A stretch of 54,502 bases of DNA from Saprospiraceae bacterium (GTDB lineage: Bacteria > Bacteroidota > Bacteroidia > Chitinophagales > Saprospiraceae), in assembly GCA_028285085.1 (NCBI GenBank), contig JANQQI010000108.1, positions 1-54,502 on the forward strand, in the 5' to 3' direction. Position 1 is the first letter of the stretch. Every line of letters begins with the position of its first letter. A program made the position numbers and the translations under genes. This document shows, piece by piece, positions 1 to 54,502 of the stretch. The notes below the pieces were generated by a model. The model ran no database searches. It saw only the letters and a program-made list of their open reading frames with translations, and had not been told where the DNA came from.

Positions 1-835
1 AGAAATCGCCGGCATCAAAAAGATTGCGCGCGAAAAAACCAAAAAGGCGAATCTACATAACAAGAAGCTTCGCGATTGTCGTGTACATTTCAACGATAAT
101 AGCCGACGTGTCAACGAGGAGGCACGCCAGGCTAGCACCATTTTCATTACCGAGGGGGACTCGGCCAGTGGTTCTATCACTAAGGCTCGGGATGTGCAGA
201 CACAAGCAGTATTCAGTCTTCGCGGTAAGCCCCTCAATTGTTATAGCATGACCAAGAAGGTGGTGTATCAGAATGATGAATTCAATCTACTCCAACACGC
301 ACTCAATATCGAAGATGGTCTTGATGATCTACGCTATAATCGCGTAGTTATTGCCACAGATGCCGATGTCGATGGCATGCACATCCGTTTATTGCTCTTG
401 ACTTTCTTTCTACAATTTTTCCCTGACTTAGTCAGAGGCGGCCACCTTTACATTCTCGACACACCACTTTTCCGGGTACGGGACAAGAAGCAAACCTTCT
501 ACTGCTACACCGAAGCGGAAAAACAAGCAGCTATTGCCAAATTACGCGGCAAACCTGAAATTACCCGCTTTAAAGGATTAGGTGAGATTTCACCGGATGA
601 GTTCAGTGACTTTATCGGAGAAAATATTCGTCTTGATCCCGTCGTACTACAAGAAAGCACTAACATTGATCAAGTGCTAGCGTACTACATGGGGAAAAAC
701 ACACCTAAGCGTCAAGAATTCATCATTGACAACCTACGAGTTGAAAAAGATGATTTAGAAAATGGTGATGCCAGTGATCAGGAAGATGATACCCAAGTTG
801 AGGCAGAAGCACTAAGTGCAGAAGCCGCCTCCTAG
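1..835 (+). CDS. parE: DNA topoisomerase IV subunit B (ParE), 3' part
   Basis: C-terminal part of the ATPase/TOPRIM subunit of topoisomerase IV, which with ParC decatenates daughter chromosomes. The reading frame is open from base 2, so the N-terminal GHKL ATPase domain lies outside the window. Seen: the TOPRIM motif EGDSASGS near bases 154-177, RGKPLN, the metal-binding [12 protein letters not shown] segment, and RFKGLGE near the end of the core, followed by an acidic tail of about 25 residues. The pairing of [14 protein letters not shown] with SLRGKPLN and the [10 protein letters not shown] segment fits Bacteroidota ParE better than GyrB, which usually has QGDSAGGSAKQGRD. Nothing odd is visible. 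ParE identity over GyrB rests on remembered family signatures. Confidence 0.93.
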
Positions 836-1043
836 ACTACTTTTAAGTCTGTCTTATAGCTCTTTTTGGATAACTGCCATAGCTCGGAACGGCCTGTTGC
901 CTATATTTTTGGTCCGCAACTGACGTTTTGTCCGTAAAATCATTAAATCCCGGGCTTTTGGTGTCAAAAATTGTGAAATTTGTGCGTGGCATTAAAATTG
1001 GCCCATAGGCTTGATGATGTTGGTAACTAAGTCTTCTGACATC

Positions 1044-1074
1044 TTGACATTGCCCCCTCTTATGGGTATCTTTC
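1044..1074 (+). promoter_or_regulatory. candidate lon promoter
   Basis: TTG at 1044-1046 is followed after 20 bases by TATCTTTC at 1067-1074. This is one base off the Bacteroidota consensus TTG-N19-21-TAnnTTTG and lies 30 bases before the lon ATG. The rest of the 269-base gap after parE holds nothing else I recognise. Confidence 0.5.
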
Positions 1075-1104
1075 ATCATTTAAGACTTGAAGGAGTAGCG
1101 TTAT

Positions 1105-3516
1105 ATGAGCTTTTTTGAAGATTTTTTTGTTCCCCACAGCATGGATGACGAAGGTGAGTTCATGCCATTATTATCGATGGATGAAGAAGAGGAACTAAGC
1201 AACTCCGAATCTTTCCCGGATAAGATGCCAATTTTGGCATTAAAAAATACAGTCCTTTTTCCTGGTATTGTTATCCCAATCACCGTTGGCCGCGATAAAT
1301 CGATCAAAGCCATTTACAAGGCCTACGAAGAGAGTCGAAGTATTGCCGTCGTCTCTCAAAAAGATAGCAACGTTGAAAATCCAAAACCAGAGGATCTTTA
1401 CTCGGTGGGTACGATTGCCCGAATTCTCAAATTATTGAAAATGCCTGACGGTACGGCTACCGCTATTTTGCAAGGTCGTCGCCGTTTTCAGTTGGATCAA
1501 TTGCTATCCATCGAACCTTACATGGAAGGCAAAATCAGCTTGATCGAAGAGGTCGCCGCTGAAGATAATTTGGAATACGAAGCCTTAATTTCTTCTATTA
1601 AGGATATGGCTAAGCAAATTATTCAGCTGTCACCCAATATTCCATCCGAGGCAGTCGTCATGCTGAAAAACATCAGTAATAATTCATTTCTGGTGAATTT
1701 CATTGCTTCAAATCTCGGTATCAAAGTGGCTTCCAAGCAAGTCATTCTGGAAATTAACAACCAAAAGGAAAAAGCTGAGGCTATCCTCGAACATATGGAC
1801 AATGAGTTGCAACTGCTGGAACTCAAAGATCAAATCGAGTCCAAGGTCAGAGGAGACATCGAAAAGCAACAGCGTGATTATTTCCTCAATCAGCAGCTTA
1901 AAACCATTCAGGAAGAGCTAGGGCAAAGCCCGCAAGAAGAAGAAATCCAGCGCATGATTGACCGTTCTAAAACTAAGAAATGGTCAAAAGATGTTCAGCA
2001 AGCTTTCCAAAAAGAAATTAACAAAATCCGACGCATGAATCCACAGGTAGCCGAGTATTCCGTGCTACTCAATTATTTGGATTTGATGCTGGAATTACCT
2101 TGGAATGTGTATACCAAGGATAGCTTTAACCTCAAAAAGGTCAAACAAGTCCTGGATAAGGATCACTTTGGCCTCGAGGAAGTCAAAGAGCGCATCCTCG
2201 AGCATTTAGCGGTGCTCAAACTGAAAGGCGATATGAAAGCGCCTATCCTTTGCTTAGTCGGCCCTCCGGGCGTCGGTAAAACTTCCTTAGGAAAATCTAT
2301 CGCCCGAGCTCTAAAGCGCAAGTCAATCCGTATGTCTCTGGGAGGCGTACACGATGAATCTGAAATCCGCGGGCATCGCAAAACTTACATCGGTGCCATG
2401 CCCGGCCGTATCATTCAGTCGATCAAGAAAGCGCAATCTTCGAATCCAGTATTCATTCTGGATGAGATCGATAAAGTGGGCAAAGACTTTCGCGGTGATC
2501 CATCTTCTGCATTATTGGAGGTGCTTGACCCAGAGCAAAACACTAATTTCCACGATAATTATCTGGAATTGGAATATGATTTATCCAAAGTCCTTTTTAT
2601 CGCTACCGCCAATTCACTGAATACTATTCAGCCAGCACTTCTGGATCGAATGGAAATCATTGACATTAGTGGCTATTCTCAGGAAGAAAAAGTGGAAATT
2701 GCCAAACAACACTTGATTCCAAAACAACGTAAAGAGCACGGTTTAGAGGCTAAACATATCCGCCTCAAGCCCGAAGTCATTGCTACCATTGCCCAAGAGT
2801 ATACCAGAGAATCGGGCGTCCGTTCTCTGAACCGTCGCATCGCAGCGATTATGCGTAACATCGCCAAAAAGGTGGCGATGGAAGAGTCATACAACATCAC
2901 GCTCAATGCGAATGATGTTCGGACTATATTGGGACCACCGCGATTCAACGCCGAGTTGTACAAAGAACAGCACGCTCCCGGAGTGGCCGTCGGTCTGGCT
3001 TGGACACGCGTCGGTGGAGACATTCTCTTTATCGAGACCAGCCTCAGCAAAGGTAAAGGTCGCTTGACCCTTACCGGTAATTTGGGCGATGTGATGAAAG
3101 AATCAGCCACGACAGCCTTGAGTTACCTCAAAGCCAATAGCGAATCCCTCGGCCTCGATCCTAAAACTTTCGAAGAATTCGACATCCATATTCACGTTCC
3201 CGAAGGGGCTATTCCCAAAGATGGCCCTTCGGCGGGGATTACCATGCTCTCGGCGCTAGCTTCGGCTTTCAACAAAAAGTCTGTGAAGCCTTATGTTGCC
3301 ATGACCGGTGAAATCACCTTACGCGGAAAAGTGCTTCCCGTCGGTGGTATTAAGGAAAAAATCCTGGCAGCGAAGCGCGCCGGAATGCGTGAAATTATCC
3401 TCTGTAAGGATAATCAAAAAAACGTTGAGCAAATCAATCCTAACTATATTGAAGGCTTGACCTTCCACTATGTGACGCAAATGCAAGAAGTTCTTGATAT
3501 CGCAGTAGGTTTTTAA
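1105..3516 (+). CDS. lon: ATP-dependent Lon protease (LonA)
   Basis: Cytosolic AAA+ serine protease that degrades misfolded and regulatory proteins. The 803 residues match full-length LonA. In order: an N-terminal LON substrate-binding domain (about 40-235, starting [13 protein letters not shown]), a coiled-coil region (about 235-330), the AAA+ module with Walker A GPPGVGKT at 386-393 and Walker B VFILDEID, and the C-terminal protease domain. The catalytic dyad is visible: Ser709 in KDGPSAG and Lys750 in GGIKEK. The first 35 residues are acidic (DDEGEF...DEEEEL), as in many Bacteroidota Lon proteins. It appears monocistronic behind its own promoter-like element. Confidence 0.97.
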
Positions 3517-3606
3517 GCTTACATACAGTTAGATATTTCTTCGTTTGGATGAACACTCCATTAAATCGTGTCGTTAGAATGATACAACCTTTAGTACTGG
3601 GGATAG

Positions 3607-3614
3607 TATCTTTG
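3607..3614 (+). promoter_or_regulatory. -7 promoter element (TATCTTTG)
   Basis: A perfect TAnnTTTG element 42 bases before the ATG at 3656. No clear -33 TTG at the expected spacing. The predicted transcription start near 3620 leaves a leader of about 35 bases. Confidence 0.45.
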
Positions 3615-3655
3615 AACTAAAATATCGTTACCTTCACGTGATTAAAAGTGTTTGC

Positions 3656-4321
3656 ATGAAATACCTCGTTCCAGTTTTTTGCTGCTTCTTTTTGCTCCTC
3701 GGTGTAGGACATGCTCAGGATACTCCTGCTCGTCAGGAAGATGATAAGGAATTAATTCAATTCTCGGGTATGGTCCTGGATGGCTCCGATCGAGAGCTTT
3801 ACCCTGTACCTTACGCCAATATTTATATCAAGCAAAAAGGTCGAGGTACCTACTCTGATTTCAATGGTTTCTTTTCTATTGTAGTAGAAAAAGGGGATAA
3901 TGTTGTTTTCTCTGCTATCGGTTATCGAACCGTAGAAATTACTATTCCTGATACTTTACAAGAAGATCGTTATTCTCTGGTCCAACTCATGAGCCGGGAT
4001 ACGTTCAACCTACCGGAAACGGTAGTCTTCCCTTGGCCAAGCCGCGAACACTTTAAGCTTGAATTCTTGGCCATGGATGTTACCCAAGAACTGCAGGAAC
4101 GTGCACTCGAAAATCTAGCACAAGAAACGCTGGAAAGAGGACGAGAGATGGTGGCTCTTGATGGTAATGAACACGCTGATTTTTACTTGCGCCAGCAAGC
4201 TCGCCAATACTACTATCTCGGCCAGAACCCGCCGATGAATATCTTTAATCCAATTGCCTGGAAGCAATTCTTTGACGCCTGGAAACGGGGAGATTTCAAA
4301 AAAGATAAGGACAAAAAGTAA
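3656..4321 (+). CDS. secreted carboxypeptidase-regulatory-like domain protein
   Basis: A 221-residue exported protein of unknown role. The signal peptide (KYLVPVFCCFFLLLGVGHAQ) is followed by a CarboxypepD_reg-like beta-sandwich (about residues 35-125: FSGMVLDG, PYANIYIKQKGRGTYSDFNGFFSI, VVFSAIGYRTVEI), the module also found at the N-terminus of TonB-dependent receptors. The C-terminal half is helical and charged and ends in a lysine-rich tail. I chose the ATG at 3656, because the in-frame GTG at 3638 would add six residues before a normal signal peptide. No partner gene is evident; lon and metF flank it. Confidence 0.8.
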   Translation: MKYLVPVFCCFFLLLGVGHAQDTPARQEDDKELIQFSGMVLDGSDRELYPVPYANIYIKQKGRGTYSDFNGFFSIVVEKGDNVVFSAIGYRTVEITIPDTLQEDRYSLVQLMSRDTFNLPETVVFPWPSREHFKLEFLAMDVTQELQERALENLAQETLERGREMVALDGNEHADFYLRQQARQYYYLGQNPPMNIFNPIAWKQFFDAWKRGDFKKDKDKK

Positions 4322-4455
4322 TTCCGCAAACTCACTTTTTTGTCATTTTTAGTCATCTTAAATCAGATAGTTAGTCCTAACTGTTTCAATAGATCGGTCA
4401 ATTATGTAATTTCGCCATCCTTTAGGGATTATTACTCAATGCGAATTGCAAATTC

Positions 4456-5412
4456 ATGAAAGTCACTGATTACTTTTCCAAGGCCAACGGCAACACTTTA
4501 GTCTCCTTTGAAGTTCTTCCCCCGCTTAAAGGTGGTGGCATGAAAGCTATTTTTGACACCCTTGATCCACTCATGGAATTCAAACCTCCTTTTATCGATG
4601 TAACCTACCACCGAGAGGAGTTTATTTATAAAAAACGGCCCAGTGGTTACTATGAAAAAACGGCAATTCGTAAGCGCCCCGGAACAGTAGGTATCTGTGC
4701 ATCAATTATGCACCGTTATGGTGTTGATGCGGTCCCCCACCTGATTTGTGGTGGATTCACGAAAGAAGACACCGAAAATGTACTCATCGACCTCAATTTC
4801 CTGAATATTAATAATGTACTGGCTTTACGAGGTGATGCCAGAAAGTTTGATGGGAAATTTATCGCTGAAGAAAATGGACACAAATACGCCTTGGATTTGG
4901 TTCGCCAAATTGAAGATATGAATACCGGAAAGTATTTGGATGATAATATTGAAAATGGTGAGAAAACAGAATTCTGCATCGGGGTAGCAGGCTACCCTGA
5001 AAAGCATTTTGAATCACCTAACATCGACTTTGATCTACAGATTACCAAAGCTAAAGTTGATGCCGGAGCAGATTATATTGTCACTCAGATGTTTTTTGAT
5101 AACCAAAAATACTTCGACTACGTTGATGCGTGCCGTAGTATTGGTATTGATGTTCCTATTGTGCCAGGGCTTAAGCCAGTGACCAAGAAATATCAACTCA
5201 ATTCACTCCCCCGTCTGTTTCACGTTAATATGCCAGCCGAATTAGTTAAAGCCGTGGAAAAGGCAAAAGATTCAGAACAAGTTCGGCAAGCCGGCATCGA
5301 ATGGTGTATCCAGCAATGTAAGGAACTTAAAGCCAAGGGCGTCCCTTGTCTTCACTATTATACGATGGGAGATCCAGCAACGATTCGCCAAATCGCTGAA
5401 GCCATTTTTTAA
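4456..5412 (+). CDS. metF: 5,10-methylenetetrahydrofolate reductase
   Basis: FAD-dependent cytosolic enzyme reducing 5,10-methylene-THF to 5-methyl-THF for methionine synthesis. At 318 residues it is a normal bacterial MetF TIM barrel. Seen: VSFEVLPP with the catalytic-type Glu19 (the position equivalent to E. coli Glu28), the ALRGDARK loop with Asp127 (expected to contact the flavin/folate), GVAGYPEKH, and DAGADYIVTQMFFDNQKYFDYV. The ATG at 4456 gives the expected N-terminus. A gap of about 130 bases precedes it, and no riboswitch-like structure was recognised there. Confidence 0.96.
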   Translation: MKVTDYFSKANGNTLVSFEVLPPLKGGGMKAIFDTLDPLMEFKPPFIDVTYHREEFIYKKRPSGYYEKTAIRKRPGTVGICASIMHRYGVDAVPHLICGGFTKEDTENVLIDLNFLNINNVLALRGDARKFDGKFIAEENGHKYALDLVRQIEDMNTGKYLDDNIENGEKTEFCIGVAGYPEKHFESPNIDFDLQITKAKVDAGADYIVTQMFFDNQKYFDYVDACRSIGIDVPIVPGLKPVTKKYQLNSLPRLFHVNMPAELVKAVEKAKDSEQVRQAGIEWCIQQCKELKAKGVPCLHYYTMGDPATIRQIAEAIF

Positions 5413-5613
5413 GCCTGATCTTCTTTCTTAAAGAATTATCTACAGCTTAAGTTTAACTGAAGAGTATCTTACTTACTTTCATTTTGATCTCGTTCTGCTG
5501 AATTAGTTAGCAGAACCAATAAATCTGTGGACTCCAATTCGATCAATTCACAATATTCACTACCTTAGTCCTCATTCCTTTGCATTGGAATTTAAATCTT
5601 AACCCGAATCGTT

Positions 5614-8136
5614 ATGCCTTTTTCAAAATTATCAATTCTCATCTTCCTTTTGAGCTTCACCGCTATCACCCAAGCTCAAAATATTCAATCTCCCGAAGCA
5701 TTCCTACCCACCAATTATGGCGAACGATTCACCCCTCATCATTTACTTGTTGATTATTTTAAATATGTTGCTGATCAAAACGAACAAGTCATCCTCCAAG
5801 AATATGGCAAAACCTACGAAAAGCGGCCGTTGATCTATGCGATCATCTCTTCGCCCGAAAACATGCAGCGCCTTGAAACCATCCGTACCGATAACTTAAA
5901 AAGAGCAGGTCTAATAGATGGTTCGCCTTCAAGTACGCCTCCCGTAGCTATTGTTTGGCTCAGCTACGGTGTCCACGGCAATGAAGCCGGAGCTTCGGAA
6001 AGTTCCATGGCTGTTCTACATGCGCTCGCTCAGCCGGATGCAAAAATGAAAGCGCTACTAGAAAAAGCAGTAGTCATTCTTGACCCTTGCATCAATCCTG
6101 ATGGCTATTCTCGCTATACACACTGGAATTGGAATGTCACCAATCTCACACCAGACCCACACCCCATTGCTCGTGAGCACCGTGAACCTTGGCCAGGTGG
6201 CCGGGTGAATCATTATTTGTTCGATCTCAACCGTGACTGGGCGTGGCATACTCAAGTTGAGACACAACAGCGGCTTGATGTTTACCAGCAATGGATGCCC
6301 CATGTCCATGTTGATTACCATGAAATGGGACATAATTCACCTTATTACTTTGCACCGGCGGCGCAGCCGTACCACGAATACATCACCAAATGGCAAGGTG
6401 AATTTCAGCACGAAGTCGGTAAAAATCACGCAGGCTATTTTGATGAAAACGGTTGGCTCTATTACACCCGTGAAATTTTTGACCTCTTCTACCCAAGCTA
6501 TGGCGACACTTATCCAATCTTTAACGGTGCGATTGGGATGACACACGAACAGGCCGGTCACGGTATGGCAGGATGCGCCATTTTGCAAGAAAACGAAGAT
6601 ACCTTAAAGATTCAGGATCGCATTGACCATCACTTAGCTACAAGTCTTTCCAATATTGAGATTAGTGCCAAAAATGCGCAGCAGTTGTCGGAAAAGTTCA
6701 CCGAGTATTTCGAAAAGACATCAAGCAATCCTCCGGGGCAATACAAATCCTTTGTCATCCCTGCCAGCAATCATCCTGATAAAGTCAAAGCGCTATGTCG
6801 CTTCTTGGATAAACACCAAATTCGCTACGGCCGGGTTAGCAAAGATTTAAAAAAGCAGCAAGCTTATAACTATGCGACCGGGCAGGAAGAATCAATCAAT
6901 ATTGCTTCCGAAGACTTGATCATCAGTGCCTACCAACCCAAGGCCGTCCTGACCCAAGTCCTTTTTGAACCACAGCCTTTTCTGGTAGATTCCCTGACTT
7001 ATGATATCACGGCCTGGGCCCTCCCCCATGCCTACGGATTGCAGGCCTATGCCTTGACCAACCGTCTCAAAGCAGCCCAGTCTTTTACCCCAATGGTTTA
7101 CGCTAAGCCGGCTTTTCCCAAGACCGCTTACGCTTACCTCAGCCCCTGGGGTAGCCTGGAGGACGCCCGCTTTCTAGGTCAGCTGTTACAGAAGAACATC
7201 AAAGTGCGCTACGCCACCAAAGCGTTTAGCCTCGATGGCCAAGAGCATCCCGCCGGTACCCTGGTTATTAATCTTGCCGACAACCAGCATCACCCCAATT
7301 TTGACCAAACGGTTCAGCAATTAGCGGTCCAAAATGAGCGTCAATTACACGCGGTCCAAAGTGGATTTTCGACTAAAGGATATGATTTGGGATCGGATAA
7401 AATGCATCTTATTGCCAAACCCCGCATCGCTATTTTGCAAAACGATCAAACCTTAGCTAATGAGTTTGGGCAGGTTTGGTACTACTTCGAGCAAAATTTG
7501 GGTTATCCGGTCACGGTAATCCGCGATCTAAATGGCACCAAGTTGGATAAGTTCAATCTCCTGGTTTTGCCGGAAGGTTATTTTAGCTTGGACACAGACA
7601 AACTCAAGAGCTGGATGCGTAATGGAGGACGCACCATCGCTATTGGTCGTGCACTGCGAGCGCTAAAAGACAAAGATGGCTTCGCCCTCAACGAATTCGC
7701 GACCGATGGTGACAAAGCCAAGGCCAAGAAAGCCAAAGAAAAAGAAGTACTCGATAGTCGACTCAACACATATGGCCACCGCGAGCGCGCTTCACTAAGT
7801 GATTATATCCCCGGCGCCATTTTTCGAGTTAAGATGGATACCACACATCCACTTGCCTTTGGTTTACCCGATTATTACTTTTCGTTGAAAACCAGTAGCA
7901 ACACTTATCAATGGTTGAAAAAAAGCTGGAACGTAGGCTATTTAGAAGACAAACCAATGTACCTGGGCTTTATCGGTAATAAGGTAAAAAAACGCATGGA
8001 TGAGACCACGGTTTTTGCGGTTCAATCCATGGGAAAAGGTAGTGTCATCTACTTAGTGGATAACCCACTTTTCCGTGGATTTTGGGAACAAGGCAAATGC
8101 TTGTTCAGCAATGCAGTGTTTATTGCCGGACAATAA
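5614..8136 (+). CDS. secreted M14-family zinc carboxypeptidase
   Basis: Exported metallopeptidase of 840 residues. A signal peptide ends near residue 22 (FTAITQAQ). The M14 domain spans about 40-380, with zinc ligands His121 and Glu124 in YGVHGNEAGASES and a third ligand at His236 in VDYHEMGHN; DPCINPDGYSRY lies between them. GMTHEQAG is further along, near the expected catalytic region. The C-terminal 350 residues resemble the glutamine-amidotransferase-like fold often attached to such peptidases (IAILQNDQTLANEFG, FNLLVLPEGYF), but lack an evident nucleophile. No T9SS tail is seen. Likely role: trimming extracellular peptides; the substrate is unknown. Confidence 0.9.
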   Translation: MPFSKLSILIFLLSFTAITQAQNIQSPEAFLPTNYGERFTPHHLLVDYFKYVADQNEQVILQEYGKTYEKRPLIYAIISSPENMQRLETIRTDNLKRAGLIDGSPSSTPPVAIVWLSYGVHGNEAGASESSMAVLHALAQPDAKMKALLEKAVVILDPCINPDGYSRYTHWNWNVTNLTPDPHPIAREHREPWPGGRVNHYLFDLNRDWAWHTQVETQQRLDVYQQWMPHVHVDYHEMGHNSPYYFAPAAQPYHEYITKWQGEFQHEVGKNHAGYFDENGWLYYTREIFDLFYPSYGDTYPIFNGAIGMTHEQAGHGMAGCAILQENEDTLKIQDRIDHHLATSLSNIEISAKNAQQLSEKFTEYFEKTSSNPPGQYKSFVIPASNHPDKVKALCRFLDKHQIRYGRVSKDLKKQQAYNYATGQEESINIASEDLIISAYQPKAVLTQVLFEPQPFLVDSLTYDITAWALPHAYGLQAYALTNRLKAAQSFTPMVYAKPAFPKTAYAYLSPWGSLEDARFLGQLLQKNIKVRYATKAFSLDGQEHPAGTLVINLADNQHHPNFDQTVQQLAVQNERQLHAVQSGFSTKGYDLGSDKMHLIAKPRIAILQNDQTLANEFGQVWYYFEQNLGYPVTVIRDLNGTKLDKFNLLVLPEGYFSLDTDKLKSWMRNGGRTIAIGRALRALKDKDGFALNEFATDGDKAKAKKAKEKEVLDSRLNTYGHRERASLSDYIPGAIFRVKMDTTHPLAFGLPDYYFSLKTSSNTYQWLKKSWNVGYLEDKPMYLGFIGNKVKKRMDETTVFAVQSMGKGSVIYLVDNPLFRGFWEQGKCLFSNAVFIAGQ

Positions 8137-8542
8137 GTCGAATTTTGGAATCATAAATTAATACAACGCCAGTTTTCCGACAATCTAAATTGGACTCTAC
8201 TGGCAATTATTTATAGTTTTATATTGGAAACTATATCACGGAGTTAGTATGAAATGTCAAGAGCATTCCCCTATTGACTGATTATCGGTTATTGATCTAT
8301 TATCAATAATATTAATTCGGTATCAGTTCTTCTAATAATCCTTCCGCAGTAGAGTTTCCATTCTTATCGCCAAAAGACTATCTCCTTGTTGGTTCAAATG
8401 GACCAAGCTGGGGGCTATGGTTATCTGTACTTATTAATACAGTCACCATTGCTATCACTACCCCAAACCACTAGCTAATTGGATACATTTTTGCTGTTTT
8501 AACTGCAATTCATCAAACTCATATTTAAAACTATCACAAACG
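8137..8542. other. intergenic gap with three hairpins
   Basis: A non-coding stretch of 406 bases between two + strand protease genes. It holds three AT-leaning stem-loops: 8168-8173 with 8199-8204 (6 bp), 8212-8219 with 8228-8235 (8 bp, perfect) and 8289-8296 with 8302-8309 (8 bp, perfect, 5-base loop). None has a following T-run, so they are not classic terminators. No clear promoter or open frame was found. Confidence 0.4.
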
Positions 8543-11500
8543 ATGAAAATTAAATTTTTACTCTTGTTCACCCTGATTTTTGCGGTGTCGCTATCGGCCC
8601 AAAAAAAGGATAATCGACTGGCACAGGGGATTCATCCGGCGAATCGACTGGACGTTGTCGAGATGCCAACGATGGATAATGAGGCTTTGCTTAATGCGGA
8701 GATGGCTCGACGTGCTCCGGGCATCGCACCGCGTTTTGCCGAAAATATTGAAGTAAATATTAACCCAGAGACACACGGTAGCTGGGAAGTTGCTGAAAAT
8801 GGTAACTATGTATGGCGGATACGCATCAAATCTGCTACAGCAAAATCTCTAAATTTTGGTTTTACCCAGTATCAAATGCCAGCAGGTGGTAGTTTGGTGA
8901 TTTATACCCCGGATTACGAGCGTATCCTTGGGCCATTTACCCCGGCAGATAATGAAACCCACGAGCAGCTTTGGACGCCAGTCATTGCCGGTGACGAACA
9001 CGTTATCGAAGTGCAACTGCCTTCTACAAGTCGCAATAATCTAGCACTCCAACTGAGCTACGTCAACCATGACTTCCTTGGCTTTGGTGCTGCTGCTATC
9101 TCGGGAAGTTGTAATATCGACGTCATCTGTGGCGCTCTCGACAACTGGCCTCAGGTGGACAACTATCGCGATATCATCCGATCCGTAGCCGTTATTGGTA
9201 CCGGTGGCGGTACGTTTTGTACCGGATTCTTGATCAATAATGCCCGTAACGATTGCACACCTTACTTCATGACGGCCAATCACTGTGGTATCAACGCAGG
9301 TAATGCTGCCTCTTTGGTGGCTTACTGGAATTACGAAAACTCATATTGCCGCGAGGTAGGCTCATCCGATAGTGGTGCAGCCGGTGATGGTACTTTAAAT
9401 GATTTCAATACTGGTTCCGTATTCCGGGCCGCTTACGCCCCTTCTGATTTTACGCTGGTCGAGTTTGATGACCCAGTTTCAGAAACCGCAAACGCTTTTT
9501 TTGCGGGTTGGAGTAATGAAGCGGTAGCACACACATCTGCCATTGCGGTGCACCATCCTAGTACCGATGAAAAACGAATTAGTTTTGAGGATGATCCTGG
9601 TTTATTAACTACTTATGGTGGTAATAGTGAAGTCACCGATTATACCCACGTTCGTGTTGTTGATTGGGATGATGGAACGACGGAAGGTGGATCATCTGGT
9701 TCTCCTTTATTTGATCAAAATAAACGCGTCATTGGTCAACTCCACGGTGGTGGGGCGGCTTGTGGCAACGACCTCTCTGATTGGTACGGCGCAATGTCTA
9801 TTTCTTGGGAAGGCGGTGGATCAGCCAACTCCCGACTACGCGACTGGCTTGACCCGGACAACACCGGAATTTCCACGCTTGATGGTCGAGAGCAGCTGGC
9901 TTGTTCCTTTTTTGTTGAATCCAATCCAACCTCGATCGAAGTCTGCTCGCCTTCAAACTCAACGTTTGACATCACCATCAGTGAAAACTTTGCAGGCGAC
10001 GTAACACTCAGCTTAGAAACTACTTTAGATGGCCAGCCGGGCGCTTCGGTCAGTCTCGGCTCAACCACGGTTGCCCCCGGAGGTACAACCACCTTAACCG
10101 TTGATCTGCCTAATACTGTAGCGACTGGACAATATAACATCAACATCACTGGTACGAATGGAGGTGATAGCGCAAGTAGCTCCATTCAGGTCACCGTTTT
10201 CGCTTCTGCACCGGCAGTACCCGGTTTGATGGAGCCCGTTGACAATGAAATGAGTGCATCGACGATTCCGCAATTCAGCTGGGCTGACGGCGGTATTGGT
10301 ACAAGCTATCAATTACAAGTGGCAAGTGATGCTGATTTTAATAATATTCTAAATGATATTTCAAATATAGCTGAGAATAATTACTCGGGGATTACTCTGG
10401 AAACGCTGACGACTTACTACTGGCGAGTGCGCAGTACGAACCTTTGTGGTCAAACAGAATGGTCTACCGTCTTTACATTTACTACCGCAGATATTGCCTG
10501 TAGTATGATTGAAAGTGGAGCACTCGAAGTGGTCATCAGTGATGGCCCGGCAAACGAGTACACCTCAACACTTGAAATCACTAACGGTGGCTCTATTGTA
10601 GATATTGATGTCATTGATTTAGACATTGCTCATACGTGGGTAGGTGATTTGTTAATTACCCTAGAGTCTCCTTCTGGGACTGTCGTTACTCTAATGGATC
10701 GCCCGGGGGTTCCTAACTCCACTTACGGTTGTGAAGAGGATAACCTTTTACTCAATTTTGATGACCAGGCCAGCAACTCTGCGGATGATTTAGAAAATAG
10801 TTGTACAGAAGGAGCTGCTTACGCTCTGGAAGGTACTTTCCAGCCTAATGACTTACTTTCTGCCTTCAACGGCGAAAATTCAACCGGTACCTGGACATTA
10901 TCTGTGACAGACAATGAAAACCAGGACGGTGGTACGCTACTTGGTTGGAATCTCTCGATCTGCACCATTACGATCCCAAGTTTTACCTTGACCCCATCAA
11001 CGATGACGCCAACTGCCTGCGAAAGTAGTGCCCCAAGCTTCCAGCTTACGGTAGGTTCTGCCTTTGAGGGAGATGTAACGCTAAGTGCTCTCAGTGTACC
11101 TAGTGGCATTGGATTATCATTTAGTGAAAACCCGGTCGCCCCCGGTACTACAATAGACGTAACCATCAACGGTATGCTGCCTGTAGGGGCTAGTCCAATA
11201 GTTATTGGTGCTACGGATGGAACCAACGAAAGTGAAGTTGGAGTAGATGCAGTAATCGAAGCTTTCCCCGCGTCTTCCGCTCTGAATGTGCCTGCCAACG
11301 CAGCCACCAATGTGCCTCTGGCCCAAAACATGGAATGGTCAGCCGCCGCGGATGCTAATATTTATCACCTTGAAGTAGCAACCGATGCTGGTTTCACCAA
11401 TATTATTGTTGACATCACTCAAGGTACAACGAGCTATATGGCGAGTGGTTTGACCATCAGTACAACCTACTACTGGCGCGTGAGCAGTGGTAATGATTGT

Positions 11501-12391
11501 GGAACGACGATGTCCGAAGTTTTCAGCTTTACAACTATCGGCGATCTGAGCATTGGGGCTGATCCCATCAATATTGAAGCTTGTATCGATGATGAGATTA
11601 GCTACAATATCTCCGTCGGAGAAGGCTATGCAGATGGTAGTACCGAAATTAGCTACAATAGTAATCCGGCTGGCTTGAGCTTTGATTTTGGTGCCACCGA
11701 TCCTAATAACGTTACACCAGGAAGTACGATTACGGCTACGCTGGATCAAATTCCTGCGGAAGATAGCTACACCATTACCTTTACTTTGGATGATGGTGTA
11801 AACAGTTCTGATGTTCAAGTGAACTTAGAAACAGCTGCTCCGCCGGCTATTCCAACGCAGTTGACCCCTTCGGACAATGCTATTGGAGTAGTGGTGACGC
11901 CGACTTTGACCTGGACAGATATTTCAACTGCTGGTAATTATACCGTTGAAATTGCCACTGATGATATCTTTGACAATGTCATCGAGTCGAATTCGGTCAC
12001 TACAAACGAGTATACTGTAACCACGCCATTGAATGAAAACACCATTTACTACTGGCGAGTAGAGGCGGGTAACGATTGTGGCAGTTCCATTACACAACCG
12101 TTCCAATTCACGACGGATATGACGGACAATGTACAAGAGCTTAATAGTGTTGAAGTTGAAGTGCGTCCAAATCCAACACAAGGTGAATTGCATGTGATTT
12201 TCTCCTCTGTTTTGAGTGGAAATGTGCAATTCGAACTATTTGCGGTCAATGGACAACGCTTACAATCTTTCACCAGCAATGGACAGAGTCAAGTGACACT
12301 TCATTTGAATGATTATGCCGCAGGCATTTACCTGCTACGTATGGTCAACGACCAAAACGTACTCACGCAAAAAGTCATTTTACAAGAGTAA
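8543..12391 (+). CDS. lysyl-endopeptidase-like secreted serine protease with FN3-like repeats, P domain and T9SS tail
   Basis: A 1282-residue exported protease. Signal peptide to about residue 20 (FAVSLSAQ). The trypsin-fold domain (about 195-450) carries a full triad: His247 in TANHCG, Asp302 in SDFTLVEF and Ser387 in GGSSGSPLF. The CTGFLINN and cysteine pattern resemble Achromobacter protease I/lysyl endopeptidases. Three fibronectin-type repeats, each containing a YYWRV..xNxCG signature, lie at about 556-650, 912-1010 and 1092-1190. A proprotein-convertase P domain (about 652-810: DLDIAHTWVGDLLITLESPSGT) interrupts them. The last 80 residues (RPNPTQGELHV...GIYLLRM) form a type A T9SS sorting domain, so it is probably surface-attached or released. 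A strong terminator follows at once. Confidence 0.92.
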   Translation: MKIKFLLLFTLIFAVSLSAQKKDNRLAQGIHPANRLDVVEMPTMDNEALLNAEMARRAPGIAPRFAENIEVNINPETHGSWEVAENGNYVWRIRIKSATAKSLNFGFTQYQMPAGGSLVIYTPDYERILGPFTPADNETHEQLWTPVIAGDEHVIEVQLPSTSRNNLALQLSYVNHDFLGFGAAAISGSCNIDVICGALDNWPQVDNYRDIIRSVAVIGTGGGTFCTGFLINNARNDCTPYFMTANHCGINAGNAASLVAYWNYENSYCREVGSSDSGAAGDGTLNDFNTGSVFRAAYAPSDFTLVEFDDPVSETANAFFAGWSNEAVAHTSAIAVHHPSTDEKRISFEDDPGLLTTYGGNSEVTDYTHVRVVDWDDGTTEGGSSGSPLFDQNKRVIGQLHGGGAACGNDLSDWYGAMSISWEGGGSANSRLRDWLDPDNTGISTLDGREQLACSFFVESNPTSIEVCSPSNSTFDITISENFAGDVTLSLETTLDGQPGASVSLGSTTVAPGGTTTLTVDLPNTVATGQYNINITGTNGGDSASSSIQVTVFASAPAVPGLMEPVDNEMSASTIPQFSWADGGIGTSYQLQVASDADFNNILNDISNIAENNYSGITLETLTTYYWRVRSTNLCGQTEWSTVFTFTTADIACSMIESGALEVVISDGPANEYTSTLEITNGGSIVDIDVIDLDIAHTWVGDLLITLESPSGTVVTLMDRPGVPNSTYGCEEDNLLLNFDDQASNSADDLENSCTEGAAYALEGTFQPNDLLSAFNGENSTGTWTLSVTDNENQDGGTLLGWNLSICTITIPSFTLTPSTMTPTACESSAPSFQLTVGSAFEGDVTLSALSVPSGIGLSFSENPVAPGTTIDVTINGMLPVGASPIVIGATDGTNESEVGVDAVIEAFPASSALNVPANAATNVPLAQNMEWSAAADANIYHLEVATDAGFTNIIVDITQGTTSYMASGLTISTTYYWRVSSGNDCGTTMSEVFSFTTIGDLSIGADPINIEACIDDEISYNISVGEGYADGSTEISYNSNPAGLSFDFGATDPNNVTPGSTITATLDQIPAEDSYTITFTLDDGVNSSDVQVNLETAAPPAIPTQLTPSDNAIGVVVTPTLTWTDISTAGNYTVEIATDDIFDNVIESNSVTTNEYTVTTPLNENTIYYWRVEAGNDCGSSITQPFQFTTDMTDNVQELNSVEVEVRPNPTQGELHVIFSSVLSGNVQFELFAVNGQRLQSFTSNGQSQVTLHLNDYAAGIYLLRMVNDQNVLTQKVILQE

Positions 12392-12416
12392 ATTTTAGTT
12401 TGTGCAAACAATACAG

Positions 12417-12455
12417 AGCGCCAATTCGAAATTCGGATTGGCGCTTTCTGCTTTT
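12417..12455 (+). terminator. intrinsic terminator after the serine protease
   Basis: A 12-bp stem (12417-12428 with 12434-12445, one G-T pair, 5-base loop) followed by TTCTGCTTTT, 26 bases after the stop codon at 12391. Confidence 0.8.
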
Positions 12456-12492
12456 AGCCCATAGGACCAAGCATCTTTCATTTTGAATTGTT

Positions 12493-12500
12493 TACATTTG
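12493..12500 (+). promoter_or_regulatory. -7 promoter element of the fumarylacetoacetase gene
   Basis: TACATTTG, a perfect TAnnTTTG element 33 bases before the ATG at 12534. The -33 element is not recognisable. Confidence 0.45.
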
Positions 12501-12533
12501 CAATCGAACTAACCAAAATGAACAACAACCTTC

Positions 12534-13805
12534 ATGAGTAAAGCCAATAATCCGAAGCTACAATCCTGGCTGGACGTTCCGGCTAATAGCGATTTCCCGA
12601 TCCAGAACATTCCTTTCGGTGTTTTCAAATACAAAAATACCGCTCCTCGACTCTGCTCTCGCATCGGCGATCAGATCATCGATTTAAATAAGGCCAACGA
12701 GCTGGGCTATTTCAGCGATTTGGAGATCCCCCGTAAGGTATTCCGACAGCCTTATCTCAACGATTTCATGGCGCTGGGGAAAGCAAAAACTTCCGCGGTA
12801 CGCGAACGCATCTCGGAGCTATTCAATAAGCGAGGTCGCAAATGGAATAGCCGGGAGATGGTTGATCATCTATGCTTTGCCGCCGATGAAGTCAAAATGT
12901 TGCTCCCAGTCAAGGTGGGCGATTATACGGATTTTTATTCCAGCATCGAACACGCCAAAAATGTTGGATCGATGTTTCGCGATCCTAAAAATGCGTTGCT
13001 TCCCAACTGGCGACATCTCCCCGTCGGTTACCACGGGCGAGCCTCCTCGATTGTGGTGTCAGGTACGCCTATTCGCCGTCCAAAAGGCCAAATGATGCCT
13101 GCGGATGCCACCAAGCCAGTCTACGGACCTTGCCGTTTGCTAGATTTTGAATTAGAGATGGCCTTCGTTATTGGTCAGCCTACCGAGTTGGGGCAAAGCG
13201 TTAGTACTGACAAAGCAGAAGATTATATTTTTGGGCTATGCCTGTTCAACGATTGGTCTGCCCGAGATTTGCAAAAATGGGAATATGTTCCTCTCGGTCC
13301 ATTTCTTGGGAAGAATTTCGCATCGACGATTTCTCCCTGGATCATTACGCTGGAAGCCCTCGAACCTTTTCGCGTAGCCGGCCCACGACAAACGCCTAAG
13401 GTCCTCCCCTACTTGCAGTATGCGGGTGAGAAAAATTACGATTTGGATCTCGAAGTTAGCATCGAATTGCCAACGGGAGAAAATCAAATTATCAGTCAAT
13501 CGAATTTCAAATACATGTACTGGAATATGTGTCAGCAATTGGCCCATCATACCGTAAATGGTTGCAATATCCAAGTCGGTGACATGTGTGCTTCCGGTAC
13601 CATTAGTGGTAAAAAACGTAGTGCCTACGGCTCTATGCTCGAATTATCTTGGCGGGGTACACGTCCATTGCCAATGCCCGATGGCAGCGAACGGAAATTT
13701 ATCCTGGATGGAGATACCATAACGCTGCGTGGATGGGGTGAGCGCGATGGGGTACGCATTGGTTTTGGAGAAGCGAGTGGTACCGTCCTCCCCGCATTAG
13801 AATAG
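12534..13805 (+). CDS. fahA: fumarylacetoacetase
   Basis: Cytosolic hydrolase for the last step of tyrosine catabolism, cleaving 4-fumarylacetoacetate to fumarate and acetoacetate. The 423 residues match full-length FAH, with the small N-terminal domain (SWLDVPANSDFPIQNIPFGVF) and the FAH barrel. Seen: DYTDFYSSIEHAKNVGSMFR (the catalytic His region), FELEMAFVIG (metal-binding acidic residues), DWSARDLQKWEYVPLGPFLG, and VGDMCASGTISG near the C-terminus. No other tyrosine-degradation gene is adjacent. It is bounded by a terminator upstream and has its own promoter-like element, so it is probably transcribed alone. Confidence 0.96.
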   Translation: MSKANNPKLQSWLDVPANSDFPIQNIPFGVFKYKNTAPRLCSRIGDQIIDLNKANELGYFSDLEIPRKVFRQPYLNDFMALGKAKTSAVRERISELFNKRGRKWNSREMVDHLCFAADEVKMLLPVKVGDYTDFYSSIEHAKNVGSMFRDPKNALLPNWRHLPVGYHGRASSIVVSGTPIRRPKGQMMPADATKPVYGPCRLLDFELEMAFVIGQPTELGQSVSTDKAEDYIFGLCLFNDWSARDLQKWEYVPLGPFLGKNFASTISPWIITLEALEPFRVAGPRQTPKVLPYLQYAGEKNYDLDLEVSIELPTGENQIISQSNFKYMYWNMCQQLAHHTVNGCNIQVGDMCASGTISGKKRSAYGSMLELSWRGTRPLPMPDGSERKFILDGDTITLRGWGERDGVRIGFGEASGTVLPALE

Positions 13806-13895
13806 TGTATTTTTTCGGATTGAGGTGAATTTTATTTTTGTATTTGAAAAAGTCTTATCTTTAAGGAACTGTTAGTAAAGTGCAAGGAACACACT

Positions 13896-14465
13896 TTGTC
13901 CATCAAAAACTATATCAAAAATCTTCGTCGATTTCGTGTCTGGCACCGATTCTTGGGTACTAGCCTCGCAATCTTCCTTTTCATCAGTGCAGTGACTGGC
14001 GTCTTGTTGTCACTGAAGAAGGACGTCCATTTCATTCAACCATCGACTATCAAAGGAGAAGTACGGGATGATTTAGATGCCTGGCTCAGCGTGCAGCAGC
14101 TGGATTCCATTGCGCGTCAGGCACTCTCCGCGGCCCACCCTGATCAGGCTGATAACCCGGTCAATCGAATAGATGTACGTCCGTCCAAAGGGATGGCAAA
14201 AGTATTATTTAAAAAAGGGTATTGGGAAGTACAGTTGGATGGTACAAATGGAAAAGTACTTTCTATAGCCAAACGGCATTCAGACTGGATTGAAGCATTA
14301 CACGATGGATCGATTGTTTCCGATTGGTTCAAACTGACTTCGATGAATATCCTGGGCTGGGGGCTGATCATTTTACTCTGCAGTGGTCTTTGGCTTTGGT
14401 ATGGTCCAAGGAAAGTTCGAGCATTAAAGAAGCGTCCCGCCGACTCCGAAAAAGTCAGTCCCTAA
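13896..14465 (+). CDS. PepSY-associated membrane protein
   Basis: A 189-residue inner-membrane protein with an N-terminal helix (about 20-40: FLGTSLAIFLFISAVTGVLLSL), a periplasmic PepSY-like segment, and a second helix (about 150-172: MNILGWGLIILLCSGLWLWYGP). RFRVWHRFLGTSLAIFLFISAVTGVLL is not quoted in full but resembles the start of PepSY-TM proteins linked to iron reduction or siderophore use. It is much shorter than the classic 370-500-residue four-helix family, so it is a minimal version. The start is TTG at 13896 with AAGGAA just upstream; no ATG lies nearby in frame. It converges with the next gene, their ends overlapping by three to four bases. Confidence 0.75.
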   Translation: MSIKNYIKNLRRFRVWHRFLGTSLAIFLFISAVTGVLLSLKKDVHFIQPSTIKGEVRDDLDAWLSVQQLDSIARQALSAAHPDQADNPVNRIDVRPSKGMAKVLFKKGYWEVQLDGTNGKVLSIAKRHSDWIEALHDGSIVSDWFKLTSMNILGWGLIILLCSGLWLWYGPRKVRALKKRPADSEKVSP

Positions 14466-15703
14466 TTGTCATAGATCACAATTCGCTTCGTCTCTTTCTC
14501 CCCTTCATTTTCTAACATCAAGCAGTAAACGCCCGCAGGCAAAGCACCGACATCAATAAAATACGTTCGCCGTTGACCGCCTTGAAGCGCTGCCACCGGT
14601 AATTCTTGGCCCGAAAGCGTAAATAGACTAAAGGTATAATCGAGATCTTTTTCGGTATAAACATTCAAAATACCTGTGGTTGGATTAGGAAAAACGGTGA
14701 CCTGACTATCATCGGTAGGAATTGATGTTTCTACACCGTAGCGCCGATTTTCTAGTACAAAACGCATCAAGGCAATCTGCCCTTTAGTAAACACATGCTT
14801 GCAATCCGAATAATCCATGTGATTTTCGATCATATCGGGCAGATCATCATCTTTGCAGGTATCCTTATCATAATTACAATCTGTATGCGCGTCTTCCGCT
14901 GGCGGTGTGTCCTCTACACCATCATCATCTTCGCACTCACCGTCTCCCCAAACGTGCCGCAAGCCTAAATAATGCCCCGCTTCGTGGACCATGATACGGC
15001 CGTCGGACTCAAAGTCTCCATCCTGATAGCGTCCAAAATACTGGTAATCCATCACCACACCCTGATAGGCCGGATTGGGATTTTGTAGATCGGGCCAATT
15101 GCTCAATTCAGGGGGCGGATACGCCCAGCCCCGCAAGCCACCAATTAGGTCACAGACCCAAATATTGAGATAACGGTCTGCATCCCAAGGATCACTCCCA
15201 CCCCATTGCGAAAACTTTACATGATTCGGTAGAATCAAGGTATCGGGAATAACTGCCCAATCAAAAATCGTATCACTAGGCACACGAATGACTTCGATTA
15301 AATCAAATTCGATGCGTGCATCGCCCACGATATCTTCAAATTCCGGGCGAACCGTTCCGACTTCTGCATTGCGGTTACGAAAATCGGCGTTGAGAATATC
15401 CATCTGATTCTGGATACGCTCCTGAGAGATATTGTGCTCGAGTTCAGACCAAACCACGTGGATCACAACCGGGATACGGTAAATTTGCTCATCATTACGT
15501 GCCGCGGCTCGGGGGTGATTCGCGAAGCGCGCGGCCGCCTGGAAGAGATTTTCAGTGGCCTGCCAGTATTCTGGATCACTTTGCTGCAGCGCCTGGCAGG
15601 CCAGAGAATAGCCACAAGGCTCCGCCTCATCCTGAGCCCAAAGGACTTGATGATTGAGTACAAAAAACAAAAGCAGGCATGAAAAGTAAGTTAATCGCTT
15701 CAT
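14462..15703 (-). CDS. secreted M43-family (pappalysin-like) zinc metalloprotease with T9SS tail
   Basis: A 413-residue exported metzincin. Signal peptide to about residue 23 (FVLNHQVLWAQ). The extended zinc motif HEAGHYLGLRH occupies residues 240-250, with ligands His240, His244 and His250 and catalytic Glu241. A downstream HMDYSDC fits the Met-turn, and several cysteines between suit the ulilysin/cytophagalysin group. The last 85 residues (VFPNPTTGILNVY...GVYCLML) are a type A T9SS sorting domain. No separate prodomain is obvious beyond the first 90 residues. Probable role: extracellular proteolysis. Confidence 0.92.
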   Translation of the reverse strand: MKRLTYFSCLLLFFVLNHQVLWAQDEAEPCGYSLACQALQQSDPEYWQATENLFQAAARFANHPRAAARNDEQIYRIPVVIHVVWSELEHNISQERIQNQMDILNADFRNRNAEVGTVRPEFEDIVGDARIEFDLIEVIRVPSDTIFDWAVIPDTLILPNHVKFSQWGGSDPWDADRYLNIWVCDLIGGLRGWAYPPPELSNWPDLQNPNPAYQGVVMDYQYFGRYQDGDFESDGRIMVHEAGHYLGLRHVWGDGECEDDDGVEDTPPAEDAHTDCNYDKDTCKDDDLPDMIENHMDYSDCKHVFTKGQIALMRFVLENRRYGVETSIPTDDSQVTVFPNPTTGILNVYTEKDLDYTFSLFTLSGQELPVAALQGGQRRTYFIDVGALPAGVYCLMLENEGEKETKRIVIYDN

Positions 15704-15788
15704 GTTTTCATAATAGACCTATTTCCTTACAAATTCCACTTTAAGACAAATGGTATCCGTACAGCAGACGACATCTGAAAATCTATTT

Positions 15789-16808
15789 TTAAAAATAAAT
15801 GGGATGAAAGCGCACATTCCCCAGCGTATTTACTTCTAAGGCAGGAGCTGGTATTTTTATAATATTCAAAACACTAAAAATCGTCTTCAACCATCTACTT
15901 TTTGTCTTGATCCTGGATAAATCAATATCCAGAGATAAATAGAATTGTTGATAACGAGGAAAAATATCATCATCTAAACGATACAAAATGCCATCGTCAT
16001 CTGTCCATTCATTTTCAAAACCACCGTACATATTCTGAGCACCGTATCCAACGGCCACATTGAGCCAGGGCGGTAACTTACTATCCGATTTTGCAAAAAA
16101 CGCATGCAGATTAATGGATGCCCAAATCGTCTGCCCGTTATAATCTTTAATAAAGGTTTCCGGGAATTGGCGGCCAAAGAGCTCATCGGCACGCTCACTG
16201 AGTAACATACTCCGTCCACCATCCACCGAACGAACACGATAATCGGGATAACTGGGACGAGTCGATGATACCTTAAGCAGGATGCGCTGCTCTCCCCAGG
16301 CTAGTTGTTGGCCCGCAAAGATAGCACAACCGGCCGTATTGAATGCGATATCCGGTACCGAGAAGCCCCATTTGGCAGAGTGCGCATCCAAAATCTCAAT
16401 GGATGCCTGAAATAAGCTCCCCATTGCTACGCCCAGCCAAATCGATGGTCGTTCCTTCATTCCTGTCCACCTTGCCCCCTGATAGATATAATGGCTTTCC
16501 ATATAAGCCGTAAAGGCATGCCCCATTTTGTCCATATCGTGCCACTCCCCCAAGTCATTAAAAAACTGAAATCGACTCCGCTCAAAATCCGCGTACCAGA
16601 TTTCGTTCAAGCCGATCATGACGCCAGTATAAGTCAAGGCACCCGCTCCGGCAGAAGTCCAAAAACGAACCGGGTGCAGGCTATCGGGACGCTCCAGGAA
16701 GTGTAATCCGACATCGTCCTGAGCGATTGCCATTGGCAAGGTGCCCCAAAACACGAGTAGTGCAATGGTCATCCGAAATCGATCAAGGGAAAAATTAGCC
16801 AAGGTCAA
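15789..16808 (-). CDS. DUF2279-family exported protein
   Basis: A 339-residue protein of the DUF2279 (YfiM-like) family, function unknown. Seen: a signal sequence ending LPMAIAQ, an amphipathic region, then the hallmark WHDMDKMGHAFTAYMESH (about 95-112) and further hydrophobic segments (WLGVAMGSLFQASIEILDA). The C-terminal 100 residues look like beta strands. The long start is TTG at 16808, which supplies arginines for the signal n-region; an in-frame ATG at 16772 gives a protein 12 residues shorter but with an uncharged n-region. Which is used is undecided. Confidence 0.75.
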   Translation of the reverse strand: MTLANFSLDRFRMTIALLVFWGTLPMAIAQDDVGLHFLERPDSLHPVRFWTSAGAGALTYTGVMIGLNEIWYADFERSRFQFFNDLGEWHDMDKMGHAFTAYMESHYIYQGARWTGMKERPSIWLGVAMGSLFQASIEILDAHSAKWGFSVPDIAFNTAGCAIFAGQQLAWGEQRILLKVSSTRPSYPDYRVRSVDGGRSMLLSERADELFGRQFPETFIKDYNGQTIWASINLHAFFAKSDSKLPPWLNVAVGYGAQNMYGGFENEWTDDDGILYRLDDDIFPRYQQFYLSLDIDLSRIKTKSRWLKTIFSVLNIIKIPAPALEVNTLGNVRFHPIYF

Positions 16809-16836
16809 TGGATTGGTTAAGTGTTAAAATTTACGG

Positions 16837-16844
16837 CAAAAATA
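16837..16844 (-). promoter_or_regulatory. -7 element upstream of the DUF2279 gene
   Basis: Read on the minus strand, TATTTTTG is a perfect TAnnTTTG, placed 29 bases before the TTG start. No good -33 match. Confidence 0.35.
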
Positions 16845-16979
16845 TCATAATTTTAGAAGCTTTTAGATGTGAGGCCTCTAAGCCTTCACTTCGTCTAGAA
16901 TTTAGGGTTTTCAATCGAATTCCCTCAACTCTACCACGGTTTTGTCTGTTTTACACCAAAATATTAAACGTACTTGATC

Positions 16980-17795
16980 ATGAAACAAAACAAATTATTA
17001 ACCTTTGGGATCATCGCGATGTTCGGTCTTATCTTGATTCTGTCGCTTTCCAATAGTATTTTCTTAACCATTGATCCCGGATATAAAGGTGTTCTCTTCA
17101 AACGTTTCGGCGGAGGATTGGACAAAACCTCCATTTACGGCCAAGGTTTCCATGTCATTGCCCCTTGGAATAAAATGTTCATCTACGATGTTCGAATCAA
17201 CGAAGGACTAGAAACAATGGAAGTACTTTCAAAGAATGGTTTGAATATTAAAGTAGAATTGTCTTATCGTTTCCAGCCTGAGGCTAGTAAGATCGGGTTT
17301 TTACACGATGAAATTGGCGCAGATTATTTAAAACGTATTCTCATACCCGAAATTCGTTCTGCCACACGGGAAGTCATTGGTAAATATCTACCCGAAGAGC
17401 TTTACTCGAGCAAACGTGAAGCTATACAGGATGAGATCTTCACTCGGACCTCCGAAGCGGTTGGGGCTAAACATTTAGTACTCGATGCTATTTTGATCCG
17501 GGAAGTGGTGTTGCCAGAAACCCTCCAGGCAGCTATCGAACGCAAACTGAAAGAAGAGCAATCTTCGCTGGAGTATGAATTCCGTCTTGAGAAGGAACGC
17601 AAAGAGGCTGAGCGTAAGGTGATCGAAGCACGTGCAAAAGCCGAAGCGAACGAGATTCTAAACGCCAGTTTGAGCGATCGTATTTTGCGCGACAAGGGTA
17701 TTGAAGCGACTTTGGAGTTAGCAAACTCTCCAAATTCAAAAATAGTCATTGTTGGTGGCGGTGATGAAGGCTTACCCTTGATACTAGGTAACTAA
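16980..17795 (+). CDS. prohibitin-like SPFH-domain protein
   Basis: Membrane-anchored SPFH/band-7 protein of 271 residues, the usual prohibitin length. One N-terminal helix (about 8-30: FGIIAMFGLILILSLSNSIFL), the SPFH fold (about 32-190, with IDPGYKGVLFKRFGG), then a charged coiled coil (about 185-235, REVVLPETLQAAIERKLKEE) and a short C-terminus. The family forms ring-like membrane scaffolds often tied to FtsH-type proteolysis; no protease gene is adjacent here. I chose the ATG at 16980 over an in-frame TTG two codons earlier. A strong terminator follows. Confidence 0.9.
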   Translation: MKQNKLLTFGIIAMFGLILILSLSNSIFLTIDPGYKGVLFKRFGGGLDKTSIYGQGFHVIAPWNKMFIYDVRINEGLETMEVLSKNGLNIKVELSYRFQPEASKIGFLHDEIGADYLKRILIPEIRSATREVIGKYLPEELYSSKREAIQDEIFTRTSEAVGAKHLVLDAILIREVVLPETLQAAIERKLKEEQSSLEYEFRLEKERKEAERKVIEARAKAEANEILNASLSDRILRDKGIEATLELANSPNSKIVIVGGGDEGLPLILGN

Positions 17796-17832
17796 TCATG
17801 CTGTAATTGAAATATTATAGTTAACCAAAAAG

Positions 17833-17873
17833 AAAAATGGAAGAGCGAATAAATCGCGTCTTCCATTTTTTTT
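17833..17873 (+). terminator. intrinsic terminator after the prohibitin-like gene
   Basis: Arms AAAATGGAAGAGCG and CGCGTCTTCCATTTT pair (one bulge) around a short loop and run into TTTTTTTT. It lies about 40 bases after the stop codon. Confidence 0.85.
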
Positions 17874-17970
17874 AGGAGTTTGGTTAAAACTATCTTGAAG
17901 TGAATATCACTTTTTGGTTTATCAGTTTGTCTAAAATTGATTTTCAGATTACAGCAAATCAAATCAGTTC

Positions 17971-18507
17971 TTAGTCCAATACTCGCCGAGCGAACAAAAT
18001 CCGCGGCCGCCAGTAATCTGATTTTGAGACATTTTGTACCATCACCCCGCGCGAAGATGTGCTATGGATGACTTCAATCCCCGCTCGGGTATGCTCCGTT
18101 ACTAAAGCTACATGAGTCATCTTCCGTCCTTTTCCAAAGAACAGTAAATCTCCTTTCTGTACCGAAGAGACTTTAATGGATCGACCTTGCTTGGCCTGCA
18201 TTTTGGAGCTAGCCGATAAGTTTACATCGAATTTTTTATATACATAGCCCGTAAAACCCGAACAGTCAAAGCCTTTGGGATTCTTTCCACCGTAGCGATA
18301 CGGAACGCCAACGTAGCGTTTGGCGTAAGCGACTACCTCATCTGCCAACACATTAGAAGGGCCACTTTTCGTAATCTTTTCGGGAGTACGTCCATTCGCC
18401 CGACTAGGGTTACGTACCGGACCAGCTTGATAACTGGACGAGCAGGCATTCAGTAAAATTGCCAGAAGGCCCAACAACATAAACGATAATCCAACGTTCT
18501 TATTCAT
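17971..18507 (-). CDS. NlpC/P60 (C40) cell-wall peptidase lipoprotein
   Basis: A 178-residue lipoprotein predicted to cut peptide stems of peptidoglycan. The lipobox LLNAC places the acylated cysteine at residue 22. The NlpC/P60 domain fills the rest, with catalytic Cys82 in GFDCSGF, His132 in MTHVALV and the third polar residue His148 in EVIHSTS. The arrangement and length match E. coli Spr/MepS-type proteins. Residues 23-52 form a polar linker from the membrane. It is followed on the plus strand by a terminator pointing the other way and has no obvious operon partner. Confidence 0.93.
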   Translation of the reverse strand: MNKNVGLSFMLLGLLAILLNACSSSYQAGPVRNPSRANGRTPEKITKSGPSNVLADEVVAYAKRYVGVPYRYGGKNPKGFDCSGFTGYVYKKFDVNLSASSKMQAKQGRSIKVSSVQKGDLLFFGKGRKMTHVALVTEHTRAGIEVIHSTSSRGVMVQNVSKSDYWRPRILFARRVLD

Positions 18508-18595
18508 ATTGAAAAGCTTTACAACTCGTTGTTTTCAGGTTAGTTAATAGGGTTATTATTTATCTTTAAAAAGATACTATTGGCAGCGAGCTGGG

Positions 18596-18623
18596 CGGCA
18601 GAATCTCATTCTGCCGTTTTTTT
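18596..18623 (+). terminator. plus-strand intrinsic terminator without an upstream plus-strand gene
   Basis: CGGCAGAAT/ATTCTGCCG form a 9-bp perfect stem (18596-18604, 18608-18616) with a 3-base loop and seven T's on the plus strand. The minus strand has no T-run. Both flanking genes are on the minus strand. Confidence 0.65.
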
Positions 18624-18693
18624 ATACCCGCGCTTACCCTCTGAGGTTGCACTTTAGCAGGTGAATTTTGAAACGTCTGAGCCTTGTGGATTA

Positions 18694-19473
18694 TTATGAA
18701 TGGAGCGAAAAGGCATCGCGATCGTTGAGAAATCCCATTTTTTCGCGAAAATGCTGCAAATCTGAGCGGGAAAGTGTAACGGTATGAATTTGTTCGGTTT
18801 GTGTCAAATGACATAATGCTTGACCCGCAAAATCTAGGGCCATCGAATCCCCCGCATAGTCAATATCATTGCCATCTTGCCCAACCCGATTGACGCCAAT
18901 GACGTAAGCCAGGTTCTCAATCGCGCGCGCGGGCAATAAAGCTTGCCAAGCCTGGCGCCGGCGCGCTGGGAAGTTCGCGACATACATTAACAGATCGTAA
19001 TCTTCTGTATTTCGGCTCCATACTGGAAACCGTAGATCGTAGCAAATTAAGGGGCAGATGCGCCAGCCGCGCCATTTAATCATCAGGCGCTCTCGCCCGG
19101 CTTCGTAATGGCGATGTTCGTCGGCCAAAGTGAACAAATGGCGCTTATCGTAAGTGAAGAATTGCCCATCAGGTTGGGCCCAAATTAACCGATTATAGTA
19201 TTTTCCTTTGTCATTACGGATGATAAGACTCCCTGTGACGGCTGCTTTAAGCTGTGCCGCCATCTCCAGCATCCATTGCACGCTTGGCCCCGACATCGGC
19301 TCGGCCAGCTGAGCCGGTGCCATACTGAAACCGGTCGTAAACATTTCAGGTAAGATCACGACATCGGTTTGTCCAGTCAGTGATTGCAATTTTTGCTGAA
19401 ACATTTCCAGATTAGCCTTAGGATTTTCCCAGTGCAAAATGGATTGAACGAGTGTACAACGGAGCTGTCCCAT
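18694..19473 (-). CDS. nitrilase-superfamily amidase (omega-amidase/YafV-like)
   Basis: A 259-residue cytosolic hydrolase. The catalytic triad is complete: Glu43 in ILPEMFTTGF, Lys110 in TYDKRHLF and Cys144 in PLICYDLRFP. MFTTGFSM and the short length place it near the omega-amidase (Nit2/YafV) branch, which hydrolyses alpha-ketoglutaramate or alpha-ketosuccinamate to the keto acid and ammonia. The exact substrate is an inference. It starts 30 bases downstream of the rplY terminator, so it probably depends on a separate promoter. Confidence 0.9.
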   Translation of the reverse strand: MGQLRCTLVQSILHWENPKANLEMFQQKLQSLTGQTDVVILPEMFTTGFSMAPAQLAEPMSGPSVQWMLEMAAQLKAAVTGSLIIRNDKGKYYNRLIWAQPDGQFFTYDKRHLFTLADEHRHYEAGRERLMIKWRGWRICPLICYDLRFPVWSRNTEDYDLLMYVANFPARRRQAWQALLPARAIENLAYVIGVNRVGQDGNDIDYAGDSMALDFAGQALCHLTQTEQIHTVTLSRSDLQHFREKMGFLNDRDAFSLHS

Positions 19474-19503
19474 ATTGATTGATTCGAGCGAGTAAAGAGG
19501 AAC

Positions 19504-19535
19504 AAAAAAAGCACAAGCCAGATAGCTTGTGCTTT
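19504..19535 (-). terminator. rplY terminator
   Basis: GCACAAGC/GCTTGTGC, extended by flanking A-T pairs to 11 bp, 6-base loop, followed on the minus strand by a T-run. It lies about 45 bases after the rplY stop. Confidence 0.85.
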
Positions 19536-19578
19536 AAAATTATGAAAAAGTATTTTAATTCGTCAGAAAAGAAGATTA

Positions 19579-20175
19579 CTACTCAGCAGCTTCTTCTTCT
19601 TGTTCAGCGGCAGCAGTCGCACTACGCAATGCGCGTGGAATTTCGACACTAGCTACTGGAATACCTGGAGAAGACGTCACCTCAATACCATCCACTGGCT
19701 TGATATCACGCACGCGCACAGATTGTCCCAACTCCAAAGATGAAATATCAACCATCATACTATCAACTAGCTTCTCGGGGGTCGTTTTAATTTTCACACG
19801 GCGAACTTTTTGAGAGAGTTTTCCACCTGACTTAACACCAGGCGCCTGTCCTTCGAAACGTACAGGAATTTCCAATTTGATAGATTGGCCATCGACTAAC
19901 TCCATAAAATCAACGTGTACGAGTTCGTCCGTTACTGGGTGCATCTGAAGATCTTTGATGAAACAACGGTAAGTTTTACCATCTAATTCAATTTCAGCGA
20001 TCTTGAAATCTGGTGTATAAATTAAAGAACGGAAATCGAATGGTTTTGCACTGAAATGCACAACATTTTCGCCACCGTAAATAACACATGGTACTTGGCC
20101 TTCATTACGAACGGCCTTAGTTCCTTTTTTACCCAGATCAGTACGTGCGGTACCTTTTATTGCTACTGATTCCAT
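19579..20175 (-). CDS. rplY: 50S ribosomal protein L25 (general stress protein CTC form)
   Basis: Binds 5S rRNA in the large subunit. At 198 residues it is the two-domain CTC/TL5 type: an N-terminal L25 domain (about 1-95: KGTARTDLGKKGTKAVRNEGQVPCVIYGG) and a C-terminal TL5 beta-barrel (about 96-185), ending in an alanine/glutamate-rich tail. It follows prs, an arrangement common in bacteria. The peptidyl-tRNA hydrolase gene (pth) that often comes next is absent; a terminator and a nitrilase gene follow. It also has its own promoter-like element. Confidence 0.96.
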   Translation of the reverse strand: MESVAIKGTARTDLGKKGTKAVRNEGQVPCVIYGGENVVHFSAKPFDFRSLIYTPDFKIAEIELDGKTYRCFIKDLQMHPVTDELVHVDFMELVDGQSIKLEIPVRFEGQAPGVKSGGKLSQKVRRVKIKTTPEKLVDSMMVDISSLELGQSVRVRDIKPVDGIEVTSSPGIPVASVEIPRALRSATAAAEQEEEAAE

Positions 20176-20242
20176 ATCTTTTGGATTTTCGCTAATCGGT
20201 TGAGAATTAGCTAATTAATCTTATTTTTATTAAAAATGCACG

Positions 20243-20250
20243 CAAAGATA
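20243..20250 (-). promoter_or_regulatory. -7 promoter element of rplY
   Basis: TATCTTTG on the minus strand, a perfect TAnnTTTG, 68 bases before the rplY ATG. The leader downstream contains a small GCTAAT/ATTAGC hairpin. It suggests rplY can be transcribed independently of prs. Confidence 0.45.
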
Positions 20251-20314
20251 CCGATTTTATTAGAAAAATGCACCACCTCGACGCTATCGATTTTAAAACT
20301 TTTATTTAAAACCC

Positions 20315-21244
20315 CTATCCATCCACAAATAAAGCCGAAATTGATCGATGCTCGTGCGTATTGCGAATCGCTCGGGCGAATAACTTCGCAGTAGATAGCA
20401 CCTTAATCTTCTTGGATTTTTGACGCAATGGAATCGTATCACAAACAATTACCTCCTGAATCTTTGAGTTGGCGATATTGTCATAGGCCTTGCCGGAAAG
20501 TACCGGGTGAGTACATAACGCCCGAACACTCTTCGCGCCCTTTTCAACAATGATATCAGCGGCACGGCATAATGTCCCGGCAGTATCTACAATATCATCT
20601 ACCAAGATTACATCCGCTCCTTTTACATCCCCGATTACCGTCATTCCAGCCACCTCATTCGCTCGCTTACGGTACTTATCACAGATCACTAATTCCCGGG
20701 CAAAATATTTCGCGTAGGTTCGAGCCCGCTTTACACCACCTACATCAGGAGAAGCGAAGATCACGTTAGAGAGATCTTGTTTTTTGAGATAAGGAATGAA
20801 AATGGCTTCACTTTTCAAGTGATCCACCGGAATATCGAAAAATCCTTGAATCTGATCAGCGTGAAAATCCATCGTCATGATCCGGTTGGCACCTGCCGCC
20901 TGGATCAGATTTGCAATCAGCTTAGCGGAGATGGGTACACGAGGTTTATCCTTTCGATCTTGACGTGCATAGCCAAAGTAAGGGATCACCGCTACGATAT
21001 AGCCCGCCGAAGCACGCTTAGCCGTATCGATCATCAAGAGCAGCTCCATCAGGTTTTCTGTGGGCGCAAAAGTTGACTGAATAAAGAAAGCGTAAGCACC
21101 GCGAACGGATTCATTAATAATCGGCTGCATCTCCCCGTCACTAAAGCGTAAAAGGGTTTTATCACCTAAAGAATACCCATAGTAATCCGCAATTTTTTCC
21201 GCGAGATACTCGGAATTTTCGCCAGAGAATAATTTGACTTCCAC
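20315..21244 (-). CDS. prs: ribose-phosphate pyrophosphokinase
   Basis: Makes PRPP from ribose-5-phosphate and ATP, feeding purine, pyrimidine, histidine and NAD synthesis. With the GTG start at 21244 it is 309 residues, the normal class I length, and begins VEVKLFSGENSEYLAEKIA like its relatives. Seen: FSDGEMQPIINESVRG, YARQDRKD, FHADQIQGFFDIPVDHL and the PRPP-binding VILVDDIVDTAGTL. A longer frame reaches an ATG at 21343, but that ATG lies upstream of the promoter's -7 element, and the extra 33 residues match nothing in the family. The GTG therefore seems the true start. Confidence 0.95.
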   Translation of the reverse strand: MEVKLFSGENSEYLAEKIADYYGYSLGDKTLLRFSDGEMQPIINESVRGAYAFFIQSTFAPTENLMELLLMIDTAKRASAGYIVAVIPYFGYARQDRKDKPRVPISAKLIANLIQAAGANRIMTMDFHADQIQGFFDIPVDHLKSEAIFIPYLKKQDLSNVIFASPDVGGVKRARTYAKYFARELVICDKYRKRANEVAGMTVIGDVKGADVILVDDIVDTAGTLCRAADIIVEKGAKSVRALCTHPVLSGKAYDNIANSKIQEVIVCDTIPLRQKSKKIKVLSTAKLFARAIRNTHEHRSISALFVDG

Positions 21245-21276
21245 CAGGAAATATGTTTTTGATTTGATAAGAAAAA

Positions 21277-21303
21277 CCGAAATCCAGCCCCTCCGGATTT
21301 CGG
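21277..21303 (-). promoter_or_regulatory. terminator-like hairpin in the prs leader
   Basis: CCGAAATCC and GGATTTCGG form a perfect 9-bp stem with a 9-base loop (GGAGGGGCT), followed on the minus strand by TTTTTCTT. It sits between the prs -7 element (21321-21328) and the GTG start (21244). No minus-strand gene lies upstream for it to terminate. Confidence 0.6.
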
Positions 21304-21320
21304 CTACTTGGCATCTACAA

Positions 21321-21328
21321 CAAAGGTA
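21321..21328 (-). promoter_or_regulatory. -7 promoter element of prs
   Basis: TACCTTTG on the minus strand, a perfect TAnnTTTG. Transcription would start near 21314, a few bases before the leader hairpin. A TTTTG lies upstream but closer than the usual -33 spacing. Confidence 0.5.
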
Positions 21329-21510
21329 AAAATTATTGCTCAAAAGGCGGGCTGCCGAGATTTAATTCCACGAAGAAAAAAACATTGGCCGAAGTTCCCT
21401 CTGCATTTGTCGATCATTCAAGAAAATTTCCTATTTTTTCGGGATTTTTAGAATATAGAAATCAGCAGGGTTTATACATATTTACACGTGTAACCGATTC
21501 AACAAATTAG

Positions 21511-22119
21511 ATGATGCTATTATTCCTTGAAGAATGGTGGGGGCCATTGAGCAGTACCGAGAAAGTGTTTTGGAGTATTTCTCTCATTTTCAGCGTTCTG
21601 TTCCTCATCCAATTCGTACTCAGCCTGATTGGGCTGGATTTTAATACGGATGCGGATGTAGATGGCGTTCATGTCCCCTCGGATACCGGACTAGATACGG
21701 ATTTCACGATCCTGTCCGTACGCAGCATTATCGCTTTTTTCACTTTCTTTGGTTGGACCGGTGTTTTAATTATTGGACGAGGAGGCAGCATTTGGACCGT
21801 CATCATTTTCTCGGTGCTAGCCGGGATTGCTGCTATGTTTATTGTGGGATATATGATGTTCCAGTTCTCTAAGTTAACCGAAGCCGGTAATGCTGATTTA
21901 AAAGATACCTTATATCAAACAGGCGAAGTTTATCTATCCATTCCGGCCAACAAAAACGGGCACGGCAAGATACACATCAAATTACAAGGCGCGATCAAGG
22001 AATTCGATGCGGTGACCGACGGTGATGCACTACCAACGGGGTCTGCGGTAAAAGTAGTAGAAGTACTCGACCGAAACCTCTTGCTGGTAGAAGTAGCCGA
22101 TCAGTTCACCCGACCATAG
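21511..22119 (+). CDS. NfeD-like membrane protein with OB-fold C-terminus
   Basis: A 202-residue membrane protein of the YuaF/NfeD type. Hydrophobic segments at about 18-44 (FWSISLIFSVLFLIQFVLSLIG), 72-92 and 95-118, then a soluble beta-rich domain (about 130-200) of OB-fold character (GEVYLSIPANKNGHGKIHIKLQGAIKEFDAV, GSAVKVVEVLDRNLLLVE). The family partners flotillins, and a flotillin gene starts 47 bases downstream. The tandem ATG ATG start leaves one residue of doubt. Role by analogy: membrane-microdomain organisation. Confidence 0.82.
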   Translation: MMLLFLEEWWGPLSSTEKVFWSISLIFSVLFLIQFVLSLIGLDFNTDADVDGVHVPSDTGLDTDFTILSVRSIIAFFTFFGWTGVLIIGRGGSIWTVIIFSVLAGIAAMFIVGYMMFQFSKLTEAGNADLKDTLYQTGEVYLSIPANKNGHGKIHIKLQGAIKEFDAVTDGDALPTGSAVKVVEVLDRNLLLVEVADQFTRP

Positions 22120-22166
22120 GATGACTAAAGCTCAATTCAATAACAACTCGACAAAATCCTACGACT

Positions 22167-23612
22167 ATGGGGCCATTTGCCATCATCATTGCCGGTCTAA
22201 TCGGCTTATTTTTTCTTATGCTTATCTGGGGGGTATCGCGCTATAAGAGATGCCCATCTGACAAAATTCTCGTGATTTACGGTAAAACTGGCGGCGGTTC
22301 TGCCAAATGTCTAGCCGGTGGAGCGGCCTTCGTTTGGCCGGTAATCCAAGATTTTGAATACCTTGATCTGACACCGATTTCGATTGATGTAGACTTGCGT
22401 GGTGCGCTAAGTAAACAGAATATTCGCGTCAGTGTCCCTTCTCGATTTACAGTAGGTATTTCCAATCAAGACGGTGTCATGCTAAATGCTGCCGAGCGTC
22501 TGTTGGGTAAAACCACGGATCAGATTCGAGATATTGCCAAGGATATCATCTTCGGACAACTTCGTCTGGTGGTGGCAACCATGGATATTGAGGAAATTAA
22601 CTCGGATCGGGATAAATTCCTATCCAACGTTTCCACCAATGTGGGTGCGGAGCTCCGCAAAATTGGTTTATCTCTGATTAACGTAAACGTCACGGATATT
22701 CAGGATGAATCTGGTTATATCGAAGCACTAGGTAAGGAAGCGGCGGCGAAAGCAATCAACGATGCCAAAATGAGCGTAGCCGAGAAAAACCGGGATGGTT
22801 CGATTGGTGAAGCTAACGCACGCAAAGATCAACGTATCCAGGTCTCATCGGCCGATGCGGATGCGAAAATTGGTGAAGCAGTGGCTGAGGCAAAAGCTAT
22901 TGACGGGGAAAACGATTCCCGCATTAAGATTGCGATGTCTAACGCTGAACGACAGGTGAAGGAAGCCGAAGCACAACGATTAGCTACCGCAGCAGAGAAA
23001 ATCCAGTCGGCCAAAGCCCTTGAAGAGGCTTACAACGCTGAAAAAGAAGCGGAGGAAGCGCGTGCTACTCGTGAGATGGCGACCAAAGAAGCCGATATTA
23101 TCGTAAAAGCGGAAATCGACAAGCGTAAACGAGAGATCGATGCTGAAGCCGAAGCCGAGCAGATTCGCCGGCTCGCTAAAGGGGAGGCCGATGCCATCTT
23201 CTTGCGCAAAGAAGCCGAAGCGAAGGGTCTTTTCGAAATTCTAAGCAAGCAAGCCGAAGGTTTCGACCGTATCGTTAAAGCTTCCGGTGGTAACTCCAGA
23301 GATGCCGTGCTGCTCTTGATCGCTGATAAATTAGAAGATTTGGTGAAAACACAAGTTGAAGCCATTAAGAATATCAAGATCGACAAAGTCACCGTCTGGG
23401 AAGGTGGTAACAACGAAGGTGAGGGCAACTCTACTTCCAAATTTGTTTCCGGCTTGTATAAGTCTGTACCGCCACTCAATGATATTTTCAATATGGCGGG
23501 GATGGAATTACCTCAATATCTGGGCAAAGCACAAGATGCCGAGGAGGCTCAAGTTGAAAAGCCCGCTCCTGAAAAAGGTAAAACCCCTCCTAAGAAAAAA
23601 GACGAAAATTAA
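22167..23612 (+). CDS. flotillin-like SPFH protein
   Basis: A 481-residue flotillin relative (YuaG/FloT type). One N-terminal membrane helix (about 3-24: FAIIIAGLIGLFFLMLIWGV), an SPFH domain (about 30-200), then a long alanine/glutamate-rich coiled coil (about 200-370, with many EA repeats such as AEAEAEQIRRLAKGEADAIF) and a conserved flotillin C-terminus, ending in a Pro/Lys-rich tail. It is co-oriented with the NfeD-like gene 47 bases upstream, the usual two-gene operon, and is followed by a terminator. It is the second SPFH protein in the window. Confidence 0.92.
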   Translation: MGPFAIIIAGLIGLFFLMLIWGVSRYKRCPSDKILVIYGKTGGGSAKCLAGGAAFVWPVIQDFEYLDLTPISIDVDLRGALSKQNIRVSVPSRFTVGISNQDGVMLNAAERLLGKTTDQIRDIAKDIIFGQLRLVVATMDIEEINSDRDKFLSNVSTNVGAELRKIGLSLINVNVTDIQDESGYIEALGKEAAAKAINDAKMSVAEKNRDGSIGEANARKDQRIQVSSADADAKIGEAVAEAKAIDGENDSRIKIAMSNAERQVKEAEAQRLATAAEKIQSAKALEEAYNAEKEAEEARATREMATKEADIIVKAEIDKRKREIDAEAEAEQIRRLAKGEADAIFLRKEAEAKGLFEILSKQAEGFDRIVKASGGNSRDAVLLLIADKLEDLVKTQVEAIKNIKIDKVTVWEGGNNEGEGNSTSKFVSGLYKSVPPLNDIFNMAGMELPQYLGKAQDAEEAQVEKPAPEKGKTPPKKKDEN

Positions 23613-23678
23613 AGTTTGCAAATAAACCTGACTAACCAATAGTTGCACAGTCAGGGTATCTTCCGCTAGAAATTCAGA

Positions 23679-23714
23679 GGAGCATCTCGATTACCGGGAT
23701 GTTCCTTTTGTTTT
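23679..23714 (+). terminator. intrinsic terminator of the NfeD/flotillin operon
   Basis: An 11-bp stem (GGAGCATCTCG with CGGGATGTTCC, two G-T pairs, 5-base loop) followed by TTTTGTTTT. A weaker CCTGACT/AGTCAGG hairpin lies just before it at about 23626-23655. Confidence 0.8.
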
Positions 23715-23843
23715 GCAGCTCGGCAAAGCAATTTTCTGACGACAGAATATTTCGAAAGTAAGCAAATTGTCAAGTAGAAACATTTCTGTTTCATTTTTCT
23801 GTCAGATGCTCAAAATGAAGCCTCAGAGCAAAGCAATTTCCTC

Positions 23844-23851
23844 TATATTTG
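23844..23851 (+). promoter_or_regulatory. -7 promoter element of the EamA/SET operon
   Basis: TATATTTG, a perfect TAnnTTTG only 16 bases before the ATG at 23868, implying a leader of about 10 bases. No -33 TTG at the usual spacing. Confidence 0.5.
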
Positions 23852-23867
23852 CGACTCATTTACGCCC

Positions 23868-24767
23868 ATGATTGGTAAAACCACATCTGCAACATCTTCA
23901 TCTGCTATTCCGCTGAGTAGTTGGCTCGCTCTACTCTTACTGGGTTTAGTTTGGGGAAGTTCCTATATCATCATCAAGAAAGGCTTAGAAGTCTATAACC
24001 CGGTACAACTGGCTTGTCTAAGGATTAGTATTTCTGCCTTAGCGTTCTTGCCGATTGCCATCAAGCGTCTTAATAAAGTAGATTGGTCCAAGCTGCGTTA
24101 TTTGCTGGTGGTAGGTTTTGCGGGGAGTTTTATCCCAGCCTTCCTTTTTGCGTTTGCCCAAACCAAGATCAGTAGCTCCATGACCGGTGTACTTAGTTCG
24201 CTCACACCGCTTTTTACCCTCACGACGGGTATTTTATTATTTCGGGCACCAATGATCTGGGCTAAGGTACTTGGTGTCTTAGTTGGATTAGCCGGAGCCC
24301 TGCTATTGTTACTTTTTGATAATACGAGTGGCGCGAGTGGCACTTTGGTTTATGGCCTTCTGGTCGTCTTGGCTAGCTTATTATACTCCTTAAGTGCCAA
24401 TACGGTCAGTTATTATCTACGTGAGGTGCCCGCTTTAACCATTAGTGCCGTTTCATTTGGTATAATCGGTATTCCAGCCACCATTTTTCTGGGAACTTCA
24501 GGCTTTTTCACCGTTTTGCAGACGGCTCCCGGAGCTTGGACTGCTCTAGGGTATATTTGCATTTTGGCCCTTTTTGGAACCGTACTCGCATCTATTTTAT
24601 TTTTTCGACTCGTTCAGATCACCAGCGCCGTCTTTGCCTCCATGGTCAGCTATCTGATTCCATTAGTCGCTGTACTTTGGGGCCTGCTTGACGGTGAAGT
24701 TATCTCCATGTATCACTTTATGGGCATGGCACTGATCCTAACGGGAGTTTATTTATCAAGACAATGA
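23868..24767 (+). CDS. EamA-family (DMT superfamily) transporter
   Basis: Inner-membrane protein of 299 residues with about ten hydrophobic helices in two EamA repeats. The first repeat opens with LALLLLGLVWGSSYIIIKKGL, the signature start of the family, and the second begins near residue 158 (LVYGLLVVLASLLYSLSANTVSYYLR). The family exports amino acids, metabolites or drugs; the substrate cannot be told from sequence. Its stop codon overlaps the next gene's start (ATGA), which indicates translational coupling to the SET protein. Confidence 0.9.
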   Translation: MIGKTTSATSSSAIPLSSWLALLLLGLVWGSSYIIIKKGLEVYNPVQLACLRISISALAFLPIAIKRLNKVDWSKLRYLLVVGFAGSFIPAFLFAFAQTKISSSMTGVLSSLTPLFTLTTGILLFRAPMIWAKVLGVLVGLAGALLLLLFDNTSGASGTLVYGLLVVLASLLYSLSANTVSYYLREVPALTISAVSFGIIGIPATIFLGTSGFFTVLQTAPGAWTALGYICILALFGTVLASILFFRLVQITSAVFASMVSYLIPLVAVLWGLLDGEVISMYHFMGMALILTGVYLSRQ

Positions 24768-25153
24768 GCCAGCGTATTCCAGAACTCTATATTCATGACA
24801 GCCAACGCCACGGTAAAGGGGTTTTCTGCGGCGTATTCATCCCTTCGGGCAGTTTAATTGAGGTCTGCCCCATTATTCTGATTCCCGAAAAAGATATGCC
24901 TTCGATTAAGTCGACTATTTTGTACGACTACTATTTTGAATGGGAAGATGATGGGAAAAGTGGAGCTATTGCGCTTGGTTTTGGGTCGATTTACAATCAC
25001 GATTATCAACCCAATGCGCGTTATTTTGTCGATTTTGATAATCAGCAAATTGAAATACACGCGGTAAGAGATATTTCTCCCGGAGAGGAAATCTGCGTTT
25101 CGTACAATGGTAACCCCGAGGATCAGTCGAAAGTATGGTTTGAGAAAAAATAA
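24764..25153 (+). CDS. stand-alone SET-domain protein
   Basis: A 129-residue minimal SET-domain protein, probably a protein-lysine methyltransferase using S-adenosylmethionine. Seen: the N-terminal RHGKGVFCGVFIPSGSLIEV (about 15-34), the core YNHDYQPNARYFVDF (the NHxxxPN-type AdoMet/pseudoknot motif, about 84-98) and ISPGEEICVSYNG (about 107-119). It lacks pre-SET and post-SET domains. It overlaps the EamA gene by four bases. The target protein is unknown. Confidence 0.88.
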   Translation: MSQRIPELYIHDSQRHGKGVFCGVFIPSGSLIEVCPIILIPEKDMPSIKSTILYDYYFEWEDDGKSGAIALGFGSIYNHDYQPNARYFVDFDNQQIEIHAVRDISPGEEICVSYNGNPEDQSKVWFEKK

Positions 25154-25212
25154 AAATGCCCCTCCTCATTTTCCAATGCATACCAGATACCTTGAATGTT
25201 GAGAAGGGGTCG
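25146..25212 (-). terminator. large hairpin terminator of the parA-to-carbonic-anhydrase operon
   Basis: On the minus strand CCCCTTCTCA pairs with TGAGGAGGGG (10 bp, one G-T), with a long loop, then ATTTTTATTTTTT. It starts about 220 bases after the carbonic anhydrase stop. On the plus strand the same hairpin directly follows the SET gene and may stop that transcript as well. Confidence 0.6.
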
Positions 25213-25310
25213 GTTTTGGGATCTTTGTACAAATGGGATTATGCTATTCACGCTGCTCTCATAGCACATTTTGGAAAGAATTGATGGGTTGCAGCGTTTT
25301 GATTTCAGAC
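25150..25310 (-). ncRNA. candidate structured 3' UTR or small RNA with pseudoknot
   Basis: Read on the minus strand, ACGCUGC (25297-25291) pairs with GCAGCGU (25256-25250), and UGUGCUAU (25268-25261) pairs with AUAGCAUA (25247-25240, one G-U). The four arms interleave as an H-type pseudoknot with loops of 4 and 2 bases between the last arms. It is followed by a terminator hairpin. A near-consensus TATATTTA on the minus strand lies about 15-20 bases upstream of the first arm. It could equally be the 3' UTR of the carbonic anhydrase mRNA. Confidence 0.3.
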
Positions 25311-25430
25311 TAAATATAGTTGAAATTGCGGGAAAAGTGAAAGGAAAAGGTTGAAAAGGGAAGGAAGGGATGTTACAAATCGAGACCTTGCGCGATTTAT
25401 CATCTAATCGTTGACAATAAGCGTCCCCTA

Positions 25431-25943
25431 CTATTGAAACCAGCTACTGTACATCACATAATTATCAGCAATACGACGAATATTGTGCTCGAAAGTGTCC
25501 GCACTAAGCGCTTTGACTTTCCGGGCGGGGACACCTGCGTAGATAAATCCCGACTCTAAATGACTCTTTTCGAGGACTACCGCACCCGCCGCGATCAAAC
25601 AATTGGACTCCACAACCGCATGATCCATCACAATGGCTCCCATACCAATGAGTACATTATCGTGGATTGTGCAACCATGAATGATGGCGCGGTGACCAAT
25701 TGAAACATTGTTGCCGACCGAGGTCGGCGCTTGTTGATAAGTGCAATGAATGACGGCCCCATCTTGTACGTTCACCTTATTGCCCAGGCGGATGCTGTGG
25801 ACATCGCCACGAACTACCGCCTGGAACCAAAAGCTACATTCATCACCAGTCACTACATCGCCTACAATGGTGGCATTATCCGCCAAATAACAGTTCTTGC
25901 CAAATTGGGGCAGAATGCCCTTGACCGCTTTAATCAGCGCCAT
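25431..25943 (-). CDS. gamma-class carbonic anhydrase-family protein
   Basis: A 170-residue left-handed beta-helix protein (hexapeptide repeats such as NATIVGDVVTGDECSF and VLIGMGAIVMDHAVVE). The three zinc-ligand histidines are present in VIHCTY and SIGHRAIIHGC. The family (YrdA/CaiE/Cam type) binds metal; many members show weak or no carbonic anhydrase activity, so the reaction is uncertain. The gene begins 32 bases after the TraB-like gene and is probably the last gene of its operon. Confidence 0.92.
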   Translation of the reverse strand: MALIKAVKGILPQFGKNCYLADNATIVGDVVTGDECSFWFQAVVRGDVHSIRLGNKVNVQDGAVIHCTYQQAPTSVGNNVSIGHRAIIHGCTIHDNVLIGMGAIVMDHAVVESNCLIAAGAVVLEKSHLESGFIYAGVPARKVKALSADTFEHNIRRIADNYVMYSSWFQ

Positions 25944-25975
25944 ATATGCTTTCGTTTTGTTTAGTCAAAGCTACG

Positions 25976-26935
25976 CTAAGATCCTGCTTTGTCTCTTAAT
26001 GGTTTCAAAATATAGCCTTTCTTGCGAAGCAGAGCGATAACGCCTTCTTCACCGCCGAGATGCCCCGCTCCTACCGCAAAAAAGGTTGGTGCTTCAGTCA
26101 TCATTTGGCTCATAATAGGAATCCAATTACGATTGCGCTGCCACAAGAGGACATCGTCATAGCCTTCAAGTCCTCCTTCTTCACTCTCAAATGAATCCAT
26201 CATCTTAACGATATCCTGCGATTTATACATTTCGACCATCTCCTGAAATTGAGAAGAACCGACAGTATCTCGCATGCTTTCCACGAGCATTTCGGCCTGC
26301 GCTTCGTAAGGGATACTATCGAAGACACTCATTTGAAACTCAATCGTTTCCAATCCGCCCATGCTTTTACCGCTGGACTGAGCCATTTGCATAAACTCTA
26401 GCTCATAGGATTTGATTTTACCACTTTGGATATCGCCAGGTGCCATATCTCCACCGCCCATCACTGTGAGAAACATGGGCTTTACTTTTTCGAGCATCCC
26501 CATAAAGAAGGGAGGTAAACCGGATTCTGCAAATTTTGCCTTCACAAAAGCATAGTCCTCCGTCGATAGTAAATCCTTGAGTGTTTTACCGTCGGGCATC
26601 ATCAATTTACTGATCAGGGGAAAAATAGCCGCTGGATTAGTCATGTCCTCCATGTTGATCTCAAAGACGATCTTCTTGCTCTCTCCAAAAGCCTTTTTCG
26701 TTTGATCCGTTAAGAAATAATCATCCTTTCCTATCATGTGGATGGTACCATACAGGTAAGAAGGGGTAGCTAAATCCTTACCCGAAATTTCCCACAGCAA
26801 AGAATTTTCTGCAGCCGTCGGGGCGTAGGTCACCACCTGTTCTACCTTCGATGCTTGTAGCTTTTCACTACTGCGATTACAAGAAAATTGAAGTACAAAC
26901 AGAAGTGGCAGTAAAAGCCAAAATACTTTTCTCAT
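25976..26935 (-). CDS. TraB/GumN-family lipoprotein
   Basis: A 319-residue exported protein. The signal MRKVFWLLLPLLFVLQFSCNR carries a lipobox with Cys near residue 19. The TraB/GumN domain is recognisable from LLWEISGKDLATPSYLYGTIHMIGKDDYFL (given here only as its family's opening pattern: WEI..., SYLYGTIH), the central GGLETIEFQ with its conserved GxxE, and the C-terminal FFAVGAGHLGGEEGVIALLRKKGY. These GxxE and GTIH/GAGHL motifs suggest a Tiki-like metalloprotease fold, but activity in bacteria is inferred. I chose the ATG at 26935 because an upstream ATG at 26968 adds 11 residues before the signal. Confidence 0.88.
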   Translation of the reverse strand: MRKVFWLLLPLLFVLQFSCNRSSEKLQASKVEQVVTYAPTAAENSLLWEISGKDLATPSYLYGTIHMIGKDDYFLTDQTKKAFGESKKIVFEINMEDMTNPAAIFPLISKLMMPDGKTLKDLLSTEDYAFVKAKFAESGLPPFFMGMLEKVKPMFLTVMGGGDMAPGDIQSGKIKSYELEFMQMAQSSGKSMGGLETIEFQMSVFDSIPYEAQAEMLVESMRDTVGSSQFQEMVEMYKSQDIVKMMDSFESEEGGLEGYDDVLLWQRNRNWIPIMSQMMTEAPTFFAVGAGHLGGEEGVIALLRKKGYILKPLRDKAGS

Positions 26936-27014
26936 TATTATTTTTTTATAAAATAGATATGATAACAACAGATCCTAAATCCGTTTTACAATAACATTTT
27001 TAATTAAAGAATGA

Positions 27015-27938
27015 TCAATTATTTTGATCAATATCTTCGACCACACTGAGTAAAAGATGGATGTCCTGAAAAAACTCGAAAACCAATTGAAAACTCACAT
27101 TAGTGCGAAAAATGTAAGGCTCCAGCAGATCCTTTGGCTCAGTAATGGCTAAATAAAGCTCTTGCTTCACAAAAGAAACGTAGATTTCCTTTCCAGAGTT
27201 TTCGCGATATTCCGTTAACACTTGCTGAATCCCTTCCGGGAGCAATCGATTGATCACCACCTCAGGGGTAATATACGTCATAAATACGCGCTGAAAGTCA
27301 GCGTTCAAATCTTTTTCGACTAACGCCCCGCCTTGTAAGGTCATTTTGCGAACACTGCGTGACAAGTACTGCTTATAGGCTCGGGGCAAAATGAGCAGTG
27401 TCCCATGATTTGGCTGCTTGATCTCCGAGCGCAGGAATACACCCCGAAAGACATAATTAAGCCGATTACGAACTCTAGACAGTTCTTTGACTCCGAGCTC
27501 GGATAGGGCAAAATCTAACTCGCCAATCTTACCACTGATCAAATCTTCGCCTTGATAAACCGGCGCCGGGCTACCAAAAATCTGGCTGGCCATAAAATGC
27601 TTTTTCTCAATTTTCCCTTTACTGTCGTAATGTAAAGTACCATAATTGATTCCTTCGTCGATAAAATCGAGGATCAGGTTGACAACGTTGGGCTTGAAGG
27701 TCTGGCGAAAGCGTTGGATGCGATATAGTAAATAAGTAATGTATAAGCCGAAAGGGAGCAAGAGCAGTAAACTCAGCACCAATACTTGTAGATAAAACTG
27801 GAGGAAAAGAACGATCCCGGAGAGGAGCACGGCACTTAAGAGGAGCCAAAGCAGACGATTCCGTTTGCGCTCCATTCTGACCAATTCAGGATGAATGGTG
27901 TGATTATAGTACTGGCGAAATTCTTCTATTCGCCGCAT
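27015..27938 (-). CDS. DUF3137 membrane protein
   Basis: A 307-residue protein matching the pattern I recall for DUF3137: an N-terminal EEFRQYYNHTIHPEL segment, two adjacent membrane helices (about 28-47 and 49-70), then a soluble region with GELDFALSELGV, VFRGVFLRSEI, IYVSFVKQELYLAI and LLSVVEDI. Function is unknown. It lies 19 bases after a putative ParA partner, in an apparent operon with parA, so it may be the membrane anchor or cargo of that system (inference). Confidence 0.78.
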   Translation of the reverse strand: MRRIEEFRQYYNHTIHPELVRMERKRNRLLWLLLSAVLLSGIVLFLQFYLQVLVLSLLLLLPFGLYITYLLYRIQRFRQTFKPNVVNLILDFIDEGINYGTLHYDSKGKIEKKHFMASQIFGSPAPVYQGEDLISGKIGELDFALSELGVKELSRVRNRLNYVFRGVFLRSEIKQPNHGTLLILPRAYKQYLSRSVRKMTLQGGALVEKDLNADFQRVFMTYITPEVVINRLLPEGIQQVLTEYRENSGKEIYVSFVKQELYLAITEPKDLLEPYIFRTNVSFQLVFEFFQDIHLLLSVVEDIDQNN

Positions 27939-27957
27939 AAGCTATGACGCTAGAGGG

Positions 27958-28470
27958 TTAGTTTTGGCTATTATCTTGTGCCGCTTCGTAATTTTCGATA
28001 AACTTGGAGACCACGTCGCCGATAATATCTTTGAGATATGCCTTCTCTTCCTTGGCGATTTTCTTGAGGCGGGCCAACTTGGCTTTATCAAATACAAAGG
28101 TGACCCGCTTTTTAGATGGCACATTAACTTCCACCCGATCCAGATCATCGGTACGTCGGATTAAAGCATCAAGGCCTGAAAGTGGACGCATCCGCCGTCG
28201 GGAAATCACTTTACGGGTAGCCGTTTTACGTTGTTCGTTTTCACGTTTTTCTTCGATTGTATCCGTCAAAGCCTGCTCGAAAAGGGTTTCGAGATCAGAA
28301 GTAAAGTTCTTGGTAGAAGACCGCCGATTTTTAATAGCTCGCCGCGCGGGGGCGGTAGCTACCTCTTCTTTGGCATCCTGATCCAACAATGGACTCTCTT
28401 CCTGGAAGGCCTCGTTTTCGAGGCCGCCAAACAGACTATCTAATCCTGATGTAAATTTTTTCTTACTCAC
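27958..28470 (-). CDS. putative ParA partner with three ParB-N-terminus-like motifs and an RHH-like C-terminus
   Basis: A 170-residue basic protein, not assigned to a named family. Three 12-residue segments align without gaps: KKKFTSGLDSLF (3-14), TKNFTSDLETLF (53-64) and RMRPLSGLDALI (93-104). They resemble the N-terminal basic GLGRGLDALL motif by which chromosomal ParB contacts ParA. The linkers are charged and probably disordered. The C-terminus (about 120-163: KRVTFVFDKAKLARLKKI, then a second helix) looks like a ribbon-helix-helix fold. No ParB nuclease/CTPase or HTH domain is present. The start is GTG at 28470 with AGAAGGG just upstream. It lies 56 bases after parA. Confidence 0.7.
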   Translation of the reverse strand: MSKKKFTSGLDSLFGGLENEAFQEESPLLDQDAKEEVATAPARRAIKNRRSSTKNFTSDLETLFEQALTDTIEEKRENEQRKTATRKVISRRRMRPLSGLDALIRRTDDLDRVEVNVPSKKRVTFVFDKAKLARLKKIAKEEKAYLKDIIGDVVSKFIENYEAAQDNSQN

Positions 28471-28526
28471 GCCCTTCTATTCAAGTTAATTAAAGGAGTA
28501 TTACAAAAACCGGGCAGTGCGGCGGC

Positions 28527-29288
28527 TTAGGCTTCAACCATTTCAGTTCGTTCGACAATCTCTTTGCAGAGTGCCAAATAGTCTTTTGCACCGTTGCTCC
28601 GACGGTTATAACTGAAAATGTCTTGCCGTTGTGCGGGGGCTTCCGCCAACGCCACATTGTCTCGAATCAGGGTATTAAAGACTTTTTCTCCGAAATACTT
28701 TTTGATGGTATCAACGACGTCGCGATTTAGGACTTTACGCGCATCGTACATCGTCGCAATTACCCCACCGATGGTCAGCTTTTTATTCAAGCGGAAGCGC
28801 ACCTTATCGATGATCTGTTTGATCTTAGCCAGACCTTGTAACGCCAAGAACTCCGTTTGCAACGGAATATAAACGTAGTTACTACTGGTCAAAGCATTGA
28901 GCGTCAGCAGTCCTAAGGACGGTGGGCAATCAATGATGATGTAATCATATTCCTCGATCACTGTTTCAAACAGCTCGCGCATGATAAATTCACGCCCAGC
29001 TTCGTTGATGAGTTCCATCTCCGCACTGGATAAATCCAGAGTTGACGTAACCACATCAAAGCCTTCCCGAATGGTAAAAGGCACCAATTCAGACTCACCG
29101 CGAAGTGCTTCGTAAATCGTATATTTTTGACGGGGGATACCCAGAGAAAGTGTTAAATTCGCTTGTGGATCAAGGTCAATCAAAAGGACTTTGCGCCCTA
29201 ATTCCACTAGGCCGGCACCAATGTTAATGGCACTCGTTGTTTTACCTACACCACCTTTGTGGTTCAACAAAGAGATAATTTTTCCCAT
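28527..29288 (-). CDS. ParA-family ATPase
   Basis: A 253-residue deviant-Walker ATPase of the ParA/Soj type. Walker A KGGVGKTT at 11-18 includes the signature Lys11; LLIDLDPQANLT (Walker A') and YDYIIIDCPPSLGLLTLNA (Walker B) follow. The C-terminal FNTLIRDNVALAEAPAQRQDIF is typical of Soj-like proteins. It lacks the N-terminal HTH of plasmid ParA. No parB gene follows; instead comes an RHH-type protein with ParB-like motifs. It may therefore position something other than, or besides, the chromosome origin. Confidence 0.93.
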   Translation of the reverse strand: MGKIISLLNHKGGVGKTTSAINIGAGLVELGRKVLLIDLDPQANLTLSLGIPRQKYTIYEALRGESELVPFTIREGFDVVTSTLDLSSAEMELINEAGREFIMRELFETVIEEYDYIIIDCPPSLGLLTLNALTSSNYVYIPLQTEFLALQGLAKIKQIIDKVRFRLNKKLTIGGVIATMYDARKVLNRDVVDTIKKYFGEKVFNTLIRDNVALAEAPAQRQDIFSYNRRSNGAKDYLALCKEIVERTEMVEA

Positions 29289-29468
29289 ATCGTATGCTTA
29301 ACTTTTCTTCGGTTGTGAAAGTAATAATAATTGTTCATACTTGTAAGAATACATAGCTAAAATTATTGATTTTTAGTATATCAAATATGGAGGTTTTAGG
29401 TTATAATTTCCTGCAACAACAATTGAGCCAATTTTTTAATATGTTTTTTATCTAACGACCACTTAACT

Positions 29469-30023
29469 ATGCATACTTACGTTAAACCACTGATTATCAA
29501 TGAGGATCTGGAACTTCGTCTCCCCCACCCGGAGATGGCCGCCGAAAAGTTCAAATTAGTCGATCGCCAACGGCCTTATCTCCGTGAATGGCTCACCTGG
29601 GTGGATTTGACGGAGCTACAAACCGCCAGTGAAAATTATCTCAAAGAATGCATGCTTTTTAACGAAGGTGGCCAGCGCCTGACATACCTGATTTTCCACC
29701 GCAATCAGATTGCTGGCTCGATTGGCTTGGTGAGTATTGATAAGCCCAACCGGCTGGCCGAAATTGGCTATTGGCTCAGTGAGGATCAGCAGGGCCAGGG
29801 TATCATGACCGCCTGCTGTCGGCGGCTCGTTGATCATGTTTTTAGCAGTATGCCGATCTATCGCCTGGAAATCAAGGCCGCTAGCGGTAATGTAGCGAGC
29901 CTGGGCGTACCGCGCCGGCTGAATTTTGTACACGAAGCGACGCTAGCCGGGGCGCACTGGCTTTACGATGAGGTGCACGATTTGGAATTGTATCGGATGC
30001 TGTGCAAGGATTGGACCGGATAA
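29469..30023 (+). CDS. GNAT acetyltransferase (RimJ/RimL type)
   Basis: A 184-residue acetyl-CoA-dependent N-acetyltransferase of the RimL-like branch. Seen: the N-terminal LELRLPHPEMAAEKFKLVDRQR strand-helix, a GYWLSEDQQGQGIMTACCRRL segment holding the acetyl-CoA-binding Q/GxGxxT-type loop (about 106-126), and the C-terminal NVASLGVPRRLNFVHEA block followed by DLELYRML. Relatives acetylate ribosomal-protein or other N-termini; the true substrate is not knowable here. It is divergent from parA. Confidence 0.88.
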   Translation: MHTYVKPLIINEDLELRLPHPEMAAEKFKLVDRQRPYLREWLTWVDLTELQTASENYLKECMLFNEGGQRLTYLIFHRNQIAGSIGLVSIDKPNRLAEIGYWLSEDQQGQGIMTACCRRLVDHVFSSMPIYRLEIKAASGNVASLGVPRRLNFVHEATLAGAHWLYDEVHDLELYRMLCKDWTG

Positions 30024-30047
30024 TTTTTTCTGATCATTTTTAAAACA

Positions 30048-30082
30048 CAAAAAGAACCACCGGAATTCCGATGGCCCTTTTG
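30048..30082 (+). terminator. probable terminator of the GNAT gene
   Basis: CAAAAAGAACCACCGGAATTCCG-type dyad: CAAAA...CCA.CGGAATTCCG.TGG...TTTTG, with a few mismatches, followed by TTTG. It is 25 bases after the stop. Confidence 0.4.
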
Positions 30083-30231
30083 TTTGAGACCGCCTAAATA
30101 ATATTTTTTAAGATGTCTGAATGATTAAGAAATGTTAGACTTTGAGATATTTAGACGATAGATATTAGATTTTTTGAAAATTAATTAAAGAACCATATCC
30201 ACAAGCCCTCAACTTCCTCTCTACACTTCTA

Positions 30232-30903
30232 CTAGTGCTGTGCTGTCGTTGTGCGGGGTTTGGTTTCATCATATATTTTACGAAAAGTAAGGTCTTCACT
30301 AACGGTTCCCGATTCTATGGCCAAGCGATAAATACCTTCTTTTCGATCACCAAGTGCAATACCAATTTCGTGGAGGCCACGTGGCAAATGAAGTTCCTCG
30401 CTTAAGACCACCTCGCCTTCGGCATCGGTCAAGGTATATTTTAACGGGCAGTCTACCAAGGCATCAATAGTGACTTCAAAGACTTCCGTTGCGTGGATGC
30501 CAGTCATTTCCGCAATCATAAAATTGTGGGTCATCTCACGGGTTAGGAAGATCGTCTTTGAATAAACTGCCTCACCGGAATGATCTTCTTGCTTGAGACG
30601 GTACAAAATGTATTGGCCGTAGGCATCAAAATCTAGAAACTCGTAGCGGGTCTCTTCCTCCGAATCACCTGCTCCGGCAATCATCCCAATACTTTCAAAG
30701 TCACCACCATCAATGGCGCGCTCAATGATGAATCGGGCATTATTGCTCTCTGAAGCCGTAGTCCAATATAGCTGCACACCGATTTCCTGTTGTTCACCGG
30801 CAAAGCGGTGAGCGTACGTACATCCAGCCTGAACGATTTGGGGTATACACAATAGGGAAAGGAATGACAGGACAAGAGCCCGTCGCAATTTAGCGGTTCT
30901 CAT
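30232..30903 (-). CDS. secreted FN3-like protein, paralogue A
   Basis: A 223-residue exported protein of unknown role. Signal peptide RALVLSFLSLLCIPQIVQAG, then one beta-sandwich with the pattern LYWTTASESNNARFIIERA ... YRLKQEDHSGEAVYSKTI seen in Bacteroidota adhesin-like T9SS proteins, and a C-terminal half resembling a T9SS-type sorting sandwich (LPRGLHEIGIAL, KEGIYRLAI). It shares its architecture with the gene 140 bases upstream. Start placed at the ATG at 30903; another ATG lies eight codons earlier. Confidence 0.72.
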   Translation of the reverse strand: MRTAKLRRALVLSFLSLLCIPQIVQAGCTYAHRFAGEQQEIGVQLYWTTASESNNARFIIERAIDGGDFESIGMIAGAGDSEEETRYEFLDFDAYGQYILYRLKQEDHSGEAVYSKTIFLTREMTHNFMIAEMTGIHATEVFEVTIDALVDCPLKYTLTDAEGEVVLSEELHLPRGLHEIGIALGDRKEGIYRLAIESGTVSEDLTFRKIYDETKPRTTTAQH

Positions 30904-31066
30904 GGTTATGCTGCAGTTTAAATACAAAATTGGTCCTTTGGTACCACGTGAGGGAAGTGGCTCAAACCATTTGGGAGGAAAACCGGGGGAAGAGGTCGAG
31001 GACGTGACAGCCCTCAGAGGGAATACAAAATAAAAGACAAACTTGTGGAGACAATGTGTTTAGCGC

Positions 31067-31759
31067 CTAGCCACCATTAGCGGGCTTCTTGCTGGCCACA
31101 TTTTCTTTCTTGCGAATGGCATCATCGACCTTGCGAATCACGAGGCGTTCCTCCTCCTGATCGATACGCAAGCTAATGATATAAGTGCCTTCTTTTTCAT
31201 TTTCCAAATTAAAGCTAAGGTTATTCAGGCCGAAAAGCACATCGCGTTCTTCTTCCTTTACTACCTCACCTTTCTTGTTTTTGATGATGCATTTGATTTT
31301 TGCATCCTCGATCACGTCTACCGTAGTTTCAAAAGTGGTACTGACCGTCGTATGGCCCATCGTTACCACCATGAAGCGGTTGGCGTGTTCTTTTTTAACC
31401 ATGATGGTTTCCGAATAACTCGTTGTACCATCATTGTCTTGTTGTTTCAATCGATAGAACAATTGCTTATCGTTCACGCCGACATCCAGAAAGCGATACC
31501 CTTTTTCATCAATAGAGTGACCGGCAGCATCAATAATGCCCGCGCTTTCAAACTGGACTCCGTCCCATGATTTTTCAACAATAAACAACTGACTTTCATC
31601 TTCGAAGGCGGTAGACCATTCCAGCATATTGCCGACTTGGTGCTCCTCTCCTTTGAGCGGAATAGAATAAATCACATCGGCCTTACTTGTGCCGGCCAGC
31701 AACATAAAAATCCCCAGGGCAGGTAGTGTTTTTCGGGCGAAATTTTTGGTTGGTGACAT
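31067..31759 (-). CDS. secreted FN3-like protein, paralogue B
   Basis: A 230-residue exported protein that aligns along its length with its downstream neighbour: MLEWSTAFEDESQLFIVEKS, YRFLDVGVNDKQLFYRLKQQD, TSYSETI and a C-terminal GTYIISLRI block. The signal peptide ends near TSKADV. The last 35 residues are lysine-rich. Identity to the neighbour looks low outside the motifs, so the duplication is old. Function unknown; attachment to the surface is an inference from its sandwich domains. Its leader carries a hairpin and a 10-bp palindrome. Confidence 0.72.
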   Translation of the reverse strand: MSPTKNFARKTLPALGIFMLLAGTSKADVIYSIPLKGEEHQVGNMLEWSTAFEDESQLFIVEKSWDGVQFESAGIIDAAGHSIDEKGYRFLDVGVNDKQLFYRLKQQDNDGTTSYSETIMVKKEHANRFMVVTMGHTTVSTTFETTVDVIEDAKIKCIIKNKKGEVVKEEERDVLFGLNNLSFNLENEKEGTYIISLRIDQEEERLVIRKVDDAIRKKENVASKKPANGG

Positions 31760-31788
31760 AATCTACGGTTTGCTTAACAATGTTATTT

Positions 31789-31798
31789 GTACTAGTAC
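31789..31798. repeat. 10-bp perfect palindrome GTACTAGTAC
   Basis: Lies between the paralogue B start (31759) and its leader hairpin. It could be an operator; no regulator is indicated. Confidence 0.35.
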
Positions 31799-31802
31799 TA
31801 AC

Positions 31803-31828
31803 AAAAATGCTACCGAATTTGTAGCATT
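31803..31828 (-). promoter_or_regulatory. terminator-like hairpin upstream of paralogue B
   Basis: AATGCTAC/GTAGCATT, 8 bp perfect with a 7-base loop, followed on the minus strand by TTTTTG. It lies 44 bases before the ATG, with no minus-strand gene upstream. Confidence 0.45.
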
Positions 31829-31887
31829 AAAAATTCGTTAAAGGTGAAATTGTGACACCCTAATCCGTTAATTTCTAGTTAAGGCAG

Positions 31888-31918
31888 TTGGAAGTTCAAC
31901 GATCAGGTTTCATATTTG
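31888..31918 (+). promoter_or_regulatory. candidate promoter of the 31968 lipoprotein gene
   Basis: TTG (31888-31890), 20 bases, then CATATTTG (31911-31918): one mismatch to the Bacteroidota consensus. The ATG is about 50 bases downstream. Confidence 0.55.
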
Positions 31919-31967
31919 TAAAGAATCTCCGTTTTCCTTTTGATTTTTGAAAACCTAATTTGACACG

Positions 31968-32519
31968 ATGAAAGCACCACTGCTCCTGCTCACGCTGGCC
32001 ACACTTCTCACGATAACGGCCTGTAGTCCCAAGCTGACACCATTTACGCAAGATTTATACGACGAACAAAACTGGTCAGATGCCGAACTGAAACGCATCC
32101 AGTTTTATCTTTCCGAGGATATTGTCCTTCGCCGCCAGATCAGTCGTGGTAGCTCGGAGATCAGCCGAGGTGAAATTAAGATTGTGGATGGTAAAAAAGT
32201 AGAAGAAATCGTTATCAAGCGTGGTACGCCCGGCGTATTTATCTTCCGGCCAAAGGATGATCGTTTTGCAGTTAGTTTTGAAGGGGGCAGTGATGATCGC
32301 TTTTTGGTCTTCGGGCCAAGCAAGCGCAATCGGGGTCGCTACACTTTGCGCGCGCGGGATTGGAGAAATCGACGCAATGGTGGTGAAATCACCTACGATG
32401 GGCGCGTGTATTATACACCTTCAAATAGTGCCTACGCTACTTTGATGGTGGATTTAAAGAAAATTCGTTCGGTCAAAGTGAAATCTCGCACCGCTGGAGG
32501 ACGTAAAGTCAGAGGATAA
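31968..32519 (+). CDS. small lipoprotein of unknown function
   Basis: A 183-residue lipoprotein. The signal LLLTLATLLTITACSPK places the acylated cysteine at residue 19. The mature part starts PKLTPFTQDLYDEQNWSDAELKRIQFYLS and continues as a beta-rich, strongly basic domain (RGRYTLRARDWRNRRNGGEITYDGRVYY). I do not recognise a named family with confidence, although similar lipoproteins are common in Bacteroidota. It is divergent from paralogue B and convergent with the histidine kinase gene. Confidence 0.75.
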   Translation: MKAPLLLLTLATLLTITACSPKLTPFTQDLYDEQNWSDAELKRIQFYLSEDIVLRRQISRGSSEISRGEIKIVDGKKVEEIVIKRGTPGVFIFRPKDDRFAVSFEGGSDDRFLVFGPSKRNRGRYTLRARDWRNRRNGGEITYDGRVYYTPSNSAYATLMVDLKKIRSVKVKSRTAGGRKVRG

Positions 32520-32630
32520 GCTATTTCGATTTGCTTGGAATTACGAGTTGGTTATCTGTGACAGGCAATGGTAAGCTTACAGCCAAGTTTCAAGATGATT
32601 ATTTGTTTCTTGAAAGGTAATTTATTCAGC

Positions 32631-34715
32631 CTAAACTTCGAAAATAACGTCCGATTCAACGGTTACCGGAACCACGGGTAGGGTAAAAATAAAGCGACTC
32701 CCCTGCTCTTCGGCGCTTTCAACCCAAATGCGACCGCCATAATTACTAATGATCTTTTTGCAAATGGATAACCCCAGGCCAGAGCCTTGGTATTCTTCCC
32801 GGTTGTGCAAACGCTTAAACATGCCAAAGATGCGATCGTGAAACTCGGGATCAATGCCGATCCCATTATCCTCCACGATAAATTGATTGACTTCTCCTGC
32901 GTTTTTCCAGCTGACCTGGATATGCGGCTGTGGGTTGCGATTGTATTTAATACCGTTTTCGATCAAGTTTTTGAAAATCAAGAACAAATGTGAAGCATTG
33001 GCGGCAACTACCGGTAGGTCATGCGCAATATGTAGTTGAACTTTACGCTCTTGAAGTGAGTTGCCCAAAATACCACTGACACTTCTGACGATCTCGTTGA
33101 GATCCACGGCGGTTTTCTTGATTTCCAGATTCTCAATACGTGAAAACTCCAATACATCTTCCACGAGTAGGTGCATCTGGTGGGTACTTTTGATCACATA
33201 GTCGAGGTATTCCCGAATTTCCCCGGAGGTATTGTCCGGGAGTCGTCGGTCGATCAGACGGGTAAAGCTAACGATATTACGCAGAGGTTCTTTTAAATCG
33301 TGGGAAGCGATGTAAGCAAAGCGTTCTAGTTCTTTGTTGGATCGCTTCAGTTTTTCGTTGGACTCACGGAGTTCTTCAGTGCGTGTGCTCACTTCCTGCT
33401 CCAGTTGACGACTGTAAGCGTGCTTTTGTTGGTTCGAGCTATACAGGATAAAAGCGATAATCGACACCAGCAGCAGCACCAGTACGATGCTCCAGCTAAT
33501 GATGGTGCGGCGTTGGAGCATCGATTCGTTTTTAGCTTGCTCTTCCTTAAGCAGTCGATTCTCCGCATCCTTCTGATTCATATCGTAAAGTGTAGACAAC
33601 TCTATTACTCGACGACTTTTATCTTCGCTGTATAGACTATCATTGAGTTCTTTAAAGGCTTTTTGATACTCGTAGGCACGAATATAATCTCCGCGCCCGG
33701 CATAAGTCTCAGACAAAGTGCCATAAATATCTTTCACTAAATCACGGGCCCCCACGTCCTTAGCAATTGTTAGCCCTTCTCGACAATAGCGAATGGCTTT
33801 GAAGTAATTTTTTTGTTTGCCCGCGACCTTGCCTAAGCAATTCAGGGTATGGCTAAGTGATTCTTTATCGCCCACTTCACGGGCAATTTCGTAGGCCTGG
33901 GGAAAGAACTTAGCTGCCAATTCCAAATCCCCTTGTTCCATTTTCACCTCTCCGAGGCTACAAAGAGCAATCCCCAATCCCATGCGATCCTCAATTTCTT
34001 CGGACAGCTTAATGGATTCGTGGAAATACATCTCTGCTTTCTCGAATTCTTTTTTATCCATGTATAGCTCCCCAATATTATTCATCGCCATAGCAATGCC
34101 AAGCTTATCGCCACGTCGACGTTCAATAGCCAAAGATCTTTCGAGATATTCCAGTGCTTTGTCGTATTGCTTGAGGCTTCCCTGAATTAGGCCAATGTTG
34201 TTGAGCAGGATACTCGACATGCCGGGATCCTTCTTCGCATCCGTCATACCAAGCGCCTGATTATAATACTCCATTGCCAGGTTGAAGCTTCCCTGGCGTT
34301 CGTACACCAGACCAATATTATTCAGGCAGCCGCGCTGCATTTTTTTATTCCCTTGCTCGCGCGCAAGCTCCAATGCATATTCAAAATAGGTTTTTGCATC
34401 ATCGAGCTCTCCCTGTACTTCAAGCCCAATACCAATCATATTCAACGAGCTAGCTTTCCCTCGACCGAAGCCTGCAGACTCAGCCAGATCAAGCGCACGT
34501 TGGGCATAGTTAATCGTTTCTTTGGGCTTAGAATTATGGTATTCCCAACTTATATCTAGTAAAATATTGACCTTGCCGGTATCTGTATTCATTTCTTCGA
34601 GTACGATCAGCAGGCTATCGATCACGGCTTGTTGAGCCATAACCTGAGCTAGTGGTAAGCTAAAGATAAAGAGCGTGGCCAGAATCTTCCCCGTGGCGTA
34701 GGTTTTTGTAAACAT
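32631..34715 (-). CDS. TPR-containing sensor histidine kinase
   Basis: A 694-residue hybrid of a periplasmic TPR sensor and a cytosolic kinase. Signal/anchor at the N-terminus (ILATLFIFSLPLAQVMAQQ), about six to seven tetratricopeptide repeats (about 40-370, e.g. ALEYLERSLAIERRRGDKLG), a membrane helix (IISWSIVLVLLLVSIIAFIL), a coiled coil (about 430-460), then HisKA with phospho-acceptor His472 in ASHDLKEPLRN and HATPase_c with N box NLIENGIKYN, VEDNGIGID and GSGLGLSICKKI. No response regulator gene is adjacent, so its partner is elsewhere. I chose the ATG at 34715, since the earlier one at 34793 adds 26 residues before the signal. Confidence 0.92.
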   Translation of the reverse strand: MFTKTYATGKILATLFIFSLPLAQVMAQQAVIDSLLIVLEEMNTDTGKVNILLDISWEYHNSKPKETINYAQRALDLAESAGFGRGKASSLNMIGIGLEVQGELDDAKTYFEYALELAREQGNKKMQRGCLNNIGLVYERQGSFNLAMEYYNQALGMTDAKKDPGMSSILLNNIGLIQGSLKQYDKALEYLERSLAIERRRGDKLGIAMAMNNIGELYMDKKEFEKAEMYFHESIKLSEEIEDRMGLGIALCSLGEVKMEQGDLELAAKFFPQAYEIAREVGDKESLSHTLNCLGKVAGKQKNYFKAIRYCREGLTIAKDVGARDLVKDIYGTLSETYAGRGDYIRAYEYQKAFKELNDSLYSEDKSRRVIELSTLYDMNQKDAENRLLKEEQAKNESMLQRRTIISWSIVLVLLLVSIIAFILYSSNQQKHAYSRQLEQEVSTRTEELRESNEKLKRSNKELERFAYIASHDLKEPLRNIVSFTRLIDRRLPDNTSGEIREYLDYVIKSTHQMHLLVEDVLEFSRIENLEIKKTAVDLNEIVRSVSGILGNSLQERKVQLHIAHDLPVVAANASHLFLIFKNLIENGIKYNRNPQPHIQVSWKNAGEVNQFIVEDNGIGIDPEFHDRIFGMFKRLHNREEYQGSGLGLSICKKIISNYGGRIWVESAEEQGSRFIFTLPVVPVTVESDVIFEV

Positions 34716-34826
34716 CAAGGGAACCTTTTGTTGTAAGTAAGAGCTCAGCGGATAAAAACGACACCGAACAATCGGGGATAGAGTGTCCGGCATCAGAGCA
34801 TTTTACTACATATATTGTTCCAATTT

Positions 34827-34860
34827 AAAACCGAAGAGGCGCCCTTCCAACCTTCTTCGG
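34827..34860 (-). terminator. possible terminator upstream of the histidine kinase gene
   Basis: CCGAAGA/TCTTCGG, extended by GG/CC past one bulge, followed on the minus strand by TTTTAAATT. It may end a transcript over 34923-35123, or act in the kinase leader. Confidence 0.4.
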
Positions 34861-34922
34861 GGGGATAAAGAAGCCCGATGTTCATGGGATCATGTCAATC
34901 ACCCCATCGGAAATGGTTGATG

Positions 34923-35123
34923 CTAAGCTTTTAGCATTAACCATATAAACATAATGATTACAATAAGCATGTACAAACGCGTATCAGTGATGGGCTTGTC
35001 TACCGGTCGACCTGATAACTCGTGATTTTGAACATTGACGGTAATACCATTCTGCCTGTATAGCAATAGGAATAGAAAAAACGATATGTACGTGAATTGC
35101 TCAAGTATATGCAGTTTCATCAT
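34923..35123 (-). CDS. possible small membrane protein
   Basis: A 66-residue frame with two hydrophobic segments (about 10-22, TYISFFLFLLLY, and about 49-65, LYMLIVIIMFIWLML) separated by a polar loop. It starts with tandem ATG ATG and is followed on its strand by a terminator-like hairpin. No family is recognised and no ribosome site is clear, and hydrophobic frames arise by chance in AT-rich DNA. It may not be a gene. Confidence 0.25.
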   Translation of the reverse strand: MMKLHILEQFTYISFFLFLLLYRQNGITVNVQNHELSGRPVDKPITDTRLYMLIVIIMFIWLMLKA

Positions 35124-35397
35124 ATGTACGTAAGTTTAATAGCCAACACCTAGAGCTGTATTCACTTATTATACAAACGTGACGAAAGGCTCAATACACG
35201 CAAGTAAACGCAAAACTTGAAATCGGCTGGTTAAAGAAATTGTTTTTCAAATATATAATATTTAAACAATCAAAACAACACAATTACACACAAATACAAA
35301 ATAAAATCCTCTGTACAATCCTGCTTAACAATACTTTTTAAATTAAAAATAACTTAAATCGTAAATTCAAGCCAATTGCCACATCCAATGGGATCAT

Positions 35398-35427
35398 AAA
35401 AAAAGCCCCGGCACTATACCGAGGCTC
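35398..35427 (-). terminator. intrinsic terminator of the candidate ncRNA
   Basis: AGCCTCGG/CCGGGGCT on the minus strand: 8 bp, one G-U pair, 7-base loop, followed by seven U's. The nearest minus-strand gene ends 400 bases upstream, which points to a separate non-coding transcript. Confidence 0.75.
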
Positions 35428-35690
35428 TTACAAACCCATCACTAGCACTATACGCTAATGCAAACAGCATGAGAGAAAAATCAGGTGTAATTAATTGTTG
35501 GTTTTCACAGCTTTAGCTGCTTGTCAAGTACGAAAAAATATAGCAAGACGACACAGCCGAAATGTTTTGATTTCGAGGTTTTAGAGTTTGCTTTTTGTCA
35601 ATTATTTATTGTTGCTAACATGCTTCAAGGATAGAAATATAGTGCTCCATATTACGAGCGCTATGTATTGCGTTATTCCCTAAGCACAAT
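35398..35690 (-). ncRNA. candidate structured non-coding RNA (about 290 nt)
   Basis: A minus-strand transcript is predicted from a perfect TATATTTG element (35692-35699) to the terminator at 35398-35427. It contains no protein frame. Near its 5' end GUGCU (35687-35683) can pair with AGCAC (35646-35642), and the same segment, as AGCACUAUA, is complementary over 9 bases to UAUAGUGCU (35452-35444) near the 3' end. The octamer UAUAGUGC recurs at the terminator loop (35418-35411), so three competing pairings exist. Internal hairpins include CGAAAU/AUUUCG. It has no tmRNA, RNase P or SRP signature. A 6S-type RNA is one possibility I cannot test. Alternatively it is a long 3' UTR of the HAD gene. 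Confidence 0.45.
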
Positions 35691-35691
35691 A

Positions 35692-35699
35692 CAAATATA
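35692..35699 (-). promoter_or_regulatory. -7 promoter element of the candidate ncRNA
   Basis: TATATTTG on the minus strand, a perfect TAnnTTTG. The -33 region (TTTAGG) only partly matches. Confidence 0.45.
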
Positions 35700-35740
35700 C
35701 GCATTTTAGATGCAAAACCTAAACATTTTGCGCATTATTA

Positions 35741-35785
35741 TCACTTTTTTAGTTAAAAACTACAATAATTTAACCTAAAAAGTGA
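35741..35785 (-). repeat. imperfect 17-bp inverted repeat after the HAD gene
   Basis: Arms 35741-35757 and 35769-35785 pair at 15 of 17 positions with an 11-base loop. It is AT-rich, without a clear T-run, about 45 bases after the HAD stop codon. It may stabilise or end that mRNA. Confidence 0.5.
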
Positions 35786-35826
35786 CAACTTGTTGAGTAG
35801 CAATAATTTAGTGATTGGAGCTAATT

Positions 35827-36519
35827 TTAGCGCTGCCTTGCGATCCATTCAACCTCTCGGATATGCTGGATATCAAAGGTCGGCTGGTGCGTAGGTGGCA
35901 AGGCCTTACGCTGCGGATTGTACCAGCAAGTCGCGATACCAAAGTCGTGACCACCACGAATATCTGAGCTCAGGCTATCGCCGATGATGAGTAATTCTGA
36001 TTTTGGGGGATGGCCCAGCAAGCGATGTGTATGGGCGAAAAATTCGTGTTGTGGTTTTGCTACGTTGATCTCTTCCGAGATAATAATCTCTTCAAAAAAT
36101 CGACCGAGCCCCGTAGCATGCAAGCGCGAACGCTGCACATCTTTCAGGCCATTGGTGACTAAGGCCATTCGAAAATCAGGCTTTAGTCGCTCTAACATAT
36201 CTACGGCACCATTGACTTCAAATCGGGTTTGCCCCAGCTCGTGCAAGAAGAAATCGGCCACTTCGCGCGCCGGGGACGAATGCCAGTTTAGCGCGCTCAG
36301 AAAGCGCTCAAAGCGCGCGTAGCGCAAAGTGGGTTGATCCATTTCGCCGCGCTCATAGGCCGCCCAACAAGCTGTATTAATGGTTGTATATAAATCTTTT
36401 TCCCGTGGCCCGAGTGGAATACCAAAATGGGCGCAAGTGGTTGCCAAAGCATGAGCTTTGGACTGATCAAAATCTAAAATTGTGTTATCGAGATCAAAAA
36501 GGAGGTAAGGATAATTCAT
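35827..36519 (-). CDS. yjjG: YjjG-like HAD pyrimidine nucleotidase
   Basis: A 230-residue cytosolic HAD hydrolase. Motif I FDLDNTILDFD gives nucleophile Asp9 and Asp11; motif II LVTNG is followed by the YjjG-typical LKDVQRSRL; the motif III lysine is in VAKPQHEFF; motif IV IIGDSLSSDIRGG. The AHALATTCAHFG helix and length fit noncanonical pyrimidine nucleotidases, which clean up damaged or unusual dUMP/dTMP analogues. The family assignment is good; the substrate is by analogy. It is followed by the AT-rich repeat and the candidate ncRNA. Confidence 0.9.
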   Translation of the reverse strand: MNYPYLLFDLDNTILDFDQSKAHALATTCAHFGIPLGPREKDLYTTINTACWAAYERGEMDQPTLRYARFERFLSALNWHSSPAREVADFFLHELGQTRFEVNGAVDMLERLKPDFRMALVTNGLKDVQRSRLHATGLGRFFEEIIISEEINVAKPQHEFFAHTHRLLGHPPKSELLIIGDSLSSDIRGGHDFGIATCWYNPQRKALPPTHQPTFDIQHIREVEWIARQR

Positions 36520-36694
36520 GTGGCTAATTAGTAATGGGCCTGAAATAAGGTGACAACTTCTTTAGAACACTAAAAGTAAGCTTATCATTCAGAAGTTTAA
36601 AAAAGACTTAACCGACTAGCTCTACAAATGGTTCTTTTTTTGAGAAATTTTCACAAAAACTATCATCCTAATTTTCTCATTCACTCTAAAAAGC

Positions 36695-36725
36695 AAAAAT
36701 CCGGGCTATACTTAAATGCCCGGAT
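36695..36725 (-). terminator. intrinsic terminator of the ECF/TonB operon
   Basis: ATCCGGGC/GCCCGGAT, 8 bp perfect with an 11-base loop, followed by TTTTTGC on the minus strand. It lies about 70 bases after the last gene of the cluster (stop near 36796). The rest of the 276-base gap up to the HAD gene is AT-rich and unremarkable. Confidence 0.8.
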
Positions 36726-36795
36726 CATCATAAAGACCAAACAAAACGGGAGGGAGGCTCCCATTTACGTTCTTATATTGAAATCCTAATAGCCA

Positions 36796-37527
36796 TTAAT
36801 TGGCATCGACCACGCTCCCACTACCGGAGATATCGACATCGAGCGTGGGGTTACCTCGATAGAATACATCGCCAGAGCCCGTAATTTCTACATCTAAATG
36901 GTCCGAAACGTTGACTTCAGCGTCTCCTGATCCCGTGATACGGACTTCGGCCTCTACTGCAGATAAATTAAACGCATTGTAATCGCCCGAGCCAGAGATT
37001 CTTAATTCTATATCTTCAGCGTCACCTTCCATAAATACTTCGCCCGAGCCAGAGATCCGGCTATCAATTTTCACCGCTTCTATGCCCAAATCCATATCAC
37101 CAGAACCAGAAATTCGCAGTATCAAATCAACGACATCCAGGGTATCCAGACTCTTGATTTGTCCCGAGCCGGAAATCGCCAGATACTCTATCTCCGGCAA
37201 GGTGATGAAGACACGGAAACGACCATCTATATTTACACACTCGTCAAATTCAATATCCCAAGTATTCCCTTGCACATCCAGTTCCAGAAGGTCAATAATA
37301 TTATCGGGCCCTTCGACTTCAACCAACTGCTCATTTCCTTGTCGAATAAAAACATCACCCGCGATGGTTAAGTCAACGCCCGTGAAAGGGGGTAAATCCA
37401 GTACGCGTGTTTCAATATCATCGTTTCCGCGGACGCAATCGTTGAGATCGTCATCCCAGCCACAAGCAGATACCAGTAATACGAGCAGGAGCCAGTAGCT
37501 ATTCCTAATACAAATTGATGTTGACAT
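36796..37527 (-). CDS. head-GIN (DUF2807) lipoprotein
   Basis: A 243-residue lipoprotein (lipobox LLVSAC, Cys near residue 22) with a putative auto-transporter adhesin head-GIN domain. The mature part is a beta-helix in which SGSG or TGSG turns recur about eight times (e.g. LAISGSGQIKSLDTLDVVDLI, with further turns every 18-22 residues) to the very C-terminus. Function in general is unknown; surface or periplasmic display is inferred. It is the last gene of the ECF cluster, 33 bases after the TonB receptor. Confidence 0.9.
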   Translation of the reverse strand: MSTSICIRNSYWLLLVLLVSACGWDDDLNDCVRGNDDIETRVLDLPPFTGVDLTIAGDVFIRQGNEQLVEVEGPDNIIDLLELDVQGNTWDIEFDECVNIDGRFRVFITLPEIEYLAISGSGQIKSLDTLDVVDLILRISGSGDMDLGIEAVKIDSRISGSGEVFMEGDAEDIELRISGSGDYNAFNLSAVEAEVRITGSGDAEVNVSDHLDVEITGSGDVFYRGNPTLDVDISGSGSVVDAN

Positions 37528-37560
37528 ATTTTTTTGATTTTGATCTTAATGAATCGACTG

Positions 37561-39954
37561 CTAAAACTCCACTCGATAGTTGAAGTTCGGAAACAGTCCG
37601 GTTTGTGTATAGGTTTCGAGTTGGCCAGTGTCTTCATCATAAAACGTCCCGAACAAATTCTCACGATTGGTGATATTTTGGATATCGATGGAAATCGTGT
37701 GGGTCATTCGACGCTTATTAATACGGTAGTTCACGCCAAAATCAAGGCGGAAGTACGCTTTCGTTTTTTCACTAAATGTTTCGGAATCGATTAATACCGC
37801 TTCCCCTTTCTCCCGAGAAGCAATCAAATCGGTAGGGGTTTGTCGATTACCGCCAGCAAAAAGGACTTTACCATTGAGCCCAATAATGTTATTGCGTTTT
37901 TTCCCTACTTTGAATTCCTTACCCCCAAGCAAGTTCACCTGGTAATTAGAATTAAAGCGGGTACTGTATCTCTTTCCATCCACTGTAGTATAGCGCGAAT
38001 CAAACACGCTCGTGGTTAACAAAAAGTAGTACTGTTGGTCAAAGAATTTTTCCAGAGTCAGATCAATGCCATAATTGCGGCCGGTTCCTTCGTTGACGGC
38101 AATTTCTCCACTAAGATCCCACACGTCCCGGGAGTTGAGAATAGATCCAACGGAACCCGGTTCAGCTTCCACTGGCACATCATAGAGATGCTGGTAGTAA
38201 ACCTCTGCTTTTAATCGCAAGTTGGTTCCCAGACGCTGGTCGTAACCTAATACGGCATGCATCGCCTTAATCATATCCAGATCGCGATTCGGCGTCGTTC
38301 GGGTATCACCGTTTTCTGATTTTTCAGTGTAATAAAAAGAGACATGCTCGGGCTTAGAGTGTATTCCAATTGCACCGCTGATCCGTTGGCGATCGTTCAG
38401 CTGCCATTCCATCGCTACGCGTGGTTCGATAGCTTTGCGATCGTTCAACATGAAATGAGTGTAATGTAAGCCCGAGTTCAATGTCAACTTCTCATTAAAT
38501 CGGTGTTTCCAATGTACAAAAGCTTGTAGCAGGCTAGCATCGCCTTCGCTTTGTAAATATGTGCGCCAGACATCATCTTCGTTGAATCGAGAAGAAAAAT
38601 CAAAAGCCATATGGCTGAAAATCATCCCGCCGCGGAAGGTATTTCTGGCATTCAGTTTATGCGTATAAGTGCTTGAAATTCGATAGGTCGTATTGGCAAA
38701 TTCGGCTAAGCCATCACTTTGGACTTTATAATCTTCCTCTGGTTCCAGGAAGTAGCTATCAGCTGTATAGCCCTCATAAGAAGCCGTGGCAACGGTACGA
38801 AGGTAACTGCGATCCGTCAAAATCAGGCGATGGGATAAACCAATAGTGCCAACTTCCTGTGCCTCCTCAAAGCCGGATTTATCATCGGAGGACTCCCAGG
38901 CTGTAGAATCGGCAGTAGGCTCGAAAAAGGCCCGATTTTTTCCGCCGAGTCCGAACAAGCCAAAGGTCCCAGCATGCTTGGTCGGTACATTTACCTTAAA
39001 TGACAGATCCTGATATTCTGGTAACACATCACCGGCGGGATTAAGGCCGATGGATGCCAAAGCAGCCAAGGTCGAATAGCGATAATTGATCAAGTATGAC
39101 GCCCGGCTACCCTCCCGCAACGGTCCTTCTAAGGCCGCCTCAATACCCAATGCGCCCAACATAAATGCATACTCTCGCTTCTCCGCGTTTCCGTTGCGCA
39201 TATTCAAGTCGAACACGCCGGAAATGGCATTTCCGAATTCAGAAGGAAAGGCGCCCGTATAAAAATCAGAATTGCTCAAGGTACTGCTACTCAACATGCT
39301 AATCGCACCACCAGAATTTCCCATTCCACCGAAGTGATTAGGGTTCGGAATTTCGATCCCCTCCAGTCGCCACATTACCCCGCGCGGAGAGTTACCTCGC
39401 ACGATGATTTCGTTGAACAGATCACTTTGTCCACCGGAGATCGTTACCCCCGCAAAGTTTTGAGCCATTCGAGCCGGGTCATTCAAACTGGCTGCATAGC
39501 GACTCGTTTCTTCGACAGAAAAGGCTCGAGCACTAACCGTCGCCATCTCATTGAGGGCACGCTCGCGATCAGTTTTAGCTACTACTTCGGCGGTCGCGAG
39601 CTGTACCGTTGATTCAGCTAATTCTATTTGTAAATTCAGTTCTTTGCCTGAAGTCAGAAGTACCGCTTTCAGATGACGTGGCTCGTAACCGAGGTAGCTA
39701 ATCTCAATATCATGTCGTCCCACCGGGACGCCTTCGATTTTGAAATAGCCCTCCAGGTCAGTACTGGCGCCATAAGTTTTATCTACGGTACGAATCATAA
39801 TATTTGCTCCGATTAAGGGCATTTTAGAATCTTGGTCGAGCACCGCTCCTTTTACATTTTGAACATGAGTCTGTGCGACCATAAGCACGGGGCATAGCAT
39901 TGCCACCAGAATTAATAGCGAAATTCTGTTATTCATTTTAAAATAGGCTTTCAT
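37561..39954 (-). CDS. TonB-dependent receptor with CarboxypepD_reg domain
   Basis: Outer-membrane active transporter of 797 residues. A signal peptide (ISLLILVAMLCPVLMVAQ) is followed by a carboxypeptidase-like regulatory domain (about 33-115: VKGAVLDQDSKMPLIGANIMI, GYFKIEGVPVGRHDIEISYLGY), a plug (about 125-240, with FNEIIVRGNSPRGVMWRLEGI) and a 22-strand-type barrel ending FPNFNYRVEF with the terminal aromatic. It is shorter than SusC and has no SusD neighbour, so the ligand may be a metal complex or small molecule. ATGs at 39954 and 39936 are both possible. Confidence 0.92.
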   Translation of the reverse strand: MKAYFKMNNRISLLILVAMLCPVLMVAQTHVQNVKGAVLDQDSKMPLIGANIMIRTVDKTYGASTDLEGYFKIEGVPVGRHDIEISYLGYEPRHLKAVLLTSGKELNLQIELAESTVQLATAEVVAKTDRERALNEMATVSARAFSVEETSRYAASLNDPARMAQNFAGVTISGGQSDLFNEIIVRGNSPRGVMWRLEGIEIPNPNHFGGMGNSGGAISMLSSSTLSNSDFYTGAFPSEFGNAISGVFDLNMRNGNAEKREYAFMLGALGIEAALEGPLREGSRASYLINYRYSTLAALASIGLNPAGDVLPEYQDLSFKVNVPTKHAGTFGLFGLGGKNRAFFEPTADSTAWESSDDKSGFEEAQEVGTIGLSHRLILTDRSYLRTVATASYEGYTADSYFLEPEEDYKVQSDGLAEFANTTYRISSTYTHKLNARNTFRGGMIFSHMAFDFSSRFNEDDVWRTYLQSEGDASLLQAFVHWKHRFNEKLTLNSGLHYTHFMLNDRKAIEPRVAMEWQLNDRQRISGAIGIHSKPEHVSFYYTEKSENGDTRTTPNRDLDMIKAMHAVLGYDQRLGTNLRLKAEVYYQHLYDVPVEAEPGSVGSILNSRDVWDLSGEIAVNEGTGRNYGIDLTLEKFFDQQYYFLLTTSVFDSRYTTVDGKRYSTRFNSNYQVNLLGGKEFKVGKKRNNIIGLNGKVLFAGGNRQTPTDLIASREKGEAVLIDSETFSEKTKAYFRLDFGVNYRINKRRMTHTISIDIQNITNRENLFGTFYDEDTGQLETYTQTGLFPNFNYRVEF

Positions 39955-40106
39955 TTGGCAAGCATCGAGGCTTACCGTTTGGTAGTTTAAAAGGGATTAA
40001 AGGTGTAGAATCAGTAGAAAGAAAAAAGAAGAGAGGTGCGATTTTTTTGCTTTGATTTTAAGGTATTTATGGTATTGTAGGCACACTCTCTTCACGTTAT
40101 TATTGG

Positions 40107-40727
40107 CTACCAATCATCACGATGACGATTAATGTAATTACGATGTCCAAAGCCGCCGAAACGGAATGTTAGCAAGGCACTAAAGCCATCAAATCGATCG
40201 GGAGCCAGAGATAGATTATCATCAATACCGTTGACCCAACGGTAACCGGCAGTAGCCGCAATTTTCATAAATCGAAAGACATTTAGCTCAACACCAGCTT
40301 CGGGTTGGACTACAAAAACCGCATCACCATAATTGAAATCATCATCATCAAATTCCAGATCAACACCACCCCAACCTAATTTGGTACTACCATAAAAGTG
40401 GAGCAATTTGTGGGATTGCATGGTGTAACCCAGCCAAAAACCACCGTGTGCTAAATCAATGTTGACACGCTCATTATTATCAAAAATGGAATAGTCAGCC
40501 GAGCTAATACCATAGCCCCCAATGAAGAAATTATCAATGATCAGTGCACCGCCACCACCGACAGAGACTTCGACATCTTCATTCGCAAAATTATATTCGA
40601 CAATTGGCCCACCGAAGGCACCGATGACGTGCGAACGATTAAATAATGTTTCGACTTGTTGTGCTTTGAGACCCAGATAGCCACAAAACATAAATAAGGG
40701 AAGAAGGATATAACTTTTCATTTTCAA
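40107..40727 (-). CDS. small outer-membrane beta-barrel protein
   Basis: A 206-residue exported protein. Signal peptide SYILLPLFMFCGYLGLKAQ, then alternating hydrophobic strands (VIGAFGGPIVEYNF, FFIGGYGISSADYS, GGFWLGYTMQSHKLLHFYGSTKLGWGG) with a final ALLTFRFGGFG, consistent with an 8- to 10-strand barrel. No named family is certain. It sits in the ECF cluster between the STN-repeat protein and the TonB receptor and probably belongs to the same regulon. Confidence 0.75.
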   Translation of the reverse strand: MKMKSYILLPLFMFCGYLGLKAQQVETLFNRSHVIGAFGGPIVEYNFANEDVEVSVGGGGALIIDNFFIGGYGISSADYSIFDNNERVNIDLAHGGFWLGYTMQSHKLLHFYGSTKLGWGGVDLEFDDDDFNYGDAVFVVQPEAGVELNVFRFMKIAATAGYRWVNGIDDNLSLAPDRFDGFSALLTFRFGGFGHRNYINRHRDDW

Positions 40728-40855
40728 ACAGGTTTAAATTTTTAGGTTAAATAAGAGCATAGACTCCCAGGTACATCAGCGATGCACATTAATTTAATAC
40801 TCACAAAATGACAGTTGTCGGTTATTGTCTGGTCTAAAGGCTGGTTAGCGGTTGC

Positions 40856-42520
40856 CTAAAAACGGAATCCAGCGTTGAATCCCAGCCAGATCGTAACATG
40901 GGTATTATGATCTATATTAAGTTTTGCATTATCGAATATGGTGTAAGGCGCAATCCCCGAGCGAATTTGTCCCTCGGCATCTTGCCGTTGCGAAACCATG
41001 GCATTAAGCACCGGTCCCCAGTAAAAGTAGCCGCGCCCGGTGCGCTGACTCACGATGGCTCGAAATTGATTGAGCAAGCTCAGTTCGGTGGTCCAGAATT
41101 CGTCTTCGTTAACTTGCTGGCTAATCACCTCCAGATTAATCATTCGTCCGGGAGTATGTCGTAGTGCCGTGCCGAAGCCTAAACCCAAAGACCAGGTGCG
41201 ATCATCCACGCGCTTACCAAAGTGAACAATATTGTAAAACTGACGACTACCGAATTTAAACTGTGCGTTCAAATGAATTGCATCGCCACCACCGAATTCA
41301 AAGTAATTATAACCTTGTCGAACAATATTCAGTAAACCGTAGGTTCCGTTTGCCACCGTATCACAAATATTGATCAATCCCACCTGAGCTCCACTGACTC
41401 TGCGTGCTTTGTTGTAAAGCGTACTGACTTGGGAACCGTCTACATCACGTGCGATATTTGCCAAACCGGCAAGCTGAACTTCGCTGTCACCCCGATTAAT
41501 ATTTACCAAGCCAGCAATCTGTGCGCCGCCGGAACTACCGCGCACGATATTCGTCAGTCCGGTAATTTGTACCCCCTCAACGTCGGCTCCGGCATAGTTG
41601 AATAATCCACTGATTTGCACGCCATTAACTTCATTCGCCATATTGAACAAGCCACTCATTTGCACGCCGTGAGAAGTTTCTACCCCCACCTCATCAATCC
41701 AACGACTTGGTCCCAGATCACCACCGGCGATATTGAACAAACCAGCCAGTTGGACACCTCTTACATCTTCGTCGACCTGATTGAACAGGCCACCGATTTC
41801 AACACCGTTGACAGCTTTGTTGCGCCCACCCAAAATATTCAAAGAAACGTTGTTGCCCTTACTCCCGTTATTCCGTGGCGTATTCAAACTAAGACGCGGA
41901 ACAATCGATATTTGGGCCGCTGGCCCATCGTAACCGGGCCAAGAATTTTGCTCTTCCTCTTCTTCTTCAATCTCCGTCGGAACGATCAGAGTGACCATCA
42001 GACTATCTTCGCGTGGCGCTCTCTGGGCCACCAAAAGCGGTGTCTGCTGGCTAGAAATCGGCTTGGTGGCTTCACCAATCGTGTATCGGGAACTGGTATA
42101 CATCTCCTCTGGCTTCGATTGCTTTGGCGGCTCGTAGCCGTAATCTTTATTCATCGTGTCTTCCTCGGGAGCTTCTTCATCCGGATCGTTTTCCGGTATG
42201 GATCGTTTGCGTTTTTTGAGGACAATTTGATTGCCAATCCGGGCGTGATCTACGCCTACTTGATCAAATAGCTCTTGTAAAACGCGGGATAGTTTTCGAG
42301 GCCGACTGCGTAAACTAACGCGGCGATTGACCGGTACCAAATCTGCGCTGTAGGAAAAATAGAGCCCAAATCGATCACTAATCCTTTGCAGGGCGTCGAC
42401 CAGACGAACATTAGTGTAGCCTACATTCACCGTTTGATTCATCACAACTAAAGCCGACTGAGCTCGTACGGTAGTCACCGCCAACAAGCAAAAGGCTAAG
42501 AGGATGAAAGGTCTGGTCAT
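40856..42520 (-). CDS. STN-domain protein with LA_2272-type surface repeats
   Basis: A 554-residue exported protein. Signal peptide to about residue 20; an STN (secretin/TonB short N-terminal) domain at about 35-102 (VRLVDALQRISDRFGLYFSYSADLV, LSRVLQELFDQ); an acidic low-complexity linker (about 105-200); then about nine degenerate repeats of the form GVQxxGLFNxA (about 225-400), the LA_2272 surface repeat; and a C-terminal barrel-like region ending in an aromatic (FNAGFRF). STN domains usually open FecA-type or SusC receptors and contact FecR. Here the STN is joined to a repeat protein, in the position directly after FecR. Confidence 0.82.
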   Translation of the reverse strand: MTRPFILLAFCLLAVTTVRAQSALVVMNQTVNVGYTNVRLVDALQRISDRFGLYFSYSADLVPVNRRVSLRSRPRKLSRVLQELFDQVGVDHARIGNQIVLKKRKRSIPENDPDEEAPEEDTMNKDYGYEPPKQSKPEEMYTSSRYTIGEATKPISSQQTPLLVAQRAPREDSLMVTLIVPTEIEEEEEEQNSWPGYDGPAAQISIVPRLSLNTPRNNGSKGNNVSLNILGGRNKAVNGVEIGGLFNQVDEDVRGVQLAGLFNIAGGDLGPSRWIDEVGVETSHGVQMSGLFNMANEVNGVQISGLFNYAGADVEGVQITGLTNIVRGSSGGAQIAGLVNINRGDSEVQLAGLANIARDVDGSQVSTLYNKARRVSGAQVGLINICDTVANGTYGLLNIVRQGYNYFEFGGGDAIHLNAQFKFGSRQFYNIVHFGKRVDDRTWSLGLGFGTALRHTPGRMINLEVISQQVNEDEFWTTELSLLNQFRAIVSQRTGRGYFYWGPVLNAMVSQRQDAEGQIRSGIAPYTIFDNAKLNIDHNTHVTIWLGFNAGFRF

Positions 42521-42541
42521 TCTATATTGATTTATAATTTA

Positions 42542-43534
42542 CTAACAGCCACTACCGGAAAAAATAAGTTGATTATTTTCTTGCTCAATGGTTAAATCCA
42601 ATGAAAAGCGTAGAATTTCAACTAATTCATCAAGCTTTAACGCTTCGAACTGTCCAGTAAAATGGCAGTTTAAAATATTTGAATTTTCAATTTTTACCTC
42701 TAGGTCAAACCGACGTTCCAGCACCTGGATAATATCTTGCATATTCGCATTATCAAACACTAATTTACCGGTTTGCCAAGCATTTGCGTTAGAAATAGTC
42801 GTTTTCGTTTCGGCTACCTCCTGAGTAGTTTTGTCAAACACTCCTGATTTCCCAGCAGTGAGAATAACGGTTTCGGTTTTCGCTTTTTCAACATCCTTTG
42901 TTTCCAGTGCCACTTTACCTCGTTCAACGGTCACTTCCACCTGCTTTTCACCGGGATATGCTCTGACGTTAAAGGCGGTACCTAAAACACGGGTTCGGCT
43001 GTCTCCGCTAATAATTTCAAAAGGATGATCCGCATCCATGTGCTGTACATCAAAGAAGGCTTCTCCTTCTAACTCCAGTTGGCGCGGTTGAAAATCCTCA
43101 CGGTAACTAATTTTGGAGTTTTCGTTGAGCCAGACTTTACTGCCATCGGGTAACTCAACCATCTGTTGCTCTTCGGTCTGAGTGGTAACGGCGAGCATTG
43201 CGGCGGGCTGGCCTTGCGACCAAAACCACCATCCAGCTAAGCTAACACCAATAAGGACCGCTGCAATCTTTAAGAGTTGCCCAAGGCGAAAGATCTTTCC
43301 ACCGTCAGATTGAGGTGCAATTCGAGGAGCCACTTTCTCCCAGGCCCGATCTACATCGACCATTACCGGGACATCCTCATATTGCGCACCCAAACCCCAC
43401 AATTCCTGCATTTCATTGAAATAGGCTTGATTTTCGGACGAACGGTTTACCCAGCTAAAGAGTTGCTCGCGCTCTTCTGCACTCGCCTCCTCCGACAGGT
43501 ATTTTGCCATTAAAACCGTGTATTTATCATCCAT
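42542..43534 (-). CDS. FecR-family anti-sigma factor
   Basis: Inner-membrane sigma regulator of 330 residues. A cytosolic N-terminal helix bundle binds the sigma factor (about 1-75: YLSEEASAEEREQLFSWVNRS), one membrane helix follows (about 88-106: LLKIAAVLIGVSLAGWWFW), then the periplasmic FecR domain (about 120-215: VELPDGSKVWLNENSKISY, LELEGEAFFDV) and a C-terminal DUF4974/STN-like domain (about 255-325: LVFDNANMQDIIQVLERRFDL). It follows the ECF sigma gene by 65 bases and precedes the STN protein by 21. Confidence 0.95.
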   Translation of the reverse strand: MDDKYTVLMAKYLSEEASAEEREQLFSWVNRSSENQAYFNEMQELWGLGAQYEDVPVMVDVDRAWEKVAPRIAPQSDGGKIFRLGQLLKIAAVLIGVSLAGWWFWSQGQPAAMLAVTTQTEEQQMVELPDGSKVWLNENSKISYREDFQPRQLELEGEAFFDVQHMDADHPFEIISGDSRTRVLGTAFNVRAYPGEKQVEVTVERGKVALETKDVEKAKTETVILTAGKSGVFDKTTQEVAETKTTISNANAWQTGKLVFDNANMQDIIQVLERRFDLEVKIENSNILNCHFTGQFEALKLDELVEILRFSLDLTIEQENNQLIFSGSGC

Positions 43535-43599
43535 TAGCAGCGAATTTCGTCTTTAAGATGCACCGAGGGGAGTCCCCCCCTATTCAAAAGAAACTTTTT

Positions 43600-44172
43600 T
43601 TAAAAAAAATAAATCCACAATAACCAGCAGAGGTGCTCTCCCAGTTGTTCCCGCAAAATGCGCAGAGCTTTAACCATTTGATTTTCAACCGTTTTGATAG
43701 AAATCGTCAAACGTTCTGCAATCTCTCGATAACTCATTTCTTCGTGTCGACTAAGCAGAAAAATAGTTCGGCAACGGGGCGGTAAACTATCAATAGCCTG
43801 ACGAATTTGCTGTTGCAAATCTGCGCCGACCATGACATCGTGTGCATTATCGCTCGCCGCCAGCAATCGGGCTTCGTCCAGCTCACTGGCATTATTTTTC
43901 TTCTGCCGACGCAAATACATCAAGGCTTCGTTGATGGCTGAACGACGCAAATAGGCACCAAATGAGGTTTGAATATTGAGTTGATCTCGTCGCTCCCACA
44001 AACGAACAAATACATCCTGCGCTAAATCTTCGATAATAGCACGATTGGGTAAAAAGCGACGAATAGCCTGACAGGCTGAAGGGTAATGCCGCCGAAACAA
44101 CTGCTGGAACGCTGACTGATCGCCAGCTTGCAGCGCTTGTACTAATTTTTCGTCTGTTTCATTAGTATTCAC
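43600..44172 (-). CDS. ECF RNA polymerase sigma-70 factor
   Basis: A 190-residue ECF sigma factor. Region 2 (about 25-95: FRRHYPSACQAIRRFLPNRAIIEDLAQDVFVRLWERRDQL pattern, with the EDLAQDVF core) and region 4 (about 130-180: IDSLPPRCRTIFLLSRHEEMSYREIAERL, a helix-turn-helix) are complete. The start is GTG at 44172; no nearby ATG exists. The C-terminus ends in a T8 run that forms the stop codon. Release from the FecR protein next door probably switches on this operon. Confidence 0.95.
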   Translation of the reverse strand: MNTNETDEKLVQALQAGDQSAFQQLFRRHYPSACQAIRRFLPNRAIIEDLAQDVFVRLWERRDQLNIQTSFGAYLRRSAINEALMYLRRQKKNNASELDEARLLAASDNAHDVMVGADLQQQIRQAIDSLPPRCRTIFLLSRHEEMSYREIAERLTISIKTVENQMVKALRILREQLGEHLCWLLWIYFF

Positions 44173-44348
44173 AATGGATCCGGGGCTTGATGATGGAGTT
44201 GTTTAAAAACATTTTAGTCGATGGCAGGTCATTAAACAAACTTCAATAACAGCAATTATAAAGAGATTGCGAGTAAATCTACAATATCCGTAAAAAGTTT
44301 ATCAAAATTTTAAGATGGACTATAAATCCAATCCGACCAAAATTCGGA

Positions 44349-44624
44349 TCAGCTTAATTGCAGGTCCGCTTCCTTAAATCCAGACACGTCCGTATTCAAC
44401 AATTTCAATACCATAGCCTGTTTGATCTCCTCGCTAAAGGTGGTTTTGATCGCCGGGATAAGCACTTTCATAAGCCGATCAAATTCACCGAATACTTGTG
44501 TACTCATCCCATTCGTTTGGACGTCCAAAGTCGGATCTTGGTGCAGTTGTTCGATAAAAGCGATAATTGGAGCTTCATACTGGGCTTCAAGTGGATACAA
44601 GGATATTTCGACGGAAATCCGCAT
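44349..44624 (-). CDS. YkoF-like thiamine/HMP-binding-family protein
   Basis: A 91-residue single-domain protein. The start MRISVEISLYPLEAQYEAPI and the strand-helix pattern match the YkoF/MTH1187 ferredoxin-like fold that binds thiamine or its pyrimidine moiety in some members. Ligand binding is inferred; no thiamine gene is adjacent and no TPP riboswitch is seen. It begins 11 bases after the ElaA-like gene, so the two are probably co-transcribed. Confidence 0.72.
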   Translation of the reverse strand: MRISVEISLYPLEAQYEAPIIAFIEQLHQDPTLDVQTNGMSTQVFGEFDRLMKVLIPAIKTTFSEEIKQAMVLKLLNTDVSGFKEADLQLS

Positions 44625-44635
44625 TAAATTGAATT

Positions 44636-45115
44636 TTAGGTAAGTGATTGCATTTTACTGGGGCCGGCAGGACGGCGCATGGCAATATGGGGAATATCAT
44701 CTTCCAGATAGGATTCGCCCTGTGATTTGAAACCCAGCGCTTCGTAAAAGGCCGTCAGATGACATTGTGCCGAAATCTTGATCGGCTGGCCGGGCCATTG
44801 TTCATGTGCCCAGTCGATGGCCATTTCCATTAGTTGATGTCCGGCGCCCCGACGGCGAATAGACATAGCAGTAATCACGCGACCGATGGAAACATAATCC
44901 GGGTAGGAGATGCCGGCGGGTAATAATCGAACATAAGCGACCAGTTCGTTTTGCGCTGAAAATCCACACAGGTGCCAACCGGGTTGGTCTTTATCGTCTG
45001 CATCGAGGTAAGGGCAGTTTTGTTCCACCACAAAAACCTCTTGTCGTAAAGCTAGAATCCGATATAACAATTCGAGGGACAGCTCTTGGAAAGCATAGCA
45101 TTCGTAGCGCAGCAT
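44636..45115 (-). CDS. elaA: ElaA-like GNAT acetyltransferase
   Basis: A 159-residue GNAT enzyme of the ElaA family. The N-terminus FQELSLELLYRILALRQEVF and then VEQNCPYLDADDKD is diagnostic of the family; SIGRVITAMSIRRRGAGHQLM carries the acetyl-CoA loop (RRRGAG), and HLTAFYEALGF the C-terminal helix. The acetylated substrate is unknown. It is the first gene of a two-gene unit with the YkoF-like protein, and a terminator from the upstream gene lies just before it. Confidence 0.9.
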   Translation of the reverse strand: MLRYECYAFQELSLELLYRILALRQEVFVVEQNCPYLDADDKDQPGWHLCGFSAQNELVAYVRLLPAGISYPDYVSIGRVITAMSIRRRGAGHQLMEMAIDWAHEQWPGQPIKISAQCHLTAFYEALGFKSQGESYLEDDIPHIAMRRPAGPSKMQSLT

Positions 45116-45134
45116 CTTCGTTTTTGAACAAAAA

Positions 45135-45167
45135 TAAAAAAGTTTAGCCGTGTCATACGGCTAAACT
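45135..45167 (-). terminator. intrinsic terminator of the 45260 gene
   Basis: AGTTTAGCCGT/ACGGCTAAACT, 10-11 bp with a short loop, followed by TTTTTTATTTTTG on the minus strand. It is about 90 bases after the stop codon. Confidence 0.85.
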
Positions 45168-45259
45168 CCTTTGGGGGGGAAGAAAGGGGCGTTTTAAATA
45201 CGTTATTTCTTATAAGTAGTTGGTTCGGAGCAATCCATTAACCTCTACTGTTTGGTCTC

Positions 45260-46099
45260 TTATATTCTGGTCACGATATTTTCGGCTTCGAAGCGACAAC
45301 GCATCCAATCCGGGATGGGGTCACCACCTTCGCTGATAAATTCTACCGTACCATCATCTTTTGCGGCGTACACCCAAATATGCGTTTTACCCTGACCATT
45401 GATATACGAGCCGAATCGCAGTTTGTATTCGACCTCCCATCCTTGGTGGACCCGCTTGATGTTGATATCGTTACCACCGATCTTAGGAATTCCCAGATCG
45501 ATTTCGTCAATGCCTTCTACATTATAAAATTCATTAGCCAGAGCCGCCATGTTGAGTGGTTCTCGTGAGCGAATCGTCAATGCATCCTGATGATCGTTCC
45601 ACTGTACGTGTTTTTCAATCACCAGATCGTAGTCGTCTAGTAAGTCATTAATTGCTGGGCTAGTCGTTTCACTAATGCCCGCACGCAAGGGGGCCGCCCA
45701 ATCGACATCCCGATTAAAGATAATTACGAGGTGATCGATAGATGGATTAGGAAAAGTATGGACATTACACTCGGCAATTGAACGAGCGGTTTGATGTTTA
45801 GAATAGATATTCGTCAACACCGAGTAGATACTCTCAATATTATCACGGGGGATGACGATATTCTGATAACGCAAATCTTCCTTACGAGCTTCAATGCGCA
45901 GCGCCAAACGAGCCGCATCTCTTCTAAACTTGCGTATTAGCTTGCGGGGGATACTCACCTCTTGCGGTTCATCATCATTGGCAGGAGTGACGGTCGTTGA
46001 CACCTCTTGTACAATTGGTGTTGCGTCGACGACGGCCATCGGGCCTTGTGCCTCTGCCGGCAAGTTGAGTAAACACGCGATCAAAACAATTGTGTTCAT
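45260..46099 (-). CDS. secreted protein of unknown function
   Basis: A 279-residue exported protein I do not recognise. Signal peptide MNTIVLIACLLNLPAEAQG, a short polar region, a basic helix (about 52-72: RKLIRKFRRDAARLALRIEARKE region), then an alpha/beta domain (HLVIIFNRDVDWAAPLRAGI, DYDLVIEKHVQWND, GIDEIDLGIPKIGGNDINIKR) and beta strands to the C-terminus. It may be an SPOR-like or similar small-domain protein, but I cannot support that. I chose the ATG at 46099; an upstream ATG at 46147 adds 16 residues. Confidence 0.65.
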   Translation of the reverse strand: MNTIVLIACLLNLPAEAQGPMAVVDATPIVQEVSTTVTPANDDEPQEVSIPRKLIRKFRRDAARLALRIEARKEDLRYQNIVIPRDNIESIYSVLTNIYSKHQTARSIAECNVHTFPNPSIDHLVIIFNRDVDWAAPLRAGISETTSPAINDLLDDYDLVIEKHVQWNDHQDALTIRSREPLNMAALANEFYNVEGIDEIDLGIPKIGGNDINIKRVHQGWEVEYKLRFGSYINGQGKTHIWVYAAKDDGTVEFISEGGDPIPDWMRCRFEAENIVTRI

Positions 46100-46147
46100 T
46101 TTAAACGCTTTAATGATTCCTTTGAAATAGACCTTTACCTTTAACAT

Positions 46148-46541
46148 TGCTCAAAGTATTACGATTATGGTTGCAAAACCTTAGTTGCTCCTGGCAATTG
46201 TGACATTGAAAATGCCTCAGGATTCTACCATTGGAGCAGCTAAATCAACTTGGAAATGTATTCAACAGGTATCTGGGCGAAAGGAACAGGAGGATACGAC
46301 TTTAATGTTCTGTAGGATAAAAATTGCCGTAGATAGTCGCCTTTTAGAAGGTTAAATAGTTGATAAAAATATTATAAGTTCAAATCAACCCAAAAGAATA
46401 CTACAAAAAGGCTGCCGGTTTTAACTATTGGCGAATTTTAGAAAAAACATGTCGTAGAGCTGCTCTTATCTTTTAGGAAAAATTTAACGTTCTCCCATAA
46501 AAAACAGGATCCATCAAGCGATATTATATCTTTTCGATAAC
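46148..46541. other. intergenic gap without recognised features
   Basis: About 390 bases (440 if the start at 46099 is right). One 47-codon plus-strand frame (46212-46355) has no supporting signal, and I see no terminator or consensus promoter. Confidence 0.4.
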
Positions 46542-47561
46542 TTATTGGAGCTGTGTTTGACGACGGTAGGCCAATGGACTTTGCCCTTTCCAACGCCGGA
46601 AGGCGCGCACAAAAGAACTGGTATCCCGATAATCCAGCAGATAGGCGATTTCCTTAATACTGAGCTTATCATTTTTTAAATAATCCTGGGCGAATTGTGC
46701 ACGCAATTCATTCAGAAGTGCCTTGTATGAGGTCGCCTCCTCGCTCAATCGGCGTTGCAAGCTACGCACACTGAGATTGAGACTCTGAGCAACCACCTCA
46801 ATTTGTGGGAAGGTGGGGTTGATCAAATGAATCATAGCTTGCTTCACTTGGCTAGAAAACTGTTGGTGATGGTGCAGGCGGGCAAGTTGCTCCTCAGCAT
46901 ATTTCACCAAAATCTGGAGCAATCGATAATCGCTGGTCACGACGGGGACATCCATGATTGCTCGATCCAGAAAAATACTAGCTTGATTAGATGAGTATTC
47001 CACCGGGCAGTTGAACAGTCGTGTGTAAGGCTCTAAACTTACCGGTTTTGGTGCCCCAAGCTGCACCTTCAGCGGTTGGTATTTGCGGTGCGTTAAAGAA
47101 TGTAATTCTCGTAAGGTAAAGATCAGCACCCCATCCATCGTATGTCGCACACTCAGAGGGGACTGTTCCAACCAATGAGAATTAGGATCAATGGATAAGA
47201 TGCAATACTCGGGCGATTCACTCAGCGTGAATGGTAAAGCTTGGCAGCCCAGATTAGCAAATTCTATGATGTAGTGGATCGCCTCGGCTACTGTGCGACA
47301 ATTTTGTACAATCTGAGTGATCAACCCCGCAGCGGATAAAGAGAGATGATTCCCTAAGTGTAAGCCAAAATATTGATCCCCGGTTCGCTCCACAGCTAGT
47401 TCTGCCACCTCATTATAGGCCTGCAATGGTATTCGCAACTCAGGATCATCCAGATCCGCCATACTCATATTTAGCAAGGCCAACAACTCTAAGCGATTTG
47501 CCCCTTGCTGTCCCGCAAATTCGATGATATTTGCTACGTATCGAGCACCAAAAGATAACAT
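46542..47561 (-). CDS. AraC-family transcriptional regulator
   Basis: A 339-residue regulator of the Arabinose_bd/OruR type. The N-terminal sensor domain spans about 1-190 (YNEVAELAVERTGDQYFGLHLG is its typical segment), and the C-terminal AraC HTH pair about 240-335 (VVAQSLNLSVRSLQRRLSEE, then IKEIAYLLDYRDTSSFVRAFRRWKGQSP). The ATG at 47561 is preferred; a longer frame begins at a TTG (47582). It is divergent from a barrel-protein gene. A direct repeat upstream of the SRPBCC gene 1.5 kb away has the geometry of an AraC site, so this protein may control that unit. Confidence 0.92.
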   Translation of the reverse strand: MLSFGARYVANIIEFAGQQGANRLELLALLNMSMADLDDPELRIPLQAYNEVAELAVERTGDQYFGLHLGNHLSLSAAGLITQIVQNCRTVAEAIHYIIEFANLGCQALPFTLSESPEYCILSIDPNSHWLEQSPLSVRHTMDGVLIFTLRELHSLTHRKYQPLKVQLGAPKPVSLEPYTRLFNCPVEYSSNQASIFLDRAIMDVPVVTSDYRLLQILVKYAEEQLARLHHHQQFSSQVKQAMIHLINPTFPQIEVVAQSLNLSVRSLQRRLSEEATSYKALLNELRAQFAQDYLKNDKLSIKEIAYLLDYRDTSSFVRAFRRWKGQSPLAYRRQTQLQ

Positions 47562-47776
47562 AAGTGATGATTTCACCAGCAAAATAATCAGAGTGAATAA
47601 AAAATTCCGCTTTTGACTCCGCGAATTCTGTTTTCCCGTGTATACATAATTAAATCTGTCTTTACACTTCAGAACAAACCAGAATCATGAAATGTAAAAT
47701 AGCAGATTATTTAAGGGTTTTACAACGCACCATATTTTAAACCATTTCTCATATTTTCAAACAAAAAACGGATCCT

Positions 47777-49051
47777 ATGCAAAAAATTATCCCCTTTGTC
47801 GTCTTTTCTATGATTTGCCTTATAACGACTGGCTTGAGCGCACAAGTTTATCTCGAAAAACAAACCCGGCACCGCTTCGCTCAACTCAATATCGGTCTTG
47901 ATTTCCAAGGCAGTATTGGTGGGCAAACGCAATTCCTCAATACCGAGGGACAAATCAATACGTTGGATTTTTCTTCCCGAGTTCGCCCAAGAATTTTGAT
48001 TGGTGGTACGCATTTCTGGGGACACGCAGATTTCTACATTGCCATTCCTGTTGGTTTTCCACGCACTGCAACCAATAATCAGGATATCTTTTTCTCTTCT
48101 GGCGTAGAAACTGTTTTTAAGTATTATCCCTGGCAGATTCAGCATCACAAAATTCGACCATTCATTGGGACGTCCTTAGCCCCTTTTTACTTTACGCACA
48201 ATAATCGTTTTTTACAATTTCCCTCTGGTCCTGACCGTACGCATACTCGACTACCGTTGGTGACCGGATTGACCTTTAATCATAAAAATCACTTACTTGA
48301 GCTTAGCCTCACTTATAATTACGATAATGAGCTTGATTACTATTTATCGCGGACCGTACAAGGTGAAGTACAAACACCGCCATTCTACGCTAGTCTTTCT
48401 TACCGCTTCATGCTCGAAACGACCCTGAGTGCAGAAAAGAGCTGGGAAGACGGCAGTACGGCCAAGGTAACTTCCATTTTAGCCAATGAGGGAAGTCTCA
48501 ACTCGTTTTTTTTCGGCGCGGGCATGTCTTCTGCCTGGTGGCTGGGGCAATCTTCTTACAACGAAGCACAACACCCCTTTATCGAAAATTACGGCATCTC
48601 ACTGATGCCAGATTTCACTTTGGGGTACCACTTTCATAACCCGGATATTAATATTGCGGTCAACTATCGTGGCTACCGTGGCACCGCCAACGCCTACGGT
48701 ATTATACAAAAAGCGGTTCGACAATCGATCGGGTTGGAGGTGACCAAATGTCTTTGGGATTATCATGGCTTCGTGCCCTTTATTGGGCCAGTTATTAGCT
48801 ACGAGCGGCTCAGCTTTGAAGAAGATATCGATGGTAATCCTAATATTGATAAAACGGAGAATCAATTGGGTTATGGTGTTACTTTTGGTTGGGACATTCG
48901 GCCAAATCGACTTCAGGGCTTCGTACTGCGAACTAATTTGCGGTACTTTCCCCGGCTGTCGCTCGACTTGGGCGATGACCAGGCCATTCGTTTTGACAAC
49001 ATCGAATTCAACTTCATTCAGTTGATCATTTATCCCTGGCGCATGTTTTAA
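47777..49051 (+). CDS. outer-membrane barrel-like protein
   Basis: A 424-residue exported protein. Signal peptide PFVVFSMICLITTGLSAQ, then many amphipathic strands (FAQLNIGLDFQGSIGG, ADFYIAIPVGFP, IRPFIGTSLAPFYF, LLELSLTYNYDNELDYY, ASLSYRFML) to a terminal NFIQLIIYPWRMF, consistent with a large outer-membrane barrel. No specific family is recognised. It is transcribed away from the araC-type regulator across a 215-base region, which suggests regulation by it. No terminator separates it from the next gene. Confidence 0.75.
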   Translation: MQKIIPFVVFSMICLITTGLSAQVYLEKQTRHRFAQLNIGLDFQGSIGGQTQFLNTEGQINTLDFSSRVRPRILIGGTHFWGHADFYIAIPVGFPRTATNNQDIFFSSGVETVFKYYPWQIQHHKIRPFIGTSLAPFYFTHNNRFLQFPSGPDRTHTRLPLVTGLTFNHKNHLLELSLTYNYDNELDYYLSRTVQGEVQTPPFYASLSYRFMLETTLSAEKSWEDGSTAKVTSILANEGSLNSFFFGAGMSSAWWLGQSSYNEAQHPFIENYGISLMPDFTLGYHFHNPDINIAVNYRGYRGTANAYGIIQKAVRQSIGLEVTKCLWDYHGFVPFIGPVISYERLSFEEDIDGNPNIDKTENQLGYGVTFGWDIRPNRLQGFVLRTNLRYFPRLSLDLGDDQAIRFDNIEFNFIQLIIYPWRMF

Positions 49052-49059
49052 TTGGCAGT

Positions 49060-49090
49060 AAATGCTAACGCTTCGGCGGAAAATGCTAAC
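49060..49090 (+). promoter_or_regulatory. direct repeat with AraC-operator geometry
   Basis: AAATGCTAAC occurs at 49060-49069 and 49081-49090, 21 bases apart from start to start (two helical turns). The second copy covers the expected -33 position of the CAATTTTG element at 49112-49119. This is the layout of a class II AraC activator site. Confidence 0.5.
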
Positions 49091-49111
49091 AGTTGAAAGC
49101 TACTTTTTGGG

Positions 49112-49119
49112 CAATTTTG
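49112..49119 (+). promoter_or_regulatory. -7 element of the SRPBCC gene
   Basis: CAATTTTG, one base from TAnnTTTG, 38 bases before the ATG at 49157. It lacks a -33 TTG at the right spacing, which suits an activator-dependent promoter. Confidence 0.4.
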
Positions 49120-49156
49120 TAACGAACAAAAGAATAATCGTTCAAATCATATTGCC

Positions 49157-49615
49157 ATGAAAAGTATCCGTACTGAAATCATTATCAATGCATCGAAAGA
49201 AAAGGTATGGTCAATTTTAGTCGACTTTGCTAGCTATGCCGAATGGAATCCCTTCATCCACATTCAGGGCGAAGCCATCGAGGGGCAAACCCTGAATAAT
49301 AAAATCTTTCTGCCCGATCAGTCCCCCCAGCATTTTCGCCCAAAGGTGACCAAGGTAGTAAAAGGACAGTATTTCAGTTGGCTCGGGCATTTATGGTTGC
49401 CTGGCCTATTCGATGGCGCGCATTATTTTGAGTTGGAAGCCTTAGCGGCCAACCAGGTTAGACTAATCCATGGCGAGCATTTCAAAGGTATTTTGAGTGG
49501 ATTGATTCTAAAAATGATAAAAAAATCAACCTTAGCCGGCTTTAAAAGCATGAATGAAGCGGTAAAAGCACGCGCGGAATACCATATAGTACCTCCCCTT
49601 TCGACCTCAACGTAA
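49157..49615 (+). CDS. SRPBCC-domain protein
   Basis: A 152-residue START/Bet v 1-like protein (polyketide cyclase/dehydrase branch) with a hydrophobic ligand cavity. The opening IRTEIIINASKEKVWSILVDF and AEWNPFIHIQGEA are typical, followed by the strand series and a long C-terminal helix (LKMIKKSTLAGFKSMNEAVKARAE). The ligand and reaction are unknown. It has a promoter with AraC-like repeats and is followed within 31 bases by a small membrane protein. Confidence 0.88.
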   Translation: MKSIRTEIIINASKEKVWSILVDFASYAEWNPFIHIQGEAIEGQTLNNKIFLPDQSPQHFRPKVTKVVKGQYFSWLGHLWLPGLFDGAHYFELEALAANQVRLIHGEHFKGILSGLILKMIKKSTLAGFKSMNEAVKARAEYHIVPPLSTST

Positions 49616-49646
49616 TCTCTCATTACAATCACTAAAATACCCAAAG

Positions 49647-50024
49647 ATGAATCGTTCAAATACCCTGAAAAGTATACTATGGGGCAATGCCCTCTTCTCT
49701 GCCCTTAGTGGAACACTATTATTGTTTGGTAGCCATTGGCTCGCTTCTATCATGCATATTTCAACCCCCTCTATTTTACAAGTTATTGGGGTTGGATTAC
49801 TCATTTTTGCGGGCTTTGTAGGTACAATTGCCCGGCGTCCCACGCCTAAAATGGTCCGCCAGATTATTCTTCAGGATTGGTTGTGGGTAATAGGTAGTGT
49901 AGCGATTTTGCTAACGGATGCTTTTAATCTGAGTCAAGTCGCTTATTGGATGATTGGAGTTGTCGCCGTTATCGTTGCTGATTTTGCGTTTTTCCAGCAA
50001 CGTTACTTAAGACAAGCGAAATAA
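49647..50024 (+). CDS. small four-helix membrane protein
   Basis: A 125-residue integral membrane protein with four hydrophobic helices (about 8-29, 41-62, 74-92 and 97-117). The pattern LFGSHWLASIMHIS ... GVGLLIFAGFVGTIARRPT recurs in small hypothetical proteins next to SRPBCC or AraC genes, but I cannot name a family. It lies 31 bases after the SRPBCC gene, is probably co-transcribed, and is followed by a terminator. Confidence 0.75.
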   Translation: MNRSNTLKSILWGNALFSALSGTLLLFGSHWLASIMHISTPSILQVIGVGLLIFAGFVGTIARRPTPKMVRQIILQDWLWVIGSVAILLTDAFNLSQVAYWMIGVVAVIVADFAFFQQRYLRQAK

Positions 50025-50093
50025 TTAACCCAAGTTCCTCATATCCTCTCATCAATCGCAATTTGAATTAATTATATGACAATGGGAATGAAC

Positions 50094-50137
50094 AAAGGCC
50101 CGGAAGAATGATCCCTCCAGGCCTTTTTATTTTTTTG
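50094..50137 (+). terminator. intrinsic terminator of the SRPBCC unit
   Basis: AAAGGCC.GGA/TCC.GGCCTTT with an 11-base loop, followed by TTATTTTTTT on the plus strand. It may also serve the convergent gene at 50144 weakly. Confidence 0.8.
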
Positions 50138-50143
50138 TTGAAA

Positions 50144-51592
50144 CTAGAACTCGTAACAGCGAACGCCTTTTCCACTATTTCCTCGACCACCACCGCCGCC
50201 AAATCCAAGGTTCAGCTTAAATGGATTGATTTTTAATCCTACGTAAAAGTCCGTTCCGGTGAAATCCGAACGCCCGGTCCAACTCCCCAGATTCTCCGAA
50301 CCAAAGGTGAGGAAACCGATCCGCATAGCAGCACCAAAATTAAAATTCTGATAATTATATACGCTCAATGGTAAGCTAAAGCCAAACCAACGGCGCTCGT
50401 AGCGCGGAATAATGCTAAATAAATTACCCCGACGAATGGCTGGTTGCTGATAGGGTAAGCGTTGCACCCATACTCCACCCACAAAGAGGCCAGGCATCGC
50501 CTGATATTCGGCTTGAAAACTCAAAGCACCCGGCAGCCAGATGGCAAAATCATTACCGGCAAAAGACGCCTCGGGATCATCTAGCATCTGCTCACTCAGC
50601 AGTGCCATATATTCATCGAAGGTATCGACATCTCTGTAGTCATCCGAATCGAATTCACTCACATCATCAAAGCGTATAAGATGGCGCGCCGCATTATTGC
50701 GAAAGCGAATTCGGCCAAGATCGAGTAAGGAAGCACCAAATTTCCAAACATAATCATCTTCATAGTCTTCAATGGTCACCATCATCCCAAGGTCGATTCC
50801 CACACCACTGCCATTGCGGCTGATGCCTTCATACTCCCCTTGTGCATTGCTCGTGGTATAAGCAATTTCAAACTCCGGAGAATTAATATCAAAATCTTCC
50901 CCTTCCAACTGCGTCAGGCCGAAGTTTCTTCTACTATCCAGATAAACCGCTTCGTAGCCCTGCAGGAATTTAACTGAGGCACCAATATCCAAATAGCCTT
51001 CCGCCAGTGGAATTCGGTAAGCGTAATTGACACCAATTTCACTCCAACTCATCGCCGCGACTTGAAAAGGGGCAATATTGAATTCTTCACCCAGTGGCGT
51101 ACGATCAAAGAAATAATAGTTCATTTCAGCGGGAATATCGACGGTACTCGCTGCTGCCCGCATACGTGTGAATAATCCGAAACTATGCCCGCTCGCCAGA
51201 TTGACCATAAAAGAAGGCCCCATCACATCCGCTTGCGCAAACGCAAATTTGCGTTTCTGATTGTCGTAATAATCTGCGATGATGGTATTGTCGGGAAATT
51301 CTACTTCGCTATTGTAGTCCGTAGCCACTGCTGCCTCCGGTAATTGCCGGAGGATAGTGGGAACATTGGTATTGTAAGCAAAGCCGTAGTTGTTTTCTGC
51401 AAAGACCCCAGCACTGACCAGATTGACTTCCCAATTGAAAGCGCTCCCCGGCCCGGATGCCGGATTAATAATCAAGCCGCTTACGCCCGAATAATAGCCT
51501 GTACGCAGGCCCAGTTGTTCTTGTGCAGATAATTCAGTCATCCCGATAAGTCCAATCAGAACGACCGCAAGCAAGTTTCTCATAAAACCCAT
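50144..51592 (-). CDS. DUF5723-like outer-membrane barrel protein
   Basis: A 482-residue exported barrel protein. Signal peptide MRNLLAVVLIGLIGMTELSAQ, then a start typical of the group (GLRTGYYSGVSGLIINPAS), a conserved-looking SHSFGLFTRMRAA-type strand, and many strands to a glycine-rich end (LNLGFGGGGGRGNSGK) finishing with CYEF. The DUF5723 assignment is a recollection of the family pattern and is moderate. The frame extends to an ATG at 51649, but the signal peptide favours 51592 or 51583. Confidence 0.7.
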   Translation of the reverse strand: MGFMRNLLAVVLIGLIGMTELSAQEQLGLRTGYYSGVSGLIINPASGPGSAFNWEVNLVSAGVFAENNYGFAYNTNVPTILRQLPEAAVATDYNSEVEFPDNTIIADYYDNQKRKFAFAQADVMGPSFMVNLASGHSFGLFTRMRAAASTVDIPAEMNYYFFDRTPLGEEFNIAPFQVAAMSWSEIGVNYAYRIPLAEGYLDIGASVKFLQGYEAVYLDSRRNFGLTQLEGEDFDINSPEFEIAYTTSNAQGEYEGISRNGSGVGIDLGMMVTIEDYEDDYVWKFGASLLDLGRIRFRNNAARHLIRFDDVSEFDSDDYRDVDTFDEYMALLSEQMLDDPEASFAGNDFAIWLPGALSFQAEYQAMPGLFVGGVWVQRLPYQQPAIRRGNLFSIIPRYERRWFGFSLPLSVYNYQNFNFGAAMRIGFLTFGSENLGSWTGRSDFTGTDFYVGLKINPFKLNLGFGGGGGRGNSGKGVRCYEF

Positions 51593-51813
51593 AGCGTTCC
51601 TAATTTGATCCGAAAATAGAGGGGATATGCTTTTTCTTTCAAAAAGCATTCCGTACCGAAAAATTGTTTGGAGTGGAATTTAGCGCAAGCCTCCGTTAGG
51701 AGTTCAATTTACTCAACGTCAACTTGGACTATAGTGTAGGAGTTATATCGAATTGATTGTAAGTTGTTTGTCCCCAAGAGACGTATTTAAGATAAGGAAT
51801 ATTGTTGTTAGAG

Positions 51814-52173
51814 TCAAAAAAGTGCGAGAATTTTTGGCAAGAAGATAATCAAGCCAACCACTGCTGCACCTATGGCGGTGATGAGTACAGCCCCAGCTGC
51901 AACGTCTTTGGTTTTGCCAGCCAGTTCGTGGTAATCCGGGGATACTAGGTCAGTTAAAAACTCCAAAGCGGTGTTGAATCCTTCTGCGGCAAAGACCGAA
52001 CAAATCGCAAAAATCACCAAACACCACTCTACTTTTGACAATTCAAAATACCATCCCATAAACAACACTACACACATTGCGAGGAAGTGAATCCACGCAT
52101 TAGGCTGAGTAGACATCAAGGTGCGTACCCCTTGGAAGGCAAACTTAAAGCTCCGTAGACGTTTTTTTAGCAT
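51814..52173 (-). CDS. dgkA: diacylglycerol kinase-family (DgkA/UdpK-like) membrane protein
   Basis: A 119-residue three-helix membrane kinase. Helices at about 30-46, 48-64 and 93-116; the signature CSVFAAEGFNTALEFLTDL (with the conserved glutamates and asparagine) and AGKTKDVAAGAVLI (about 85-98) are intact. In Gram-positives the family makes undecaprenyl phosphate; in E. coli it recycles diacylglycerol. Which reaction applies here is unknown. It starts 2 bases after the EEP-fold gene, so the two are tightly coupled. Confidence 0.93.
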   Translation of the reverse strand: MLKKRLRSFKFAFQGVRTLMSTQPNAWIHFLAMCVVLFMGWYFELSKVEWCLVIFAICSVFAAEGFNTALEFLTDLVSPDYHELAGKTKDVAAGAVLITAIGAAVVGLIIFLPKILALF

Positions 52174-52175
52174 GC

Positions 52176-53144
52176 TTAAAGGGAGGTCTCTCCCCGCAAT
52201 TGGAAAGAACCAATGATTCCCATGTGTCCGACATCATCTATGCTGAGGTCTTTAAAATCGACACACTTGAAATCTTTAGAGTGGAAAATATGATCTTTGG
52301 AAAGATGGGTAAGAGAAAAGTTATTGGCAACATAAGCTCGACGGCTATCGTGTAATTCCGCTGCGGTGCGGAAGTCTTTCAGTTCATTCGCCCAAGATAC
52401 TTCATTATAATAGCCCATCGTTAGCACGGGCAAGTTCATCTGCTTAGCATAAACGGCAATCTTAAGCAACTGCCGACGTAGACGTTGGAATTCTCGTGGA
52501 TAGAACAAAGGGGCAGCGCCCAGACTAGTTGTAATAAATCCAATTTCCTGCTCTCCTGTGCCATTCTCGTCCATGACTTTGACTTTGCCAAAGAGATTAG
52601 GGGCATCATCACACATGAAGGTATCTACCTCCGTAATTGGCAAGCGCGAAAAGATCGCCACCCCAAATGGGTCAAGTCGCGAAACAGACTTGGAGTAAGG
52701 ATAAACATCAACTAAAGCTTCGGTTAATACATCTTCCCAGTCGGGATTCATTTCCTGTAAAGAAATCAAATCCGCTTCGGTATCAATGATGCGCTGCACG
52801 ACGGTAGTGGCATCTCCTGTCATCACCGACAAATCAAAATGTGCTACTTCTACTACCGGATCGTCCGTAGCAACAGGATGTTGCATTTCACTATTCGTGG
52901 AATACTTCAGAAACATTCCGATAGCAGCACAGCTCCCAAAGCTGATCCATAGCAATCGTTCTTGGCCTAATCCGAGGAATAGTAAGCCCAAAAACAGATA
53001 ACTGAGCATGAAATGTACAGAGAACCTAGCACCTACTTTGAAGATAGAATAGTCTGGTGTGAACACACAGGTGACAGCGCCAAGAATGATGAGTGTGCCT
53101 AGTGTGATTTGAATAAACCGGTAATTGAGGATCTGATTTACCAT
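52176..53144 (-). CDS. membrane-anchored endonuclease/exonuclease/phosphatase-fold protein, catalytically degenerate
   Basis: A 322-residue protein with about three N-terminal membrane helices (residues 12-32, 38-60 and 62-78) and an EEP fold after residue 95. LISLQEMNPDW keeps the glutamate, and GVAIFSRLPI is family-like. The usual GDFN motif is GYYN (244-247), with the catalytic Asp replaced by Tyr. The terminal SDH is VGH (His307), with Asp replaced by Gly. The asparagine expected at the fold's first strand is also not seen. It may lack hydrolytic activity. It shares an operon with dgkA and has a near-leaderless promoter. Confidence 0.85.
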   Translation of the reverse strand: MVNQILNYRFIQITLGTLIILGAVTCVFTPDYSIFKVGARFSVHFMLSYLFLGLLFLGLGQERLLWISFGSCAAIGMFLKYSTNSEMQHPVATDDPVVEVAHFDLSVMTGDATTVVQRIIDTEADLISLQEMNPDWEDVLTEALVDVYPYSKSVSRLDPFGVAIFSRLPITEVDTFMCDDAPNLFGKVKVMDENGTGEQEIGFITTSLGAAPLFYPREFQRLRRQLLKIAVYAKQMNLPVLTMGYYNEVSWANELKDFRTAAELHDSRRAYVANNFSLTHLSKDHIFHSKDFKCVDFKDLSIDDVGHMGIIGSFQLRGETSL

Positions 53145-53154
53145 AGTCTGCGGA

Positions 53155-53162
53155 CAAATATA
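53155..53162 (-). promoter_or_regulatory. -7 promoter element of the EEP/dgkA operon
   Basis: TATATTTG on the minus strand, a perfect TAnnTTTG only 10 bases before the ATG at 53144. Transcription would begin within about 5 bases of the start codon. Confidence 0.5.
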
Positions 53163-53319
53163 AGGGAATTTATCAGCTAAGTAAATACTTCATATTAAAA
53201 AAAAATTTAGAGCGTGTTTCAGATTTATTCATTCGACTTGTTTATACTTTTTCCAAGAAACGTCATTTAGCTACAGTTTTGAGCATCGACTATTCAAATG
53301 GGTTCAAAAATCAAATCCC

Positions 53320-54502
53320 CTAAAAACGATTCGCCAGTACGAAAGTCTTTTGAATATGCTCCACATCGCCATCCGTATTAAATAACTCAATCCAGAGGAT
53401 ATAAATCCCCATACGTGCCTTATTCCCGGCTGTGTCCTCGCCGTCCCATTTGAAGCTACCTGCTTGGCCCAATAATTCATTTTGCACTAAATCTTTAATC
53501 TGCCGCCCACGGGCATCGAAGATCGTCATGTTAACTAATTGGCCGCCGAGGCCGTCGTATTCAATCAGTAAAAAATCTTCAAAGCCGTCTTCATCTGGCG
53601 AAAATCTCGTCCGAGGCAAGATGAACCGATCGTCTTCGGAACTGACGGATTGAAAAAATTGCGAATTTTGGTAAGTTGGCGTGGCGAAGCCAACGTTGGC
53701 AGCCGCCGAATGCCAATTGGCCGGATCATCAGTCGGCGCACCGGGATCAATCCGTTCCAGAGAGACGCCATCAACATCATCAAGTAAGGCATTATGATAA
53801 TTTTCCGTGTACGGAAACTCATCAATGACGCGTTCCCCCAGCAAGGCAGGAACATAAAGCACTGCGATATCTTCTCTACTGTCGTAAGTCGGCACTGGTG
53901 TCTGGCGTAGCGCCAATGAATTTTGGACAGTATAGCGCGCTTCAATATCTTCCGGGAAAGCGGTTACGGCCGCGTATTCCCCCGGAAATAAAAGATAACG
54001 CTCTTCCAATGGCGCTACTTTTTGTAACGTACCATCGATTAAGTTTCGACTGGCCAACACCAAATTTTCTAAGCTTAACACTTTGGAAGAGGTGTTATAG
54101 AATTCTACAAAACGTAGCCCTCCCGAAGCAGGATTGAATAAAAGCTCATTAATTACGATATCGCCCGCCTCAATAGAATCAGGTAACGCAAATCGGCCAT
54201 TGTCGAAAAGGCCGATTGGATTTCCCAAGCAATCCGTTAATCCATCTGTCAAATTTAGCTCGTAAATCACTCCGCTTTCCAGAGGTGTATTTAAAAAAAC
54301 GAGCACTTCTCGATTAAAGGGCGTTACGGTAAACGCAAGAGTTGCACTTAGCCCTTCCGAGAATTGATAATTCGCAGTATTCAAAGCTGCATTGATGTCG
54401 ATATCTTTATTAAAGGTCAACACCAGGCTATTATCTGATACAGGGTAAATGTTCAACAAATCTGGCCCTTGGGTATCTGCAGAAATGGCTTCTACCGAAT
54501 TC
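53320..54502 (-). CDS. large secreted lamin-tail/gliding-motility-type protein, 3' part
   Basis: C-terminal 393 residues of a larger exported protein; the frame runs off the right window edge with no true start (the first TTG is not a start). In order: an Ig-like/SbsA-type sandwich (about 15-100: LVLTFNKDIDINAALNTANY), a lamin-tail domain (about 105-190: GDIVINELLFNPASGGLRFVEFYNTS), then a linker and a FlgD-like or CHU_C-type sandwich (about 290-393: FSPDEDGFEDFLLIEY, FKWDGEDTAGNKARMGIYILWIELF). The end looks like a gliding-motility/T9SS C-terminal domain. Secreted or surface location is inferred. Confidence 0.85.
   Translation of the reverse strand, partial: NSVEAISADTQGPDLLNIYPVSDNSLVLTFNKDIDINAALNTANYQFSEGLSATLAFTVTPFNREVLVFLNTPLESGVIYELNLTDGLTDCLGNPIGLFDNGRFALPDSIEAGDIVINELLFNPASGGLRFVEFYNTSSKVLSLENLVLASRNLIDGTLQKVAPLEERYLLFPGEYAAVTAFPEDIEARYTVQNSLALRQTPVPTYDSREDIAVLYVPALLGERVIDEFPYTENYHNALLDDVDGVSLERIDPGAPTDDPANWHSAAANVGFATPTYQNSQFFQSVSSEDDRFILPRTRFSPDEDGFEDFLLIEYDGLGGQLVNMTIFDARGRQIKDLVQNELLGQAGSFKWDGEDTAGNKARMGIYILWIELFNTDGDVEHIQKTFVLANRF

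Follow-up and report, generated by a model that had tools for sequence, protein, structure and literature searches.

Several described partition systems pair a ParA-type ATPase with a partner protein. Our working model is the partner of plasmid TP228, a ribbon-helix-helix (RHH) protein whose N-terminal region binds ParA, according to the available part of PMC5393062. For the archaeal partner SegB, the accessible text of PMC12284271 reports the recognition of palindromes upstream of its own operon, together with scattered sites in ChIP-seq. For Myxococcus, the portion of PMC12462528 at hand locates a groove at the ParA dimer's edge, where four hydrophobic residues from the ParB peptide are seated, states that a central basic ParB residue helps ATPase stimulation, and describes two such groove sites per ParA dimer, at which linked peptides act with avidity. 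Searching the open-licence literature in PMC, we found no paper on the pair of genes described below, nor on any ParA partner with multiple ParA-binding motifs.

The pair is located in a contig of a Saprospiraceae bacterium, which was analyzed over its whole length of 54,502 nucleotides (hereafter the window; Table 1). It comprises a parA-like gene, whose product we call the second ParA, followed after a gap of 56 bases by the partner gene, both on the minus strand. A domain search of the second ParA yielded P-loop ATPase families alone at strongly significant E-values, and an N-terminal HTH domain, sought in the same search, was not found. The closest solved structure was that of Myxococcus ParA (8RAY, E=1.1e-61), and the closest solved structures were in general of the Soj/ParA types.

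Table 1. Features of the ParA-partner locus, with their positions in the window.
Feature	Position	Strand	Remarks
parA-like gene (second ParA), 253 aa	28527..29288	-	deviant Walker A NHKGGVGKTT near the N-terminus
Partner gene, 170 aa, GTG start	27958..28470	-	N-terminal part with three motifs, C-terminal RHH
Motif 1, partner residues 3-14, KKKFTSGLDSLF	28429..28464	-	
Motif 2, partner residues 53-64, TKNFTSDLETLF	28279..28314	-	opens predicted helix 56-89
Motif 3, partner residues 93-104, RMRPLSGLDALI	28159..28194	-	
Ribbon-helix-helix domain, about residues 120-165	27976..28113	-	R-x-T strand pattern kept
parA upstream region, common to a divergent GNAT acetyltransferase gene	29289..29468	-	no repeat array found
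DUF3137 gene directly 3' of the partner	27015..27938	-	Pfam DUF3137, E=1.5e-21

The original prediction, made from the letters of the window, held that the partner carries three 12-residue copies of a ParB-like ParA-binding motif, and these are located exactly where it placed them. We built a position-specific scoring matrix of 12 columns from the N-termini of 28 chromosomal ParBs of the same family and order, out of 30 examined, the ParBs of loci L095 and L097 being dropped for having no recognisable motif. The matrix was then scanned along the part preceding the RHH domain of 50 distinct full-length partners, each compared with 300 shuffles; these 50 were obtained from 56 distinct profile matches after discarding L017 and L026 (truncated) and L039, L040, L041 and L043 (outside the family). 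In the partner of the window, this matrix, drawn from chromosomal ParBs alone, ranked the motifs first, third and second, with scores of 13.5 (residue 3), 4.9 (residue 53) and 6.5 (residue 93) against 0.6 for the next segment, and the top three segments had p values of 0.003, 0.01 and 0.01 against shuffles, so that the motifs can be called ParB-like. Across orthologues, p<0.05 was reached by the best segment in 33/50, by the second in 43/50 and by the third in 45/50. The top three segments were exactly motifs 1 to 3 in 32 orthologues; in the other 18, one motif (16 cases) or two (2 cases) were displaced by another segment, which outranked motif 1 in just one of them.

We also matched the 50 distinct orthologues to motif patterns, composed after the alignment was seen: all three patterns were found in 47, and all three motifs in 49 by eye, the patterns having missed a visible motif 2 in L019 and L016. 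One partner, that of L073, has a degenerate motif 1 and intact motifs 2 and 3. Conservation of motifs 2 and 3, the point on which the original prediction had been made to depend, thus came out in its favour. Motif 3 is the best conserved, with an aspartate following the leucine or isoleucine in 50/50. An alignment of 24 sequences has eight invariant columns (K4, F14, L60, D101, L103, T107, R122 and A139), all of those before the RHH domain falling in or beside the motifs, which are kept amid fast-changing linkers. A possible fourth motif (e.g. GEDQLPGIRPLL) is present at about residues 19-30 in the partners of a clade comprising L058, L061, L064, L071 and L072 (40-51 in L061 as listed), where it outscores motif 3 with the ParB profile.

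The original prediction also stated that the partner has neither the CTPase nor the HTH domain of ParB, and neither was found in Pfam or NCBIfam with E-values up to 1. Membership of the ParB (Spo0J) family was considered and rejected, the N-terminal ParA-binding motif being present and both of these domains absent. The C-terminus, described at the outset as RHH-like, is indeed a ribbon-helix-helix that is closest to plasmid ParG by both profile and fold search. AlphaFold prediction of the partner alone (mean pLDDT 72, pTM 0.31) gave two confident C-terminal helices (129-142 and 146-169, block pLDDT 89-97) and a helix from 56 to 89 that begins at motif 2 and is confident in 61-80, the other blocks of the N-terminal part having pLDDT values of 42-69. 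The top fold match in Foldseek was ParG (1p94, probability 0.96, E=0.25), with CopG, CdbA, Arc and MatP among the matches; because of this E-value, the fold evidence alone is modest. Compared with the PDB, a profile of 24 orthologues retrieved the same ParG structure with E=8.6e-4. The Pfam ParG model fell below the cut-off on the partner of the window (E=0.055), and a search of 24 family members with E up to 0.1 matched ParG in 8 and RHH_3 in 6. In the partner alignment, R122 is found in 24/24 and T124 in 21/24 sequences, and the same R-x-T strand pattern is present in the partners of several plasmid relatives. In RHH proteins in general, the R-x-T strand faces DNA, and by analogy R122 and T124 of the partner would do so too.

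We then compared the residues expected to meet in the ParA groove. Of the six groove positions probed by mutation in Myxococcus ParA, as given in the available part of PMC12462528, five are hydrophobic in the ParA of the window (M91, L125, L127, L130 and L167), and, following the spacing of the hydrophobic positions of the ParB peptide, motifs 1 and 2 retain 4/4 and motif 3 retains 3/4, the first of these positions being taken by a proline in motif 3. The central basic residue is absent from all three motifs of the window and nearly so among orthologues (0/49, 0/48 and 1/50 for motifs 1, 2 and 3); it is present in just 13/28 ParBs too. Because this residue is missing from the motifs, binding to ParA is better supported for them than stimulation of its ATPase, as far as motif residues can indicate. 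The sixth groove position (L187 in Myxococcus) corresponds to ParA residue 162 (28803-28805 in the window), which is K in 49/49 second ParAs, the equivalent position in Soj being L, I or M in 24/25. The residue after the motif leucine is acidic in 47/49, 37/48 and 50/50 partners (motifs 1 to 3) and basic in 20/28 ParBs. We considered a charge-swap code that would insulate the two systems from each other and rejected it: three ParBs with D face a Soj with L, the single Soj with R has a partner with K, and the partners of plasmid ParAs that have K show N, S or D. As there is no covariation within Soj pairs, the K/acidic pattern stands as a difference between systems only.

To describe the distribution of the pair, we searched 150 Saprospiraceae genomes and found the partner in 91 of them (78 of the 129 of high quality). 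It is absent from the other 59 (51 of those of high quality) and therefore dispensable. In a draw of genomes from the class, 9/295 matched the partner: 2 belong to the family, and the other 7 matched weakly and over part of the profile. In a draw from the phylum, 6/247 matched, of which 3 are family members and 3 are weak matches. The 30 named loci come from Saprospiraceae or from metagenome bins labelled 'Bacteroidetes'. The second ParA was detected in 88/150 family genomes, all 88 of which also have the partner, and the genomes with a partner only (G133, G146 and G152) have partial or contig-start matches. In 87/88 genomes the partner is downstream of ParA, sharing its contig and strand and no more than 3 kb away (no more than 300 bases in 82), and both genes are retained 1.7 Mb apart in G082. 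The second ParA has a mean column identity of 79% over 21 family members.

In G082, G087, G149 and G151, single contigs carry the pair at megabase positions, so that it is chromosomal in these genomes; as the contig of the window is 54.5 kb long, the window's own replicon is not proven. A canonical ParA-ParB pair is found elsewhere in the window's own genome, and ParB was detected in 30/31 genomes tested, with and without the second ParA pair. The distance between pair and parB varies among the four large-contig genomes and so does not support a centromere linked to the origin or the terminus. The chromosomal ParBs of L095 and L097 (genomes G004 and G022) have no recognisable N-terminal ParA-binding motif, and Soj is present in both.

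The original prediction saw in the pair an unusual positioning system. The pair does not stand apart from known systems: the closest ParAs found outside the family are plasmid-borne and mostly have homologous one-motif partners of the RHH type. These ParAs are up to 63% identical to the second ParA, and in five of the six plasmid regions read, the gene adjoining parA encodes a one-motif partner of 85-102 aa (e.g. MAKKSFSGGLNSLLG). The five partners, from Flavobacterium, Adhaeribacter, Phocaeicola and Tenacibaculum (two), match the family profile with E-values between 3e-12 and 2e-15 (10 proteins searched); in the sixth region (L123), the neighbour has no match to it. Their assignment as RHH proteins is by homology to the family profile, Pfam giving ParG and Antitox_RHH below the cut-off for L124 and no RHH model for the other four. 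Three other relatives (L080, L081 and L083) have one-motif partners too. In a ParA tree, for which a usable Soj could be taken from 25 of the 30 ParB loci and in which bootstrap values were not fully settled, the 22 chromosomal second ParAs are united in a single clade (97/96) and are grouped with the plasmid ParAs at 87/72 (76/80 for the plasmid group itself), the 25 Soj being set apart by a 100/100 branch. On sequence grounds, the partner is a homologue of the one-motif RHH partners of plasmid partition cassettes, and the Saprospiraceae host has likely taken over a plasmid segregation module. Four f22 genomes (L084, L086, L087 and L088) encode a more distant ParA together with an RHH-type protein of 138-152 aa, in which two to three divergent motif-like stretches can be seen by eye.

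We searched for a DNA target of the RHH domain. Near the window operon, tandem, inverted and short-word searches found no centromere-like repeat array, and clusters of the AAGTAA type reach a maximum of 2 in the window, as in most shuffles. Upstream of parA, short-word arrays (AAGTAA or ATACTA type, p<=0.02) were detected in 4/9 plasmid or mobile relatives and in 1/48 chromosomal loci (L016), the latter about the chance level at this threshold; the test left out L073 (misplaced start), L039 (not of the family) and L030 (52 bases). Seven further loci, including the four f22 ones, had no significant upstream array. Since the plasmid relatives have one motif and an array in 4/9, against 1/48 chromosomal loci with an array, the motif appears to have been tripled and the array to have gone; very few independent events stand behind a tie between the loss of the array and the gain of motifs. 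Among the 30 named loci, clusters of the AAGTAA type reach 4 in L061, L067 and L072 and 3 in L077. A block ACATATTA..TTGGCTYAATTGTTG upstream of parA is common to the window, L003 (the same stretch as L051) and L078. In L058, L061, L064, L067, L071, L072, L074, L075 and L077, a palindrome CTGTGAGAA..TTCTYRCC lies about 25-55 bases before parA. It has one exact match per genome in 7/8 genomes and none in the eighth, and is a candidate operator or leader hairpin. Words of this clade palindrome lead the upstream k-mer enrichment, which is therefore due to near relatives. In all, the search found no centromere; a single operator, scattered sites or a cargo other than DNA would each fit this result.

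On balance we think it probable, if well short of secure, that a plasmid-type ParA-RHH partition cassette has been taken over by the Saprospiraceae chromosome, with a multi-motif partner that positions or segregates a cargo. The RHH domain would hold the partner dimer together and has most likely kept the ability to bind a specific DNA site. Each dimer, with the three motifs present in each chain, would display six short helices of the kind that docks in the ParA groove. ParA-ATP would coat the nucleoid and, by holding several motifs at once, tether the partner-bound cargo; ATP hydrolysis would then release ParA, so that the cargo is positioned or segregated as in ParA systems generally. As the repeat array seen in several plasmid relatives is missing from the chromosome, a single dimer with the tripled motif may provide the multivalency for which the array served on plasmids. 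The cargo is most likely DNA.

It is unlikely, in our judgement, that the RHH domain serves for dimerisation or autoregulation of the operon only and that the system, in the manner of McdAB, carries a protein or membrane complex, for instance one including the DUF3137 protein. The lack of a centromere array and the absence of the partner from 59/150 family genomes are compatible with such a cargo, as is the presence of a DUF3137-type gene 3' of the pair, on the same strand, in 16/30 named loci, some with otherwise different flanks (L058, L061, L064, L071 and L072). The DUF3137 protein has hydrophobic N-terminal stretches, as read from the sequence without a membrane predictor, and is a possible third component or membrane anchor. 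Against this reading, R-x-T is kept (24/24 and 21/24) and common to several plasmid relatives, and 14/30 loci have no DUF3137-type neighbour, although three of these (L057, L059 and L074) end too early for a neighbour to be seen. Whether the DUF3137 gene belongs to the system is uncertain, and as a cargo component its product is only a lead. We find it very unlikely that the pair is a plasmid-derived remnant, either a mainly autoregulated transcription unit or a means of titrating incoming plasmid partition systems. Close plasmid relatives do exist and the clade palindrome, found once per genome in 7/8, is operator-like, but the 79% identity of ParA and the motifs kept through changing linkers argue for an active motor. 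PADLOC, in which the partner and the DUF3137 protein had no match and ParA two weak ones, also speaks against a remnant; on the same result a defence or phage function was rejected. In PHROGs, the partner is weakly Arc-like (repressor) and ParA falls in the ParA-like partition family.

A different question is whether all three motifs act on ParA. That motif 1 works alone, motifs 2 and 3 being self-assembly or linker helices, strikes us as quite unlikely. The position of motif 2 at the start of the long predicted helix 56-89, the proline of motif 3 at the first hydrophobic position of ParB, and the 18/50 orthologues in which one or two motifs are outscored by another segment (motif 1 in just one case) would all fit such a division of roles. 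All three motifs are nevertheless picked up by an independent profile of ParB, conservation is highest in motif 3 (D in 50/50), and it is motif 1 that is degenerate in L073, with motifs 2 and 3 intact.

Returning to a plasmid-type cassette taken over by the chromosome, we put forward a further idea as possible but doubtful: on the chromosome, an array of sites occupied by many one-motif dimers would have been replaced by a single or dispersed site and a six-motif dimer, giving an avidity that is independent of CTP and of spreading. ParB gains its avidity from clamps. If the idea is true, the f22 lineage, with its two to three divergent motif-like stretches, RHH-type tail and no array, would have taken this step independently. 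To our knowledge, the number of ParA contacts that a cargo needs is an open question in ParA-driven transport, and related ParAs whose partners naturally have one or three motifs form a ready series for addressing it. For the Saprospiraceae, the pair means that a second ParA, with a partner of its own, is widespread on the chromosome alongside ParABS, and it is likely an example of a host adopting a plasmid segregation module.

Compared with chromosomal ParABS (Soj/Spo0J), the pair has the same kind of ParA-binding motif (LGxGLxALL type), but the Saprospiraceae partner is without CTPase and HTH domains, the second ParA falls in a separate clade, and both systems coexist in one genome. McdA-McdB and other ParA/MinD cargo systems likewise have a basic N-terminal partner peptide at the ATPase dimer interface, according to the available parts of PMC10241942 and PMC12204374; these describe one N-terminal peptide, whereas the Saprospiraceae partner has an RHH domain and three motifs. 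Archaeal SegA-SegB is similar in joining a chromosomal ParA-type ATPase with an RHH DNA-binding partner, a likeness by description in PMC12284271 rather than by sequence, and the accessible portion of that paper does not mention multiple motifs in SegB. The Bacteroidota plasmid cassettes (e.g. Flavobacterium pA5BP1), to which TP228 ParF-ParG is akin (ParF itself standing outside our comparison), have the same order of ParA followed by a small, homologous RHH-type protein; they differ in having one motif, 85-102 aa and arrays in 4/9, against three motifs and no array in 47/48 for the chromosomal loci. Assignment to canonical type Ib partition was considered and rejected: a ParA lacking an HTH domain and an adjacent RHH partner are both present, a repeat array was not found, and the location is chromosomal in the four large-contig genomes. 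The pair resembles the plasmid type in its anatomy, but because a centromere array was sought and not found, we do not file it as a canonical member of that type; it fits best as a chromosomal form of plasmid ParA-RHH partition with a three-motif partner.
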